Shown here: positions 1-64,000 of the stretch, in pieces
Layout: each line of letters opens with the position of its first letter
Position numbering within the stretch: position 1 is the stretch's first letter
Source of the DNA: Geobacter sp. AOG1
GTDB taxonomy: Bacteria > Desulfobacterota > Desulfuromonadia > Geobacterales > Geobacteraceae
Direction: 5' to 3'
NCBI RefSeq assembly: GCF_019972315.1
Contig: NZ_BLIZ01000001.1
Span: 3,179,411 to 3,243,410 of the forward strand
Length of the DNA: 64,000 bases
Notes under the pieces: generated by a model
What the model saw: the letters and a program-made list of their open reading frames with translations, nothing else
What the model was told of the DNA's origin: nothing
The model's database searches: none
Position numbers and translations under genes: made by a program

Positions 1-2375
1 ATCAGCACGGTCCCGGCTGCAGGGGTGTAGGTGAAGGTCCCGGCTACCCCACCACTGACCGTGGCATTCAGCTGGGTGGTGGAGAGTGCCGTTCCGTAGG
101 TGATCGCCGCCGGAGTCACCCAGGTGATAGTCGGCGTGGTCTTGGTTACTTGGTTTATAGTGAGCGTAAACGACTTAGAAGTGCTTGCCTTGTTTGTATC
201 CGTAGCCGTGACGTTGAAAGTATAGGTGCCAGAAATGGGGTTAGCCCAAGTCAGTAGGCCAGTCGAACTGATCGTAAGTCCCACCGGTTGGTAGAGAAGG
301 CTAAAGTTCAGGGGATCCTTGTCGGGATCGCTCGCGTCGATTTGAAAACTGTACGTGGCCGCATCGGTCCCCGAAGCAAGGGACGTCGTAGTGATCACCG
401 GCGGCCTGTTGACGTGCGTGACACTCAGCACGAAGTTCTGGCTAACGGTCCCACCCTTGCCGTCGCTGACAGTCACCGCAAGAGAATAACTCCCCGCTAC
501 CGGGGCAGGCCAACTGATGACGTTACCACTGAGAGTCATCCCGGTTGGGGCTCCGGAAAGGATATAGGTCAACGGATCGTTGTTCGGATCGGTGGCGGTG
601 ACGGTGTACGTATACGCAACAGTATCATTTACACTGGTTACCGGAACACTGGTTATCGTAGGGGGACTATTGGTTACTCCCACGGTGATGGTAAACGATT
701 GAGTTGCGGAGAGATAACCGGTATCCGTAGCCTGTATGACAACGTTATTTGCGCCGACCTGGGTTGCCTCAGGGGTCCAGGTTATAACCCCAATAGCTGG
801 GTCAATTACCATCCCCGCGGGGGCGGTCGGAAGACCATAGGTTACTTTGTCCCCCTTGTTCGCATCGGTTGCGATGGCCATATACTTATATGACTGTCCA
901 GCCGTCGCGCTTGTTACCGGGGTAGAAACAAATACCGGCGCTACGTTGATATACGCGATGAAGAGCGTATAGGTCTGGGTCGCGCTGAGCGAACCGTCGC
1001 TCACTCTCACCGTGATGGTATTGTTTCCGGTTTGGGCAGAAGTCGGCGTCCATGAAACAAGGCCGGTGGTCGGATTGATCGTCATGCCGGTGGGGGGCGC
1101 ATCAAGGGAGTAAGTAAGCGTAGTGCCGGCATCGCCATCAACAGCGGTCACCTGATAGCTGTAGGGCTGTCCCTCCGTGCCACCCTTGACCGGAGAGGAG
1201 GTAATTGCAGGGGGGTGATTGCAGAGCACCAGTTTTGCGCTCGTGCTCGAAGGGAACGCCTCGTTGCTGCTGAGTTGGGTTGTCATGGTGAAGTCCGCGG
1301 CGGAATTGACCATGAATGTTCCCTGGACCGTCTGCTGCACCGCGCCGCCAGCCAATTGGGGGATACTCCATTTGACCATGCCAGTGGCGGCATCGTACGT
1401 CCCACCGTTCGTCGCCGAAGACAGAGCCACGTCCCGAGCAAGTTTCTCGGATATCAGGATGTTATTGACAGGAGTTGACGTGTTAAGGGTATTATCGAAT
1501 GTGTACGTGTTGGTGAAAGTCTGACCGTAGTTGACGCAGCTGCCTGCCGTACTCTTGGCCAGATAGAGCGATTTGGTCGGATAGAATTCGTCCGTAATCG
1601 TGAATGATGTCGGAGTTGCAGAGTCAATCGTCAGGTCCCACTGGAGGGCAAACTGTGTATCTCCATTGGAGGGATACGGTCCAGCAAAGTTATCGAGGTC
1701 GTACGGAGTGGCCCCGTTAGCCAGGGAACCCAGAAACTGGCTGCTGTCGATTCCATACCGACTGGGAGACACCGTCGCCCTCTCGACCAGGGTAGTCCCT
1801 GCCCCGACAGTATCTGTCACAGTAGCGAAATTGGCCTGGTATGCTCTGCCACCAATAATCGCTGCATTCTCGGTGACATTGCGGCCGGTCTTTATATCGT
1901 AATCCGAATAACTGAAGAGATGGAAGTCAAGGGGAGCGCCGGAAAGATTCGTGATGACCACTTTCTTGTTGAGCGTTGACCGGCCGGTCACTCCGCCGAT
2001 CAGCTCATAGGTGACAGCCATCGAAAACCTGCCGGCCTTCTCGGTAAAAGTCAGGGTTACGGATGAGGGCGTCTGGCTAGTAGTCGCAACGGTAAAAAGA
2101 GCGGCGGGATCAAGTGCATCGCCACTCACGGGATACTCCGGCGATGTCGTTCCGATCCGATAGTAAAATGCCTGCTGGACCATACGTTCGACGCCATCGG
2201 CTAACCAGGAATAAACACCAGGACTTCCTCCCGGCAACGAGGAGTCGTCGAGGATCACCGTTGAGTTCCCGCTGGTAAGAGTCCAGTCTGCAGCATGCAC
2301 AGCTGGAGCAAACACCACTGCCAGAAGGAGACAGAGTGCCAAAAACATTCCTTTGATGCCCTTTTCAAAGTCCAT
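1..2375 (-). CDS. Exported Ig-repeat protein, C-terminus beyond the window edge
   Basis: An uninterrupted minus-strand frame runs from an ATG at 2375 to the left edge, giving 791 codons without a stop. An SD-like GGGAAAAGG lies just upstream. Residues 1-29 form a signal peptide with an Ala-X-Ala-like end (VHAAD). Residues about 30-385 form a domain I do not recognise. Then come tandem Ig/cadherin-like repeats starting near residues 385, 480, 568 and 655, each opening with PP(A/T/V)I or APVF and carrying a Y-x-Y-x-V-T-A-x-D core (He_PIG type). Near residue 742 a different bacterial Ig-like unit begins (TYGTALSTTQLNATV). A surface or secreted adhesive or structural role is inferred. The total length and C-terminal anchor cannot be seen. 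Confidence 0.85.
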   Translation of the reverse strand, partial: MDFEKGIKGMFLALCLLLAVVFAPAVHAADWTLTSGNSTVILDDSSLPGGSPGVYSWLADGVERMVQQAFYYRIGTTSPEYPVSGDALDPAALFTVATTSQTPSSVTLTFTEKAGRFSMAVTYELIGGVTGRSTLNKKVVITNLSGAPLDFHLFSYSDYDIKTGRNVTENAAIIGGRAYQANFATVTDTVGAGTTLVERATVSPSRYGIDSSQFLGSLANGATPYDLDNFAGPYPSNGDTQFALQWDLTIDSATPTSFTITDEFYPTKSLYLAKSTAGSCVNYGQTFTNTYTFDNTLNTSTPVNNILISEKLARDVALSSATNGGTYDAATGMVKWSIPQLAGGAVQQTVQGTFMVNSAADFTMTTQLSSNEAFPSSTSAKLVLCNHPPAITSSPVKGGTEGQPYSYQVTAVDGDAGTTLTYSLDAPPTGMTINPTTGLVSWTPTSAQTGNNTITVRVSDGSLSATQTYTLFIAYINVAPVFVSTPVTSATAGQSYKYMAIATDANKGDKVTYGLPTAPAGMVIDPAIGVITWTPEATQVGANNVVIQATDTGYLSATQSFTITVGVTNSPPTITSVPVTSVNDTVAYTYTVTATDPNNDPLTYILSGAPTGMTLSGNVISWPAPVAGSYSLAVTVSDGKGGTVSQNFVLSVTHVNRPPVITTTSLASGTDAATYSFQIDASDPDKDPLNFSLLYQPVGLTISSTGLLTWANPISGTYTFNVTATDTNKASTSKSFTLTINQVTKTTPTITWVTPAAITYGTALSTTQLNATVSGGVAGTFTYTPAAGTVL

Positions 2376-2521
2376 TATCCGTACCTTTTCCCTTTCGATT
2401 CCTCTACCGTTCCAAATCATTCAGCAATATAAAGATCACCAATTCTTCGATCATCCGGGAACTACTGTGGTTAGCACTGCACAGCGAAACCTCAGAGGCG
2501 ACATCACTGTTCGTTCCTCAC

Positions 2522-3514
2522 TTAGGGGAAAAACACCTTTATATCCGCCTTCTTTTTCAGGTCGACGACGTGGGCGGTCAGTTTCTCGGCTTCCAGAAGT
2601 CGACGAAGATAGCGTTCAATGAAATCCCTGACGTCCGAAAACTGGCGTACGACTTCGGGCTTTCTGTCGATGACCTCGATCACGTGATACCCATAGGGTG
2701 TCTTGACCGGGCTGCTCACCTCACCAGGTTGCAGCAAAAATGCCGCAGCTTCGAACTCTGCGGGCATTTCCCCACGGGTAAAGTAGTCCACGACGCCACA
2801 ATTTCCCTCGGAAGAGCAGCTGGCGACCTCCCTGGCCACCGCCTCGAAATCTTTCTTGCTCACCAACAGCTCACGGATCGCACAGGCCTGCTTGTAGGCA
2901 TTTTCAACCTGTTCTCCGGAATTATCGCCAAAGAGAACAAGAATATGCCTGACCTTAATCTGCTCCGGAATGAGAAAGCTTTTCTGATTCTCCCGGTAAA
3001 ACTTCTCCACTTCTTGATCGGGTATGGCGATCCCGGTGATCTTGCTGCTCGCCAGATATTCGTCATAACGAACCCCGGCGCGCAGTTCAGTCATGAAAGC
3101 ATCGAGCGTTTTGCCTCTCACCTGAAGGCTCTTGAGAAACGCTTCTTCGTTGGAAAACTTGTCTTTGATTTCCTGCAGTTTCTTGCTCACCTTGGCTTCA
3201 CAATCGCCGACGGAATGCTGCTGGCTTGCCTGCCGGAGAAGTTCTGCCTCAATGAGGGAGTCGAGTCCCTTTCTCCTCTGGCGGTCATCCAGTTTCCTGG
3301 GGTCCCGCGCAATACCTGATGATTTCCCTTTATGCGCCAACGCGGCCAGGTGGGCATCCAGAGCATCTTCGTAAATCGGCACGCCATTGACGGCAGCAAC
3401 AGTTTTCTTCGTTTCCTTCACATCATCTGCGTAGACAAACGCCGGGAAGAGATAGCCCATCAACGCCAGCCCCGTCATCATGAACCCATACCCGATCAAA
3501 CGCCGAATCCGCAT
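2522..3514 (-). CDS. Parvulin-type peptidyl-prolyl isomerase, SurA/PrsA-like, exported
   Basis: The protein has 330 residues with an N-terminal signal peptide or membrane segment (about 7-29). A SurA-type N-terminal chaperone region follows. A PpiC rotamase domain sits at about residues 185-290, with the family landmarks KVRHILV, FEAVAREVASCSSEGN, and PYGYHVIEV. It should catalyse prolyl cis-trans isomerisation and help fold exported proteins outside the inner membrane. It starts 21 bases after the subtilase stop, so the two are probably co-transcribed. The Ig-repeat gene follows on the same strand after 146 bases. A chaperone for these neighbours is plausible but is inference. Confidence 0.85.
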   Translation of the reverse strand: MRIRRLIGYGFMMTGLALMGYLFPAFVYADDVKETKKTVAAVNGVPIYEDALDAHLAALAHKGKSSGIARDPRKLDDRQRRKGLDSLIEAELLRQASQQHSVGDCEAKVSKKLQEIKDKFSNEEAFLKSLQVRGKTLDAFMTELRAGVRYDEYLASSKITGIAIPDQEVEKFYRENQKSFLIPEQIKVRHILVLFGDNSGEQVENAYKQACAIRELLVSKKDFEAVAREVASCSSEGNCGVVDYFTRGEMPAEFEAAAFLLQPGEVSSPVKTPYGYHVIEVIDRKPEVVRQFSDVRDFIERYLRRLLEAEKLTAHVVDLKKKADIKVFFP

Positions 3515-3535
3515 CCCTCGCCCCTTACGTCCCTG

Positions 3536-5047
3536 TTACTGGTTGAGCCTCGTTATGGTGAGATCGGCCGATGCTCCGACTTCACCTCCCGGGAAAAAAG
3601 CGAGCTCCGTTTGCACTCCATCGAGAGCGACCGAGAAGGTCACTTCCTGAAGTGCGGAACTGAACGAATACGAGTACAGCTGTGCGAATTTGAAACTATC
3701 TCCTTCGGCAGCCTTGGCCACTATCCGCTCCAATCCGCCGTTCTTGATAACCATCGAATAGTTCCCTTTACCGAGGATAATGGATTGCATGTCTCGTTTG
3801 GGTGATCTGCCCATTCTCACCAGGTGAAGACGGTAGCTTTCCGAAGCAGCTGTAGCGGCTGCAAGGTCCACCAGCCCCCAACCGAAGTACTTGTCACGTC
3901 CGGGGTCTCCCAGGTCTTTTGCCGTGGTGGCAAGTTTCGCCCTCACTTCGTCGGCACGGCTGCCGTCACCGTTCCCGTCTGCTATTCCGGTCGACAGGAG
4001 CACCGCCGCGGCACCGGCCACATGGGGAGCCGCCTGGGACGTACCGCTCAGAAGCGCATAGCCACCACCGCTGACCGTCGACTTGATAAAGGTCCCTGGC
4101 GCGGCCAGTTCAACTTGAGAGCCGTAGCTGGATGCATAGGGCGCTGCAAAAACGGCACGCTGGTCGTTCTGGTCGGTGGCCGCAACAGCGATGACGGAAT
4201 CAAACGCAGCCGGAACGGAAACGATTTCCCTGTCGTCGTTGCCCGCTGCTGCCACCAGGACGATGCCGGCCTGGTAGGCCATGTCGCATGCATCCTTGAG
4301 CGGCTTGAAATAGTCGGGATAGACGGAATAAATATCACCGGAGTACCCGATGCTGAGATTGACCACATCCATCTTGTTGTCAATGGCCCACTCAATCCCC
4401 GCAACCACCATATCCATATCCCCGCCGGTGTTGTTGGCACCGAAAACCTTCACCGCATAGAGCGAAGCTGCCGGCGCCACGCCGACAACGCCGGTACCGT
4501 TATCCCGCGCCGCGACGACTCCGGCCACGTGAGTGCCATGGCTCTGAAAATCGTCGTCATATGGGTCTGAATTATTTGCAACAAAATTGTATCCACCCCG
4601 ATAGTTGTCCTTCAGATCGGGATGGTTGTAGTCAATTCCGGAGTCGACAATCGCGACCTTGATTCCCGCTCCCTTGAACCCGCGGGAAGCAGCGGTATCA
4701 GAACCGATCCGCAGCACCCCCCAGGAATCAACATATTCGGGAGACGCAACACTGAGCGGTTCAACCGGCCGGATCAGGGTAAATGTAATATTGTCGACAA
4801 CATAGGCAACCGAGGGATCTTTCTTGAGGCGAGCAATCTCCTCCTCGGGAAGTTCAGCTGAAATGGCGGAAATGTGCCGGTGAGTCCGGTGAATACGCCC
4901 CCTGGCACCATGCACCAGATTTTCTTCGTGCGCCGCCGGGGCGCGATGGAACCCGATGATTACGTTCTTCGTGGCTGCAACAGCGTTAATCGGCAGGAGA
5001 AGCAGCGCGCCCGTTACTGTCACAAGCAGGGTGCGTAAAGCATTCAT
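3536..5047 (-). CDS. Subtilisin-like serine protease (S8 family), exported
   Basis: The protein has 503 residues when started at the ATG at 5047, which has GAGGT about six bases upstream. An in-frame ATG at 5059 is the alternative. A signal peptide covers about residues 1-25. An I9-type inhibitor propeptide follows to about residue 90. The S8 catalytic core shows all motifs: Asp135 in VDSGIDYNHPDL, His170 in SHGTHVAG, oxyanion Asn270 in AAAGN, and Ser337 in GTSQAAPH. About 90 C-terminal residues form a beta-rich extension resembling a P/PPC-like domain. It is presumably secreted as a zymogen. The parvulin gene lies directly downstream. Confidence 0.93.
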   Translation of the reverse strand: MNALRTLLVTVTGALLLLPINAVAATKNVIIGFHRAPAAHEENLVHGARGRIHRTHRHISAISAELPEEEIARLKKDPSVAYVVDNITFTLIRPVEPLSVASPEYVDSWGVLRIGSDTAASRGFKGAGIKVAIVDSGIDYNHPDLKDNYRGGYNFVANNSDPYDDDFQSHGTHVAGVVAARDNGTGVVGVAPAASLYAVKVFGANNTGGDMDMVVAGIEWAIDNKMDVVNLSIGYSGDIYSVYPDYFKPLKDACDMAYQAGIVLVAAAGNDDREIVSVPAAFDSVIAVAATDQNDQRAVFAAPYASSYGSQVELAAPGTFIKSTVSGGGYALLSGTSQAAPHVAGAAAVLLSTGIADGNGDGSRADEVRAKLATTAKDLGDPGRDKYFGWGLVDLAAATAASESYRLHLVRMGRSPKRDMQSIILGKGNYSMVIKNGGLERIVAKAAEGDSFKFAQLYSYSFSSALQEVTFSVALDGVQTELAFFPGGEVGASADLTITRLNQ

Positions 5048-5094
5048 GTGCGACCTCATGATCGATAGGATACAACCATCACCCGGATAAAATG

Positions 5095-5124
5095 GGGGAT
5101 AGGGAGTGATTTCTCCCTATCCCC
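5095..5124 (-). terminator. Rho-independent terminator of the IPT-domain cytochrome gene
   Basis: A perfect 12-bp stem (5095-5106 with 5113-5124, GGGGATAGGGAG arm) has a six-base loop. On the minus strand it is followed by ATTTTATCC. It lies 13 bases after the cytochrome stop, separating that gene from the protease gene. Confidence 0.8.
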
Positions 5125-5137
5125 GCGACATCAGAAA

Positions 5138-6592
5138 CTACCGCTTGGTCTTCTTGGCGGCAGCAGTGACAATCCTGCTGACCGGTCCGTAAAGACTCTT
5201 CACGGTGGCAGTGCTGCCAGCTTTGAGGACGGTGCTCGTGACGACAATCTTCGTGTCACTCCAGTACACGATCGCGCACTGGCTGCCATCGGGTGCGAAG
5301 ACGCCGAGGCCGGTGCTCACATCGGTGGGCGGAGCCTTACCGAAGCCACTGCCGGTAATGGTGACGGTGCTGCCGCTGACCGTAGCGGCTGTAATGGCGA
5401 GAGGTGGAATAACGGCAATTCTCGTCAGGTTGCTCTGCTTGTCGCCCTTGACAACGAGCAGGTCGTAGGTACCGACCGGGAGAGCCGGGATGTTGGCCTG
5501 GATCTCGCTTACGGTGATCGAGGTCGGCTGGACGGTGACCGTGGTGGTGCCGTTCGTCAGGGTGACGGACGAGGTGAAGTCAATCCCGTTGCTCTGGTTG
5601 GTGAAGCTGCCACCCGTGATAGTGAGGGCGTTTTGCTTGTTGGCGATGAGCGCCCTGGTGCTCACGTCGCTAACGAACGGAACAATGGCGCCGGCCGGAG
5701 ACGGATCGGTCGCATACTTCTTGAACGTACCGTGGCAGCCCCAGCAGTCAAAGTCGTTACCAACGTGGCCATAGCCGAGCGGCATGGCGCCCGGAACGAC
5801 GTTTGGACCGGTTACAACCTGCCCCTGAGGATTCTGGATGTTGTGGAGCGACTTGACGCCGTGGCAACGCTCGCAGGTCCGGATGTCGAGGAAGGTGGGA
5901 TCACCGGGCTGTCCGCCGTGGCACCAGGTGCAGTCGCCGACAGCAATCGGTTGGCCCGTGACGGAGGTCGGAGCGCCAAGGCCGGTGCCATGGTGCGTAT
6001 CGGCGTTGCTCTTGATGTCCTTCGGCCCGACGTCAGGAGCAGCAAGGGCAGCCTGATGACATGCCATACAACCGCCGTAGTTCTGCGGGACGGCGGGGTT
6101 GTTGCCGCGCCACTTGGTCTCGGGTGTCACCGAAGACTTGGCATAGGTCGGGATGTAATGGTTGTCAAGCGGGTTGTCGATGAAGCTGCCGTGGCAGAAC
6201 TTGCAGTCCTGCTGCTGGGCAGCAGTTGTAATATGGTGCGGGGTCTTTGAGTGGCAATTGAGACAATTCCTGAAGTCGGCGAAGGTAAACCCGCCGGACC
6301 CGTCGGGAATCAGCTGATGGCAGCCGGTGACTGGGGAGGCAGTTGGGTCGCCATAACAGCTCAGCTGCCGCGGTGGCAGCGTCAGGTTGTGGTGGCGCGG
6401 AACGAGGACCGCATCACTGACGTGGCACGGGGCACCCTGCAGACAGTCCGCTCGGGTCAAGGCTGAGAACGTGGTGTCATAGATCCCTCCGTTCTGGTTG
6501 ACCGGAGGGGGCGGAACCTTCGCCCAGTTCACGACAGCCAGACCGAGCACGATTGTGGCGGTCAGCGTCATGCTTAAAAGAATTTTTTTCAT
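5138..6592 (-). CDS. Multiheme c-type cytochrome with C-terminal IPT/TIG domains
   Basis: The protein has 484 residues with a signal peptide (1-24) and AAAGGAG before the ATG. Six canonical CXXCH motifs begin at Cys110, 130, 175, 221, 240 and 283. Two further Cys pairs end in Cys-His but have wide spacing: CX5CH at 50-57 and CX11CH at 79-92. Two IPT/TIG-like beta domains occupy about residues 305-400 and 400-475 (ITITGGSF-like and VTITGSGFG motifs), followed by a basic tail KKTKR. It is probably a periplasmic or surface electron carrier. The IPT domains suggest extracellular placement, as in Geobacter surface cytochromes. Whether the two widely spaced motifs bind heme cannot be judged from sequence. 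Confidence 0.88.
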   Translation of the reverse strand: MKKILLSMTLTATIVLGLAVVNWAKVPPPPVNQNGGIYDTTFSALTRADCLQGAPCHVSDAVLVPRHHNLTLPPRQLSCYGDPTASPVTGCHQLIPDGSGGFTFADFRNCLNCHSKTPHHITTAAQQQDCKFCHGSFIDNPLDNHYIPTYAKSSVTPETKWRGNNPAVPQNYGGCMACHQAALAAPDVGPKDIKSNADTHHGTGLGAPTSVTGQPIAVGDCTWCHGGQPGDPTFLDIRTCERCHGVKSLHNIQNPQGQVVTGPNVVPGAMPLGYGHVGNDFDCWGCHGTFKKYATDPSPAGAIVPFVSDVSTRALIANKQNALTITGGSFTNQSNGIDFTSSVTLTNGTTTVTVQPTSITVSEIQANIPALPVGTYDLLVVKGDKQSNLTRIAVIPPLAITAATVSGSTVTITGSGFGKAPPTDVSTGLGVFAPDGSQCAIVYWSDTKIVVTSTVLKAGSTATVKSLYGPVSRIVTAAAKKTKR

Positions 6593-7211
6593 GCGTATTG
6601 CTCCTTTCTTGGGTAATGAATCTTTTTTAGTTATGGTAGTAAAGAATTTCAGAGACCCACATCACCTCCCTTGACAGGTATATTTTGCAGATACGAAGCC
6701 GTTATTCATCACACCATGGAAATGATGAACGGACTCCATACTGCCGTGCATTCACCCCATGCCCTGATACATCAAGACACGTATGCTCACGAACGCAGCA
6801 TGGTCGGCGCTTGATCGCAAACACCAGACACCGCGGTGGCAGAAGTACTTCATTTGCTCTTTGCAGAGGTATTAGGGGAATCGTTTCTACGGCTGGGTTT
6901 CACAGTGGTGCGGACCGGAAGGAGGGAAGATTCGCTGCCCAGACTCCATGCATTAACAAATACAAATGCGTTATACCGGCACATTCTAGTCGACACTGGA
7001 GCTTTGTCAATAAAAAAATTTTAATGTTTATATGTTAACTATTTAGCCGCGAGTCGTAACGTTATTGTTCAAACCCTGGCACATAACGCGCTGTAATTTC
7101 TGTTTGTTTTTGGAGAGGGCTGCAGAATACTGAGGGGCGGGAGGATTATCGCGGAGGTTAAAATTACGCGTTATGGCAGGGAAGCGAACGCTTCAAAGGA
7201 ATAAACTGAGG
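6593..7211. other. Non-coding interval with long cytochrome leader
   Basis: No ORF here has both a ribosome site and protein-like composition. It is AT-rich near 7000-7060. It holds the putative minus-strand promoter at 6983-7010 that would give the cytochrome mRNA a leader of roughly 380 bases. The part from 7020 to 7211 lies downstream of the histidine kinase gene. Confidence 0.5.
6983..7010 (-). promoter_or_regulatory. Putative sigma-70 promoter for the IPT cytochrome gene
   Basis: On the minus strand TTGACA (7010-7005) is followed after 16 bases by TAGAAT (6988-6983). Both boxes are near consensus and face the cytochrome gene. Transcription would start near 6976. Confidence 0.5.
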
Positions 7212-9377
7212 TCAGGGCAATGGGGAGGAATTCGCTTGCTTGAGGGTGAAGTAAAAGGTTGCGCCCCTACCAACCTCCGCTTCGGCCCATATGTTACCGC
7301 CGTGGCGCTCGATGATGCGCTGGACGGTTGCCAGTCCGATCCCCGTGCCGGGGAAATCCTTCGAAGCATGCAACCGCTTGAATGGCGTGAAAAGCCCGTC
7401 GGCATCTTTCATGTCAAAGCCGGCACCGTTGTCGCGAACGAAGTAGACGGTCCCACCTTCACGCTCGGTGACACCGAATTCAATCCTGGCTGTAGGGGTG
7501 TTCCTGGAATATTTCCAGGCATTTCCCAACAGGTTTTCCAGGACGACTTTCATCAGTCGAGGGTCACAGAAGGCCGTCATGTCGGTGGCAATGACGAATT
7601 CAACCTTCCGTTCAGGCCCGGTCACATTTAGGTCGGCGACAATAACCGCTGCCAGACCGCTCAGATCGACTTTCTCCATATGCATCTCGCTTCTGGTAAC
7701 CCCGGACAGACCGAGGATCGCCTCGATCAGCTCCTCCATATGCTCGCTCCCGTCGCAGATGGCATGGAGGAGCATCCTGCCGTTTTCGTCGAAGGCCTCG
7801 CCGTACATCTCGACAAGGGCCTGCCCTGCCACATAGATACGAGTCAGGGGAGAGCGCAAGTCGTGGGAAAGGGTATAGCTAAAAGCCTCAAGCTCCCGGT
7901 TCGACGCAAGTAAGTCCAAAGTCTGTTGCTGCAAGACATCGGCCTGGGCCTGGAGGGCCTGTTCCGCTTTCACGTGCTGTGTCATATCCCTGACCACTTC
8001 GATTCCGGCGATGATCTTTCCTCCCGAGTCCCGCAGCGGCGATGCAGTGACCTCTATGGGAGTGCCCGAAGGCAGTACCTTAATCAGCTTATGAATGCGC
8101 CCGTCCTTATAGCACCGAACAACAGGACACCCCTCGCAGATATCGTCATTGCACGAGTAGGCCTGGTAACAGTAGCTGCCGATAAAACTGCCGCCGACGA
8201 TATCCTGGTGGACCTGGTTCTGGTACAGCACCTTGAAATCGAGGCTCTGAATGCTGACGCCTTCACCCATGGCGGCAATAATGGCATCCGACTTGTTCTT
8301 CTCCTCTTCTGCACGGTTCTTCGCCTCCAGGAGCTCCGTATTGACCGCGAGCAGGGCGGTGGCCCGGTCCGCAAGGTCGTGGCTGAGCGCCTCGTTCTCC
8401 TGCTCGAACCGCTTCTGCTCGGTAATATCCCGGGCGACGGCGATAGTCCCCCCTCTCTCGATACTGGTGAGTGATATTTCCAGAGGAAAAGTGCTGCCAT
8501 TCTTCCGCTTGCCGACCAGTTCGCCGCGCCACCTCCTGTCACGCAGAAACATCGGCCTGTTTTCCCGCTCGTAGCGTGCCAGTTCTTCGGGGGAGAAGAG
8601 AATCCGCCACGACGTGCTCAGGAGCTCGCCGGCCGACTCAAATCCGAAGAGCCTCCCAAAAGACTGGTTCACGTAGATGAAGCCCCTGGTTTCGTCAAAA
8701 ATGGCGATTCCGTCCATAGCGGCTTCCATGGCAGCCTGCTGCAAACGGAGTTTCTCCTCGGCCTCCCGCCGTTCGGTAATGTCCCGGATTGACTCTATAC
8801 CGGCAATTATGGTGCCGCCGGCATCCCGCAAGGGGGAGGAAATAATCTCCACATGACGCATCCCCCGCTCCGTAACGGCGCTCGCCTCACGACGATGGCA
8901 AAACCCATCGCTGAAGGACTGGACCAGATGACATCCTTCGCACACGTCGTCCTTATGCTGGTAGGCCGTGTAGCAATACTCGCCCACATGCTCTCCCATA
9001 AGACTCTTGTGGGCCTGATTCTGATAGAGAACCTTCAAGTTGAGGTCCTGCACACTGATTGCATCACTCATGGCCGAAAGGATTGCCTCCGATCGAGCCT
9101 TTTCCTCCTGGTACTTGTCCAGGGCCACATGCAGCGCATCCTTCAGCCGGGCCTGCAGGCTGGCCACCCGCCAGACGTACCACACGACAACTATCAGCAG
9201 CCCTGACACCATGAGACGCATAATCACCTCATGGGCTACGACTGCTGAAGCAAAGGCTCCCTTCTTGAAGATGAGGGTGTCAAATACCCCGTCGACAAGC
9301 CAAAAAGCGGCAAGGAGCACGACGCCAAACAGGACGAATTTTTTCCAACTAAAATTGTTGTCCTGCTCTCTGTTCAT
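7212..9377 (-). CDS. Membrane-bound PAS sensor histidine kinase
   Basis: The protein has 721 residues. Two transmembrane segments lie near residues 13-33 and 47-67, with a very short loop between them. Three PAS domains follow. PAS1 (about 90-205) and PAS3 (about 370-480) share a cysteine signature: CY-x-AY, then DD(V/I)CEGC. PAS2 (about 215-325) lacks it. The HisKA H-box is FSYTLSHDLRSPL with His505. The HATPase has an N-box near residue 615 (NLLGNAWKYS) and G-boxes DNGAGF and GTGIGL. No receiver domain and no adjacent response regulator are present, so it is an orphan kinase. The input is unknown. The PAS cysteines hint at a metal or redox sensor (inference). Confidence 0.92.
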   Translation of the reverse strand: MNREQDNNFSWKKFVLFGVVLLAAFWLVDGVFDTLIFKKGAFASAVVAHEVIMRLMVSGLLIVVVWYVWRVASLQARLKDALHVALDKYQEEKARSEAILSAMSDAISVQDLNLKVLYQNQAHKSLMGEHVGEYCYTAYQHKDDVCEGCHLVQSFSDGFCHRREASAVTERGMRHVEIISSPLRDAGGTIIAGIESIRDITERREAEEKLRLQQAAMEAAMDGIAIFDETRGFIYVNQSFGRLFGFESAGELLSTSWRILFSPEELARYERENRPMFLRDRRWRGELVGKRKNGSTFPLEISLTSIERGGTIAVARDITEQKRFEQENEALSHDLADRATALLAVNTELLEAKNRAEEEKNKSDAIIAAMGEGVSIQSLDFKVLYQNQVHQDIVGGSFIGSYCYQAYSCNDDICEGCPVVRCYKDGRIHKLIKVLPSGTPIEVTASPLRDSGGKIIAGIEVVRDMTQHVKAEQALQAQADVLQQQTLDLLASNRELEAFSYTLSHDLRSPLTRIYVAGQALVEMYGEAFDENGRMLLHAICDGSEHMEELIEAILGLSGVTRSEMHMEKVDLSGLAAVIVADLNVTGPERKVEFVIATDMTAFCDPRLMKVVLENLLGNAWKYSRNTPTARIEFGVTEREGGTVYFVRDNGAGFDMKDADGLFTPFKRLHASKDFPGTGIGLATVQRIIERHGGNIWAEAEVGRGATFYFTLKQANSSPLP

Positions 9378-9553
9378 GAATCACCGATTTCACGATGGCT
9401 ACTGTTCAGAAACGTTATGAGCATATTTCAATTTCAGCCATTTGACAACCTCAATAAAAGATAACGCCAAATATCATAATCTGGGCCACAGAGAAGCGAC
9501 ACACTCAAAATCTGTTGTGGTGACTACCATATCCAGATGGCAAAGGGTGCGCC

Positions 9554-10567
9554 TTAATCCCAGCAACCTGCCAGACGCGTAGTGCAGCGGGGACAGACCC
9601 CATCCCGTAATTCATTGTCACTTATGGCATACCCTGCACGTCGTATCACCAGCTCGCCACAACCGGGACAGTAGGTACTCTCCCCCTCCCCCGGCACATT
9701 TCCCTCGTACACGTAGCGTAACCCCGCATCCAGCCCGATCTGCCTTGCCCGGCGCAGGGTGGCCACCGGCGTGCGGGGCCGGTCGGTGAGCTTGAACGTG
9801 GGATAGAACTGGCTCACGTGCCAGGGGGTGTCCACGCCGACCTGTTCAGCAATGAAGCTGGCGATCCCCCTGAGATCCTCGTCCGCGTCGTTCCACCCGG
9901 GAATGATGAGTGTGGTCAGTTCGATCCATATCCCTGACCGTTTGTACTCCATGATGGATGCGAGCACTTCGGCCAGCATGGCATGCACCACCTCGCGGTA
10001 AAACCGGTCCGAAAAGCCTTTGAGGTCGATATTGGCGGCATCCAGGTAAGGGCGGATATGGGCAAGGGCTTCGGCAGTGATGTAGCCGTTGGTGACGAAC
10101 ACGTTTTTCAGGCCTGCCCTGTGGGCAAGAACCGCCGTGTCGTAGGCATACTCGAAAAAGATCGTCGGCTCCGTGTAGGTATAGGAAATGGAGCGGCAAC
10201 CGGCATCCAGGGCCTTCTCCACGATGAGCGCAGGCGGCAGGTCGCTGCCGGTTATCCGGAGGGTATTCCCCTCCGCCGGCTGGGAAATTGCGTAGTTCTG
10301 GCAGTGGAGACAGCGGAAATTGCACCCCACCGTGGCAATGGAAAAGGACCGGCTCCCCGGCAGGAAGTGGAACAGCGGCTTCTTTTCGATGGGGTCCACA
10401 TGCTCGGCCACCGCCTTGCCATAGACCAGGGTATAGAGCGTTCCCGCACGGTTCTCCCGTACCCCGCATATGCCACGCCCGCCATCGCCAATCAGGCAGC
10501 GAAACCTGCAGAGACCGCATCGGACCTTGCCATCTGTCAATTTTTCGTAGAACATCGCTTCTCGCAT
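9554..10567 (-). CDS. amrS: AmmeMemoRadiSam-type radical SAM protein
   Basis: The protein has 337 residues with AAAGGAG upstream of the ATG. The radical SAM cluster motif CX3CX2C is Cys82, 86 and 89 in GCNFRCLHCQNY. An N-terminal cysteine set (C17, C20, C24, C34) and a C-terminal zinc-ribbon-like pair (YCPGC and CPRC) match the AmrS layout. HFLPGS and NVFVTNGY are further family landmarks. The family normally acts with Memo and AMMECR1 partners, neither of which is in the window. The substrate is unknown, and the older annotation of pyruvate-formate-lyase activase is misleading. It appears to be a single-gene unit. Confidence 0.85.
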   Translation of the reverse strand: MREAMFYEKLTDGKVRCGLCRFRCLIGDGGRGICGVRENRAGTLYTLVYGKAVAEHVDPIEKKPLFHFLPGSRSFSIATVGCNFRCLHCQNYAISQPAEGNTLRITGSDLPPALIVEKALDAGCRSISYTYTEPTIFFEYAYDTAVLAHRAGLKNVFVTNGYITAEALAHIRPYLDAANIDLKGFSDRFYREVVHAMLAEVLASIMEYKRSGIWIELTTLIIPGWNDADEDLRGIASFIAEQVGVDTPWHVSQFYPTFKLTDRPRTPVATLRRARQIGLDAGLRYVYEGNVPGEGESTYCPGCGELVIRRAGYAISDNELRDGVCPRCTTRLAGCWD

Positions 10568-10954
10568 GACGGATCTCCTTTCGCAAACGAGAAAAGTATA
10601 TCAACACCCCCGCAAATTACAGCGAATACAAACCGGTGTTTATGATGCGTACCTGGAAAAAACTTTCACGACGACGACGTTTTTACCGTGACTAAAACAA
10701 ATCTTCCCATCGAAACGCCACAATCTTGTTATATTCTCATTTTTAGCTTTTATTTTAAACAGTTAGGCATGACCAACGAATTTTTAACAGGAATTTTGTG
10801 CACTTACCCATAATAACGATTTGCCAATCATTGGCCATTCACTCGCAAACTATTGTTTTATTGAACTTTTTACACAAAATACCTCTTGTGCATAATTTTT
10901 AGGTTCATTATAGTGATATGAAAACAAGAATATTTTTTATGAAAGGAAAACCCG
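10568..10954. other. AT-rich divergent intergenic region
   Basis: About 390 bases, clearly richer in AT than the flanks, lie between the divergent amrS and zinc-ribbon genes. The only feature I can support is the plus-strand promoter at 10886-10914. No convincing ORF or structured RNA was seen. Confidence 0.5.
10886..10914 (+). promoter_or_regulatory. Putative sigma-70 promoter of the zinc-ribbon gene
   Basis: TTGTGC (10886-10891) is followed after 17 bases by TATAGT (10909-10914). The predicted start near 10921 leaves a leader of about 34 bases that contains the AAAGGAAAA ribosome site. Confidence 0.5.
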
Positions 10955-11107
10955 ATGAACTGTCCCATCTGCAACAACAGCACCGGCATCGAGATCGACA
11001 TGCATTCGGACGGCTATGCCAGGGACATCATGGAGTGCACCAACTGCAATGCGCTCTGGATCGCCGACACTGAAGACATCGTCCTGCTCAACAAGCACGT
11101 CGCCTAA
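10955..11107 (+). CDS. Small zinc-ribbon protein, 50 residues
   Basis: An ATG preceded by AAAGGAAAA at 8-base spacing opens a 50-codon frame ending in TAA. The protein starts MNCPICNNS and has a second pair CTNC at residues 28-31, so CXXC-x21-CXXC makes a four-cysteine zinc knuckle. It carries little else. An upstream promoter and a downstream hairpin make it an independent unit. Its role could be nucleic-acid or protein binding, but no specific function is supported. It is too short for many gene callers. Confidence 0.75.
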   Translation: MNCPICNNSTGIEIDMHSDGYARDIMECTNCNALWIADTEDIVLLNKHVA

Positions 11108-11191
11108 ACTATACCGTTCGCAGAACAGACCGTATCGACTCCGCACAGTGGTAGTGCCCAGGGGGAAGAATTCCCATGACGCACCAACGAC

Positions 11192-11221
11192 AAAGGCCGC
11201 TCCCATGAGGGAACGGCCTTT
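11192..11221 (+). terminator. Hairpin ending the zinc-ribbon transcript
   Basis: Arms AAAGGCCG (11192-11199) and CGGCCTTT (11214-11221) extend through an inner TCCC/GGGA pair around an ATGA loop. The T-tract is short (TTTGTGTG), so termination may be partial. Confidence 0.6.
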
Positions 11222-11233
11222 GTGTGTGACGTA

Positions 11234-11358
11234 ATACCAATTTCAGATCAAGGATGAAATCAAGGCGGCGAGGATTGAGGCGACGCAGGCGTACAGGCAG
11301 TACGTTGAGGAGCCGAAGACGAGCCAACGCAGATAGCGCCTTGATGTGGAATTGGTAT
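11234..11358. repeat. Palindrome-ended intergenic repeat (MITE-like)
   Basis: Inverted ends ATACCAATT (11234-11242) and AATTGGTAT (11350-11358) enclose a second inverted pair ATCAAGGCG (11259-11267) and CGCCTTGAT (11337-11345). The element is about 125 bases with no coding capacity. It sits between the zinc-ribbon gene and rodA. Its interior (CAAGGCGGCGAG, CGAAGAC, ACGCAGATA) resembles the elements at 17876 and 61414. Confidence 0.7.
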
Positions 11359-11374
11359 AACAGGCAATAAGCCG

Positions 11375-12475
11375 TCAGAACATGAAGCGGCGCATGCTGA
11401 TATTGAGAAGGATTCCTACCCCGACCATGGAGGTGACCATGGAAGTGCCCCCGTAGGAAAAGAACGGCAGCGGCACGCCCACCACCGGAAAGAGCCCGAT
11501 CACCATCCCCATGTTGACGACGACATGCCAGAAGAGCATGGCCGTCACCCCCACTGCCATCAAGCTGCCGAAGCGATCGTTGCAGCTGCTTGCAATCTGC
11601 AGCCCCCACAGGATGAGAAACAGATAGAGGAGAAGCACCACCATGCAGCCGAGGAATCCCCATTCTTCCGCAAAGACGGAGAAGGCAAAGTCCGTATGCT
11701 GTTCGGGAAGAAAGCGGAGCTGGGTCTGGGTTCCCTGCAGATATCCCTTGCCGGCCAGCCCCCCCGACCCGACGGCTATCTTGCTCTGGATGATGTGGTA
11801 ACCGCTTTTCAGCGGATCGCGCTCCGGATTGAGAAAATTGAGTATCCGGTTTTTCTGATAATCGCGGAGGACGAAGTGCCAGGCGAGGTAAATTGAAGGA
11901 AGAGCAGCCAGCAGCAACGAGACAACCGTCGTCCAGCGCAGCCCCACATAGAGGAGCATGGAGCAGGCGATGAGCACCACAAGGATGGCAGTCCCCAGGT
12001 CGGGCTGTTTCATGATAAGGAGCGCCGGCCCGCCGAGCAGGAGTACCGGATAGAACAGCTCGCGGAGTGTGAGCCCCTGGAAAACGGGGTAGCGGCTGAA
12101 AAAACGGGCGTAGGTCATAACGATAACGATCTTCATCGGCTCCGACGGTTGGAGAGTAAACAGACCGAGATTTATCCAGCGGGTCGCCCCCATGGAGGTC
12201 TTGCCGACAAGGAGAACCACGACGAGGAGGAACAGCACGGCACCATAAAACCAGAAAGCCACGTCCTCCAGCATGTGGTAATCAATGCTGCATATCATGA
12301 CGACGAGAAACAGGCCTGCCAGTATCCAGTAGAGCTGTTTGATGAAATACGGAGTGGTCACAACCGTGTAGGACGCCGCCGCACTGTAGATATTGAAGAC
12401 CCCGAGTGCGGCGATCAAAAGGATAAGACCGAACAGTGTCCAGTCGAAATTGGTAAACAATCGTCGATCAATCAT
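11375..12475 (-). CDS. rodA: Rod-shape peptidoglycan polymerase RodA (SEDS family)
   Basis: The protein has 366 residues with about ten membrane segments and the FtsW/RodA/SpoVE signature near the C-terminus (GLFPVVGVPLPFFSYGG). It polymerises lipid II into glycan strands for side-wall growth, paired with the class B PBP encoded just upstream. GAGGGG precedes the ATG. The start lies 9 bases from the mrdA stop, so both are translated from one message. It is the last gene of the mreC-mreD-mrdA-rodA run. Confidence 0.96.
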   Translation of the reverse strand: MIDRRLFTNFDWTLFGLILLIAALGVFNIYSAAASYTVVTTPYFIKQLYWILAGLFLVVMICSIDYHMLEDVAFWFYGAVLFLLVVVLLVGKTSMGATRWINLGLFTLQPSEPMKIVIVMTYARFFSRYPVFQGLTLRELFYPVLLLGGPALLIMKQPDLGTAILVVLIACSMLLYVGLRWTTVVSLLLAALPSIYLAWHFVLRDYQKNRILNFLNPERDPLKSGYHIIQSKIAVGSGGLAGKGYLQGTQTQLRFLPEQHTDFAFSVFAEEWGFLGCMVVLLLYLFLILWGLQIASSCNDRFGSLMAVGVTAMLFWHVVVNMGMVIGLFPVVGVPLPFFSYGGTSMVTSMVGVGILLNISMRRFMF

Positions 12476-12484
12476 GCCTGCCCC

Positions 12485-14404
12485 TCAGTCTCCCCGCACC
12501 GTTTCCCTGTGGCTGTTTTCCGGCACTACCGCCTCACTCCCCACGTCACTCGCATCTTGCTCCTCACTACCTCTTGAAACCGGAGACTTGATGACACCCT
12601 TCCCTTCGAAATAGGCACGCAGGATGTTGCCGACGATGGGAGCCGCCGCCGAACCGCCATGTTCGCCATGCTCGACCACAACGGCCACGGCAATTTCCGG
12701 CTTGTCATAAGGGGCAAAGGCGACAAAGAGGGCATGGTCGCGATACTGATACGGCACGTTCCCCTGACTGTCGCGCATTTTAACGACCTGGGAGGTACCG
12801 GACTTACCGGCTACTTTCACTTCATAGAGACGGGCCATGCCACCGGTGCCGCGCGGTTCATTGACCACCGCCAGGAGACCTTCCTTGACCTTCCGGAAAA
12901 GTCCCGGGGGGAGCGCCACTTTCTTCAGCACTTCGGGAGCTATCTCCTTTATCACCCGTCCATCCGGGTCCACCACCCGTTTCACCAGATGGGGGCGGTA
13001 GATAGTTCCGTCGGTGGCAACACCGGCAATCATGGCCGCCAGCTGAATCGGAGTCGTGAGGGTATACCCTTGGCCAATGGACACCGGCAAGGTTTCTCCC
13101 CGAAACCACTTCTTCTTGTATTTTTTCTCTTTCCAGTCGGTGGTAGGGATGAGCCCTCCCCTTTCGTTCTCCAGCCCGATCCCCATGGGGGCACCCAAAC
13201 CAAACTCTCGGGCATATGCGGCGATCCGGTCCACCCCCAGCCGTTCTCCCAGCTGATAGAAGTAGACGTCACACGACTCCTTGAGAGCCCGTTTCAGGTT
13301 GACCGACCCGTGCCCCTTCTTGTCCCAGCACTTGAAGGTATCTTTACCAACGGTATAGGCCCCATTGCAGACCACTGAGGTATTCTCGTCGATGAGCCCT
13401 TCCTTCAATCCCGCCAGGGCCGTGATGACCTTGAAGGTGGAGCCGGGGGGATACTGCCCTTTCAGAGCCTTGTTCTCCAAAGGGTGACGTTTGTCTTCCA
13501 GGTAGGTTTGCCACTGCTTGGGAGACATGTGTCCGGTGAACAGGGAAGGATCGAAGCCGGGATTGCTGACAAAGGCGAGAATTTCGCCGCTGTTGACATC
13601 CATGGCCACCGCAGCACCTGCCTTGTCGCCGAATGACTGCTCGGCACGTTTCTGCAGGTCACGGTCAATGGTAAGGACGATGCTGTTGCCGATCGTCGGG
13701 CTTGTCTCACTGATGGTACGCAAATACCTGCCCCGCGCGTCGACCTCGATCTGCCTGCCACCGTCGGAACCGTGCAGATAACTTTCCCAATTCCGCTCGA
13801 TCCCACTTTTGCCGACGTAATCTCCCGGGTTATAGGCCTGGTACTCTTCCTTGTCTAGTTCCGCTTCGGATATCTCTCCCAGGTAACCGAGGAGATGGGC
13901 GGCCAGCTGGCCGTTGCCGTACTCCCGGATCGGTTTCATCTCCAGGTCCAGACCCGGGAGCCGCAAACGGTTCTCTTCCAGGTATTCCAGCTGTTCGCGA
14001 CTGATACCCGAAGCGAGGATGATGGGATAAAACTTGGCGCGCCCCTTCCCTTTCTCCCATTTGATCCGCAGTTCCTCCGGGTCGAGATCGAGGTGCCGGG
14101 CGAGGCTGTTCAGGAGAGCATCCTTGTCCTTCACATCCTGGGGAACCACTGCCACACTGAATGAAGGGGTATTGTTAACAAGCACCTTGCCGTTACGATC
14201 GAGGATTGCGCCGCGTGAGGCCGCCACGGGCACGAAACGGAGCCGGTTATTCTCGGAAAGCTCCCGCAGGTTCTCCGATTCTATGATCTGCAGATACCAG
14301 AGACGGGAAAGCAGCACGAGGAACACGGCAGCAACGGCGATGGACATGCCGAACACCCGCCGGCGAGGCTCTTTTACCTCACGTATGTAACGTTGCCCTT
14401 TCAT
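12485..14404 (-). CDS. mrdA: Penicillin-binding protein 2, elongation transpeptidase
   Basis: The protein has 639 residues: an N-terminal membrane anchor (about 17-38), a PBP dimerisation domain (RGAILDRNGKVL motif near 58), and a transpeptidase domain. The active-site motifs are SxxK in PPGSTFKV, SxN-like SCD in ESCDVYFYQ, and KSGT in VAGKSGTSQV. It crosslinks side-wall peptidoglycan in the periplasm as RodA's partner. The C-terminal 40 residues are Ser/Glu-rich and look disordered. Its ATG overlaps the mreD stop as ATGA (14401-14404), which indicates translational coupling. Confidence 0.96.
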   Translation of the reverse strand: MKGQRYIREVKEPRRRVFGMSIAVAAVFLVLLSRLWYLQIIESENLRELSENNRLRFVPVAASRGAILDRNGKVLVNNTPSFSVAVVPQDVKDKDALLNSLARHLDLDPEELRIKWEKGKGRAKFYPIILASGISREQLEYLEENRLRLPGLDLEMKPIREYGNGQLAAHLLGYLGEISEAELDKEEYQAYNPGDYVGKSGIERNWESYLHGSDGGRQIEVDARGRYLRTISETSPTIGNSIVLTIDRDLQKRAEQSFGDKAGAAVAMDVNSGEILAFVSNPGFDPSLFTGHMSPKQWQTYLEDKRHPLENKALKGQYPPGSTFKVITALAGLKEGLIDENTSVVCNGAYTVGKDTFKCWDKKGHGSVNLKRALKESCDVYFYQLGERLGVDRIAAYAREFGLGAPMGIGLENERGGLIPTTDWKEKKYKKKWFRGETLPVSIGQGYTLTTPIQLAAMIAGVATDGTIYRPHLVKRVVDPDGRVIKEIAPEVLKKVALPPGLFRKVKEGLLAVVNEPRGTGGMARLYEVKVAGKSGTSQVVKMRDSQGNVPYQYRDHALFVAFAPYDKPEIAVAVVVEHGEHGGSAAAPIVGNILRAYFEGKGVIKSPVSRGSEEQDASDVGSEAVVPENSHRETVRGD

Positions 14405-14889
14405 GGCTGCACCACCGCTCCCCTACGGGCCGCAAGAGTGAGCACGACCGACGTGGCAAGGGCATTGACGAGCGCCTGGGGAAGCAGAGCGGGAAGGATG
14501 GCGGAATAGATACCGGGAGCGGCGGAAAAGAGAAGCAACAGCAGGAGTTGGAGTATGCCGTTGCCGAGGGACGCCAGGAACACCACGAGTATCATCAGGT
14601 AGCGGCTGTCGGTGTAGAGACGGTGGGCAATGCTCTGCAAAATAATGAACATGACGAGATAGGTAAAACCATTGAGTCCGAGATAGAGGCCACTGAAGGT
14701 ATCCTGCAGCAGGCCGAGCAGGAAAACGATCGCCCCTCCAAGGGGGGACTGTTTGCGCAATCCCACCCAGGCGACTACGGTAACCAGCAGGTTGGGCTGA
14801 AATGGGTCACGCAGATAGGCAGGCAGAAGTGTCATCTGCAAGAGCAATGCGGCAACAATGAGAACGATGAACTTCACATATCTCAACAT
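14401..14889 (-). CDS. mreD: Rod-shape membrane protein MreD
   Basis: The protein has 162 residues, is very hydrophobic, and has about five membrane segments, typical of MreD length and position. The landmark PFQPNLLVTVVAWVGLRK fits the family N-terminus. It belongs to the elongasome with MreC and RodA. It follows mreC by 11 bases and overlaps mrdA by 4 bases. Confidence 0.9.
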   Translation of the reverse strand: MLRYVKFIVLIVAALLLQMTLLPAYLRDPFQPNLLVTVVAWVGLRKQSPLGGAIVFLLGLLQDTFSGLYLGLNGFTYLVMFIILQSIAHRLYTDSRYLMILVVFLASLGNGILQLLLLLLFSAAPGIYSAILPALLPQALVNALATSVVLTLAARRGAVVQP

Positions 14890-14900
14890 GGGGAGGGCCG

Positions 14901-15725
14901 TTAATCGTCGCGCCGCTGCAACAGCACGATGACCTCTTCGAGGCGGGTTATGTTGACTGCGGGACGAACTTCGATGGTCTGAAAGATGCCGTATTCACCC
15001 TTCTTCACCATGGCAACCTCTCCGACAGCCAACCCCTTGGGGAAGACACCGCCAACCCCCGAGGTGATGATCGTATCGCCTACCTTCACATCCTCTTCCC
15101 GCAGGGTAAATTCGAGCGAACAGCGGCCACTCCCCTTCCCTTTGACCACGCCGCGGGCCCGGGACCTCTGGATCGTTCCTGCCACGGAACTTGCGTTATC
15201 CGTGAGGAGAAGGACTCGGGAACTGTTGGCAGCCACCTTGACGACCTGGCCGACCACCCCCTCCGCAACGACCACCGGCATACCCTCCTGCAGACCATCT
15301 GCGGCTCCCCGGTTGATGGTAAGCGTCTTGAACCAGGGGGCTCCGTCTTCGCCAATGACTGATGCTGCCAGGACAGGCGCATGGAGAGAGCTTTTCAGAT
15401 CCAGGAGTTTCTGTAACCGCTCGTTGGCGAGGAGCGCCTCGTGACTCTCCAGGAGCCGGCCGTTGAGAATCTTGACGCTCTCCCGCAGCTCCTTGTTCTC
15501 CCGTCGCACGTCAACCAGATCGACATAGTCGTTCCAGACACCGACGATCGCCCGGTTCGCCGCGGCAATCCCGCTCTGCAGAGGGGCTGTGAGATTGAGC
15601 ACAGACCGCTCGAAGATATTGGCATGCGCCCGGTTCTTCAAGTGAAGGGAGTAGAAAAGGAATGCCAGCAGCAGAACCCCTCCCGTCACCAGGTGAATGC
15701 GATATTTTTTGAGAAGTTCCCACAT
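14901..15725 (-). CDS. mreC: Rod-shape protein MreC
   Basis: The protein has 274 residues. One membrane segment (about 10-27) is followed by a coiled coil (about 65-105) and a periplasmic beta-domain with the family motifs APVLAASVIG, TINRGAADGLQ and VVGQVVKV. It is the periplasmic scaffold that links MreB to PBP2. Unlike the usual mreBCD order, mreB is about 7 kb upstream with seven sugar genes in between. Confidence 0.95.
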   Translation of the reverse strand: MWELLKKYRIHLVTGGVLLLAFLFYSLHLKNRAHANIFERSVLNLTAPLQSGIAAANRAIVGVWNDYVDLVDVRRENKELRESVKILNGRLLESHEALLANERLQKLLDLKSSLHAPVLAASVIGEDGAPWFKTLTINRGAADGLQEGMPVVVAEGVVGQVVKVAANSSRVLLLTDNASSVAGTIQRSRARGVVKGKGSGRCSLEFTLREEDVKVGDTIITSGVGGVFPKGLAVGEVAMVKKGEYGIFQTIEVRPAVNITRLEEVIVLLQRRDD

Positions 15726-15799
15726 ATCAGGTCAGAAATTCGCAAGGGGAGGCAGGCTGCCTCCCCTCCGTCACTCTCGTTTTCGTTGTGAATCCACGG

Positions 15800-16288
15800 T
15801 TAGTCAAGGTAAAAAGGAGAACCGGTCTTTTCCTCGTGGCGGATCTCGTCCACCGGCGACTTCTTGCTCTCGCCGGCATAGAGCCGGTTCGGAGCATTGA
15901 AAACAATCCCGTTGTCTCCACCGATGTTCCGGTAGGCATGAACCACCCCTGGAGGGACAATCACCGTCAGAGGACTGTCCACCCCTCCGTAGAGTACCTG
16001 TTTGACTCCGCACGTGGGGGATTCCGGACGGTGGTCCCACAGATAGACCTTGAAGTTCGATGGTCCCATGAAGCAGAAATAGTCGGTCTGGTCCAGATGC
16101 TCGTGGGGTCCGCGGGCAACCCCCGGCTGGGTCATGGAGAGATAGGCCATGACCGGCATAACCTGGGGATCGAGTTCGTCGCTCCGGAACAGTTCGGCGA
16201 GCCACCCTCGCTCATCGAGGAATTTGGCGAGGGGACGCACCACCACATCGTGGATTTTCCCTTTGGTAAACTCCCGGGACCGGGTCAT
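15800..16288 (-). CDS. rfbC: dTDP-4-dehydrorhamnose 3,5-epimerase family cupin
   Basis: The protein has 162 residues from the ATG at 16288, which has GGGAGG upstream. That ATG overlaps the rfbA stop as ATGA. It is a cupin of the RmlC family, with [13 protein letters not shown] in the active-site strand and WDHRPESPT near the middle. The canonical RGLH-x-Q motif is altered, so it could be an epimerase or ketoisomerase with another substrate. Tight coupling to rfbA supports a dTDP-sugar pathway role. The rest of the rhamnose pathway (rfbB, rfbD) is at 40-42 kb. Confidence 0.7.
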
Positions 16289-17184
16289 GGTTTTCCTCCC
16301 TTTCCGCACAATTCGGTTTCGTTATACACCCGTACCAGGTACTCACGGTAACTGGAATTGGGGGTGTTTTCAATGGCCCGTGCCATCCCCTGGCAGTCGA
16401 TGAACCCCATGCGGAGGGCCACTTCCTCAAGACAAGCGATCTTCAGCCCCTGCCGTGCCTCCAGGGTGCCGATGAAATGGCTCGCCTCAAGAAGGCTCTG
16501 GTGGGTGCCGGTATCGAGCCAGGCAATTCCGCGACCGAGCTTTTCCACCTGCAGTTCACCCCGACGCAGGTATTCGAGGTTGACGTCCGTTATCTCCAGT
16601 TCTCCGCGGGGAGACGGAGCCAGATTTCGGGCAATATCAACCACCCTGCCGTCATACAGGTAGAGACCCGGCACTGCGTAATTGGTTTTGGGCCGGGCCG
16701 GCTTTTCCTCGATGCCGATGGCCTTCCCCTGGCTGTCGAACTCCACCACGCCGTACCGCTCCGGGTCCTGCACGTAGTAACCGAATATCTTCGCTCCGGA
16801 AGTAAATCGAGAGACGATCTGGTCAAGCTCCATCTTGCCATAGAATATGTTGTCACCGAGGATGAGGCAGACAGGGTCGGTCCCGATGAACTCTTCGCCC
16901 ACCAGGAATGCCTGGGCGATCCCCCTCGGTTCCGGCTGGACCTTGTAGGTAAGGCGGATCCCCCAGCGGGACCCGTCACCCAGGAGCGCCTCGAAACGGG
17001 GAGTGTCGTGGGGGGTGGAGATGATGAGGATGTCGTCGATCCCCGCCATCATGAGGGTGGCAAGGGGATAGTAGATCATCGGCTTGTCGTAGACCGGCTG
17101 CAACTGCTTGCTCGCCACCAGGGTGAGGGGGTAGAGCCTGCTTCCCGCCCCACCCGCAAGGATTATCCCTTTTTTCAGCGCCAT
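16285..17184 (-). CDS. rfbA: Glucose-1-phosphate thymidylyltransferase
   Basis: The protein has 299 residues from the ATG at 17184, preceded by GTGGAAGG. An ATG 12 codons upstream is less likely because it lacks family sequence. The nucleotide-binding loop is [14 protein letters not shown]. Other landmarks are [25 protein letters not shown] and [13 protein letters not shown], all of the short RmlA class. It makes dTDP-glucose from glucose-1-phosphate and dTTP, the first step to dTDP-rhamnose for surface polysaccharide. It sits between gmhB and the cupin epimerase. Confidence 0.95.
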
Positions 17185-17270
17185 AGACCTTCCACCTTTA
17201 CAAGTAATCTTCCGCGACAAAATCGCCGGGTACCTGACACTGGTATCACCGCACGATGAATGCAGTCAAA

Positions 17271-17846
17271 TTAAACACGGCCTGCGACAATCGCTTTAGC
17301 CGCTGCCAGGAGGTCATCGCAGACCGGCACGCCTTCAGGAACCTTTCCCGCCTCCCTCTCACCATAACCTGTCCTGACCAGGATGGACCGGCAACCGGCA
17401 GCCAGTCCCGCTTCCACATCGGCAAGCTTGTCGCCGACGATGAAGGACCTCCCGAGGTCGAGCCCGAAATCACGGGCCGCCTGGACAAGCATCCCCGGCA
17501 GGGGTTTGCGACAGTCGCACGCCGTGCGGTATTCACCGACTCCTTCCACGGGATGGTGGGGACAGAAGTAATAGGCATCCACACCGGCATCGTGCAGTGC
17601 CAGTTCCCCGTCCAGATGCCGGTGCAGTGCCTCCACCGCCTGCTCGCCATAATAGCCGCGGGCCACCCCCGACTGGTTGGTGACCACGATCACCCGGAAC
17701 CCGGCCGTACGGAGAAGGCGGATCGCCTCCGGAACCCCGGGGATGAACTCGAACTCCTCGGGGCGGTGCAGATACTCCTTCTCCACGTTGATGGTACCGT
17801 CCCGGTCAAGGAAGACCGCCCGTTTGAAGTTTTCGTCTTGTTCCAT
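17271..17846 (-). CDS. gmhB: D-glycero-beta-D-manno-heptose-1,7-bisphosphate 7-phosphatase
   Basis: The protein has 191 residues of the HAD superfamily. Motif I is FLDRDGTIN, motif II is VVTNQSG, and the GmhB zinc loop is CPHHP with CDCRKP. It removes the 7-phosphate in ADP-heptose synthesis for LPS inner core. It belongs with hldE and gmhA in this cluster. It is separated from hldE by a palindromic repeat rather than overlapping it. Confidence 0.94.
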   Translation of the reverse strand: MEQDENFKRAVFLDRDGTINVEKEYLHRPEEFEFIPGVPEAIRLLRTAGFRVIVVTNQSGVARGYYGEQAVEALHRHLDGELALHDAGVDAYYFCPHHPVEGVGEYRTACDCRKPLPGMLVQAARDFGLDLGRSFIVGDKLADVEAGLAAGCRSILVRTGYGEREAGKVPEGVPVCDDLLAAAKAIVAGRV

Positions 17847-17875
17847 ACTAACTCACACCCAACTGAAGCGACTAT

Positions 17876-17972
17876 TTTGTGCTCTGGCAAGGCTGTCGAG
17901 CGTCTGCGCGGAGGCGTAGCACACGCTACGCCGCACAAGCAGACGCGAAGACTTACGCAGCCAGAGCGCAAA
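17876..17972. repeat. Nested-palindrome intergenic repeat, copy A
   Basis: Three nested inverted repeats share one centre: GCTCTGGC/GCCAGAGC (17881-17888, 17960-17967, extended outward by TTTTG-like arms), GCGTCTGC/GCAGACGC (17900-17907, 17939-17946) and GGCGTAGC/GCTACGCC (17913-17920, 17925-17932). The whole 97 bases can fold as one long hairpin. Four blocks of 12-18 bases are identical to the element at 61414. Confidence 0.8.
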
Positions 17973-17981
17973 AGAGGCGTT

Positions 17982-19448
17982 TCAACCGTAGGTCTGGAGT
18001 ATCTTCTCGATGATATTCGTCGTCGACTTCCCGTCCACGAACTCCACCAGTTCCACCCTGCCGCCATAGGACTCGACCACATCCTTGCCGACAACCCCGT
18101 CGGGGGTGTAATCTCCCCCCTTTACCAGCACGAGCGGTTTAAGGGTTTCGATGAGCCGGAGTGGCGTCTCCTCGTCGAAGATCACCACGTAATCGATGCA
18201 GTCGAGGGCGGCCAGGATGTGCGCACGTTCCGTTTCCCCGATGAGAGGACGACGCTCCCCCTTGAGGCGGCGGACCGATGCGTCACTGTTCAGCCCCAGC
18301 ACCAGCAGGTCGCCGAAGGTACGCGCCTTCTGCAGGTACTTCACATGTCCGGCATGGAGAAGGTCGAAACAGCCGTTGGTGAAGACAACCCGCTTCCCCT
18401 TCCGCTTTTCCTCGTCGATGATGACGGACAGCACATCCAGATTCTTTATCTTGGTATTGCTGTCCCGATGGCTATGGCTCACCTCGTTGATGATTTCGGC
18501 AGGGGAGACGGTGGATGTCCCCACCTTGCCAACGGCTATCCCGGCAGCTACATTGGCCAACCGGGATGCCTCGCCGAAACCGAGACCGCAGGCAAGGGCC
18601 AGACCCAGCACCGCCAGAACCGTGTCTCCGGCACCGGTGACATCAAATACCTCGCGGGCGACGGTCGGTATATGGTCAATGGAGCCATCCTTGAGGAAGA
18701 GGGACATCCCCTGCTCGCTCCGGGTGACGAGCAGGCCGTCCAGCGCCAGGTCGTGCAGCAGGGAAGTTCCGGCCCCGACCAGGCTCGCTTCGTCCCGGAT
18801 CGGAATGTGGGAGGCGATCTCGGCCTCCTTCCGGTTGGGGGTCAGGATGGTCGCTCCGCGGTATTTGGCGTAATCATTTCCCTTGGGGTCAACCACCACC
18901 GGCACTCCCGCCCGGCGGCAGCTTTCGACAAGGCTTGCCAGCACACGGTGGGTCAGGACCCCTTTCAGGTAGTCGGAGACAAGCACGACATCGTAATTTT
19001 TGACCTGGGCCTGGAGATAGGCGATGACGCACGATTCGAACTCTGCACCGAGCGGTTCCCGGGACTCCCGGTCGATCCGGACGATCTGCTGGTTGGCGGC
19101 GAGTACCCGGGTCTTTTTGCTCGTGGTCCGTTCCAGGTCCTCGAACAGACCGCTCACGTCAACCCCTTTGCCGCTGAAGGCATGGCGGAGCATAGTGCCA
19201 TTGTCGTCACCGCCGATGACGCTGCAGACCCCTACCTGGCAGCCGAGGGCCACCAGATTGTTGATGACGTTGCCCGCCCCGCCGAGTCGCATGTCCTCGC
19301 GGGTGATATCAACCACCTGGACCGGTGCCTCCGGGGAGATACGCTCGGCCCTCCCCCAGAGATACTCGTCGAGCATCAGGTCGCCGACCACCAGGGCCTT
19401 GATCTCCCGCGCCCGGGCAAAGAGCGATTCTATTTCCTTGCGTTCCAT
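17982..19448 (-). CDS. hldE: Bifunctional heptose-7-phosphate kinase / heptose-1-phosphate adenylyltransferase
   Basis: The protein has 488 residues from the ATG at 19448 (GGGGAAAAC upstream), close to the 477 of E. coli HldE. Residues about 1-325 are a PfkB-type kinase with the anion-hole motif VTGAGDTVLAVL. Residues about 350-488 are a cytidylyltransferase-fold domain with TNGCFDLLHAGHVKYL. The fused enzyme phosphorylates heptose-7-phosphate at C1 and later adenylates heptose-1-phosphate to give ADP-heptose. It shares the strand with gmhA and gmhB. Confidence 0.96.
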   Translation of the reverse strand: MERKEIESLFARAREIKALVVGDLMLDEYLWGRAERISPEAPVQVVDITREDMRLGGAGNVINNLVALGCQVGVCSVIGGDDNGTMLRHAFSGKGVDVSGLFEDLERTTSKKTRVLAANQQIVRIDRESREPLGAEFESCVIAYLQAQVKNYDVVLVSDYLKGVLTHRVLASLVESCRRAGVPVVVDPKGNDYAKYRGATILTPNRKEAEIASHIPIRDEASLVGAGTSLLHDLALDGLLVTRSEQGMSLFLKDGSIDHIPTVAREVFDVTGAGDTVLAVLGLALACGLGFGEASRLANVAAGIAVGKVGTSTVSPAEIINEVSHSHRDSNTKIKNLDVLSVIIDEEKRKGKRVVFTNGCFDLLHAGHVKYLQKARTFGDLLVLGLNSDASVRRLKGERRPLIGETERAHILAALDCIDYVVIFDEETPLRLIETLKPLVLVKGGDYTPDGVVGKDVVESYGGRVELVEFVDGKSTTNIIEKILQTYG

Positions 19449-19490
19449 GTTTTCCCCGTAGAAGCAGGCCAATTGTGCCTGTCCGAAAAA

Positions 19491-19513
19491 CAGGGCGGTT
19501 GGGCCGCCCCTAC
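19491..19513 (-). repeat. GTAGGGGCGG short palindromic repeat
   Basis: On the minus strand this reads GTAGGGGCGG, a short loop, then CCGCCCTG, with stem 19493-19498 paired to 19504-19509. It matches the element in front of trpC at 63821. The TAG stop of the upstream-read gene (19510-19512) is formed by this repeat. Confidence 0.55.
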
Positions 19514-20466
19514 CGTTTTCCGTTGAGCCTATCCAGTATTCCCGCCGCCAGGAGCGGCAGCATGATCTCGTGGTGCCCCGTAATGGTATACCCCCTGCTC
19601 TGACCGGAGGTCGGGCGTTTGACTACGTTCTGCAACGGCCGGTAATGCTGCTGCATGTCGAAGTTGGCGGTGGTGAAATGATCCACGTGATGCCCCAGGT
19701 TCTGGGCGATGGAAAGCGCCTTGAGAAAGACCTCGGGCAACAGGACCGCGCTCCCCACGTTGAGATAGACGCCGCCGTCACCCAGTTCCGCCACCACCGA
19801 CGCCAGGATACGAAAATCGGTATAGCTCGCCTGGCCGATGACCGATCCGTCCGCGGACGGATGCTGGTGGATAATGTCCGTCCCCAACGCCACATGCACC
19901 GTCGCCGGGATCTCCCGTTCGACGCAGGTGGCAAGAAGGCTATACTCGCGACAGGCGTTCTGGTTGGCAATGATGAAACGCCCCACCGCCTCGCCGAATC
20001 CGAGACCGGCCGCCACCCCTTCCCTGACGGCACGGTTGATGTCGCGGCCGGTTTCCTCCGCCATGCCGAAGGTGCCACAGTGGAGAACGGCTCCCACGTC
20101 CTCGCTGGTAGCGCCGATAAGGGAAAGCTCGTAGTCATGGACGGCGCCGGCACCGTTCAGGGCCACGGCGGTAATCACATCCGCCTCGATGAGACTTTTC
20201 AGGACCGGCTGCAGGCCGCACTTGAGGACATGGGCTCCCATGGCCACGACCACCGGTTTTCCCTTGGCCCGTGCCGCAACGACAGCGTCGATGACACGCA
20301 GCAGATCCCGGGAGCCGAGCTGGTCGGGAAGCGCCGCCAGCAGGTCGGCCACGCTCATGCCGGCGGAAACCGGCCGGGCAAAGTGTTCGGCGGCGGTGAC
20401 CTTGTTCTGCCGTTCCCGCAGAGGATAGGTCTTTACCCCGCTCAGGTCTATTGGTCGGTATTTCAT
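19510..20466 (-). CDS. Conserved protein of the ADP-heptose cluster, possibly deoxyhypusine-synthase-like
   Basis: The protein has 318 residues with GGGAAGG before the ATG. I do not firmly recognise it. It contains an ordered set of glycine-rich motifs (VVVAMGAHVLKCGL, VALNGAGAVHDYELSLIGAT, SEDV) that recall the NAD-binding fold of bacterial deoxyhypusine-synthase-family proteins, but I cannot confirm the catalytic lysine motif. Further conserved-looking stretches are VHVALGTDIIHQHPS and GGVYLNVGSAVLLPEVFLKA. There is no signal peptide or membrane segment. It lies between gmhA and hldE with short spacing, so a job linked to heptose or nucleotide-sugar metabolism is likely. Confidence 0.6.
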   Translation of the reverse strand: MKYRPIDLSGVKTYPLRERQNKVTAAEHFARPVSAGMSVADLLAALPDQLGSRDLLRVIDAVVAARAKGKPVVVAMGAHVLKCGLQPVLKSLIEADVITAVALNGAGAVHDYELSLIGATSEDVGAVLHCGTFGMAEETGRDINRAVREGVAAGLGFGEAVGRFIIANQNACREYSLLATCVEREIPATVHVALGTDIIHQHPSADGSVIGQASYTDFRILASVVAELGDGGVYLNVGSAVLLPEVFLKALSIAQNLGHHVDHFTTANFDMQQHYRPLQNVVKRPTSGQSRGYTITGHHEIMLPLLAAGILDRLNGKR

Positions 20467-20498
20467 GGCACCTTCCCGGAAAGTTTAATCATCTGGCA

Positions 20499-21086
20499 TC
20501 AGGGTTTCGTTGCGGCATCACCGAACATTCTGCGCTCCACCAGGTCACAGAGGATATGGATCATGGTGATATGCCCCTCCTGAATGCGGGGGGTATCCTG
20601 GCTCGGCATGGTCAGCTCCAGGTCGACCACCGGCCCGATGGTTCCACCGTCGCGGCCGAGAAGGCCGATCGTCCGGCAACCCATCTCCCGGGCCAGGGTC
20701 AGGGCAGTCAGGACGTTGGGCGAATTGCCGCTCGTCGAGATGCCGACAACCACGTCACCGGGTGCCGCCAGCGCCTCTACCTGGCGCCGAAACACCTGAT
20801 CGAAGCCGTAGTCATTGCCGATCGCCGTCAGAATGGAGGTATCGGTAGTCAGGGCAATGGCCGGCAGAGCGCGCCGTTCCAGCTTGAAGCGGCCGACGAT
20901 CTCGGCCGCCAGGTGCTGGGCGTCTCCGGCGGAACCGCCGTTGCCCATGACGAGCAGCTTGTTCCCTCCCGCAAGGGCAGTCGCCACCAGGTCCACCGCG
21001 GCAGCCAGCCGTTCCGTCAACCGGGTCTCAACAAGTTCCATAACCTGGCAGTGGGACTGAAGCTGTGCCTTAATTTCACGTATCAT
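20499..21086 (-). CDS. gmhA: Sedoheptulose-7-phosphate isomerase
   Basis: The protein has 195 residues from the ATG at 21086 (GGAG eight bases upstream). The longer reading frame adds 29 residues without family character. The SIS domain has [20 protein letters not shown] and the ligand loop [12 protein letters not shown], typical of GmhA. It isomerises sedoheptulose-7-phosphate to D-glycero-D-manno-heptose-7-phosphate, the first committed step of ADP-heptose synthesis. The next gene starts 32 bases on. Confidence 0.95.
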
Positions 21087-21114
21087 GGGAAAGACTCCGT
21101 TCTTCGGCAATTTA

Positions 21115-22230
21115 TCACGAACCGGCGCAAATAGCAGCCCCTTTGTCGGGGTTATACCGCTCGGCAGTCTCACTATTCACCCGGCGCGCCAGGTCGGCGA
21201 AGGGGATGGCATCCGCCGCACCGGGAAAGGGAATGCCGTCAATGCCAGTCACCGCAGTCAGGGTAGAATGCTCGGCGGTAAGTGCCGCCAGCACCTTCGA
21301 CGCCCCCCTCTCCGGCATGATGCGGGGAAGGCAGTGCACCCTGATATTGTCATGTCGGTCGACAAATCCCGCCTGCTGCATAGCACGGTAAAGCTGCAGG
21401 CGGACCAGCAGGTGGAACTGGCACCCCTGGCGCGCCCCCGTGAGAATGACGGGGAACTTCTGTTCAACGACATTGAGATCGGCTCCCTGGGGAAAATGGA
21501 GGCAGTAAGCCAACTCCTCTCCCCATTTTTGCCGGTAAAGCGTCATGCTCCGTTGCAACGCCTCGGCACGCCGCACTTCTGAACCGAACAAAATCTCATC
21601 ACGATACAACACCACGCTTGCAGGAACGGACCATGTCAGAGAACCTGCCGCAAAAGCCCGCCGGGAGTAATCCTTGAGACACCAGACCCCGCCGTCCATC
21701 TCTTCCGAGAGGCCGCCGATCCGCTCGAAGAGCTCCTTCTTCACGAGCATGACGGCCAGATTGCCATGACTCACCTCATGCGGTGCCGCCGGCTCCTGGC
21801 GGTGAGCACCGCTTCGCCCCCCGTTGTCCTGAATAAGGTGCGGTGTAACGACGCCGGCCTCGGGGTGACGCTCGGCAAAAGCTACGAGCGGTTCCAGCCA
21901 GCCAGCCGTGACACGGGATGTGTTCCTGACGACAATCGAAATGTCCGCCTCTGCCCGGGCAAGCCCCCGGTTGACGGCCCGGATATACCCCTGGTTGACG
22001 TCGTTACGGAGCAACAGAGCCCGATCATCGAGTATTTCCGCAAATTCCTGGAGAAGCCGCTCCGTCTCGCGGTCGCTGCCATTATCCACGAGAATGAGGC
22101 GGGCTCCGGGCGTATGCTCCATGAGGGTGACGAGGCAGTCGCGAGTTTCTACCGGCCGGTTCCATACCGGTACTATGATGTCGATGGAATGCGAATTCAC
22201 TGCACGCTCTGGTTTCCGGTCACGGTCCAT
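21115..22230 (-). CDS. Family 2 glycosyltransferase
   Basis: The protein has 371 residues. The GT-A nucleotide-binding start is [18 protein letters not shown], with LVDNGSD and [18 protein letters not shown]. The position where this family usually shows NND(T/V) before the VTPGWLEPL-like motif reads [14 protein letters not shown], so the second metal-binding aspartate seems lost. No membrane segment is visible. The start is uncertain: the ATG at 22230 lacks a good ribosome site, and a GTG ten codons in is possible. It is likely to act on LPS or surface glycan, given its position just before gmhA. Confidence 0.8.
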
Positions 22231-22289
22231 TGAATGAATAAGGGATGAAAGTAGGGAGAATAATGAGCGGGCGGGTATGGTTAAAGGTG

Positions 22290-22329
22290 ATAAAGGGGCG
22301 GTGCAGAAGTTTCTGCACCGCCCCTTTAT
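22290..22329 (-). terminator. Strong terminator after mreB
   Basis: A perfect inverted repeat of 19 bases per arm (22290-22308 and 22311-22329; ATAAAGGGGCGG arm) begins 7 bases after the mreB stop. The minus-strand tail CCCCTTTATC is moderately U-rich. It would uncouple mreB from the downstream sugar genes. Confidence 0.8.
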
Positions 22330-22335
22330 CCGTAC

Positions 22336-23385
<1,050 letters not shown>

Positions 23386-23664
23386 TCACTCCTCTCGCGG
23401 CCTTGGGCCACATGATATTGCAAAGTGGTGAATAGTAACAAAATCACCCGCCGGTTGCAAGGGATAAAGTAATCAACTAGTTAAATCACTATTTCCCTTG
23501 GAACAAGGCCGGCATCTGGTGGTTAAGCAGCCAGCTGCCAGTATTTTTCAACTGACATTTGACATCAACAATGGTTGCTTTTGCACAGCAATTATATTAG
23601 TATGCAAGACCGTTCTTCAAACGCCTTCACGCCCATTTTCCCACATAAAAGGAGTCCCCCCGCA

Positions 23665-25251
23665 ATGCTCGGCATCATGAGAAAGTATAAGCAGTCCATT
23701 GTTATCAAGATTGTCTTCGGCATCATCGTCCTCTCCTTCGTCGGCACCATATTCCTCGTCTGGGGCCGTGGGGACAGCACGCCCGGCGGCAAGCTCGGCT
23801 ATGCGGCCAAGGTCGACGGCACGCGGATATCGCTGGAGGATTTCCAGAAATCCTACTACCGCATCAAGACCGTCTATGAACAGATCTATGGACGGTCCCT
23901 CACGCCCGAACTGGAAAAACAGATGGGGGTCAAGAAAATGGCCCTCGACAACCTGGTGGACTCCCTGCTCGTCCGGAAAGAGGCAGGCCGGATGGGAATC
24001 AAGGTTTCCAAGGAGGAGGTGGCCAGTGCCATCGCCGCCATGCCGGAATTCCAGAAGAACGGTGCCTTCGACTTCCAGCAGTACCAGCAACTCCTCAAGG
24101 CGAGCCGCATCACCCCCAACGATTTCGAAGCCTCCCAGAAAGAAGAGTTGCTGATCAAGAAGGCCCGTCAGAAAATCAGGGACAAGGCCGAGGTGAGCGA
24201 CGACGAAGCACTGCAGGCGTTCAAGAAGCAACACGACAAGGTAGATCTGCAGTTCGTCGCCTTCGCCCCGGCCGACGTGCGGAAAGAGGTCAAACTGAGC
24301 GACCAGGAGCTTACCGCCTATCTGCAGAGCCACCAGCAGGAATTCAAGACGCCGGAACAGATAATCGTCTCCTATGCGCTGCTGGAGCCGTCGCGGTTAG
24401 CGTCAAAAGTGACCGTCACCGACGAAGAGGCACAGGCCTACTATCAGAAGTATATCGACCGCTACCAGGGAAAAGGGGGAATCCTCCCCTACACCGAAGT
24501 AAAAGAGCGGGTGAAAACCGATGCCCTCAAGGCCAAGGAAGCAAAACAGGCCTATGAAATGGTGGCAGATGCCGCCAACAAGCACCTGAAGGGAGCGGAC
24601 CTCGCGGCAGCGGCAGCTTCCCTCGGCATCAAGGTTGCGGAAACCCCTCTCTTCACCGCCGCGGCCCCGGCCGCCGTTCTGGCCAGCGAGACGGAACTGC
24701 TCAAGCGCGCCTTCACCCTCAAGGAGGGGGAACTGGGTGGACCGGTTGAAACCGCCAAGGGAATCTACATCTTCAAGATCAAGGAGCGCAAGCCCGCGGC
24801 GGTACCGCCGCTTGCCCAGATACGGGATCGGGTGGAAACCCGCGCCGCTGTTGACAAGGCTAAGGAACTGGCAAAGAAAAAGGCCGAAGAGGCCCTTGCC
24901 GCCCTGGCGAAGGGGGGCGCCGGCCTGAAGCTTGAAGAAACGGGCAGCTTCGGCTACGTCGCTACGGGTGAGGTGCCGAAGATAGGCAAGTCGCCGGAGA
25001 TCATGGAAGCGGCCTTCTCACTCGGCTCAAACCAGCCCGTTGCCAAGTCACCGTTCCAGATGGGTGACCGCTGGTACGCCGTGAAGCTCAAGAACCGCCA
25101 GGCAGCTGACACCGCCGAATTCAAGAACTCCAAGGAGCAACTCAAGCAGACTCTCCTCCCCAAAAAGCAGCAGGAAGCCCTGGACAGCTGGCTGAAGGAG
25201 CTGAAGACCAAGGCAAAGATCGAGATCAACCAGCCCCTTATTGCGGACTGA
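23665..25251 (+). CDS. PpiD/SurA-like membrane-anchored periplasmic chaperone
   Basis: The protein has 528 residues from the ATG at 23665, with AGGAG upstream. The longer frame adds 30 codons without character. A single membrane segment (about 15-36) anchors it. A SurA_N-type chaperone domain follows ([30 protein letters not shown]). Further on, [31 protein letters not shown] is parvulin-like. The centre is Lys/Ala-rich helical sequence, and a complete parvulin active site is not evident, so chaperone rather than isomerase activity is likely. It is 67 bases upstream of purC and likely to share its transcript. Confidence 0.82.
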
Positions 25252-25318
25252 TGCCATTACCCTCTGCCACCTGGCCCCCTTACCCCATGGCAGATTCAAC
25301 CCAAGGAGGATTCACTAC

Positions 25319-26209
25319 ATGTCGAAGCTCGTTTTGAACACCGATTTCCCCGACCTGAAGCTAGCCGCACGCGGCAAGGTGCGCGACATATACGACCTGG
25401 GGGAAACTCTCCTTATCGTCACCACCGATCGTATCTCCGCCTTCGACGTAATCATGAACGAAGGGATTCCGAACAAGGGTTACGTGCTGACCCAGATATC
25501 CACCTTCTGGTTCCGCCAGATGGAGGACATCATCCCGAACCACATTATCTCCACCGACGTCAAGGATTTCCCCGCGGTCTGCCAGAAATATGCGGCGGAC
25601 CTGGAAGGGCGCTCGATGCTGGTAAAGAAGGCCAAGCCGCTGGCGGCGGAATGCATCGTCCGCGGTTACCTCTCCGGCTCCGGCTGGAAGGATTACAAGA
25701 CAACCGGCGCGATCTGCGGCATCGCGCTCCCGGCTGGTCTCGTGGAATCGGACAAGCTCCCCGAGCCGATCTTCACCCCTTCCACCAAGGCTGAACTCGG
25801 CACCCACGACGAGAACATCTCCTTCGACCAGATGGTGGAGATGTGCGGCAGGGACACTGCCGCGAAGGTGCGGGACGTCACCCTGCGCATCTATTCCAAG
25901 GCACGGGACATCGCCGACGCAAAAGGGATCATCATCGCCGACACCAAGTTCGAGTACGGCATCTACAACGGCGAGCTGATCATCATCGACGAGTGCATGA
26001 CCCCCGACTCCAGCCGTTTCTGGCCGAAGGACAGCTACAAGCCGGGAGGCCCCCAACCCTCCTTCGACAAGCAGTTCCTCCGCGATTACCTGGAGACACT
26101 CGACTGGAACAAGACCGCTCCGGCCCCGCCGCTCCCCGAGGAGATCGTACGGAAAACCGGCGAGAAGTATATGGAAGCGCTGGTAAAACTCACCGGCAAA
26201 GGAAAATAA
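25319..26209 (+). CDS. purC: SAICAR synthase (phosphoribosylaminoimidazole-succinocarboxamide synthase)
   Basis: The protein has 296 residues from the ATG at 25319, preceded by AAGGAGG. Landmarks are [60 protein letters not shown] and [13 protein letters not shown]. This is the long PurC class of about 300 residues. It ligates aspartate to CAIR in purine synthesis. A strong terminator follows. Confidence 0.97.
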
Positions 26210-26237
26210 GCGGCACCACTGCCCCTGAACAGACACG

Positions 26238-26270
26238 AAGCCCCGGTCGAAAACGACTGGGGCTTTTTTT
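26238..26270 (+). terminator. Rho-independent terminator of the ppiD-like/purC transcript
   Basis: Arms 26238-26249 and 26254-26265 (AAGCCCCGGTCG, one G-U pair) with an AAAA loop are followed by seven consecutive T residues (26264-26270). This is a textbook structure 28 bases after purC. Confidence 0.9.
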
Positions 26271-26302
26271 GCGCCTTCGGGAGAAGAAGCACGCAATCAC
26301 TT

Positions 26303-26331
26303 TTGACATTGGCTTACAGCGGGATTATAGT
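26303..26331 (+). promoter_or_regulatory. Near-consensus sigma-70 promoter for the accessory lipoprotein gene
   Basis: TTGACA (26303-26308), a 17-base spacer, then TATAGT (26326-26331). The start is expected near 26338, leaving a leader of about 130 bases before the lipoprotein ATG at 26471. Confidence 0.65.
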
Positions 26332-26470
26332 GCACCGTTAATTGGAGGATTCTTTTTATTCTTGTGCCCATTCATAGGCGCGAATTTCGGAGTGGAATCC
26401 GTAACCAGCAAAAGGCTTCTGGCACAGATAAGGATTTGTTGCGGCAACAAATATAAACTTGGGGGTGTGT

Positions 26471-26995
26471 ATGTTTGCAAAAGTCAGAAATGCGTCCATG
26501 GTGTTCCTTTCTGCGATGTTTTTGGCTGCGTGTAGTTCGTCAGGGACATATACAATGAAGCAAGAGTTGATTGAACCTGTTAACAATCAGAAAACCGTGT
26601 CTATCTGGGTTAGGTCCGATAAAGTTCCTGAAAGTGAAAAAGAAGACGTAAAGAAGGCTTGTAGCTCACTTCAAGAAAAATTGTATGCACGCCTTGTCTC
26701 TGAAGGTTTGTTTAAATCTTCAGTCGTTTACCCCAATAAAGGCGACTATAGTTTGGAAGTGGACGTACTTGGCGTGCGACTGGTTTCAAATGCTGCACGG
26801 TTATGGTTCGGCATAATGGCAGGCGCTAGCGGGATTGAAGCAAATGTTTTGTTACGTGACGAAACAGGCAAAGTTTTAACAGAGTTTCACGCAGATGGAA
26901 GTTCTGCTACGCACCCAATGTCTTCTGAAAGTGGGTCTGATAATGCTGTCAATGAGCTTGCAACCGAGATTGCACAAGCTATGAAAAAGAGATAG
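26471..26995 (+). CDS. Lipoprotein of unknown function
   Basis: The protein has 174 residues from the ATG at 26471, with GGGGGTG upstream. The signal peptide ends in the lipobox LAAC, with Cys22 followed by SSSG, so lipid attachment is likely. The body (YSLEVDVLGVRLVSNAARLWFG, then ANVLLRDETGKVL) resembles the DUF4410-type lipoproteins in which a predicted beta core presents a small-molecule or peptide-binding face, but the match is loose. Base composition is lower in GC than purC or the FadL gene, which suggests acquired DNA. Confidence 0.72.
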   Translation: MFAKVRNASMVFLSAMFLAACSSSGTYTMKQELIEPVNNQKTVSIWVRSDKVPESEKEDVKKACSSLQEKLYARLVSEGLFKSSVVYPNKGDYSLEVDVLGVRLVSNAARLWFGIMAGASGIEANVLLRDETGKVLTEFHADGSSATHPMSSESGSDNAVNELATEIAQAMKKR

Positions 26996-27082
26996 CGAAA
27001 CCCCGAAGGGGCTGCCCTTGAAAGAATGATATGAAAATGCAGTTCCCAACCCTTATAAGGCCGTTAGATTTCGAAAGGAAAG

Positions 27083-27784
27083 ATGAAAAAAAATATCATC
27101 ATAGTCGCTAGTGCTGTGCTCCTGCTCGTATATCTGGCATGCAGTCGGAGTCTTTGGTTATCTGGGCTTGAGAGACAGGTTGCAATTGGCAGGGATAGGT
27201 TATCCAAGCCCATCGATATTGAGAAGACAGGCAAGATCATTTGGCGCATTCCGCAAGACCAATGGAAATACACTGGCCAGGTGAATGTCGCGTTAGAGGT
27301 CGACAACATCCAGACCATCCCAAGATCAGCGTACAACAAGGATAGCATGGCCCTTCGTGTCGCCATGGATGCTACCGCAATAGCGTATACCCCATCGAAC
27401 TCGGGCATGAAAGAAGTGCTCCGTGCAGATCGATTAATCCGTAACGGGTACTTCACTACCAATAAGCCATTCGCCCCGGAAGCTCGGATTTGGGTGTCAG
27501 GTGGCGCGGGCACCTATGAATTCGGTCTCTGCGGCGTCAATAGGTATCCCTGGGAGGACACCATTGTCGAAATAGACATCCTTCGTGCTGATCCAACTCT
27601 CGGTAAGGCAAATCCTCGTCTCGTGGCTTACGGTGATTACGACCATGCAGTGTATGAGCACATAGGCAGTCTGAGAGTCATGCGGGACATTGTCTTGCTC
27701 TCATTGGCTTTGTGCATTGGTCTTCTTGCATACTACGGAATGAAAAAGGAATCTAACCCGCGCTCGGACCATGACCGGGCATAA
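27083..27784 (+). CDS. Unknown membrane protein with two terminal membrane segments
   Basis: The protein has 233 residues with AAAGGAAAG before the ATG. Membrane segments lie at the N-terminus (about 5-22) and near the C-terminus (about 203-221), flanking a soluble 180-residue domain. That domain is likely periplasmic, with a beta-rich look (VNVALEVDNIQTIP, IWVSGGAGTYEFGLCGV). I do not recognise a family. It is the second gene of the lower-GC patch and probably follows the lipoprotein. Confidence 0.6.
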   Translation: MKKNIIIVASAVLLLVYLACSRSLWLSGLERQVAIGRDRLSKPIDIEKTGKIIWRIPQDQWKYTGQVNVALEVDNIQTIPRSAYNKDSMALRVAMDATAIAYTPSNSGMKEVLRADRLIRNGYFTTNKPFAPEARIWVSGGAGTYEFGLCGVNRYPWEDTIVEIDILRADPTLGKANPRLVAYGDYDHAVYEHIGSLRVMRDIVLLSLALCIGLLAYYGMKKESNPRSDHDRA

Positions 27785-27909
27785 AGCCGCCCGTCAGGTC
27801 AAGCGCAGAGACGTTATGCGAGAAAAAATGAAAGAATACAGATAAAGACGATTACAAGGTCTGCTTCAGTGGGGCGACAATATCCAAAAGGGAGGCTAAT
27901 AAGGCTGTA

Positions 27910-28050
27910 GTGGCGCTAACCTTTGGATTGATTGGGATTGTCGCAATCGGCCTTGCCTTTGAGATCACGAATAAACTGGCGATATGCTTAATCTCTTTAA
28001 TCTTAGTTGGTATTGGGTATTTCGGCATCGCTAATAGGATTTTCAAATAA
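27910..28050 (+). CDS. Possible 46-residue two-helix membrane peptide, or remnant of a longer gene
   Basis: From a GTG at 27910, preceded by AAGG and further up GGAGG, the frame encodes VALTFGLIGIVAIGLAFEI, then two hydrophobic helices, ending IANRIFK. The same frame stays open upstream to about 27831 with plausible sequence (DYKVCFSGATISKREANK) but has no ATG. A short ATG frame (MKEYR) lies one frame off. This could be a frameshifted gene start. Function unknown. Confidence 0.3.
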   Translation: MALTFGLIGIVAIGLAFEITNKLAICLISLILVGIGYFGIANRIFK

Positions 28051-28097
28051 TCAACATTATGGTGCGATTCCGTTCAAAAATGGCGTTAAAACAAAAA

Positions 28098-28125
28098 TTG
28101 ACATGCGTACCAATATTGGTACAAT
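28098..28125 (+). promoter_or_regulatory. Promoter of the toxin-antitoxin operon with overlapping operator
   Basis: TTGACA (28098-28103) and TACAAT (28120-28125) are 16 bases apart. The spacer and -10 contain the perfect 16-base palindrome GTACCAATATTGGTAC (28107-28122), well placed for an HTH antitoxin to block RNA polymerase. Transcription should start near 28132, only a few bases before the toxin ATG at 28135, so the message would be essentially leaderless. Confidence 0.75.
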
Positions 28126-28134
28126 AGACCACAA

Positions 28135-28491
28135 ATGACTGATATTTCTTTTATTCTAAAAGTTGTATTTTATCGCTCAGAAGCCGGAAATGAGCCGGTC
28201 AGAGAATGGCTGAAGGATTTGCATCGTGATGACAAGCGTCAAATCGGTGAAGATATCAAAACCGCCCAGCTAGGCTGGCCTTTGGGAATGCCGCTTATTA
28301 AAAAGATCGACAAGGACTTATGGGAAGTACGAACGAGATTGACGGACAGCATTGCACGGGTTTTCTTTACAGTTGACGGCGAGTACATGATTTTACTGCA
28401 TGGATTTATAAAGAAATCACAGAAAACTCCACAAAACGAACTCAAGACGGCATTGAGCCGCCTTGGCACCTACAAGAGAGGCGTAAAATGA
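28135..28491 (+). CDS. HigB/RelE-type toxin, phage Gp49-like family
   Basis: The protein has 118 residues. The Gp49/HigB-like signature is visible as NEPVREWLKDL, then LGWPLGMPLIKKIDKDLWEVR, RVFFTVDGEYMILLHGFIKK and ALSRL at the end. The family cleaves mRNA on the ribosome. No Shine-Dalgarno sequence precedes the ATG. Its TGA stop overlaps the antitoxin ATG as ATGA, so the two are coupled. Toxin-first order is typical for HigBA. Confidence 0.88.
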   Translation: MTDISFILKVVFYRSEAGNEPVREWLKDLHRDDKRQIGEDIKTAQLGWPLGMPLIKKIDKDLWEVRTRLTDSIARVFFTVDGEYMILLHGFIKKSQKTPQNELKTALSRLGTYKRGVK

Positions 28492-28769
28492 AAAACGAAC
28501 ATTTAGGATCAAACTTTGACGATTTTCTTGAAGAAGAAGGTCTTCGTGCAGAGGCAGAAGCAGCAGCAATCAAAAGGGTTATTGCATTCCAGATAGAGCA
28601 GGAAATGAAGCAAGCGAATCTTTCAAAAACCGCTATGGCCGAAAAGATGCACACCAGTCGCACGGCGTTGGACAGACTCCTTGATCCCGCCAATGTTTCT
28701 GTCACACTCCAGACCCTTGAAAGAGCAGCCCTTGCCCTCGGTAAAAGCCTTAAAGTAGAATTGGCATAA
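28488..28769 (+). CDS. HTH (Xre-type) antitoxin, HigA-like
   Basis: The protein has 93 residues. An N-terminal helical part is followed by a helix-turn-helix at about residues 44-80 (NLSKTAMAEKMHTSRTALDR, then LERAALALGKSL). It would neutralise the toxin and bind the palindrome at 28107-28122. Start overlaps the toxin stop by 4 bases. Confidence 0.88.
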   Translation: MKNEHLGSNFDDFLEEEGLRAEAEAAAIKRVIAFQIEQEMKQANLSKTAMAEKMHTSRTALDRLLDPANVSVTLQTLERAALALGKSLKVELA

Positions 28770-28830
28770 CTTAGCGTAGCACCGGTCGGCTGAAAACCGC
28801 CGCCGGTGGCGCTCTTCCGCGTTAGCGGCA

Positions 28831-30090
28831 TCAGAACGCATACCCCGCACTCAACCCCACCATATGGATGTCGGAGCCGTACACCCCGTTGGCAGATCCG
28901 GCCGGTGCCCCAAGGGAATTGACCTTGGCTCGATCATGCAGCACCTGGTACGCATAACTCAGGGCAAATTTGAACTTCCGATAGGTTATCTCCGATCCGA
29001 GACTGTAGACATCGGTAACCGAATCGGGAATGGACGGATCGAAGGTGGCGTCGGGAACCGGCGTGTCCCCGTGCAGGTAACCCGCCAGCAGGGCAACTGC
29101 GGAATTCAGCTGGTAGCGCGCGCCGACATTGAAGGAAAATACATCCTTCCAGTTCCTCGGCGTCACGTCGGACCTTCCGTTTGCCAGGTCAATTTTCAGC
29201 TGGTCGAAGGACGACCACCCTTCCCAGCGCATCCCCGCTTCGAGAGTCAGAGGGGCAAGTCCTTTATAGCAAATGCCCGCCTGTACCTGTTGAGGAAGGG
29301 TCAGGTCGGCTTTGCCCTGACTGTTCTGTAACAGCGCGACGACCGAGGGAGGAGAGCCGGCTGGGACGGTGAAGGTCGCATCACCATCGACCTTCACCTT
29401 TACTTCGCTCCGGTAAGACGCGCCCAAGGAAACTCCTTTGGGAAGGTCGAGGAGAACGCCGACGTTGTACCCGACGCCACTCCCGTCCCCCTTGAATTTC
29501 TGCCCGGCATCGGGGAGCCCCACCGCAGCGAGGCTTTTCTTCTTTTCCAGGGTCGCGTCGAGCAGGATGACATCAATCCCTGCGGCAAGCGTGAGCATGG
29601 GGAGCACCTTGTAGGATACCACCGGATTGATGTTGAAGGTCTGCAACTCCGAATTGGTACTTATATACCTCCCGTCCCAGGTATCACCCCACTTCGTTCC
29701 CAGGCCAAATGGGCTGAAAATCCCCAGGCCGGCGCTGAATGTATCATTTACCGCGTGGGTGACATAGAAGGTGCTGGGAAAGAACAGCTTGTTGTCGGCC
29801 TCGGTCGTTACCCCGCTCTGGGCGCTCGTATAGGTACGGTTGGGTGACATCATCACGGTTCCCACGACGACCTGGGTACCGGGAAGATTATTGATCAGGG
29901 CCGGATTGTAGAAAACCGCCGACGCATCGCTTGTATGGGCTACGACGGCATTACCCTGTCCCAGGGCCGAAGCCCCCTGGGTGAAGAGAGCAAAGCCCGA
30001 CCCAAGGACAATCGACGCCGGGTACAAAACCATGACCAGCAGCAGAGCAATTAATGACTTCTTCCAGCGCGGCACTACAGAACTCAGCAT
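28831..30090 (-). CDS. FadL/OmpP1-family outer-membrane transport protein
   Basis: The protein has 419 residues from the ATG at 30090, which is preceded by GGGAGGAAG. The longer frame adds 95 codons of non-family sequence. A signal peptide covers about 1-33. Mature-end motifs GFALFTQGASALGQGNAVVA, then ASAVFYNPALINNLPGTQV, are the FadL hatch signature. The rest is beta-barrel with alternating aromatic strands, ending in a terminal AF typical of outer-membrane proteins. It probably imports hydrophobic compounds such as long-chain fatty acids or aromatics. Neighbours give no clue about its substrate. Confidence 0.9.
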   Translation of the reverse strand: MLSSVVPRWKKSLIALLLVMVLYPASIVLGSGFALFTQGASALGQGNAVVAHTSDASAVFYNPALINNLPGTQVVVGTVMMSPNRTYTSAQSGVTTEADNKLFFPSTFYVTHAVNDTFSAGLGIFSPFGLGTKWGDTWDGRYISTNSELQTFNINPVVSYKVLPMLTLAAGIDVILLDATLEKKKSLAAVGLPDAGQKFKGDGSGVGYNVGVLLDLPKGVSLGASYRSEVKVKVDGDATFTVPAGSPPSVVALLQNSQGKADLTLPQQVQAGICYKGLAPLTLEAGMRWEGWSSFDQLKIDLANGRSDVTPRNWKDVFSFNVGARYQLNSAVALLAGYLHGDTPVPDATFDPSIPDSVTDVYSLGSEITYRKFKFALSYAYQVLHDRAKVNSLGAPAGSANGVYGSDIHMVGLSAGYAF

Positions 30091-30271
30091 AGGCACTTCC
30101 TCCCTGTATCGGCTTGTCGCCAGATGTCCCCGGACCATCGACAGTGCAGGTCGATCGAGGTCATTAATCGTTGCCATATTACGTGGCAGATGGTATATAG
30201 AGTCGGCCTGCGGCCGGCCGGTGCATGAATGGGGAGCAGGGTAGCACAACTCGAACAGCAAAGGAACAGGG

Positions 30272-31078
30272 ATGTCGGAAAAAGAATACTTGATGGAGAG
30301 CGCCGACGAAGTGATTCGTCTTGATCTTAAGACCGATAACGAAGTTACCGAAAGACAGGCCCTCTGGGCCGGCATTCAACCAGGCATGCGGGTTGCCGAC
30401 ATCGGCTGCGGCTCGGGGAAGACCACCTCTAAATTGTATGAACTCGTTCAACCGGGAGGGTCCGCCCTGGGGGTTGACATCGCCTCCCAGCGGATTTCCT
30501 ATGCCCAGGCCAATTACGGCCGGACCGACCTGGAATACGCCTGTGGTGACGCACAGGGTTCCCTCGATCATCTCGGGACCTTCGACTTCGTCTGGGTCCG
30601 CTTTCTCCTGGAATACTACCGTACCGGCAGTTGCGAGATGGTTGCCAACATCTCCCGGCTCGTCAAGCCCGGCGGCATCCTCTGCCTGACCGACCTGGAC
30701 CACAACTGTCTGAGCCACTACGGTCTCTCTCCCCGCATGGAACGGACCATCAGGGAAATAATGAGCGGCCTGGAGGATAAGGCCAATTTCGACCCGTACG
30801 CGGGACGAAAGCTCTACTCCTATCTCTATGACCTTGGCTTCGAGGATATCGACATCAAGGTCGCCGGTCATCACGTGATCTACGGTGACCTCAGGGATAG
30901 CGACGCATTCAACTGGCTGAAAAAGGTGGAAGTTGCCCCGCAGAAGATCGGTTATCGATTCAGTGGCTACGAAAACGGCTACGACGAGTTCCTGGCGGAA
31001 TTCCGGGAGTTCTTTCACAACCCGCGCAGATTCACCTACTCCCCCATCATCTCCTGCCGCGGGAGAAAACCCGCGTGA
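30272..31078 (+). CDS. Class I SAM-dependent methyltransferase
   Basis: The protein has 268 residues with AAGGAACAGG upstream of the ATG. The SAM-binding motif I is VADIGCGSGKTTSKLYELV, with LGVDIASQRI as the acidic-loop strand, GDAQGSL as motif II, and LVKPGGILCLTDLDH as the post-motif strand. The acceptor is unknown. It transcribes divergently from the FadL gene and its stop abuts the convergent HD-GYP gene with no gap. Confidence 0.85.
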   Translation: MSEKEYLMESADEVIRLDLKTDNEVTERQALWAGIQPGMRVADIGCGSGKTTSKLYELVQPGGSALGVDIASQRISYAQANYGRTDLEYACGDAQGSLDHLGTFDFVWVRFLLEYYRTGSCEMVANISRLVKPGGILCLTDLDHNCLSHYGLSPRMERTIREIMSGLEDKANFDPYAGRKLYSYLYDLGFEDIDIKVAGHHVIYGDLRDSDAFNWLKKVEVAPQKIGYRFSGYENGYDEFLAEFREFFHNPRRFTYSPIISCRGRKPA

Positions 31079-33007
31079 TCAGTTCCATGAAACCGCCTGG
31101 TGAGGATTACCGACACATGATTTGTTGTAATAGCTGATCAGCGCCTCCACCAACCGACGATCGAAATGCTTGCCCCCCTCTTCCCGCAACAACCGGAAAG
31201 CATCCTCGATGGTCATGGGGTCACGGTAGTGGCGCTTGGCGGTGATCGCTTCAAAGAAGTCAGCCACGGCAATTATCCTGGCTCCCAGCGGAATCTCTTT
31301 CCCCCTGAGACCCTGCGGGTAGCCGCTCCCATCGAGTTTCTCATGGTGGGAACCGGCTATTTCCGGAACCTTGCTGAATATCCCCTCGAAACTGATCTGT
31401 TCCAGTATCTCCCTGGTCTTGAATGAGTGGGTCTTTACGATTTCGTACTCATCATCGGTCAGCATGCCGTTCTTCTTGAGGATGGCATCGGGGACACCGA
31501 TCTTGCCGTAATCGTGGAGCAGCGACGCTACCCGGATCAGCTCCCTGTGCTCGTCGGAAAGCCCCAGTTCCGTGCAGATGCCGAGTGCATATTCGGTCAC
31601 CTTTTCGGAATGGCCGGCGGTCAAGGGATCGCGGGCGTCAATGCTGGCCGCCATGACCTTCAGAATCGACCGGAACTGCCGTCCCCGGGCATCGATGAGG
31701 TCTGCATTGCGGATGCTGATTCCTATCATCGGAGCAATACCCATCAGAAGACTCATGTCACTCTGCAGGAGTGGCCGCTTCGACTTGAGATGGTCGACCG
31801 CAAGGACCCCGAGCCCCTCATCCTCGCAGACAATAGGACAGCAGATGAACGACTGGGCACCGAGTTTATTGACGAAGGCAAGACTACGGGGAGAGAGGTC
31901 TCCCTCGATTTCGTTCACGTCGTTGATAAGGAGCGGTCGCTGCTCCCGCAGCGCCACCACGAACGCCCCCTTCGACTCCGGACGGTTCAGGTGGAAAGCG
32001 GTTTTCTTCAGCAGGCCAAGCTGCTCGTCGCTGTAACCGAACCCCGCCCGGAACATGAGCCGGTCCTTCTCCCGATTCGTCAGCAGGATCAAACCCCGGT
32101 CATAATCGAGCCGCTTTTCCAGAATCTGCACCACATTCGTCAAAATGTCGTCGATGTTGGTCTGCCTGCTGATGGCCTGCCCGACCTCGTTGGCCATGAG
32201 CGCATTGTTATAGTTCATGTTGATCTGATCGAGCAGTTGGTCGCTCGAGTTCCAGAGATTGTCCAGGCTCGTTTTCATCTCCGTTTTTTCCAGGTGTTCG
32301 GCAACAAGCGTCAACAGGAGCACGACGACGATTGCCACCGGCAAAACGGTGCCAAGGGCAAACCATTTATTGACAAACAGAGAGGCGAAAACCGTAACAA
32401 ACGCCAGCAGGACCGTGATGTTTCTGCCTCTCCGCCATATGGACGAGAGGTTCTTTTGCCAGGATATGGTGTAGCGGCAGACATCCCCTCCCGCAAACAT
32501 ACATTCAGGGTGGTCTATGTGGGGAAGTTCATAATTGAAGATCATGGACACCGCTTCGAAGAAACCGGTTCGGTTGGCACACTGGAAGGGCTCTTCCGTT
32601 ACCCCTTCGTTCGGAGTGACCGTCACCTCTATCTTGTTGCCGGCTATTTTACGGGATTCATAGCGAGATGACCGAGTGAACTTGGTCGATGCGTTGCCTA
32701 CCATATCGTACGCCTTGGCAGGACCGACCAATCCCAGGACGTACTGTCGCATGACGCCGATGGCTTCGGGAGATGCGGCGAACCTGCCGGCCTCCCGGGC
32801 AATATCAGTATTGCCCGTCAGTTTTTTGAGCCGCTCGTGGAAGAGGTTTATCTGTTCCTGGGTGAACCAGTGCCCCTGATCAGCTACCTCATAAGGTTTC
32901 ATGCCGGCAAACCCCAATAGATCCCCGATGTTGATATAGCTGTACCTCCGCTTTATCAGCTTGATATAGGTATCCACAATCCGGCTGTTGTACAAGGGTT
33001 TGGGCAT
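31079..33007 (-). CDS. Membrane-bound GAF/HD-GYP c-di-GMP phosphodiesterase
   Basis: The protein has 642 residues from the ATG at 33007. A longer frame overlaps the preceding gene, and neither start has a strong ribosome site. A V4R/HNOB-like N-terminal domain (about 1-190) is followed by two membrane segments (about 200-245), a GAF domain (about 290-445), and an HD-GYP domain. The HD-GYP core has His498 and Asp499 in HDYGKIGVPDAIL and the GYP loop HHEKLDGSGYP near 554. It should hydrolyse c-di-GMP. It is coupled to the PilZ gene just upstream. Confidence 0.9.
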   Translation of the reverse strand: MPKPLYNSRIVDTYIKLIKRRYSYINIGDLLGFAGMKPYEVADQGHWFTQEQINLFHERLKKLTGNTDIAREAGRFAASPEAIGVMRQYVLGLVGPAKAYDMVGNASTKFTRSSRYESRKIAGNKIEVTVTPNEGVTEEPFQCANRTGFFEAVSMIFNYELPHIDHPECMFAGGDVCRYTISWQKNLSSIWRRGRNITVLLAFVTVFASLFVNKWFALGTVLPVAIVVVLLLTLVAEHLEKTEMKTSLDNLWNSSDQLLDQINMNYNNALMANEVGQAISRQTNIDDILTNVVQILEKRLDYDRGLILLTNREKDRLMFRAGFGYSDEQLGLLKKTAFHLNRPESKGAFVVALREQRPLLINDVNEIEGDLSPRSLAFVNKLGAQSFICCPIVCEDEGLGVLAVDHLKSKRPLLQSDMSLLMGIAPMIGISIRNADLIDARGRQFRSILKVMAASIDARDPLTAGHSEKVTEYALGICTELGLSDEHRELIRVASLLHDYGKIGVPDAILKKNGMLTDDEYEIVKTHSFKTREILEQISFEGIFSKVPEIAGSHHEKLDGSGYPQGLRGKEIPLGARIIAVADFFEAITAKRHYRDPMTIEDAFRLLREEGGKHFDRRLVEALISYYNKSCVGNPHQAVSWN

Positions 33008-33036
33008 ATACGGTCCGATGACTGGTGCAGTTCCGG

Positions 33037-35091
33037 CTAAATACCGAACTTGTTTGTTTGCAGGAGACGTTCCATGAACTTCAGATAATCGTCGGTATAT
33101 AGCAAATTCAATACCCACATATTGTATATTTTGTCATAAGGGATGCCATTAGCATCCGCATAGGTAACCGGGTAGACAAGAACCGGGACATCATCCTTGT
33201 TGAATTTCAGGGTAAGGCACGACAGCATCAGCTGGAGCATCTCACGGGGGAAATCCGTCTCGTCCACCACAAATATTTTTATGCAGTTGGTCAGATCGGA
33301 CAGATTGAGCCCCACGTCCGAAATGACAACCATAATAATCGCCTTGAGGATACCGTCCCTGGTGACGGAAAAAAGATGGCGCTCTCTTTTGAATCCGAGC
33401 TGACGATATTCCTCATCGAGTTCACAGCTGTCGATCATGGCAGGTTCAAGGTCCATGGCGTGGAGCATGAGACCACCGGAACGGTGGGCATAAAAGGCCT
33501 CCAGCTCAAGCAGGTCATCCGGCTGGGTTCGGCCCAATGCCCATGGACCTGAAATATTCCATTCCGTGTCGTAGGTCCGATGGTAATGAAAATAGGCGAA
33601 GCTGTCGATGGAGCATTTCGTGGGATCATTGATAGCAGCCGCACACCCGCCGAAGAACTTTCGCGGAAACTTGTTGTCGGGGCGGAAATACCCGGCAATA
33701 TAGTTCATATGGGCAGAATAGAGGTTGCTCGCATCGTTGATATAGCGTGACAACTGACTCAGCACCACTAACCCCGCCCGGTTGAAACTCGATCGACTGG
33801 CGGCATGATGGTGATTTATCCAGGTGTTCTCATAAAAACGCAACGTAGAGAAATGTCCGTAAATCTTGCCGTTTTCCTGATAGATGAAGTGCCGGGCGAT
33901 ATTCGGATGCTGGGTGTAGAGTTTTTCGTAGGTGGCCTTCAGCTGTTCCTTGTTGGCCTGAATGAAGGCGTATTTCTGGGGGTAGATGAACCCCGTTTCA
34001 AAGAAGAAGTTCCAGAGTGCATCCATGTCCACGGTGTTGCAGATATAGGATGACTTGTCCTTTGCCTGGTGCAGAAGTGCCAGCATGCGAACATGGTCAT
34101 GCATGTCCATATCAAGGATGGCGAAACCGGTCTTTGTCCGGATGGAATCCCCTTTGCCGCTGCATTTCGTTCGATACATGACCTGGGCCTTGCATGAAAA
34201 ACTGAAACTGCCGGCAAAGTTGAGCGAAAGTTCGGGGATGATCATTCCCGGCAGCAGGACGGAATTTTCTTCATCCTCCTCCACGGAAAAGCCTGAGCCC
34301 GATAAGTCGATGACTTTCAGGTCGAATTTCTTACCGATGAAAGGATGCCGTAACACGACATTGGGGGAAGGGACCAGCACCTGCCTGGTACTCCTGAACT
34401 CCTTGGGCTTGAATCTGCTGATGTGCTGGTTGAGCGGTTCAAGAACATAGGTTCTGCTTTGCTGATCGAGGGTCTGCTTGAGAATTCTGCATTCTCCGGA
34501 GTACAGCGTCTCCCCTGCAACCAAGAGGATGAGATTTACCGGCGATTGGGAATTTATCCACTGATATGTCTGGGGAGGAGCAACTGCTACTTCAACCCGG
34601 AGAGTGAGCGCACTGAAATCGATGAGCGTCCCCCGGAACAGGGCGCTGTTCTGGATAAACTGTGCCTCGATTCCATCACAATGATGTCGGCAGGCCTTGC
34701 GGGAACTGACTTCCTGGCAGGTTTCGGGCAACAGGAAACTGATTCCCGTTTCAGTGATCGCAGTCACTGACGGTATTACAACAAAGAGCTTCCGTTCATC
34801 GGTAATAAGGAGGTGTTGAAACTCGTAGGCCTGCAACTGCCGGTGGGCGACTTCCGAATCGGCCCAGGCGCAGTCGAGAGTGCTGCCGTTGCAGGGTTGG
34901 GGTTTTGCGGGAAGGGATATGGTGCGGTCGTAGCGTGTGTGTTTAAAGACTATCTGGAGGGTGCCATCCTGGAAATTGATGAAATTGAGTTTGTTGATTA
35001 AGAGTTTTTTGCCGACACTTTTCCCTTCGTTCTGATCATGGTCCGTAATTGCTGGATGAATAAGGCGGGGAAATTGCTGCGCAAGAGTCAT
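33037..35091 (-). CDS. PilZ-domain c-di-GMP effector with large unknown C-terminal domain
   Basis: The protein has 684 residues from the ATG at 35091, which has GAGGTGAGC upstream. A YcgR-like N-terminal part (about 25-220) precedes a PilZ domain with RSTRQ and DLSGSGFSV (DxSxxG); the arginine motif is RxxR instead of the usual RxxxR. Residues about 340-684 are an alpha/beta domain with an acyltransferase-like look (CAAAINDPTKCSIDSFAYF, LLELEAFYAHRSGGLM) that I cannot place. Its stop is 29 bases before the HD-GYP start. The two likely form a turnover-and-response pair for c-di-GMP. Confidence 0.72.
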   Translation of the reverse strand: MTLAQQFPRLIHPAITDHDQNEGKSVGKKLLINKLNFINFQDGTLQIVFKHTRYDRTISLPAKPQPCNGSTLDCAWADSEVAHRQLQAYEFQHLLITDERKLFVVIPSVTAITETGISFLLPETCQEVSSRKACRHHCDGIEAQFIQNSALFRGTLIDFSALTLRVEVAVAPPQTYQWINSQSPVNLILLVAGETLYSGECRILKQTLDQQSRTYVLEPLNQHISRFKPKEFRSTRQVLVPSPNVVLRHPFIGKKFDLKVIDLSGSGFSVEEDEENSVLLPGMIIPELSLNFAGSFSFSCKAQVMYRTKCSGKGDSIRTKTGFAILDMDMHDHVRMLALLHQAKDKSSYICNTVDMDALWNFFFETGFIYPQKYAFIQANKEQLKATYEKLYTQHPNIARHFIYQENGKIYGHFSTLRFYENTWINHHHAASRSSFNRAGLVVLSQLSRYINDASNLYSAHMNYIAGYFRPDNKFPRKFFGGCAAAINDPTKCSIDSFAYFHYHRTYDTEWNISGPWALGRTQPDDLLELEAFYAHRSGGLMLHAMDLEPAMIDSCELDEEYRQLGFKRERHLFSVTRDGILKAIIMVVISDVGLNLSDLTNCIKIFVVDETDFPREMLQLMLSCLTLKFNKDDVPVLVYPVTYADANGIPYDKIYNMWVLNLLYTDDYLKFMERLLQTNKFGI

Positions 35092-35429
35092 GCTCACCTC
35101 ACACCATCGACCAGCACGATACGCCGAATGTTTCTCAAAATGCAGCAGTTATTCACGAGCTGCCGGTTGCCGATTACACTGCGTCAGCCAAATAACCGAC
35201 CGTCTTCTCTGTTTCCCATTGAAATTGCATGCAAGCTACCATAATCAAAAAAGTTTTTCAAGTTATAACTATGGAATAAATAAAAAAAATAAATTTGTTT
35301 TAATTTTACTAAACATAATGCCCTGTCTCTACCCACGAATTATTACACGTGAAAAAACAGAAGCATCCTGAGAATAGAGTTTCACCTCATGCAAATTCAG
35401 TTCTTCTCTTGCAAAGAGGGCATTTCTAC
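35092..35429. other. AT-rich intergenic region
   Basis: About 340 bases, very AT-rich at 35260-35330, lie upstream of the PilZ gene and downstream of the class II aldolase gene. No ORF with a ribosome site, no clear promoter pair and no terminator were seen. Confidence 0.4.
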
Positions 35430-36590
35430 TTACCGTTCGGCCAGACGCCGGAAGTATTCATGACGACACCAGTTTTCTACCTCGACCATTGATTGGAAAG
35501 CTTCGGCAAAGTCCTGGCGACCGGTAGTGAATACCCCGTGACCGTACACGAGAGCACGGCCAGACTCACCGATAACCGGCGGCACACGCTTCGCCAACCC
35601 CCCTGCACCGATCTCGCCAGCCACCACTGGTGTTTCGCCAAGAACGCGCACGTGGGGACAGTCACGCCAGCAGTCCGTGATCTCGCAATCTTCCCGCTCA
35701 CATTGCATGCTCATCACCACGGAAAATTTAGGGTGCCCGTGGAGAATGACTCGGGCATCGGTGGTTTCGTAAATGCGGCGGTGGGCCGCCAGCTCGCTGG
35801 ACGCGGTGATGCCGGTGGTGGAGGTGGCAGCAAAGGGAACCGGGTCGATACAGCCGTCAAGTTCGTCGAGACTGGCCGCGGTCTGGGAGATGTAGATCAT
35901 GTCATCGCTGCGGCAGGAGATGTTGCCGAAGAAAGAGTCTACCAGTCCGCATTCCACGGTGTAGCGCCCCACCGTTGCCACCTCGGAAAGGATGACGGCG
36001 GGCTCGGTCAGCGGTCCGGAGCGAAACCTCAGTCCCTCGGCGCCAAGCGGTCTGAGCCAGTCGTTCCGGAAACCATCAAAGGCCTCCCGCTCACCATCGA
36101 GCAGAAAACCGCCGGTGAGCAGGTCCTGCAGATATTTGACGAACGTGGCATGAAACACGGAAGAATAATTTATATAGGCCTGCTCCACCGTGACCGCACC
36201 GACGGCGACAATCCCCACTCCTTCCACAATCACACCTTTGCGGTTTCCCAACAATCGGGCAAGAAGTTTCGGACCGTCGGTCGCGAATTCATCACTGCGG
36301 ATAAAGGGAATATCGTGGAGAAAGGTACGGGTTTCGGTATCGCGAGGAATGATGAACGATTCATCGGCAGAGGTCCGTTGCACGATGAAGTCGGCGAATG
36401 GCAGAGATGGACGGGCGGCCACCAGACCGAGGGCGTCGAGACGGCCGAGTACGTCTCCCGCAAGCCGTGCCAGTTGAGGTTCACCGGAGGTCAACAGGCG
36501 GTCGTCCTGGGCGGCAAAGGCTACCCATCCGTGCACGGCTGACCGGTCGGCAATGAGCTTGTTCGTGTACTTTGCAATCTGGTCGTACAT
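35430..36590 (-). CDS. Class II aldolase/adducin-family protein
   Basis: The protein has 386 residues, longer than the usual 210-260. Residues about 200-386 form the class II aldolase domain with the metal-binding His pair in ILHGHPKF and a proximal GNISCRSDDMIYIS loop. A cysteine-rich insert CEREDCEITDCWRDC follows it. The N-terminal half (about 1-195) resembles a degenerate second copy (FGN-like motif absent), so it may be a tandem fusion. Likely substrates are sugar phosphates yielding an aldehyde. The neighbouring aldehyde oxidoreductase supports aldehyde metabolism (inference). Confidence 0.72.
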   Translation of the reverse strand: MYDQIAKYTNKLIADRSAVHGWVAFAAQDDRLLTSGEPQLARLAGDVLGRLDALGLVAARPSLPFADFIVQRTSADESFIIPRDTETRTFLHDIPFIRSDEFATDGPKLLARLLGNRKGVIVEGVGIVAVGAVTVEQAYINYSSVFHATFVKYLQDLLTGGFLLDGEREAFDGFRNDWLRPLGAEGLRFRSGPLTEPAVILSEVATVGRYTVECGLVDSFFGNISCRSDDMIYISQTAASLDELDGCIDPVPFAATSTTGITASSELAAHRRIYETTDARVILHGHPKFSVVMSMQCEREDCEITDCWRDCPHVRVLGETPVVAGEIGAGGLAKRVPPVIGESGRALVYGHGVFTTGRQDFAEAFQSMVEVENWCRHEYFRRLAER

Positions 36591-36811
36591 ACTTACCCGC
36601 TTACCACCTTATTGCCTTACCGCAACATTCAATCACTACATATGCCGCAACCGTCACAAATACACTCGCAGTTCCGAGATGTTGGGGCTAACTTTTCGAA
36701 GCTTTGGATTAACGCTTTAAACCTTCCCGCCATGACCACCCACTCTGTCTATTTGTCAGTGCACGAGGTGTCACGATGAAGTACAATTCAGGCGAATCAG
36801 CCCCGACGGTA

Positions 36812-38551
36812 TCAAGGTGATTTCTCCAGGTAACCTGGGTCGGCGAAGGTCCCCTGTGGTGTGAGACCGCGTATCCGATAATATTTCTGCAACTCCTCGT
36901 CAAAACGGGCACGATCGATGGCCGGCACCTCAATGCCGTCACCACTGGAGCCCGGTTCGGCGTAGAATCGTTCGGGAAGCCGGTCGTCGGCCACGGAAAA
37001 GCCATTGGCACAGTTGTAGAAACGTTCCGTGAGATAGGTCCGTTCACCGATCTCCCTGAGGGACTGGGGGGAATACTCGAATCCGGTGGTGGCAGAGAGA
37101 AGCTCGGCGTACTCCTCCAGCGTCGCGCCCAGGAAGGAAAACGTGCAGGCCATCAACGAATCCACTGCGGCATTGGTGTCCTCGGCTATCTTTATGATGC
37201 GGGCCTTGCCGGAGAAGGAGAAGCGGTCGGTGGCCACCGGCTTGCGAAGTATTTCGTGGGATAGGGGATAGGCGCGCAGATGGCACCCCCCCCGGTTGCT
37301 GGTACAGTAGGCCAGTGCCATGCCGTAGGCGCCGCGGGGGTCGTAAGCGGGAAGCTCCAGAGACTTGACGCTCATGGAGAGGTCGGGATTGCCCAGTTGT
37401 TCGGCGACCCGACGCGAGCCGAGGGCGAGCAATGCTCCATCCTCTCGCCGGTGGCCGATATCGGTCAGGAGCCCGGGTAGTTCGTCCGCGGTCGGGAAAC
37501 GCCCCCTCCCCTCTCCCCAGGCAGACAGGGTCGCGCCGGCGGAGACGGCATCGAGACCAAGCTCGTTGCAGATGGTGTTGGCGCGGACAATGGCGGAAAG
37601 GTTTGATATGCCATTCAGGGCACCGAAGTGGGAGAGCGCTTCGTACTCCGGCAGGTACTCACCCCGGGGTGTCATTTTCAGGCACTGGATCGGACAACCG
37701 TAGCATCCGCCTTTTTGCGTCCCGTACTCCCGACGGATGGCCGGCCCCGAATAGTTGCGGGATTCGGTGAAAAAAGTCCGGCGGAAGTTCTCCGTGGGAA
37801 CCATGCGCCGCTGGTTAACCAGGTCCACCAGGGCCGGCGTCCCATACTCGGCAATCCCCAGTTCCCCGAAGATGATTGGCGACGCCCGGAACAGGCGCAT
37901 CACATCATGGCAGGCATGCTCAATCCGTTGCCGGTCAGCAATGAGGACGGTCCTGTCGCCGTTCACCACGACCGCCTTCAGACGCTTGCGCCCCATGACC
38001 GCGCCGAGCCCCCCCCGACCGCTCCCATTCCCCTCCCCCATCATGATATTGGCGAAGAGGACGCCGTTTTCGCCCGCCGGACCGATGGCGGCAACACTGC
38101 CAGCGTCTGCCAGGGAAGCGATGGTTTCGGGAACCGTGTTCCCCCACAGTGCGTCGGCCGGCACAAGTTCCGCCTTGTCTCCACGTATGCTAAGTACCAC
38201 CGGTTGGGAACTGGCGCCGGTTATAAACAGGGCATCCAGTCCGGCGCCCTTCAGGCGCCAGGGGAAGTGCCCCCCGTACGAACAATCACAGATCGTCCCC
38301 GTAAGGGGTGATCGGGACACCACCGCCAGGCGGGCGGTAGTGGGTGCTGCGGTGCCGCAAAGGGGGCCGACGGAGAAGATGAGCGGCATGTCCGGCGCAA
38401 AGGGGTCGAGGGTGTGGAAACCGCGCATGAGCCTCACTCCCAGGCCACGCCCCCCCAGGTAAGCATGAATGAGCTCGACGGGAAGGGATTCGCGCCAGAT
38501 GCGACCGGTCGTCAGATCGACCTTCAGGATTTTGCCGGTCCAGCCGTACAT
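36812..38551 (-). CDS. Tungsten aldehyde:ferredoxin oxidoreductase (AOR family)
   Basis: The protein has 579 residues, usual for AOR. The start MYGWTGKILKVDLTTG is the family N-terminus. The 4Fe-4S ligands are CYGCPIQC near residue 285, with the fourth cysteine in MACTFSF near residue 475. GEYLPEYEALSHFGALNG and DTNAAVDSL are pterin-pocket motifs. It oxidises aldehydes to acids (or the reverse) with ferredoxin, using a bis-pterin tungsten centre in the cytoplasm. GAGG lies nine bases before the ATG. The class II aldolase follows on the same strand after 221 bases. Confidence 0.92.
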   Translation of the reverse strand: MYGWTGKILKVDLTTGRIWRESLPVELIHAYLGGRGLGVRLMRGFHTLDPFAPDMPLIFSVGPLCGTAAPTTARLAVVSRSPLTGTICDCSYGGHFPWRLKGAGLDALFITGASSQPVVLSIRGDKAELVPADALWGNTVPETIASLADAGSVAAIGPAGENGVLFANIMMGEGNGSGRGGLGAVMGRKRLKAVVVNGDRTVLIADRQRIEHACHDVMRLFRASPIIFGELGIAEYGTPALVDLVNQRRMVPTENFRRTFFTESRNYSGPAIRREYGTQKGGCYGCPIQCLKMTPRGEYLPEYEALSHFGALNGISNLSAIVRANTICNELGLDAVSAGATLSAWGEGRGRFPTADELPGLLTDIGHRREDGALLALGSRRVAEQLGNPDLSMSVKSLELPAYDPRGAYGMALAYCTSNRGGCHLRAYPLSHEILRKPVATDRFSFSGKARIIKIAEDTNAAVDSLMACTFSFLGATLEEYAELLSATTGFEYSPQSLREIGERTYLTERFYNCANGFSVADDRLPERFYAEPGSSGDGIEVPAIDRARFDEELQKYYRIRGLTPQGTFADPGYLEKSP

Positions 38552-38599
38552 GGTCCATTAACCTCGAAGGGCCGCCTGACGGCAGCCCTGAGTGAAATA

Positions 38600-39679
38600 C
38601 TAAAGATATTCCTTCCGCCCCTGTCGCTCCAACTCCTCGACAATCTTCTTCACCTCCTGCGCCCTCTCCTTGGGGCAGACCAGCAGTGCGTCGGGACAGT
38701 CCACCACCACCAGATCGCGCACGCCGATCAGGGCTGCCACCTTGTCGTTGCCATATACCAGGCAACCGGTGGCATCGATAGTCACCAGGTGCCGGGTGTT
38801 GATGGCCAGATTTCCGTTATCATCCCCGGGAATCACCTCCGGCAGGGCGTTCCAGCTTCCCACATCGCTCCAGCCAAAATTGGTCGGAATGACCATCACG
38901 TTTTCCGCCTTTTCCATCACGCCGAAATCGATGGACTCAGCGGCAACGTCCTGGTAAAGCCTTGCGATCTGGGGCTTGAGATCTTCAGGTGCCCAGACGT
39001 CGGCAGTGAAGGTCAGTTCGGCCAAACGAGTGGCCAGTGCCGGCATGTGGGCCAGTATCTGATCGAGGATGACATCGGCCCGCCAGACGAACATGCCGCT
39101 GTTCCAGTAGAAATTCCCCGCAGCCAGGAATTCCAGCGCCTTGTCCAAGGGAGGTTTTTCAACGAAGCGTCGTACCGGATAGGGGCCGTTCCCCCGCATT
39201 TCCGCCTCCGCCTCGATGTAGCCATAGCCCGTCTCAGGCCGGGTGGGGACGATGCCAAGGGTGACCAGATATCCGTTCAAGGCCGCCTCCCGTGCCGCAC
39301 GTAACGAGTCGCGAAACATCTCTTCGTCAGCGATGTAGTGGTCGGCCGGCAGCACCACCATCAGGCCGGCCGGGTCGTGACCGGCGATGATGGTCGCCGC
39401 CAGCCCTATGGCCGGCGCGGTGTTGCGCCCCAGCGGTTCGGCCACGATGTCGATGCGGGCAGCCTGCTGGTATTCTTCGAGCTGCCGCGCCGTCTCCCGG
39501 GACTGGAGGGCATTGGTGACGACCAGAAGCCGCTTTGGCTTCAGCGGCAATACCCGTTCTATGGTCCGTTGCAGCATGGATTTCCCCCCGAGCACCGACA
39601 TGAGCTGTTTAGGGGAATGCTGCCGAGAAAGCGGCCAGAACCTGGTGCCGGCCCCACCGGCAAGAATCACGATATACAT
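38600..39679 (-). CDS. manC: Mannose-1-phosphate guanylyltransferase, short form
   Basis: The protein has 359 residues from the ATG at 39679, which has AAGGAGG upstream. The longer frame adds 98 residues of no character. The N-terminal motif VILAGGAGTRFWPLSRQHSPKQ is the GMP-binding loop. PTRPETGYGYIEA, FVEKPP and WSDVGSWNAL complete the family. It makes GDP-mannose for surface polysaccharide. It lacks the C-terminal mannose-6-phosphate isomerase domain of the bifunctional AlgA type. That activity is encoded separately by the cupin just upstream. Confidence 0.95.
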   Translation of the reverse strand: MYIVILAGGAGTRFWPLSRQHSPKQLMSVLGGKSMLQRTIERVLPLKPKRLLVVTNALQSRETARQLEEYQQAARIDIVAEPLGRNTAPAIGLAATIIAGHDPAGLMVVLPADHYIADEEMFRDSLRAAREAALNGYLVTLGIVPTRPETGYGYIEAEAEMRGNGPYPVRRFVEKPPLDKALEFLAAGNFYWNSGMFVWRADVILDQILAHMPALATRLAELTFTADVWAPEDLKPQIARLYQDVAAESIDFGVMEKAENVMVIPTNFGWSDVGSWNALPEVIPGDDNGNLAINTRHLVTIDATGCLVYGNDKVAALIGVRDLVVVDCPDALLVCPKERAQEVKKIVEELERQGRKEYL

Positions 39680-39782
39680 GAAGCCAACCTCCTTATCGCT
39701 GCTCGTAACGGGACATGATGGTTGCGTCAGGGGGATACGGGAATAGAGGGGAAAAACGGAGAAAGGATTAACGCGACGACCG

Positions 39783-40148
39783 TCATTGTTCCGGTTCCGC
39801 CGTTGCCCGCTGGTAATCATCCTGGTAGCGGACGATGTCGTCCTCGCCAAGATATTCGCCACTCTGCACCTCGATAATGACGAGAGGGATGAGCCCCGGA
39901 TTTTCCAGACGGTGGGATTTTCCCACGGGGATAAACGTCGACTCATTGACGTTGACGATGAACTCCCGGTCATCGCAGGTCACTCTGGCGGTGCCGGAAA
40001 CCACAATCCAGTGCTCGCTGCGGTGGTGGTGCATCTGCAGCGACAGCCGTTGGCCGGAAAGGACTTCGATCCGCTTGATCTTGTAGCTCTTGTTCTCCTC
40101 CAGGACCGTGTAGGTACCCCAGGGGCGTTCGCCACGTTCCAGCTCCAT
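39783..40148 (-). CDS. Stand-alone cupin of the mannose-6-phosphate isomerase type II family
   Basis: The protein has 121 residues. RPWGTYTVLEE is followed by SLQMHHHRSEHWIVVSG, the type II PMI metal site (His and Glu), and FIPVGKSHRLENPG at the second strand. AAGGAG precedes the ATG. In many bacteria this domain is fused to ManC; here it stands 103 bases upstream of it. It would interconvert fructose-6-phosphate and mannose-6-phosphate. Confidence 0.88.
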   Translation of the reverse strand: MELERGERPWGTYTVLEENKSYKIKRIEVLSGQRLSLQMHHHRSEHWIVVSGTARVTCDDREFIVNVNESTFIPVGKSHRLENPGLIPLVIIEVQSGEYLGEDDIVRYQDDYQRATAEPEQ

Positions 40149-40190
40149 TCTCGGACTCCTTATTGTTCGAAATGTCCCGGTTGACAGACG

Positions 40191-41024
40191 TTACTGCTTA
40201 TCCCGCAGCGCCAGGTACTGCCGGAGCGCCGCCCGCCACGGCTGAGGCTGGAAACCGGTGTCCCGCGCCAGTTTACCGCAGTCGAGCACCGAATAGAGCG
40301 GCCGGGGGGCCGGCCGACCTAACTCCGTCGTGGCCATGGGCTGCACTGTCACCGCCAGACCCGCATCGGCAAATATGGCACGGGCGAACTCGTTCCAGGA
40401 ACAGACGCCGGCATTGGCCGCATGGTACGTTCCACGGCACCCCTTATCCAAGAGGGCACGGATGGCCAGGCTGAGGTCCATGGTCCAGGTGGGGGACCCG
40501 ATCTGATCGTCCACCACCGCCAGTTCATCCTTTCCCCCCCCCAGACGCAGCATGGTCTCGACAAAGTTCTTGCCATGCAGTCCATAGAGCCACTGGGTAC
40601 GCACCACCAGGTGGGCGGGATTTGTACGGGCGCTCTCCTCGCCCGCAAGCTTCGACATGCCGTACACGCTGAGAGGGCCGGTCGGGTCGTCCTCGACCCA
40701 AGGAGACGTCTTGCTGCCGTCGAACACGTAATCCGTGCTCACCTGCACCAGACAGGCGCCGATCTGCCTGCTCACCTCAGCGAGGTTCCCCACCCCCGTG
40801 CCATTGACCGCCATGGCAAGGTCCCGCTTCGTCTCACAGCCATCGACATCCGTATAGGCGGCGGCATTCACCACCACCCGCGGCTTGAGGGTCAGGAGGA
40901 CCTTCCGCACCGATTCGCCGGAGGTGATGTCGATCTCCTCGATGTCCACCCCCCGCACATCGCCCGGCAACACCCGCAGGAGGTCCTGCCCCAGCATCCC
41001 TTTCGCCCCGACAACAAGGATCAT
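40191..41024 (-). CDS. rfbD: dTDP-4-dehydrorhamnose reductase
   Basis: The protein has 277 residues from the ATG at 41024, with GGGAGAA upstream. The Rossmann loop is MILVVGAKGMLGQDL. Other landmarks are NAAAYTDVDGCE, QVSTDYVFDG, VYGMSKLAGEE and TYHAANAG. It makes dTDP-L-rhamnose in the last step. It sits 62 bases after rfbB on the same strand. rfbA and an rfbC-like gene are 24 kb away at 16-17 kb. Confidence 0.95.
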   Translation of the reverse strand: MILVVGAKGMLGQDLLRVLPGDVRGVDIEEIDITSGESVRKVLLTLKPRVVVNAAAYTDVDGCETKRDLAMAVNGTGVGNLAEVSRQIGACLVQVSTDYVFDGSKTSPWVEDDPTGPLSVYGMSKLAGEESARTNPAHLVVRTQWLYGLHGKNFVETMLRLGGGKDELAVVDDQIGSPTWTMDLSLAIRALLDKGCRGTYHAANAGVCSWNEFARAIFADAGLAVTVQPMATTELGRPAPRPLYSVLDCGKLARDTGFQPQPWRAALRQYLALRDKQ

Positions 41025-41086
41025 CCCTTCATTCTCCCTATGCAAAACTTCATATCAAACGGAGACCTTGAACAGTGAACGGTATG

Positions 41087-42160
41087 TTATCTGTTCCCGT
41101 ACTGATTATCATAATAATCCCGGTACGCACCCGATGTCACCTCTGCCACCCATTTCTGATTGGCCAGGTACCAGTCGATGGTCTCGGCAATTCCGCGCTC
41201 GAACGTATAGGACGGGCTCCACCCCATCTCCCGCTTGATCTTCGAGGCGTCTATGGCATAGCGCCGGTCGTGTCCGGGGCGATCCTTGACAAACGTGATA
41301 AGCCGGCGATTTTCACCCCGGGGCCGCCCGAGCCGCTCGTCGAGCAGGTCACAGACGAGGTTGACGATGTCGATGTTCTTCCATTCGTTGTTCCCCCCGA
41401 TGTTATATACGCCACCCACCCGACCCTCCTTGAGCACCGTCTCGATGGCCACCGAATGGTCCTTGACGTGGAGCCAGTCGCGCACGTTAAGACCGTCGCC
41501 GTAAACCGGCAATGGTTTCCCGGCGATGATATTGTGAATCATGAGGGGAATCAGCTTTTCCGGGAAATGGTAGGGGCCGTAGTTATTGGAGCAGCGGGTA
41601 TTGAGGGTCGGAAAACCGTAGGTCTCGTGGTAAGCACGCACGAGCAGGTCCGCCCCCGCCTTGCTGGCAGAATAGGGGGAATTGGCGGCAAGGGGGGTCT
41701 CCTCCGTGAAGTAGCCGGTGGAGCCGAGACTGCCGTACACCTCATCGGTGGAAACCTGGAGGAAACGGAACTGTGGAACGGCCCCTGACTCCCAGTGCTT
41801 GCGGCTCTCCTCCAGGAGCACCTGGGTGCCGAGGACGTTGGTCCGGACGAAGACCTCCGGTCCCGAGATGGAACGGTCCACGTGGGATTCTGCAGCAAAG
41901 TGAAGCACCGCCTCTATCTTCTCCTCGGCGAGGAGTTGTGCCACAAGTCGTGCATCACAGACGTCACCCTTCACAAAATGGTAACGGGGGTCGTTTTCCA
42001 CGCAGGTCAGATTCTCGAGGTTCCCCGCATAGGTGAGGAGGTCCAGGTTGATCACCCGGCATCCAGGATTTGCCGGCAGGAAATAATTGATGAGGTTCGA
42101 GCCGATAAAACCGGCGCCGCCGGTCACCAGTATGGTGCAGGGGACGAAACTCTCCGTCAT
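41087..42160 (-). CDS. rfbB: dTDP-glucose 4,6-dehydratase
   Basis: The protein has 357 residues from the ATG at 42160, preceded by GGGGAG. Extended SDR family: ILVTGGAGFIGSNLINYFL, HFAAESHVDRSI, VSTDEVYG with SPYSASKAG and the YxxxK pair, then TRCSNNYGPYHFPEKLIP. It converts dTDP-glucose to the 4-keto-6-deoxy sugar. It lies between lptD and rfbD on the same strand. Confidence 0.97.
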   Translation of the reverse strand: MTESFVPCTILVTGGAGFIGSNLINYFLPANPGCRVINLDLLTYAGNLENLTCVENDPRYHFVKGDVCDARLVAQLLAEEKIEAVLHFAAESHVDRSISGPEVFVRTNVLGTQVLLEESRKHWESGAVPQFRFLQVSTDEVYGSLGSTGYFTEETPLAANSPYSASKAGADLLVRAYHETYGFPTLNTRCSNNYGPYHFPEKLIPLMIHNIIAGKPLPVYGDGLNVRDWLHVKDHSVAIETVLKEGRVGGVYNIGGNNEWKNIDIVNLVCDLLDERLGRPRGENRRLITFVKDRPGHDRRYAIDASKIKREMGWSPSYTFERGIAETIDWYLANQKWVAEVTSGAYRDYYDNQYGNR

Positions 42161-42213
42161 ATGTCGCTCCCCATCCTCTGCGAGGATGTATGCAGTTAGA
42201 TAGTTACGTCGTA

Positions 42214-44289
42214 TCAGAACGGTCTGATCTTGCCGAACGAACCAAGGCCGGACAGGGTAAAGCTGACCAGGAACGACCGGTTGCCAGGCCGGTCCTGGTA
42301 GCTGAAATCCAGGCTCCAGCATTGCTGGCGGTACTCCAGGGTGTAGAGAGACTCAAGGAACTCCCCCTTGTCAAAGGAGTACCGTGGAGTGTAATTGAAA
42401 ATGAACGGTTTGACAAGGGTCAGCCCCAATCGCCCCTCCAGATATCCCAGCCTGTTGCGGGCATAGAAATAGCTGGCGCCGGCAAAGTTTCCACTACCAT
42501 CCGTCAGATCAAATCCGGCACTGACGGTGGAAATCCTTGCCAGACCTGGGTTATAGCGACTGTCCAAAGAGACAGTAAGACGCTTGTCAGGGTTGGCACG
42601 CATTTCGAGCCGGAGGTCGGTCAACCTATCCCGGTCGTCGTCCGCCAGGTTCAGCAGGTCACGGCGGCTCCCCGAAAGCTGGTACCCCTGACTGAGCCGG
42701 AGAAAGAGAAGTTCGCGGTAGTCCGGCGCACCACTTGGCGTTGCATATCGTCCCGTGAGATAGCTGGTCAGGGACCACCCCAGAAGCTGCTGCCCCAGCG
42801 GCCGGTCGTCGTAATCGAACAACGGCAGGTTCTCCTGGTTCCTCTCTTGGGTCAAGGTGTAGCCGATTGCCGGCACGAGGGTATGCCGGAGTCGTTTGAG
42901 GTTGCCATCGTTGATTTCGTACACCCGCTCAAGAGGAGTTGCGAGGGAGGCGTTTGCCCAGCCGAGGCCCACTCCTGACGTTCCATCGGCAACACCTGCG
43001 TTGTTGGCATTATAAAAGCGCAGCTGGTATCCCCCCTGTACCGCAAGTTCCAGTCCCGCAGGGAGGACCCGAAAGAAAGAGAGTGCTGGATTGAGAATAA
43101 ACCTTTCGCCCCGGCTCCCATCATTGCGATGGAAGTTGGTGAACTGGCTGTCAAGGGCTGCATAGATCGGCCCCCCCCACAATCGTTGCGGGATCACGCT
43201 GAAATTGACCACCGGCAGCCGCTGGAGAGTGGCCCGGTTATTGGGTGCGTTCAGATTATCCGCATACCGTCCCTCGATGTTCACCAGGTAGGCCTGCCGG
43301 TGCCAGCTGACCGAAGCGGACGAATCCAAGAACTGGCGGTTGTACACCCCGGTCGTCTCGCCATAATCGTTCAAAAAAGTACGGTCCGAAGTAAGGTCCA
43401 GGTCGGACCGGAAGGTCAATGCTGAGGCGATTGCCTGCAACTGCACGAGTTTGATCTCGCCCCGCCCACGTCCCTCCAGGCGGTCGTATATGCCGTAACT
43501 GGCCAGATTGCCATGGCTCCCGGCGTTGCCCAGATAGCGGTAATCGAGACCGAGCCCAACCCCCCGCTTTGACTGCACATCCAGAAGCGCTGTAAGGTCC
43601 TGGCTGGGAGAAATGGCCCAGTAATAGGGGATACCGAGGGTAAATCCCTTTTTGTCCGAACTGCCGATATGGGGGAACAGAAATCCTGACTGCCGCTCAC
43701 GCGTGACGGGAAAGATGAGGTACGGGGTATAAAACAGGGGAATTCCCTTGACGTAGAAGAGCACGTGGCGGGCCGTACCATATTCGTCAAGGGTCACGTC
43801 CATCTTGTCGGCGGTGAACTTCCAACTGGGGGATGGACCGTCGCAGGTGGTGAATGTCCCCTGCTCCAGGCGGTAGTCTCCCAATCCGGTCTTTGCCAGT
43901 CGACGGCTTTGCAGATGGAAATTGCTCTGCTTGTAGAACATTTCGGCGTTTTCCGCCTCACCATTCTGGCTGTCTAGGTTGATGGAAAGGTGGTCCCCTT
44001 TCAGGGTATCGTCATTTTTCAGAAGCCGTACACGCCCCGTGGCATCGGCGTCACCCGTGGACTGGTGAAGCAGGGCCTTGTCGGCGAACAGGGTAGCGCC
44101 ATCCCAGTGCATCTCCACATTGCCCGTTGCCTGGTAGGTGTCGCTCGGTGAGTCATAGCTGAGAGTATCCGCCTGTATTTTCACACCAGCCGCTTGCGGG
44201 ACATCAGCCCCGAAGGCAGGCCGGTTGGGCAGAATCAGCAGGGTCAACCCGAGCAGAATTATGGCAGGACGACAGTTCATGATCACCAT
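42214..44289 (-). CDS. lptD: LPS-assembly outer-membrane protein LptD
   Basis: The protein has 691 residues. A signal peptide (1-28) precedes an OstA/LptA-like domain at about 30-150 with VKIQADTLSYDSPSDTY and GNVEMHWDG. A long barrel domain follows (DRTFLNDYGETTGVYNRQFL, and strands with RQAYLVN). It inserts LPS into the outer leaflet with LptE. Two start candidates exist, ATG at 44289 and ATG at 44280; neither has a strong ribosome site. It is followed by rfbB and preceded by folC. Confidence 0.93.
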   Translation of the reverse strand: MVIMNCRPAIILLGLTLLILPNRPAFGADVPQAAGVKIQADTLSYDSPSDTYQATGNVEMHWDGATLFADKALLHQSTGDADATGRVRLLKNDDTLKGDHLSINLDSQNGEAENAEMFYKQSNFHLQSRRLAKTGLGDYRLEQGTFTTCDGPSPSWKFTADKMDVTLDEYGTARHVLFYVKGIPLFYTPYLIFPVTRERQSGFLFPHIGSSDKKGFTLGIPYYWAISPSQDLTALLDVQSKRGVGLGLDYRYLGNAGSHGNLASYGIYDRLEGRGRGEIKLVQLQAIASALTFRSDLDLTSDRTFLNDYGETTGVYNRQFLDSSASVSWHRQAYLVNIEGRYADNLNAPNNRATLQRLPVVNFSVIPQRLWGGPIYAALDSQFTNFHRNDGSRGERFILNPALSFFRVLPAGLELAVQGGYQLRFYNANNAGVADGTSGVGLGWANASLATPLERVYEINDGNLKRLRHTLVPAIGYTLTQERNQENLPLFDYDDRPLGQQLLGWSLTSYLTGRYATPSGAPDYRELLFLRLSQGYQLSGSRRDLLNLADDDRDRLTDLRLEMRANPDKRLTVSLDSRYNPGLARISTVSAGFDLTDGSGNFAGASYFYARNRLGYLEGRLGLTLVKPFIFNYTPRYSFDKGEFLESLYTLEYRQQCWSLDFSYQDRPGNRSFLVSFTLSGLGSFGKIRPF

Positions 44290-44327
44290 CAGTTCAGGAC
44301 TTTCTTCAGATTAAACAGCATCCACGT

Positions 44328-45605
44328 TCAGCCGCGTACCGCCTCAAATTCCCTGCCCAGCAGGAAAGCCCGAGCCGCGCCAACGGTGAAAAGGGAACCA
44401 CAGACAAGGACCAGGTCGTCCGGACCTGCCGCTTCCCGCGCCCGTCTTACGCCATCGGCAACGGTCCCGGCAGCGGTACAACGCTGCCCGCCCTGCTCCC
44501 TGCAGCAGGCGGCCAGATCCTCCGCAGGCAGGGAACGCTCTAGGGGAGGAGTGACGGTAAACACCTCATCGGCGACAGGGAGCAGAGGTGCCAGGATTGC
44601 CGCCACATCCTTGTCTCCCATGACACCCACGACCAGAATGAGCCGCCGGCGAGGAACATCTGCAAGAGACCTGGCCAGGGCGAGGCTTCCCGCCGGATTG
44701 TGGGCTCCATCGAGAAGAATCCGGGGCGCCGTATCGAAGAACTCCATCCGTCCCGGCCAGCGTGCCGCGGCTATGCCACGTTCCATGGCACACTTGTCAA
44801 CAGTCAAGCCCTGCCTCCCGAGCAGTTCCGCGGCCGCCAGGGCACAGGCCGCATTCATCGCCTGGTGCCTCCCCGCAATACCAGGGACAAGGTGAGGGAT
44901 CTCTATCCCCAGACCGTGATAGGCAAGGAAGCCACTCTCCCAAGTCGTATCGAACTCCCTGCCGCACAGGAAGAGAGGGCTTTCATCCGCCCTGCACTTT
45001 TCCACGACCACATCCAACGCCGCCGACTCCTGTAAGGCAGAAACCACGGGTCGGCCGGGCCGGATGATCCCCGCTTTTTCCACGGCGATTGCTGCCAGCG
45101 AGTCCCCGAGCCAGGTACAGTGATCGAGGGCAATGGGAGTTATGACCGCAAGCTCGCCGGATGCGGCGTTGGTGGCATCGAAACGCCCTCCCATCCCCAC
45201 TTCCATCACCGCGAGATCGACTCGGCGTTCGGCAAAATGGAGAAACGCCATGGCGGTTACCAGCTCGAAGAAGGTCGAACCTGGCGGGGCCACGGCAATG
45301 ACGCGTCGAGCCAGGGAAACAACCTCGGTTTCGTCAATCTCAATGCCGCCGATGCGGAAACGTTCGGTGAAGCTGATCAGGTGCGGCGACGTGAAAAGAC
45401 CGGTAGTCAAGCCGCCAGCACGGAGCACGGCGTCGAGAAAGGCAGCCGTGGACCCCTTGCCGTTGGTCCCTGCCACATGCACCACCGCAAGCTTCCCCTC
45501 GGGATTGCCGAGTGCTGCAAGCAGAGCGGTGATCCGTTCAAGCCCCGGCTTCATGCCGAAGCGCCCAAGGGCGTAAAGGTGCGACAGTATCTCCTTATAG
45601 GTCAT
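44328..45605 (-). CDS. folC: Folylpolyglutamate synthase / dihydrofolate synthase
   Basis: The protein has 425 residues. The ATP loop is VVHVAGTNGKGSTAAFLDAV. TSPHLISFTERFRI and VMEVGMGGRFDATNA are Mur-ligase-type signatures. LDGAHNPAGSLALAR marks the C-terminal domain. It adds glutamate to dihydropteroate and to folates. It lies between accD and lptD on the same strand, the usual accD-folC neighbourhood of Proteobacteria. Confidence 0.95.
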   Translation of the reverse strand: MTYKEILSHLYALGRFGMKPGLERITALLAALGNPEGKLAVVHVAGTNGKGSTAAFLDAVLRAGGLTTGLFTSPHLISFTERFRIGGIEIDETEVVSLARRVIAVAPPGSTFFELVTAMAFLHFAERRVDLAVMEVGMGGRFDATNAASGELAVITPIALDHCTWLGDSLAAIAVEKAGIIRPGRPVVSALQESAALDVVVEKCRADESPLFLCGREFDTTWESGFLAYHGLGIEIPHLVPGIAGRHQAMNAACALAAAELLGRQGLTVDKCAMERGIAAARWPGRMEFFDTAPRILLDGAHNPAGSLALARSLADVPRRRLILVVGVMGDKDVAAILAPLLPVADEVFTVTPPLERSLPAEDLAACCREQGGQRCTAAGTVADGVRRAREAAGPDDLVLVCGSLFTVGAARAFLLGREFEAVRG

Positions 45606-45712
45606 GACAGCCGGTGATTATAGGGAATCCCCCGACAAAAGTCCATAGATTTAGCCTGGAAGCAGCAGGACGGGCTATCCGGAGTACAGGACAGAACCTC
45701 AGTACGGACAAA

Positions 45713-45742
45713 AAAAGCCCGCCGGAAAATCGGCGGGCTTTT
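45713..45742 (-). terminator. Rho-independent terminator after accD
   Basis: Arms of 12 bases (45713-45724, 45731-45742; AAAAGCCCGCCG) with a GAAAAT loop. On the minus strand it is followed by a run of seven T residues. It lies 24 bases past the accD stop and separates accD from folC. Confidence 0.9.
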
Positions 45743-45766
45743 GGCTACGAAGTGTCAGCATAAGGC

Positions 45767-46621
45767 TCAGGCGGCTGGCCGATAGAGCATCTTGAGAATA
45801 CTGGAAAGCGTCTGGCGCATCTCGCGCCGGTCGATGATGACATCTACCATCCCGTGGTCGAGGAGGTACTCGGCCCGCTGGAATCCCTCGGGCAGTTTCT
45901 GACGAATGGTCTGTTCGATGACCCGGGGGCCCGCAAAGCCGATAAGAGCCTTGGGCTCCGCCATGTTGATATCACCCAGCATGGCGAAGCTGGCGGTCAC
46001 ACCACCGGTAGTCGGGTCGGTAAGGATGGAAACGAACGGCAGCCCCATTTCTTTCAGTTTGGCCAGCGCCGCCGAGGTTTTTGCCATCTGCATGAGAGAG
46101 AGGATGCTCTCCTGCATGCGGGCGCCGCCGGAAGCGGATACAACGATGACGGGGGTACGTTGCTCCAGTCCGCGCTCGATTGCACGGGTTATCTTCTCCC
46201 CGACAACGCTCCCCATGCTTCCCCCCATGAAGGAGAAATCGAATACCGCCATCTGCACCGGTGTTCCCTCGATGGTCCCCGCGCCGCAGATAACGGCATC
46301 CTTGGACCCCCCTTTTGCGAGCGCCACGTCAATCCGGTCCTGGTAGCTTTTGGAATCCTTGAACTCGAGGAAATCCACCGACACGATATCGGCATCATGC
46401 TCGACGAAACTCCCTTCATCGAGGAGTACCGCCAGTCGCTTACGGGCGGAAATACGGGAATGATGGCCGCACTTGGGGCAAACATTGAGGTTTTTTTCCA
46501 GATCCTTGCAGTAGATCGTCTCGCCGCAACTGGGGCACTTGCTCCAGAGCCCTTCGGGGACTTTCACCTTTTTCTCTTCCCCCTGTCCCAGGGGAGCCTT
46601 TTCTCGCTTGAACCATGCCAT
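45767..46621 (-). CDS. accD: Acetyl-CoA carboxylase carboxyltransferase subunit beta
   Basis: The protein has 284 residues. The N-terminal zinc finger is Cys29, 32, 48 and 51 (CPSC, then CPKC). The crotonase-fold core has [22 protein letters not shown] and [11 protein letters not shown], with [18 protein letters not shown]. With AccA it transfers the carboxyl from biotin to acetyl-CoA. GAGG lies before the ATG. It follows trpA by 115 bases, and a strong terminator ends it. Confidence 0.97.
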
Positions 46622-46736
46622 AATATGCCTCGCGGGTTCTGTACCCTCTTTTTAGTAACAGTGAACGGGAGTGATACCAGAAAACTCGCCCGATGTCAAA
46701 CCATTTGCCCATTGACGGCCGCTATCGGCCACCGCA

Positions 46737-47534
46737 TCACTCCTGAACGATACCGGCCTTGAGGGAGGTCACAAAAGCCGTTACGCTGTCCTCAAGGGCC
46801 TTGCCACGGTGGGTTTCGAACAGCTTGACGATGGCACTTCCGACCACGACACCGTCGGCAACACTGGCAACCCTCCCCGCCTGCTCCGGGTCGGCAATCC
46901 CGAAACCGACTGCCAGCGGCAGCCGAACCTTCGCCTTGATTCCCGTCACGGCATCAAATACGGAACTGTCCACCGACTGCCGCGCCCCGGTCACGCCGGT
47001 CACCGAAACGTAATAGATGAATCCGCTGCCAAGCCGGGCAACCTTGTCGAGACGGGCCTTATCGGAGGTGGGGGTAAGGAGGAAGATCACATTTACGCCA
47101 TGCCGGTCAGCCATGGCCTTGAAGTCGCCCGCTTCCTCGGGGGGGAGGTCCACCAGCAGCACCCCGTCCACGCCGGCCGCCGCGGCATCGGCGAGAAACT
47201 TCTCCGGTCCGTAGACAAATATCGGGTTGTAGTATCCCATGAGGAGAAGCGGCACCTGAGAGTGGTGTCGTACCGATTTTACCATGGCTAAAATCTTTGC
47301 CACGGTGGTGCCGGCCGCAAGCGCCCGTTCTGAGGCGAGCTGGATGGTGGGGCCATCGGCCATCGGGTCGGAAAAAGGGACCCCGAGTTCGATGATATCC
47401 GCCCCCGCCCGTTCCATCAGGGGAATCAGCTTTTCGGTCGTTGCCAGGTCGGGATCGCCGGCCGTAATAAAGGTGATGAGTGCCTTTTCCCCCCGGCGGG
47501 CCAATGTCGCAAACTTCTCCGCTATTCTGCTCAC
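46737..47534 (-). CDS. trpA: Tryptophan synthase alpha chain
   Basis: The protein has 265 residues. The catalytic residues Glu49 and Asp60 are in [24 protein letters not shown] and [10 protein letters not shown] complete the barrel signature. It cleaves indole-3-glycerol phosphate to give indole for TrpB. The start is GTG at 47534, overlapping the TGA of the chemoreceptor as GTGA. It is 12 kb from trpB on the same strand, so the alpha and beta subunits are not neighbours. Confidence 0.96.
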
Positions 47535-49711
47535 GCCGACTCCCTGACCTTGAAGGACGCCATTTCCTGCCGCAGTATCTCGGTCTGGCGAAACAGGTTT
47601 TCCACCGCCTCGTTCATGATTCGGGTCGCCTCAGCGTTTATGTTGGTGGACTGCTGGATATCCTCCACGGCAACCACCACCTGTTCGCTCCCCCGGCGCT
47701 GTTCGTCACAGGCAGTCTTGATCTGGCGGATCATGTCGGTGATGTCCTCGGTGGATTTGGCAATGAAATTGCCGACCTTGCTCTGCTCACGGGTCGAGAA
47801 ACGGACCTGGGTGGTGAGATCCTTCATCCGCTCCACGGCACCCATGATCATCCCGCTCCCCATACCCTGTTCCTTGGTCGCCTTGGCGATCTGCCCCACC
47901 ATCTCAGAGACCTGTTCCATGGCATCGCGAATAATGTGACTCCCTTTCGCCTGTTCTACCGTGGCGCGGGCTATTTCAGCCATCTGGGCGCTGGACCTGA
48001 TTACCCCTTCGAGTATCTTGTTCAGCGCTTCACCCGACCTCTGGGAAAGATCTTCACCTTCGGCAATGCTCGTTTCCGCCTGGTTTATCGCCTCGACCGC
48101 CCGCCGCGTCTCGTCCTGCACCGCCTTGATAAGTGCGGCAATCTCACGGGTAGAACTGCTGGTACGCTCGGAGAGTTCCTTGATTTCATCGGCAACCACG
48201 GCAAACCCTTTCCCGTGCTCGCCGGCCTGGGCCGCTATGATTGCGGCATTCAGGGCAAGCAGGTTGGTCTGCTCCGCCACTTCGTCGATTACCGAAAGGA
48301 TGGCGCCTATGTCTTCTGTCCGCCCCGACAGGGTAGTGACCACATCGAAGGTGATTCTTGAAGAGGTACGGATCGCGTCGATACCCGCAATAGTCGCCTC
48401 CACCGTCTTCTTTCCGTTCTCGGCATCCTGCCGGACCTCATCGGAAATGGCAGCGGTTTCCATGGCACTCCGTTCCACCTGTTTGATGGAACTGTCCATC
48501 TGCATGACCGACGATGCCGTAGTTGTGGACGCCTCCATGAGGCTCACCACACCATTCCCCACCTCTTTGATTGAGATGGAAATCTCGCTGATGGAAGCGC
48601 TGACCTCTTCCACTGACTGGGTGAGATTCTCCATGTTGAGAGCCACTTCCTCGATGCTGGCCGCCATCTCCAGGATGGAAGAAGAGCTCTCCGCCGCCGA
48701 CTGGGAAAGGGCGTCAACCCCTTCGGCAACCCCCTTGACGGAGGTATTGATCTGAGTCATGGCCGACGAGGTATGGCTGACCCCCTCGACCTGAAGCTGA
48801 GCGGCATTCACTACCTGCTTCGAGGCATGGGACAGATTGTCGGAAATACCGGCCAGGTCGGCGGCCGACGTATCGACCTTGCCGACCATTTCGGACAATT
48901 TCTGCACCATGACATTGTAATCGTCAGCCAGCTTGCCGAGTTCGTCGCTGGAATCGATTGCAAGCCGCGAGGTAAGATCTCCTTGCGATCCATGCCGGAG
49001 AGCATCCGCCACCATGTCAAGACGGCGGACGATGTATCTCGATGTGGCCACCCCGAAGCCGGCCGCCACAATAATGGCGAGGACAATTACCACTGCAAAG
49101 GTCACTCCTGCCGAACGCTGGATTGCGCCGACCTCCTCATTGGCCTTGGTCATCCGACTTCCTACCGCCACGAGGAGCTCGTCCACCGCCTGCTTCGCAT
49201 CGTCGCTCACAACGCTGAGTTGATCCCCCACGAGTTGCGCCAGCTGTCCGTCACCCTTCCCCCCCTTCAGGGATTGCTCTTTCGCGGACAGAAGCCCCTC
49301 GGCAACCTTGTCGAAAGCATCCCATTTCTGAAGGGCGGCCTTGGCGCGCGTCTCGATATCACTGCCGGGGGAAGCCGGTGATATCCCCATTTTCGCGTTT
49401 CCCTTGAGGATAATGGTGCACTGGCTTCTGAACTGGTCGCGCAGCATCCGGTAGTCTTCCGCATGGTCCTCGAATTTGCTCGTATCGACCTGGACCATCG
49501 CCGCCTGCAGCAGGCTGACCTGACATCCCTTCTGGGTAGCCCCCATGAGAAGCACCAGTTTTTGCTGTCCCGCCAGGTTCTTGAGCAGGTCCTGGATCCG
49601 GTCCCCCACCCTACTCATGCTGATCGCCCCGAACGCGCCGGTTATGGCAACGATCATGGCAAGGATCATGAAAGAACCAATCAGCCGCTGGCCAAGCTTT
49701 AGACCTTTCAT
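47531..49711 (-). CDS. Methyl-accepting chemotaxis protein
   Basis: The protein has 726 residues with GAGGGTGAACG before the ATG. TM1 (about 12-34) and TM2 (about 205-228) flank a periplasmic helical sensor domain; a HAMP segment follows. The signalling hairpin tip is [24 protein letters not shown], with the expected A/S helices on each side. It presumably signals through CheA/CheW, encoded elsewhere. Its stop codon overlaps the trpA GTG, so the two are translated in tandem. The ligand is unknown. The redox locus lies upstream on the same strand. Confidence 0.95.
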
Positions 49712-49871
49712 CGTTCACCCTCTTACATTAGTGAAACAGATAACAAATAATCGCTAATCTATACCAGACGAAACGGCCGCTAGGCAAGAAAAATCAAGCC
49801 ATTTCAGCCTGGTGGCTGGCATGGCTTGACTGACTGCCTGAAAATGGAAACTGACCGGGAAACGAGGACTA

Positions 49872-50630
49872 TTACCGGGAAAAGTAGCCAAACTCCTCGT
49901 TGTAAAAGTGGAGCACCTTCTCCACCTTCGCCGACGGCTTCCCCTTGGTTATCAGAATGATAGGTGCCGTTACAATAGGTATATCCACTCTCCCAACAGT
50001 TGCTATTGCCATTCCGCGAGGATCGATGCCGATGGAGCCCGGATTGGCCTTCACTAGTTCCCGGATGCTCTGGTAATCGGTCGCCTTGATAGCCCTGGCA
50101 GTCACCTGCTCACCATCCAGGATCTCCTTGATGAAGAGGGCATTCTGGCCGGGAGTTTCAGTTCCCCAGACCACGATGATCGGAAGGTCTGCCCCGCCGA
50201 ACTCCTTCCAGTTGGTCACCTTGCCGGTAAATATCTTTTTCAGCTGGGGCTTGGACAGTTTCTTGATCCGGTTGGACTTGTGTACGAAGGCCACCAGTTC
50301 GTTTTTCCCCAGTTCCTGTTGCTGGAGAGAGGCAGGATCGATGGCAACCCCTTCCTTCGCTGCTTCCGCCATGATGGTTGTCAGAGGGACCGTCGTCGTC
50401 ACCGCGTCCAGCTCCCCCCTCTCAAGGGCAATGAGTCCCTTCAGCGGCAAACTCTGAATCAGGGTCAGTCTGTCGCCGCTGCTCTTCTCGAACTGTTCTT
50501 TCATGGGAGCAAAAACCGTAGAAAGTGCTGCCCCGCCACCCCCTATCCGGATTTCCTGAGCACCTGCCACACCGGCCGTCAGCATACAGACAATACCGGC
50601 CGCTGCAATTTTCAGTGGGCTTATATACAT
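49872..50630 (-). CDS. PstS-like periplasmic substrate-binding protein, copy 1
   Basis: The protein has 252 residues with AAAGGACGAGAAC before the ATG and a signal peptide (1-24, ending GAQE). Family PBP_like domain: IRIGGGGAALSTVFAPMKEQF, then GLIALERGELDAVTTTVP, and KKIFTGKVTNWKEFGG. The PstS-type phosphate ligands are not clearly conserved, so the ligand may not be phosphate. It is 30 bases after the monoheme cytochrome gene. A second copy (54488-55246) has the same 252-residue length and a very similar sequence. Confidence 0.8.
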   Translation of the reverse strand: MYISPLKIAAAGIVCMLTAGVAGAQEIRIGGGGAALSTVFAPMKEQFEKSSGDRLTLIQSLPLKGLIALERGELDAVTTTVPLTTIMAEAAKEGVAIDPASLQQQELGKNELVAFVHKSNRIKKLSKPQLKKIFTGKVTNWKEFGGADLPIIVVWGTETPGQNALFIKEILDGEQVTARAIKATDYQSIRELVKANPGSIGIDPRGMAIATVGRVDIPIVTAPIILITKGKPSAKVEKVLHFYNEEFGYFSR

Positions 50631-50660
50631 AGTTCTCGTCCTTTTCTCTTGGAATAAATG

Positions 50661-51020
50661 TTATTTGTTCGCCTCGTCCAGGAGCCAGTTCATCAGCTCC
50701 ACCGTCGCCTTGACCTCTTGTTTGTTCATGTTGGAATCGGGTTTGCGCAGCATCTTGACACCATACGCCTTGGTTGCATTGCGGTCGAAGGGTTGACCGG
50801 AAATGGGGGCAACGCCGGTCTGGAGGGCGACGATGGTCCGTTCCAGGTTGTGACACTTGATACATTTGACCTTCATAATGTCATAGCTCGCCTTCATGGC
50901 GGGAGGGAAACCGGACGGGTCGAGACGCATGTTGTCCCCCTTGCCGACCACCTTGAGGCCGGCATGAGCGGCGCTGCCGATGAGGAGCAGTGCGAAAAGG
51001 GGCAGAATTACTTTTTTCAT
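50661..51020 (-). CDS. Monoheme c-type cytochrome, copy 1
   Basis: The protein has 119 residues from the ATG at 51020, with AAAGGAG upstream; the longer frame has no character. A signal peptide (1-20) is followed by one CXXCH (CIKCH, near residue 52), and PISGQPFDRNATKAYGVKML as a conserved block. No distal Met ligand pattern of class I cytochromes is obvious. It lies between the porin-cytochrome gene and the binding-protein gene in one operon. Confidence 0.88.
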   Translation of the reverse strand: MKKVILPLFALLLIGSAAHAGLKVVGKGDNMRLDPSGFPPAMKASYDIMKVKCIKCHNLERTIVALQTGVAPISGQPFDRNATKAYGVKMLRKPDSNMNKQEVKATVELMNWLLDEANK

Positions 51021-51060
51021 ACAAAATCTCCTTTGACTCCAGTTGTTGGAAGAAACGGCG

Positions 51061-52419
51061 TCAGAAACTGAACGCCAGGGCAAGCTGGGTGATCCGGTCG
51101 GTTGCGCTCTGCGCGCCGTGGTAACTGATGTTGTCGTTCTTGTACTCCAGTACCAGCTTGGTGTTCTGAAGGGGGGCATAGGCAATTGCCGGGATACACC
51201 TGTTGTGAATCCCGGTACCGTCATCCTGGTACTCGTAGCGGAACACCGCGATAACGTTCGAGCCGATCAGATACTCCGCCTCGGCAGCCAGCACCAGCGA
51301 CTTGACGTCATTGGGAACGGCGGCGAAGAGGGGATTGCTGTCCCTACCGTACACGCCGGAAAACCGGGTCCGCAGCCGTTTGTACGACAGGTCCGCATCC
51401 AGCCCGGCACGATAGTAGTAGTTGGCATTGTTGCTTAAGGTGGGGATTTCGTAACGGCCATAGTAACCGTAGGTGCCGACCGTCAGTGCCAGATAGTCCC
51501 AGACGCTGTCGCTCTCCAGGTCAATCTCGGGTTCGTCACCGAGGAAGTCCGACCCGCCGATCTTGAAGGAGAGATGGCCATACCCTTCCTTCTCATTCTG
51601 GTCGTTGCGGTCAACCACCCCGGCCGCAACGTAAACGCGCTTGCCGACGATGCTGTTCACCTCCACGCCATCGCCGGCAGAATCGAGGGAGAATTGGGAG
51701 GAGCCAACCTTGTAAACCTGCGGTGCAAAAGAAGCGATGGTGGTTTTGTTGGTCGACTTCCAGAGGGAAAGCTTCGGCTTGAGCCGGCCGACCCGGACGT
51801 TGATCGGTGTATCGAGGGCATGGCGCCAGATGAAGAAGAGTTCGTTGAGGTCGGGATTATTGTTGCCGGGGACATTCCCGACGAGAGGGTCGTAGTGTCC
51901 TTCGGAATAAAGGTTGTACGTTGTGTAGAAGGCCGCCTTGTCACGGAACGTGCCGCCGGCTTGGAGCACCAGGGCGCGGGTGGAAAGGTCGAACTTGTCC
52001 TTGGCATGGTCATTGTGGGCAAGGTTCAGTGAGGCGGTAAGGGAGACCGGCAGCATCTCGGGAATGGCCGCCAGCCAGAGAGCGGGATCCTTGCCGGGCG
52101 GGGTCCTCACGTCGGGAGCATCCACCCCGGCAACCGTCTCCTTTTCTGCGGCCGCCTCTTGACCGCTACCTACTGAATCTCCGGCACCCTTGGCCTGAGC
52201 CGGCGTTTTTGCCTTTGCCGCCTTATTCGAATAGACATAACTGTTTTTCAGGAAAGCCTCGCCGTATTCATTCAGCTCCGGATAGATGGTATGGCAGGTG
52301 CTGCATTCCGTCTTGTACTGCCGGGTGAAGGCAGGGATCGCCCGGGCCGTGCCGGTAAAGAGCAGGGGAAGCCCCAGGGCGACCGCCAACATAAGAATTA
52401 CCATGTTACGGATCTGCAT
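51061..52419 (-). CDS. Outer-membrane beta-barrel protein with N-terminal heme-binding motif
   Basis: The protein has 452 residues from the ATG at 52419, which has GGAGGAAAAC upstream. A signal peptide (about 1-24) precedes IPAFTRQYKTECSTCHTIYP, one CXXCH. An Ala/Lys/Gly-rich linker (about 65-105) follows, then a long beta-barrel (about 120-452) with alternating aromatic strands and a terminal LALAFSF. This N-terminal heme plus barrel arrangement is known from porin-like cytochromes of metal reducers. It is the first gene of the operon and is divergent from the decaheme gene. Confidence 0.85.
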   Translation of the reverse strand: MQIRNMVILMLAVALGLPLLFTGTARAIPAFTRQYKTECSTCHTIYPELNEYGEAFLKNSYVYSNKAAKAKTPAQAKGAGDSVGSGQEAAAEKETVAGVDAPDVRTPPGKDPALWLAAIPEMLPVSLTASLNLAHNDHAKDKFDLSTRALVLQAGGTFRDKAAFYTTYNLYSEGHYDPLVGNVPGNNNPDLNELFFIWRHALDTPINVRVGRLKPKLSLWKSTNKTTIASFAPQVYKVGSSQFSLDSAGDGVEVNSIVGKRVYVAAGVVDRNDQNEKEGYGHLSFKIGGSDFLGDEPEIDLESDSVWDYLALTVGTYGYYGRYEIPTLSNNANYYYRAGLDADLSYKRLRTRFSGVYGRDSNPLFAAVPNDVKSLVLAAEAEYLIGSNVIAVFRYEYQDDGTGIHNRCIPAIAYAPLQNTKLVLEYKNDNISYHGAQSATDRITQLALAFSF

Positions 52420-52696
52420 TGTTTTCCTCCTGACAGACTTAGATAGTAACAGTCCATTAAACGGCAAAAAAATCGAGTACCCGACGGGATCAACCGATCC
52501 CCTCTGCGGACAAACCATATCAATAACCAAATGAATATATAATATGGTCATTTCACGAAATAGCAGTACGTGATACTAATACAATATCTGGCCGTGCCAA
52601 GTCAACTCACAAAAGCTTTAATTAATTAACTTAGCTGCATTTTTTGCTACATTTTTTACACTGGAAGTGATATAGAAAGAATTGGAGGAGAGCACA
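52420..52696. promoter_or_regulatory. Divergent control region between the porin-cytochrome and decaheme genes
   Basis: An AT-rich 277-base interval separates the two divergent redox genes. It must hold both promoters, but no -10/-35 pair I checked is close to consensus, so positive regulation is possible. I could not define an operator. Confidence 0.4.
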
Positions 52697-54403
52697 ATGA
52701 TAAAATGGCTCCTGGTGCGGTTCTGTTTGATTATCCTGCCTATCGCGGCCCTGACTGGCTGCGGCAGCAATAGTACGGGAAATGGCGGAACGGCGTCCGC
52801 CCTTGAAGCATCACAACCGTGCATCGGCTGTCACAGCACCGCGGTTTCCCCGGTCACGGGCGCAGTGATTGTTGATGAATGGCGGAGATCCACCCACAAT
52901 ACCAAAAACGGCGCCGGCTGCCGCGACTGCCACGAACCGGCGGCAGGGCATCCTAACAACTGTGCAACCTGTCATGGCGGCGGCACGCCTCCCCCGGGCA
53001 CGGACGAGGTCGTACGCAACCCGGACAACCAGCAGAAATGCTATAAGTGCCACGCCCCAAGCGCAACCGTCCATCCCCTGGCGGCCCCCCATTTTGCCAG
53101 GCTGCCGGCCACCATCCTCGTCGCCCCCCAGACCCTGTGGGACAACATGACCACCGCCAGCTACGTCTCTTCCCAGAACGCCAAACGGTGCCGCAGCTGC
53201 CACAACCCGCACGACAACAGCGTGACGCCGCACCACAAAGACTGGGCCGAATCGGCCCATGGCAATACGAAATCCCAAGCCTTCATGCATTATGACTTCA
53301 AGGTCCGCGGTACCAGCGGTGGAGCGACACCGAGCAACTCGGTAGCCACCGACTGCGTGCGGTGCCATACTTCCACCGGCTACATCCGCTATGTAACGTC
53401 GGGCTTCACCAACATCAGTGCCTGGGGGCGTGTGCCGAACGGCACGCCCCTTGATATGACCAAGGAAGTTATCGGGTGCAGGACCTGCCACGACGACGGC
53501 CAGGGGAATGCGTACAGCTACAGGATACGTAGCGTCGGCAGTATCACTGGCTATTACAACTACTCCTCGGCCAGCACGAAAAAACTGTATATATCCTTCC
53601 CCTATTCCGACCAGGGGGCGTCCAACATCTGCATGGGGTGCCATACCGCCCGGGAGATCGGCGACACAGTCAAGGCTGCGGCCGCCAACAACCTCAACTT
53701 CGCCAACGCCGGCTTCGTCAACTCCCACTACCTGAGCGCCGGAGCAACCGTTTTCGGCATCAGCGGCTACACCTTCACCGGCCGCTCGTATGACAACGCG
53801 TTCTTTCAGCACGACCAGATCGGCCGCGGCAACTTCCTGGGAACCGGCACAAAAGGGCCCTGCGTGACCTGCCACATGTCGAGTCCCAACAAACACCACT
53901 TCCTGCCGGTTATCCGCCAGGACGAGGAAGACAAATCCAGCCCCATCACCACCGTGACATCGACCGCCTGCAACTACTGCCACAACCAGAAGCCATGGAC
54001 TGGTACCTCGTTGCAGGAACGCAAGGCAGCCTACCAGGCCGCACTCGAAGCACTGAAGGGCCAACTCGCCAAGCGCGGATTCTACTTCCAGCCGAAGAAT
54101 CCCTACTTCTTCACCACGGCAACCGGCTCGACCAAGATTTCAAACTGGGTATCTGCCGGGGACACATCGGCGAACGGCCGGGCCACGGGTGAACAGAACA
54201 TGGGGGCCGCCTTCAACTACAATCTCCTGGAACACGACCCCGGCGCTTTCGCCCACAACAGCAATTACGTCAAACGCCTTATCTACGACTCCATCGACTG
54301 GCTGGACGACAACCAGTTCAACAATTCGGTCGGCACGACCCTGAATGCCCTCCCCGACGACACCCCCTACAAGGCAGACGCCATCAGGTACCTGCTGCAA
54401 TAA
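52697..54403 (+). CDS. Decaheme c-type cytochrome lipoprotein
   Basis: The protein has 568 residues from the ATG at 52697, with GGAGGAG upstream. The signal peptide ends in the lipobox LTGC with Cys22, so it is probably lipid-anchored to the outer membrane. Ten CXXCH motifs start at residues 42, 75, 89, 115, 165, 220, 261, 312, 389 and 425. The 140 C-terminal residues have none. It should carry electrons along a heme wire. The divergent barrel-cytochrome gene suggests they work together at the outer membrane. The exact family is not recognised. Confidence 0.9.
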   Translation: MIKWLLVRFCLIILPIAALTGCGSNSTGNGGTASALEASQPCIGCHSTAVSPVTGAVIVDEWRRSTHNTKNGAGCRDCHEPAAGHPNNCATCHGGGTPPPGTDEVVRNPDNQQKCYKCHAPSATVHPLAAPHFARLPATILVAPQTLWDNMTTASYVSSQNAKRCRSCHNPHDNSVTPHHKDWAESAHGNTKSQAFMHYDFKVRGTSGGATPSNSVATDCVRCHTSTGYIRYVTSGFTNISAWGRVPNGTPLDMTKEVIGCRTCHDDGQGNAYSYRIRSVGSITGYYNYSSASTKKLYISFPYSDQGASNICMGCHTAREIGDTVKAAAANNLNFANAGFVNSHYLSAGATVFGISGYTFTGRSYDNAFFQHDQIGRGNFLGTGTKGPCVTCHMSSPNKHHFLPVIRQDEEDKSSPITTVTSTACNYCHNQKPWTGTSLQERKAAYQAALEALKGQLAKRGFYFQPKNPYFFTTATGSTKISNWVSAGDTSANGRATGEQNMGAAFNYNLLEHDPGAFAHNSNYVKRLIYDSIDWLDDNQFNNSVGTTLNALPDDTPYKADAIRYLLQ

Positions 54404-54430
54404 CAGCTGTCAGGCACTCCAGACAGAAAA

Positions 54431-54458
54431 AAAGCCCGTCCCTTTCGGGACGGGCTTT
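54431..54458. terminator. Shared terminator between decaheme and copy-2 binding-protein genes
   Basis: Arms of 12 bases (54431-54442 and 54447-54458; AAAGCCCGTCCC) with a TTTC loop lie between convergent genes. The minus strand gives a run of seven T residues, the plus strand a shorter one, so it works best for the minus-strand operon. Confidence 0.85.
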
Positions 54459-54487
54459 CACATTCTGGTGCCGCAAGATGCCAACTC

Positions 54488-55246
54488 CTACTTCGTCAAG
54501 TATCCGAATTCGTCATTGTAATAGGCAAGCAACTTCTCCACCTTTGCCGACGGCTTCCCCTTGGTCACCACAATGATGGGGCTTGTGACTACAGGAATGT
54601 CCACGACGTTGACGGTCGCCATGGTCATCCCCTCAGGATCGATACCGATTGCACCCGGGTTGGCCGTTATCATCTCCCTGATGCTCAAATAATCGGTTGC
54701 CTTGACGGCACTTGCGGTCACTGCTTCCTTGTCGAGTATCTCCTTGCTGAAAAGGGCATTTTGACCGGGGGTAGCTGTCCCCCAGACAACCACGATTGCT
54801 TGATCTTTTCCGCCAAGTTCTTTCCAGTTGGTGATTTTGCCGCCAAATATCTTTTTCAGTTGCCCCTTGGAAAGCCTTTTGACAGTGTTGGATTTGTGGA
54901 CAAAGACCACCACGCGGTTTTTGGCAACTTCTACCTGTTGAAGCGTTGCAGGATCGATCTTTACGCCCTCCTTGGCAGCCCCGGCCAGCATGGATTCCAG
55001 AGGAACTGCGGCAGTGGCTATATCGATCTCTCCCTTTTCAAGTGCGATAAGACCTTTGACCGGCGTGCTCTGCAGGATGGTCAGGGCATCGCCGCTCGAT
55101 TTCTCGTATTCCGTCTTCATCGGGGCAAACACAGTGGCAATCGCCGCCCCACCACCGCCAATCCGGACTTCCTGGGCCATAGCCAGTCCACTCATCAGGA
55201 AACAGGCAATCCCCAGACAAAAAACTCTCGACAATAATTTACGCAT
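54488..55246 (-). CDS. PstS-like periplasmic substrate-binding protein, copy 2
   Basis: The protein has 252 residues from the ATG at 55246 (AAGGA upstream). A TTG two codons earlier is possible. Signal peptide 1-24. It is closely similar to copy 1: VRIGGGGAAIATVFAPMK, then GLIALEKGEIDIATAAVP and KKIFGGKITNWKELGG, with GKPSAKVEKLLAYYNDEFGY at the end. It lies directly after the monoheme copy 2. Confidence 0.8.
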   Translation of the reverse strand: MRKLLSRVFCLGIACFLMSGLAMAQEVRIGGGGAAIATVFAPMKTEYEKSSGDALTILQSTPVKGLIALEKGEIDIATAAVPLESMLAGAAKEGVKIDPATLQQVEVAKNRVVVFVHKSNTVKRLSKGQLKKIFGGKITNWKELGGKDQAIVVVWGTATPGQNALFSKEILDKEAVTASAVKATDYLSIREMITANPGAIGIDPEGMTMATVNVVDIPVVTSPIIVVTKGKPSAKVEKLLAYYNDEFGYLTK

Positions 55247-55270
55247 ACGCAATTCCTTTCGTGAAATTTG

Positions 55271-55630
55271 CTATCTGGCAGCCTCGTTCAAGAGCCAGGC
55301 GATCAGGTCCATCGTAGGTTTTAGTTCTTCCTTGCTGATAGTTCCCCCGGATTTGCGCATCATCTTGACGCCGAAAGCTTTGGCGGCATTACGGTCGAAC
55401 ACTTGACCAGAGATCGGGGCCACACCGTTCTGTATTGCCATGATGATCCGTTCGGCAGAATGACATTTACTACATTTGTTCCTTAAGATGTCATGCCCTT
55501 GCTTCATCGAAGCCGGGACACCGGCGGCGTCAAGACGCATGCTGTCACCACTGCCAATCACCTTGATGCTGGCATGGCCGACACCCCCGAGAAACAGCAC
55601 GAGAGCCAACTGAAGCAGAAGACTTTTCAT
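55271..55630 (-). CDS. Monoheme c-type cytochrome, copy 2
   Basis: The protein has 119 residues from the ATG at 55630, with GGAGG upstream. A signal peptide is followed by CSKCH and GVAPISGQVFDRNAAKAFGV, matching copy 1 closely in length and sequence. The short gap to the binding-protein gene mirrors copy 1. Confidence 0.88.
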   Translation of the reverse strand: MKSLLLQLALVLFLGGVGHASIKVIGSGDSMRLDAAGVPASMKQGHDILRNKCSKCHSAERIIMAIQNGVAPISGQVFDRNAAKAFGVKMMRKSGGTISKEELKPTMDLIAWLLNEAAR

Positions 55631-55996
55631 GGGAACCTCCAGGCGACAGCTTGGGCACATCCGAAATGAACGCCAGAAAGCATCTACAGCAAGCAAATTA
55701 CATGCCATTAATATAAAATAAATAATTATCTTAGACCAACCAAAGTAAGCCCATGTCTCCGGCAGTACCGCTGACAAATCATAGCAACCCGTGTATTCAC
55801 TTTACACGGTTATTTCACTTAACCACAATTATCCCGCTAGCTATATAACGATATTTCAGAAAAATAAAAACCCCGGAATATCCGAGGCTTTTTGTCATCT
55901 CCCTTAAAAATTATGCGAAAAAAATATCCCTAGACTCCCGATGTAATGTACACGGGTGCAGGGACTCTGACCACACTCACGAATTCACGATATACT
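55631..55996. other. AT-rich intergenic region upstream of the copy-2 pair
   Basis: About 365 bases with no ORF supported by a ribosome site. It includes the hairpin at 55866-55892. The operon promoter for the copy-2 pair should lie here, but no consensus pair was found. Confidence 0.45.
55866..55892. terminator. Hairpin with flanking A/T tracts between uup and copy-2 pair
   Basis: A broken stem pairs 55866-55877 with 55881-55892 (CCCCGGA with TCCGAGG, two mismatches), flanked by A and T tracts. On the minus strand the T-rich tail TTTTTATTTTT fits a terminator for uup. Confidence 0.6.
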
Positions 55997-57910
55997 TCAG
56001 AGTGCCTCTTGACGCTTCTGTTCCAGTTCCTCCCAGCGGGCATAGAGTTTTGCCAGGTCATCACCCAGCCGCGCATAATCGGCGGCAACCGCCGTAATGC
56101 CGCCAGGTTCGCCACCGCACGCCAGGGGATCGGCCAGCAGGGCTTCGAGTTCGGCCTTGCGTCGCTCCAGGACCTCAATATCACCTTCCACACGGGGAAG
56201 TTCCAGTTGCTCGGCGTAGGTAAGCCCTTTTTTTGCCTTTTCCTGCCGGCGAACCTGCTCCTGTTTCGCCGACGGTTGCTTCTCCGGTCGGGGGGCAACA
56301 GCGGCAATCCTCGACTGCTCCTGCAACTCCCGGTAGAGGGAGTAATTCCCCTCGTAAAACACCACCCGCCCCTCCCCTTCGAAGGCGAGGATGCCAGTGG
56401 CCACCTTGTCGAGGAAGAACCGGTCGTGGGTGACCATGAGCACGCAGCCGGGGAAATTGACCAAGGCATCGTCCAGGAGTTGCATGGTCGGTATGTCCAG
56501 GTCATTGGTTGGCTCGTCCAGGATGAGCAGGTTGGCATCCGCCAGCATCAGCCGGGCAAGAATGAGCCGGCTCTTTTCTCCCCCCGACAGGGTCTTTATC
56601 TGCCGTCGGCGGTCCGAGGGAGCAAACAGAAAATCCTCCAGATAGCCAATCTTGTGGCGTTTCTCCCCCGCCACCTGGACATAGTCCCCCTCGCCAAGAA
56701 AATCGTAGATGGTCTGTTCCGGGTCCAGGATCTCCCGCTGCTGGTCAAAATAGGCACTGCGGGTCTTCCGGCCGAAGACCACTTCCCCCGCGTCGGGGGT
56801 TTCTTCGCTGAGGATCATCCGCAGCAGCGTGGTTTTGCCGCAGCCGTTGGGACCGATGATCCCGACCCGGTCTCCCCGCTTGAGGCGGAAGGTGAGATCC
56901 TTCACCAGCAACCGCTCCCCATACGACTTGCCAACGTCGAGCAGTTCCAGTATGGTGCCGCCGAGCCCCTCGTCACTGGTAAACGCCAGCCGTGTCTCCC
57001 GGGCCGTCGTAACTGCTGCCTGTGCCTCGATATCGTGGAACCGGTCGATGCGCGCCTTCTGCTTGGTGGTTCGGGCCTTCGCCCCTCGCTGTATCCAGGC
57101 GGTCTCGACCCGTAACAGGTTCAGCAACCTGGACTGGCGTTGGGCCGCCTGCTGCAGCAGCTCTCCTTTCTTTACCAGGTAGGCACTGTATCCCCCTTCG
57201 TACGGGGTGATACGCCCATCCTCGAGCTCCAGCATCCGGCCAGCAAGCTTGTCGAGAAAATAGCGATCGTGGGTAATGAGAAGGACTGCCCCCGGGTAGG
57301 ATTGAAGGTATTCCTGCAGCCACTGGGTGGTATCCGCATCCAAGTGGTTGGTCGGCTCATCGAGCAAAAGCAGGTCGGGAGCCTCCAGGAGCAGGCGAGC
57401 CAGGGCAACCCTTCGCTTCGTGCCGCCGGAGAGGTTACCCACACGGGCTCCGCCGTCATCCAGGCCAAGATGCCCCATGATCTCCGCCACCCGGTGTTCC
57501 GTGTTCCAGCCACCGTGATGCTCGATCCACGATGTCAACTCCCCCTGCCTCGCCATCAACCGCTCCAGATCGGGGGGGTGGGAGGACAGCCGTCCGGTGA
57601 TCTGTTCGTATTCAGCCATGACACGCCGGATGTCCACGAGCCCCGCCTCGATCGCCCCGACCACGGTCATCTCCCCGTCCAGTTCCGGTTCCTGGGGGAG
57701 ATAGCCGATGCTCGCACCACGCCGGGTGGCGACAGCCCCTTGTTCCGCCGCGTCATGGCCGGCAAGGATCTGCAGGAGGGTCGATTTACCGCAGCCGTTC
57801 GCTCCGATCAGGCCGACCCGCTCGTTTTCATCGATGGCAAAAGTGACACCGGCCAGTACTTGGCGGGCACCGAAACTCTTGGCCACCCCTGTCACGTCGA
57901 TCACGTTCAT
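55997..57910 (-). CDS. uup: ABC-F ATPase, Uup type
   Basis: The protein has 637 residues with two ABC domains. Walker A GANGCGKST and GPNGCGKTT; signatures LSGGTKRRVALA and LSGGEKSRLILA; Walker B LLLLDEPTNHLD and LLILDEPTNDLD. No membrane segment is present, as expected for ABC-F. A C-terminal coiled coil (about 570-637) marks the Uup subgroup. It acts on ribosomes or branched DNA. The ATG shares one base with the stop of the LEA14-like gene (TGATG). Confidence 0.93.
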   Translation of the reverse strand: MNVIDVTGVAKSFGARQVLAGVTFAIDENERVGLIGANGCGKSTLLQILAGHDAAEQGAVATRRGASIGYLPQEPELDGEMTVVGAIEAGLVDIRRVMAEYEQITGRLSSHPPDLERLMARQGELTSWIEHHGGWNTEHRVAEIMGHLGLDDGGARVGNLSGGTKRRVALARLLLEAPDLLLLDEPTNHLDADTTQWLQEYLQSYPGAVLLITHDRYFLDKLAGRMLELEDGRITPYEGGYSAYLVKKGELLQQAAQRQSRLLNLLRVETAWIQRGAKARTTKQKARIDRFHDIEAQAAVTTARETRLAFTSDEGLGGTILELLDVGKSYGERLLVKDLTFRLKRGDRVGIIGPNGCGKTTLLRMILSEETPDAGEVVFGRKTRSAYFDQQREILDPEQTIYDFLGEGDYVQVAGEKRHKIGYLEDFLFAPSDRRRQIKTLSGGEKSRLILARLMLADANLLILDEPTNDLDIPTMQLLDDALVNFPGCVLMVTHDRFFLDKVATGILAFEGEGRVVFYEGNYSLYRELQEQSRIAAVAPRPEKQPSAKQEQVRRQEKAKKGLTYAEQLELPRVEGDIEVLERRKAELEALLADPLACGGEPGGITAVAADYARLGDDLAKLYARWEELEQKRQEAL

Positions 57911-58404
57911 CAGCGCACCCGGCCGAGAAAATCGCTGAACTGCTGGAGGAGTGTCGCGGGGCGATACTTGAGCGGGATGGCAAACGTTCCGTTCGTATCG
58001 ATAGGGAGCATCATTCCGCCAACCGGCAAGTTCACATCGAGACCGGCGTGGAGACGATAGGGAATACGATCCGGATCCGGCCGACTTTTAAGTATCTCCA
58101 GCAGGTCGCCATAGGCGATTTTCACGGGGATGCGGACGTTTGTCGTTTTGTCGGATGCGAACACCACGGTCTGTCGGGCCGCCCCGCTGGCAAGGGGAAG
58201 GGATGTTACCTGCAGGACATAGGAGTATCCCTGAAGGCTTATCTGATAAGGATTGGGGTTGGTCACGTCCAGTCCGACCTCCAGCGTGGCTCCGGCGCTG
58301 TCGAGGCCAACCAGGGAAACATCCTTCACCGTCACCTCGGGATTTTTCACGAACAGTGAACAACCGGCCAGTAATATCAAGGGTACGAGTAACAGTCGTT
58401 TCAA
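57910..58404 (-). CDS. LEA14-like (WHy domain) lipoprotein
   Basis: The protein has 164 residues starting at a TTG (58404), which is supported by AAAGGAG eight bases upstream. Lipobox LLAGC. The WHy/LEA type 2 core is VSLVGLDSAGATLEVGLDV, then TNPNPYQISLQGYSYVL. It is likely anchored in an envelope leaflet; the family's role in bacteria is not well defined. It is translationally coupled to uup. Confidence 0.82.
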   Translation of the reverse strand: MKRLLLVPLILLAGCSLFVKNPEVTVKDVSLVGLDSAGATLEVGLDVTNPNPYQISLQGYSYVLQVTSLPLASGAARQTVVFASDKTTNVRIPVKIAYGDLLEILKSRPDPDRIPYRLHAGLDVNLPVGGMMLPIDTNGTFAIPLKYRPATLLQQFSDFLGRVR

Positions 58405-58435
58405 CTACTGCTCCTTTCATTTACGCGCAGAAAAA

Positions 58436-58461
58436 TAGGCGAACCCACGGGGGCTCGCCTA
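58436..58461 (-). terminator. Terminator after the transglycosylase-like gene
   Basis: Arms TAGGCGA plus ACCC and GGG plus TCGCCTA pair over 11 positions with one mismatch. On the minus strand it ends in TATTTTT. It separates the transglycosylase-like gene from the LEA14-like gene. Confidence 0.7.
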
Positions 58462-58504
58462 CCATATCACGTTCTGCTCTGACGTTTAACAGATTTTGTC
58501 GGCC

Positions 58505-59152
58505 TCAGGAAGGAGTATCGTTCATTTGTTGCGGCATGTCGGCACGCTTCATCCCTTGGCCAGCCAAGCCGTCAAGGATCTCCCGGCGAAACTGGCGCCG
58601 CTTCACCTCATAGGCATCGGCATCAGGGCCGACACCGCAGTAAAGTTTCTTTGCCCTTACCAGGTTTCCCTTGGCCATCGCCATTTTGCTGGCAAGCTCG
58701 CGCACCGCAGCCTCGGCGCACTTCTCATCGTTTTCCATTTCATCAGGAGAATAGCCGTGGCTCTTGGCCCGGTAGGGCATGAGTTGCCAGACGCCGAGAG
58801 CCCCTTTGCGGGAAACCGATTTTCCCGAAAGCCCGTGTCCGCCGGTTTCCGCGAGGGCAATCTCGGCAATGTCCATCGGCATGAACGGCGTGCCGAGGGT
58901 TTTCAGGTAGCAGAGTGCGGCGAGCCAGCGGGCCCGCTGCGGGTCGGTACGACGGGCAAAGGCGGCGGCAATGGCCGGCACCTGCCGTTGTCGTTCCTCC
59001 AAATTGATTCCTTTTTCCATCACTCGGCGAATCTCCCGGTCCAGTTCCGAATCCCCCGCATTGCTTTGCAACGGGGCCTGACGAATGTGGGACTGATCAC
59101 AGGAAACCCCGAGTAGCAGCGTCGCTGCCATAATAGTCATTGTTTTTTTCAT
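58505..59152 (-). CDS. Transglycosylase-like (SLT-fold) lipoprotein
   Basis: The protein has 215 residues from the ATG at 59152. The ribosome site is weak. Signal peptide with the lipobox-like LLGVSC. The body has IALAETGGHGLSGKSVSRKGALGVWQLMP, similar to the lytic transglycosylase ES-...GLMQ core: the Glu in LAETGG would be catalytic, and GALGVWQLMP matches the GLMQ-type loop. It probably cleaves peptidoglycan, though it is short. Confidence 0.7.
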   Translation of the reverse strand: MKKTMTIMAATLLLGVSCDQSHIRQAPLQSNAGDSELDREIRRVMEKGINLEERQRQVPAIAAAFARRTDPQRARWLAALCYLKTLGTPFMPMDIAEIALAETGGHGLSGKSVSRKGALGVWQLMPYRAKSHGYSPDEMENDEKCAEAAVRELASKMAMAKGNLVRAKKLYCGVGPDADAYEVKRRQFRREILDGLAGQGMKRADMPQQMNDTPS

Positions 59153-59546
59153 AAGTTTTTTTGTCGGTGTATTCAGCTTTGCCGGATGGTTCTGGTAACC
59201 CTCAGTGTTTTCGGTAATCTCTCCGGCCGAACCTCCTTTCTTTTGATGTAGAAGCCCCAAACAACTCCGTCCAGCATCGGGACGTGGCCTCTCCATAACA
59301 TAGCGGTATTACAGCAAATGCATTTTCTAATGAACTTCTTCCCTGCACATTCATTAAATTCTAACCAAGAAACGCCAAAAGGACCCGATTGGGCCCTTTT
59401 TCTTTCCCTGCGACATATCACAGGTTGGTGAACTATACACGACAACGGCGTACGTGTCAAACATTAAATTGAGTTTTACATTAATATTCAATAGGTTAGG
59501 TCGGTTTAGGTCGGTCTCAACAACCCCATTACGGTCTGAAACCGGA
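59153..59546. other. Intergenic region between trpB and the transglycosylase-like gene
   Basis: About 390 bases with no supported ORF. It holds one hairpin at 59377-59400 and an AT-rich stretch near 59460-59500. A direct repeat of TTAGGTCGGT occurs at about 59495-59515. The hairpin may end the trpB transcript. Confidence 0.45.
59377..59400. terminator. Possible terminator after trpB
   Basis: AAAAGG, one mismatch, CCC pairs with GGG and CCTTTT around a GATT loop. T-rich tails exist on both strands, the plus strand being better (TTTTTCTTT). It lies about 150 bases past trpB, so its assignment is tentative. Confidence 0.45.
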
Positions 59547-60737
59547 TTATAACTTAACCCCCATGGCGTCGGCCACGGTATGGATGTCCTTGTCCCCCCG
59601 TCCGGAGAGACAGACCACGATGGTCTGGTCTTTTGTCAGGGTGGGGGCCAGCTTGACCACATAGGCGATGGCGTGGGACGACTCCAAGGCCGGCAGTATC
59701 CCCTCCTCCCGGGTCAAGAGTTGAAACGCAGCCATGGCCTCGTCATCGGTGACCGATACGTACTCCGCCCGACCGCTCTCCTTGAGCCAGGCGTGCTCCG
59801 GACCGACACCCGGATAATCGAGGCCGGCCGAAATGGAGTGGGCATGGGCAATCTGGCCGTCGTCATCCTGGAGCAGATAGGTCTTGTTACCGTGCAGCAC
59901 CCCCACGCTCCCGGCACAGAGGGGCGCCGCATGCCGGCCGGAAGGGATGCCATAGCCTGCCGCCTCCACACCGACCATCTTCACGCCGGTATCATTCAGA
60001 AAGGGATAGAAGAGCCCAAGGGCGTTGCTCCCCCCGCCGACAGCCGCCACCAGGTAGTCGGGAAGCCGTCCTTCTACCTTGGCATGCTGGCTCTTGGCCT
60101 CGCGCCCGATGACCGACTGGAAGTCGCGCACCATCATGGGGTAGGGGTGGGGACCCGCCACGGTGCCGATGACGTAGAACGTCCGCTCAACGTGGGTAAC
60201 CCAGTTCCTGAGTGCTTCGTTCATGGCGTCCTTGAGAGTGGCGGTGCCCGCGGTGACCGGCGTTACCGTGGCCCCAAGCAGTTTCATCCGGAAGACGTTG
60301 AGGGACTGGCGATGGATGTCTTCCTCCCCCATGAATACCTCGCACTCCATGCCGAACAGGGCAGCAATGGTGGCGGTCGCCACGCCATGCTGCCCGGCAC
60401 CGGTCTCGGCGATCACCCGCCGCTTCCCCATCCGCTTGGCAAGAAGCCCCTGCCCTATGGTGTTGTTCACCTTGTGGGCACCGGTATGGTTCAGGTCCTC
60501 CCGCTTGAGATAGATCCGCGCGCCGCCGAGCTTCTCCGTAAGTTTCGCCGCGAAGTACAGGGGGTTCGGTCGTCCTACGTACTGACGCAGGTAATAGGCG
60601 AACTCCTCCTTGAATTCTTTATCGTTCTTATAATGGGCATAGGCCTGCTCCAGCTCGTACAGCGCCGGCATGAGCGTCTCTGAAACGTAGCGGCCACCGA
60701 ACTGGCCGAAATGGCCCTGCTTATCGGGATATTTCAA
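59547..60737 (-). CDS. trpB: Tryptophan synthase beta chain
   Basis: The protein has 396 residues. The PLP lysine is in [27 protein letters not shown] and the phosphate loop VGGGSNALG are clear. It condenses indole with serine to tryptophan. It starts at a TTG (60737) overlapping the trpF stop as TTGA. AAGGAGG lies upstream with good spacing, which confirms this start. It is the classic TrpB1 type. trpA is not adjacent. Confidence 0.96.
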
Positions 60738-61351
60738 CGTAATGCCTCCTTCGCCCGGGCGATGAACGCCCTGACTCTCGCCGGGTCTTTTCGTCCCGGC
60801 ATACTTTCAACGCCGCTCGACACATCCACGGCGTACGGTTTGACGCGGATGACCGCCTCAGCCACGTTCTCCGGCGTAAGCCCTCCCGCCAGGATGAGTG
60901 GGCCACAACGTCCCGCATCCCGGATCAGTTCCCAGTCGAAGACATGACCTGTGCCACCGTAGGCGGAGGAAGACCAGGCGTCGAGAAGGTAGCCCGCAAC
61001 CCGGTACTCCTGCATCGTCGCGAGACTCTCCCTGTCCTTCATCCTGAATACCTTCACCACCCGGCGCTCGATCTGGTTGCAGTACGCGGGGGACTCGTCG
61101 CCGTGGAGTTGGACGATGTCGAGCCGGCACCGGTCGGCAATCGCATTCACCTGGGCAGCCGTTTCGTTCACGAACAGCCCCACCGCCTGCACGAACGGGG
61201 GGAGCACCCGAATGATCTCCGCCGCCTGCTCCGGCGTCACGCAGCGGGGAGACTTGGAAAAGAAGACGAACCCGAGGGCATCGGCCCCCGCCTCCACTGC
61301 CACGAGCGCATCTTCCACATTCGTTATGCCACAGATTTTAACCCTGACCAT
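60734..61351 (-). CDS. trpF: Phosphoribosylanthranilate isomerase
   Basis: The protein has 205 residues from the ATG at 61351, with GGGAAG upstream. [20 protein letters not shown] and [12 protein letters not shown] are the family start; VQLHGDESP and [10 protein letters not shown] complete the barrel. It converts PRA to CdRP, the third step in tryptophan synthesis. Its stop is coupled to trpB. A palindromic repeat lies in front of it. Confidence 0.96.
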
Positions 61352-61413
61352 ACTTCCCTTGTGTGTCCCATTCCTAAGTTGTGCTCCACCGAAACGCGAA
61401 TTTTTCGCAAGAT

Positions 61414-61586
61414 CAAGGCTGTCGAGGAGTTGCGCGGAGGCGTAGCACCCAAACATCGGGCATAAACAGCGCTACGCCGCACAATTTCGCTTGCGAAATT
61501 GGACCGCGAAGGCGCCCCGAAGGGGGCGGCCGCAGGCCGAGTCACAAGTAACTTCGAAGACTTACGCAGATATTGCGGAAAAGGCG
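61414..61586. repeat. Nested-palindrome intergenic repeat, copy B (expanded)
   Basis: It shares with the element at 17876 four identical blocks: AAGGCTGTCGAG, TGCGCGGAGGCGTAGCAC, CGCTACGCCGCACAA and CGAAGACTTACGCAG, in the same order and orientation. Between the last two blocks it has extra palindromes (AATTTCGC/GCGAAATT at 61483-61500, and GC-rich stems near 61510-61540). It lies between trpB2 and trpF. Confidence 0.8.
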
Positions 61587-61593
61587 CGTTTTC

Positions 61594-62949
61594 TCACACC
61601 GAAACCTTGGGTAGCCGCTCCAGCGCCTCCCGTATCTTCTCCTCCGGATACTCGTAGTCCTCCAGATTTCCGGACAGATAAGCATCATAAGCCCCCATGT
61701 CGAGCTGACCATGGCCGGAGAGCCCGAAGAGGATGGTCCGCTCCTTCCCCTCTTCCTTCGCCAGCATCGCCTCGTCGATAGCCGCCCTGACGGCGTGGGA
61801 TGACTCGGGGGCCGGCACGATCCCTTCACTCCTGGCAAAGAGCACCGCCCCTTCGAAGCAGGCATTCTGCTTGTAGCTCTTCGCCTCGATGGCACCGGCG
61901 GCATAGAGTTGGGATACCAGCGGCGACTCGCCGTGGTAACGGAGCCCTCCCGCATGGATGCCGGGGGGCATAAAATCGTGGCCCAGGGTGTACATCATGG
62001 CGATGGGAGCCATCTTGGCCGTGTCGCCATAGTCGAAGGCGTAGATACCCTTGGTAAGTGTCGGGCAGGAAGCGGGCTCCACCGCGAGACAGCGGACCTG
62101 CCGTCCGGAAGCCCGGTCGGCGATGAAGGGGAAGGCCAGACCGGCAAAGTTGGAGCCCCCTCCGCAGCAGGCGATGACCACGTCCGGGTAATCCCCGGCG
62201 ACCTTCAACTGCTCCTTCGCCTCCTGGCCGATGACGGTCTGGTGGAGACAGACGTGGTTGAGCACGCTCCCCAGGGCATAGTTGGTGTCGTCATGGGTGG
62301 CGGCGTCCTCCACCGCCTCGGAGATGGCGATTCCCAGGCTCCCCAGGTTGTCCGGGTCATGGGCCAGGATGGAGCGCCCCGCGTCGGTGAACTCGGAGGG
62401 GGACGGGATGACATTTGCCCCCCAGAGCTGCATCATGCTTTTGCGGTACGGTTTCTGGGTGCAGGAGACCTTGACCATGTAGACCGTGCACTCCAGGCCG
62501 AACATGCTGCAGGCCAGGGCCAGCGAGCTCCCCCACTGCCCGGCGCCGGTCTCGGTGGCAAGGCGGCGGATGCCGGCCTTCTTGTTGTAGTACGCCTGGG
62601 GGATAGCGGAGTTGGGCTTGTGGGAACCAGCCGGCGAGACACCCTCGAACTTGTAGTAGATTTTAGCCGGGGTGCCGAGGGCCTGCTCCAGACGCCGCGC
62701 CCGGAACAGGGGGGCCGGCCGCCAGAGCCGATAGATGTCCCGGACCTCGTCGGGAATATCGATCCAGCGCTGGTTCGAAACCTCCTGCTCGATAATGGCC
62801 ATGGGGAAGATGGGGAGGAGGTCATCCGGCGTCACCGGTTGCAGCGTGCGGGGATTGATGACCGGATGGAGCGGCCCCGGCATGTCGGGGATGATGTTGT
62901 ACCACTGCCGTGGAATCTGCTCTTCGGTAAGCATGATCTTGGTGTCCAT
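61594..62949 (-). CDS. trpB2: TrpB2-type tryptophan synthase beta chain
   Basis: The protein has 451 residues with GGAGGAG before the ATG. PLP lysine in [26 protein letters not shown] and [17 protein letters not shown] as the cofactor loops. The extended N-terminus and size place it in the TrpB2 subgroup. This type can use free indole or may replace or support TrpB1. A second beta chain of the classic type is encoded at 59547. Confidence 0.93.
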
Positions 62950-63003
62950 CAGAACTCCTCCAAACAGGTGAAATAATCACAACTACACATCAAAATGCGT
63001 GGT

Positions 63004-63807
63004 TCATTCTCCCAGCAATCCCCTCAGTTTTGCCCCAATATCCTCTTCCCGCATGAGCGACTCGCCGATCAGGAACGCCCCGGCGCCGGCCTGTTCCATC
63101 CGCACGATGTCGGCCCGACTGTTGATGCCGCTCTCGGAAACGACCAGCCTCTCAGCCGGAATGGACGTGATGAGCCGCTCCGTGGTCCCCAGGTCGGTGA
63201 CGAAGGTCCGGAGATTGCGGTTATTGACGCCGATCAGTTCGCAGTCGGTCTGGAGCGCCAGTTCCAGCTCCGCCTCATCGTGGACTTCCAGAAGGACATC
63301 GAGGTGAAGTTCACGTGCCAGGGCGCTGAAGTCCCGCAGCTGATGGAGGTCGAGCATGGCGGCGATGAGGAGAATGGCATCGGCGCCGGCGGCGCGTGCC
63401 TCATAGATCTGGTAGGGGTCGAAGATGAAATCCTTGCGCAGGAGCGGCAGTCCTACCTGCTCCCGGATGAGTGCAAGGTACCGGAGGTGGCCGAGGAAAA
63501 AGTGTTCCTCCGTCAGAACCGACAGGCAGGCGGCACCATTGTTCCGGTAGATCTCGGCGATCTCCAACGGATCGAAATCAGGCCGGATCAACCCCTTGGA
63601 CGGGGACCCCTTTTTTACTTCGGCGATGATGGCCGTCCATCCCGAGTCGCGACAGGTGCGGAGCGCCCGGATGAACCCGCGCGGGGTATCCTCAAGGTCG
63701 GCAAGGGCTGCCCGGACCTCGGACAGCGGACGGCCCGCCTTGATGGCAGCCAGTTCGCCACGCTTGTGGTCAACAATTTTCTTCAGGATGTCGGGAGTGT
63801 CGGACAT
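63004..63807 (-). CDS. trpC: Indole-3-glycerol phosphate synthase
   Basis: The protein has 267 residues from the ATG at 63807. The catalytic lysine loop is EVKKGSPSKGLIRPDFDP; LLRKDFIFDPYQIYEARA and LIGVNNRNLRTF follow, with SESGINSRAD. It closes the indole ring from CdRP. The ribosome site before this ATG is weak (GGATTGGG). trpD lies 63 bases upstream with a palindromic repeat between. Confidence 0.95.
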   Translation of the reverse strand: MSDTPDILKKIVDHKRGELAAIKAGRPLSEVRAALADLEDTPRGFIRALRTCRDSGWTAIIAEVKKGSPSKGLIRPDFDPLEIAEIYRNNGAACLSVLTEEHFFLGHLRYLALIREQVGLPLLRKDFIFDPYQIYEARAAGADAILLIAAMLDLHQLRDFSALARELHLDVLLEVHDEAELELALQTDCELIGVNNRNLRTFVTDLGTTERLITSIPAERLVVSESGINSRADIVRMEQAGAGAFLIGESLMREEDIGAKLRGLLGE

Positions 63808-63820
63808 GTAAACCCAATCC

Positions 63821-63863
63821 GTAGGGGCGGGGTTACCCCGCCCTGGGCACGGCAACCGTGCCC
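63821..63863. repeat. GTAGGGGCGG palindromic repeat with second hairpin
   Basis: GTAGGGGCGGGG, then a TTA loop, CCCCGCCC forms stem 63825-63832/63836-63843. A second stem GGGCACGG/CCGTGCCC (63845-63852/63856-63863) follows at once. It lies between trpD and trpC. The first part matches the element at 19491. Confidence 0.6.
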
Positions 63864-63870
63864 TTACCTA

Positions 63871-64000
63871 TTATTCGTTGGTCAGTGCCACCAGTTTTTC
63901 CAGCTGCCCCATGGCCCGGCCCGAATCGATCGCCTCGGCAGCCATATCGAGACCGGCGAGGACGTCGGCAACCTTCCCTGCAGCCACCAGACCATAGGAC
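63871..64000 (-). CDS. trpD: Anthranilate phosphoribosyltransferase, C-terminal fragment
   Basis: Forty-two codons at the right edge read to a TAA at 63873-63871. They encode [20 protein letters not shown], then [20 protein letters not shown], which is the conserved end of TrpD. Position before trpC supports it. The rest lies outside the window. Confidence 0.85.

Follow-up and report, generated by a model that had tools for sequence, protein, structure and literature searches.

A Cyc2-like outer-membrane locus with a monoheme cytochrome and an adjoining chemoreceptor gene in Geobacter sp. AOG1

Layout of the locus and its two cytochrome/binding-protein pairs

The window analysed here is a stretch of 64,000 nucleotides from Geobacter sp. 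AOG1 (contig NZ_BLIZ01000001.1). On its minus strand, BARREL (51061 to 52419) encodes a predicted Cyc2-like fused cytochrome-porin of 452 residues, in which an N-terminal AIPAFTRQYKTECSTCHTIYPEL precedes 16 predicted strands. Located 40 bp behind this gene is a pair consisting of MONO1 (50661 to 51020, minus strand), which encodes a secreted monoheme c-type cytochrome of 119 residues with the heme motif CIKCH, and PBP1 (49872 to 50630, minus strand), which encodes a periplasmic binding protein of 252 residues belonging to the PBP_like_2 family (PF12849, 1.7e-17). The pair ends 160 bp ahead of the gene for MCP (47531 to 49711, minus strand), a methyl-accepting chemotaxis protein of 726 residues whose gene shares 4 bp with the start of trpA. 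Divergent from BARREL lies OMC (52697 to 54403, plus strand), which encodes a decaheme outer-membrane lipoprotein. Beyond it, the second pair is composed of MONO2 (55271 to 55630, minus strand; 119 residues, CSKCH) and PBP2 (54488 to 55246, minus strand; 252 residues; PF12849, 1.2e-19). A terminator-like hairpin with a 13-pair stem and a T tail (54430 to 54459, minus strand) separates the ends of OMC and PBP2, and the second pair is isolated between two such sites, of which the scanned stretch contains 12 versus 6.3 expected. This layout agrees with the original prediction of two pairs of equal lengths, in the same order and on the same strand, flanking a divergent lipoprotein with ten CXXCH motifs and a barrel with one; MCP was not part of that prediction.

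The two copies had also been described as closely similar. Their similarity is indeed far beyond chance (E 2e-130 for the binding proteins and 1e-47 for the cytochromes, each as a single comparison), but identity is only 68% for PBP and 56% for MONO, and dS between the copies is 1.7 and 1.3, respectively. Both copies are open, and the dN/dS values of 0.15 (PBP) and 0.25 (MONO) are consistent with purifying selection on both. The PBP tree places PBP2 as the sister of the PBP1 genes from all four genomes sampled in its genus (support 100/97). A recent tandem duplication of the pair is rejected for PBP (p-AU 5.65e-6), while the MONO tree, built without L069, L071, L077 and L079, has too few columns to decide. 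On these comparisons both copies are old, and the second may serve as a separately placed spare or variant. Elsewhere in the genome there are two further PBP homologs (E up to 0.01) and no third MONO (E up to 0.1).

Upstream of MONO2, a sigma-54-like site, TGGCATGTAATTTGCT (55692 to 55707, minus strand), matches the -24/-12 consensus of sigma-54 promoters. With a stricter pattern this site is the sole match in the window (0.17 expected; at least one match in 16 of 100 shuffles); with a looser pattern, matches in the window are at chance level (2 found versus 1.84 expected). None of 54 BARREL genes, the window's own included, has a sigma-54-like site upstream, and a shared sigma-54 regulon was rejected, since a slightly wider pattern revealed no counterpart of the MONO2 site before the 54 barrels or before eight other first genes.

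A Cyc2-like barrel, a multiheme lipoprotein and a small cytochrome

The motif that defines Cyc2, as given in the available portion of its source, is AXPXFAR[Q/K][T/Y] upstream of CXXCH (PMC8406198). Among the 54 barrels with a heme domain (three pieces lacking CXXCH were left out and a 345-residue piece, L067, was kept), this motif is present in its strict form in one, and in 53 if A, T or S is allowed at the sixth place. The whole pattern A.P.F.R.....C..CH...P.L is found in 50 of the 54, the window's BARREL included, so that PXL follows the heme motif of BARREL at the same spacing as in Cyc2. The barrel alignment used 51 of the 54 sequences, with L039, L041 and L067 left out. A C-terminal porin of 16 strands and at least 365 residues is likewise expected of Cyc2, and the 452-residue BARREL is modelled with 16 strands, with low confidence in the heme domain (pLDDT under 50, residues 24 to 52), which leaves any heme path across the membrane putative. 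The best 50 Foldseek rows for this model are porins and related outer-membrane channels, including OprP and OprO, with the exception of two design or model entries derived from OmpF or OmpC. The barrel part has no BLAST match to Cyc2-type genes; a tblastn search of 72,556 plasmid records with BARREL gave three matches confined to the heme domain, and one of the two inspected adjoins HiPIP and cytochrome genes.

Taken together, the motif and the modelled strands identify BARREL as Cyc2-like. It resembles the Cyc2 fused cytochrome-porins, which are Fe(II) oxidases, in its single N-terminal CXXCH, in the spacing of the whole pattern and in its porin-like barrel of 16 predicted strands. It differs from them in that nearly all members of the BARREL family have T or S in place of A at one motif position, and in that BARREL, in Geobacter relatives, is usually accompanied by a multiheme lipoprotein and MONO. 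The window's lipoprotein, OMC, has 10 CXXCH motifs, a match to the MtrC/MtrF domain II/IV (PF22113, 1.2e-14) and a lipobox, LTGC, read by eye; a search of the PDB with OMC gave nothing at 0.01. The known Geobacter conduits OmcB/OmbB/OmaB, ExtABCD, ExtEFG and ExtHIJKL likewise combine a barrel with a multiheme outer-membrane lipoprotein (PMC6148476, PMC4245776, in the portions available). However, their periplasmic partners carry 8 or 12 hemes, whereas MONO has one heme motif, and the available part of the description mentions no heme motif in their barrels, whereas BARREL has one (PMC6148476).

Alignment of 36 MONO sequences identifies C53, C56, H57 and M90 as invariant, and Met90 is likely to be the second heme ligand. 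The predicted model of MONO1 (pLDDT 89.3) has helices at residues 40-52, 60-68, 80-92 and 100-117. Class I c-type cytochromes are helical proteins in which CXXCH is followed by a C-terminal Met ligand, and MONO has this motif, Met and helices, with a best Foldseek E of only 0.04; the top three rows for MONO1 are cytochrome cz (two chains) and a sulfite dehydrogenase chain. PccH (GSU3274), considered as a possible relative of MONO, was discarded, as no PDB chain matches MONO1 at E up to 1. MONO2 matches only cytochromes c1 and c in the PDB, at E 0.2 or worse.

Conserved neighbours of the small cytochrome

The neighbourhood of MONO was compared across 69 named relative loci. Of 64 testable loci, 53 have BARREL as the immediate 5' neighbour of MONO, and 44 of 55 have a multiheme lipoprotein OMC no more than 5.5 kb away. 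PBP, by comparison, directly follows MONO in 4 of 65 (L026 included). Thus, the proposal of an outer-membrane conduit with an unusual heme-bearing barrel is supported, but MONO-PBP, which had been taken as the basic unit, is not that unit; the regular partners of MONO are BARREL, OMC and, in the window's relatives, MCP. Nevertheless, the MONO-PBP pairing recurs, being found in 7 of the 36 genomes of the window's family that have MONO and, outside the family, in G202. In the phylum sample, 3 of 14 MONO genomes have no BARREL match (G153, G202, G343), and MONO is absent from the genomes that hold 6 of the 17 BARREL matches, each of these six being a weaker match. In G397 the locus is split into two separate halves, MONO-PBP-MCP and OMC-BARREL-MONO, and a MONO gene is present in both. 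Among the matches listed in a search of open-licence full text, no paper was recognised as describing this gene set.

The window's MCP has MCPsignal (1.8e-48) and HAMP (5.7e-11) domains over their Pfam cut-offs, as is characteristic of a chemoreceptor, and a 4HB_MCP_1 match (0.003) under its own. In all 36 family genomes with MONO, an MCP with one conserved periplasmic domain lies directly 3' of MONO, with PBP between the two in 6, and this domain is missing in 11 of the 12 family genomes without MONO. The co-occurrence gives a Fisher p of 5e-10 when genomes are treated as independent, which they are not, because 36/36 largely reflects one inherited locus, MONO-MCP-trpA-accD. Outside the family, the same domain (E below 1e-39) is found in 3 of 395 sampled phylum genomes, G343, G267 and G287, and in each it adjoins MONO or BARREL, with a divergent orientation in G267 and G287. 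The MONO-MCP link is found in two other families and is rearranged in one. (Locus L060 of the comparison set is apparently the G287 place.) MONO also has an adjoining MCP in L072 (0.7 kb away and convergent), L093 and L094, but the periplasmic domains of these receptors show no detectable similarity. The genome has only 12 MCPsignal matches in 3.68 Mb, and therefore chance MCP neighbours should be rare.

Interpretation

The explanation that we favour, and to which we assign close to an even chance, is a Cyc2-like conduit whose periplasmic cytochrome, MONO, also informs MCP, with PBP as an occasional second input. The conduit would consist of the 16-strand barrel with its fused monoheme domain and of OMC, which would lie at the cell surface; MONO would be the periplasmic partner that swaps electrons with BARREL, in one direction or the other. 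MONO would then inform the adjoining MCP, for example if reduced or oxidised MONO bound the periplasmic domain of the receptor, and the cell would adjust its motility or surface behaviour to extracellular electron flow or to a redox-active ion such as Fe(II). In a small number of lineages, this genome included, the PstS-fold PBP encoded between MONO and MCP may contact the receptor as a second, ligand-based input. This reading draws support from the linkage of MONO with BARREL, OMC and MCP and from the chemoreceptors beside PBP-family genes. Counting against it are the strict Cyc2 motif in just one of the 54 barrels, the lack of a heme motif in MCP itself, the phylum genomes in which BARREL and MONO occur apart, the shared ancestry of the family loci and the many loci where MCP does not adjoin.

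A plainer reading, quite possible though on balance doubtful, is that OMC, BARREL and MONO serve respiration or Fe(II) oxidation, and that MCP and PBP, though inherited next to them, play no part in this. Consistent with this, no MCP adjoins MONO or BARREL in roughly half of the loci (32 of 60 testable, with L038 corrected), mainly those with a DUF4388 protein upstream, and the available part of the Cyc2 source mentions no chemoreceptor (PMC8406198). (In L038 the MCP frame and the end of MONO overlap.) Furthermore, many of the window's relatives retain the MCP-trpA-accD order, which is tight in the genus, as seen in the 4-bp overlap; therefore, synteny could account for much of the 36/36. However, the association of MCP with MONO or BARREL also holds in other families and with the genes in another orientation, and MONO keeps MCP as its neighbour where BARREL has been lost: the MONO-MCP link is kept without an adjoining BARREL in L051 and L136, and no BARREL match whatsoever is present in G343, to which L136 belongs.

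In the original prediction, PBP would bind an anion or metal, and this binding would be coupled directly to the flow of electrons through MONO. The recurrent adjacency in the family and in G202 is in its favour, as is the finding that a single clade of 14 (support 86/95) contains the MONO-linked PBPs, but this clade also holds five genes without a heme frame within 1.5 kb, and most MONO genes have no adjoining PBP. A chemoreceptor lies directly 3' of PBP-family genes in 16 of 29 loci, involving two receptor types, and many of these genes have an adjoining MCP but lack any heme frame within 1.5 kb; a signalling role therefore suits PBP better than one in electron flow, and direct coupling is improbable. 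Least probable is an ordinary phosphate-scavenging PstS located here by chance, despite PBP_like_2 matches over the Pfam cut-off: the TIGR02136 (PstS) matches, at 58 bits for PBP1 and 83 bits for PBP2, are well under the cut-off of 206.6, no pst permease gene was recognised by eye in the neighbouring frames, and both copies have GT.TPGQ in place of R...SGT, the phosphate loop of PstS (alignment to 4q8r), so that phosphate binding is not supported.

The favoured explanation, a conduit whose MONO also informs MCP, has partial precedents, each described here from the available portion of its source. In phosphate chemotaxis of Pseudomonas aeruginosa by CtpL-PstS, a PstS-fold protein presents its ligand to a chemoreceptor, but that PstS is a genuine component of the phosphate transporter (PMC4926252). 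Periplasmic redox input to an MCP is also described for the c-type heme chemoreceptors GSU0582/GSU0935 and DcrA, but there the receptor itself binds heme, whereas here the heme would sit on a separate protein (PMC8396549); the window's MCP has no CXXCH in its frame and no match to PF21563 at E up to 0.01, and so lacks the heme motif of such sensor domains. Finally, Shewanella requires both the MtrBC/OmcA cytochromes and the MCP SO_2240 to congregate at minerals, but these are not described as one linked locus, and the model is one of energy taxis (PMC5789149).

A stronger form of this explanation, in which the conduit serves sensing itself, is possible but less than probable. Electrons from Fe(II) or minerals would pass to a dedicated periplasmic MONO acting as the redox ligand of the chemoreceptor, at times with a binding protein as a further input. 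The way in which metal-reducing bacteria locate insoluble electron acceptors is described as unclear, and sensing of reduced metal ions has been proposed for Geobacter (PMC5789149, in the part available). The locus places a Cyc2-like protein in Geobacter relatives, partnered by a multiheme lipoprotein, and its conserved linkage of such a conduit and its periplasmic cytochrome to a chemoreceptor provides specific genes to test. If the sensing form is true, Geobacter relatives could steer directly by extracellular electron exchange.

Gene order at the locus and in its relatives

The original prediction held that a small monoheme cytochrome (MONO) and a PstS-like binding protein (PBP) form a duplicated pair, and the pair is indeed present twice in the window, at 51020-49872 and 55630-54488. 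On the minus strand, the gene for BARREL, a heme-bearing barrel protein (52419-51061), comes first, 40 bp ahead of MONO1; PBP1 follows MONO1 after 30 bp and is separated by 160 bp from the gene for a chemoreceptor, MCP (49711-47531, minus strand). The MCP stop lies over the trpA start by 4 bp (47531-47534), an overlap also seen in L133, L134 and L145 of the same genus, and the order MCP-trpA-accD is kept more widely. OMC, a decaheme lipoprotein with ten CXXCH motifs and a lipobox, starts at 52697 and runs in the opposite direction to BARREL, and MONO2-PBP2 lies beyond a strong terminator-like hairpin at the OMC end. The single sigma-54-like site upstream of MONO2-PBP2 is the sole match to a stricter pattern in the window (0.17 expected), while matches to a looser pattern are at chance level; when this site was looked for at the barrels of relatives, none had it. 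(Elsewhere in the window, a hexaheme protein with a TIG domain, 5138-6592, lies near a PAS histidine kinase with one CXXCH within its frame, 7212-9377, both on the minus strand.)

MONO has 119 residues. A Pfam search gave no match for MONO1 and only sub-threshold matches for MONO2. Across 36 MONO sequences the CXXCH cysteines and histidine and Met90 are invariant, the heme motif being wider in some distant homologs (CX4CH or CX6CH spacings in L013, L014, L016, L018 and L022). The MONO model (pLDDT 89.3) has cytochrome cz (two chains) and a sulfite dehydrogenase chain as its top PDB rows; because the best E is 0.04, the match is weak by score.

Scanning the MONO alignment against a collection of 84,980 species genomes yielded 69 loci, and the following counts include only those whose contig permits the test. 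The gene immediately 5' of MONO is BARREL in 53 of 64 loci, and OMC is found no more than 5.5 kb upstream in 44 of 55, with 7 to 13 heme motifs per OMC frame, mostly 9 or 10 when evident fragments are left out. In Geobacter, Geomonas, Geotalea and Citrifermentans loci, OMC is divergent from BARREL-MONO-MCP; other loci have the order DUF4388 protein, membrane protein, OMC, BARREL, MONO; and in a third arrangement OMC is found on either strand. In many clusters that have no MCP (e.g., L058, L061, L062, L064-L066), OMC-BARREL-MONO is preceded by the DUF4388-domain protein and by a membrane protein that matches no Pfam family. The names of G. sulfurreducens and G. metallireducens do not appear in the set of 69 loci, although the scan used one short pattern and may omit near relatives. 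Within an evenly drawn phylum sample of 395 genomes, MONO is present in 14, BARREL in 17 and both in 11; three genomes (G153, G202, G343) have MONO without BARREL, and the BARREL matches in the six genomes without MONO are weaker (E 8e-27 or worse).

The chemoreceptor beside the cytochrome

Within the taxonomic family of the window (48 genomes; cut-offs of E 1e-6 for MONO and 1e-15 for the periplasmic domain of the window MCP), MONO occurs in 36 genomes and the MCP domain in 37. In all 36 MONO-bearing genomes a MONO gene is followed immediately, on the same strand, by the gene for an MCP with this domain, at a distance of 120 bp or less in 28; PBP intervenes in six (G000, G401, G063, G402, G397, G440). 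Of the 12 genomes that lack MONO, the domain occurs in G398 alone, where identity is 34%. The Fisher p for co-occurrence (5e-10) treats genomes as independent and overstates the association, because family genomes share ancestry.

The departures from this gene order are more telling than the co-occurrence count. In G267 and G287, from one genus of another family, the same MCP domain is encoded divergently from BARREL-MONO (L060 appears to be the G287 locus). G343, which belongs to a third family, and L051 retain MONO-MCP with a small triheme cytochrome in the position of the barrel, and the phylum-sample search found no BARREL match in G343. (A small triheme cytochrome in or next to this position, upstream of MONO-MCP, is seen in L136, the G343 locus, at 7853-8248 on the minus strand, and in L048 and L051; Pfam was run on L136 only.) In G397 the locus is split into MONO-PBP-MCP and OMC-BARREL-MONO, with a MONO in each. 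Divergent from the former is a chemoreceptor gene (L130, 5565-7217, minus strand) with a PF21563 heme-sensor domain and one CXXCH. At L072, L093 and L094, MONO is adjoined by MCPs without detectable sensor-domain similarity. Against the link stand the wider counts: MCP adjoins MONO or BARREL in 27 of 60 testable loci by filter (28 with L038 corrected), leaving 32 without one, chiefly loci with the DUF4388 arrangement. The MCP domain is found in 7 of the 395 phylum-sample genomes, and two of these genomes (G120, G148) give only a weak match and lack any match to MONO.

The binding protein and its second copy

The original prediction had also set the two copies around a decaheme/porin pair and compared them with known Geobacter outer-membrane conduits. 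What it observed is correct, but its framing holds only in part: a conduit and the MONO-PBP adjacency are supported, but the pair is not a regular unit, as PBP lies directly 3' of MONO in only 3 of 65 testable loci by filter (4 of 65 with L026 corrected). PBP belongs to Pfam PBP_like_2, scores far under the PstS subfamily cut-off, and has GT.TPGQ at the position of R...SGT in aligned PstS, which we take to be phosphate-binding residues. A chemoreceptor gene lies directly 3' of PBP-family genes at 16 of 29 loci and is lacking there at 13; four of the 16 receptors are of the window type and 12 of another (full receptors checked in three), and at those 12 loci no heme frame is listed within 1.5 kb. 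At L129 and L107 a tandem of two or three PBP genes stands directly ahead of a chemoreceptor gene. A third PBP paralog in the window's own genome (C1:834136-834831, 40%) has no heme-motif frame listed within about 6 kb. For chemotaxis mediated by PstS, CtpL is a known case (PMC4926252).

PBP1 and PBP2 are 68% identical and MONO1 and MONO2 56% identical, with dN/dS between copies of 0.15 for PBP and 0.25 for MONO. A phylogeny of 38 PBPs makes PBP2 sister to PBP1 from every one of the four genomes sampled in the genus (support 100/97); a topology in which the PBP1 and PBP2 of the window are each other's closest relatives is rejected (p-AU 5.65e-6). A second MONO is found only in the window's genome among these four, three of which are drafts. 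The second copy thus either predates the genus sample, with loss in the other genomes, or was acquired from an unsampled relative.

A Cyc2-like barrel and a proposed electron path

Cyc2 is described as a 16-strand porin with a fused monoheme domain and the motifs AXPXFAR[Q/K][T/Y] and PXL (PMC8406198). When all 54 barrels in hand with a heme domain were checked, 53 contained A.P.F[ATS]R.....C..CH and 50 the full barrel motif with P.L; the barrel is best called Cyc2-like, with the strict published motif in only 1 of 54. An AlphaFold barrel model built from 51 sequences shows 16 strands (mean pLDDT 75.5; heme domain poorly modelled), and its top PDB matches are porins, including OprP and OprO. 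When 72,556 plasmid records were searched by tblastn, three barrel matches came up, each confined to residues 21-65. Two were inspected; both genes have the canonical Cyc2 motif, one being flanked by HiPIP and c-type cytochrome genes and the other lying ahead of three cytochrome genes.

In the scheme we propose, whose contacts, stimulus and electron direction are inferred, electrons would move between an extracellular partner, OMC, the barrel heme and then periplasmic MONO; MCP would read the redox state of MONO, and PBP, where present, would supply ligand input to MCP. Chemoreceptors that carry heme have been described in Geobacter (PMC8396549), and the gathering of Shewanella at minerals is reported to require outer-membrane cytochromes and an MCP (PMC5789149). 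The result to retain is a Cyc2-like conduit that combines a multiheme lipoprotein partner with a periplasmic monoheme cytochrome, the latter tied to a chemoreceptor in one large group of relatives.
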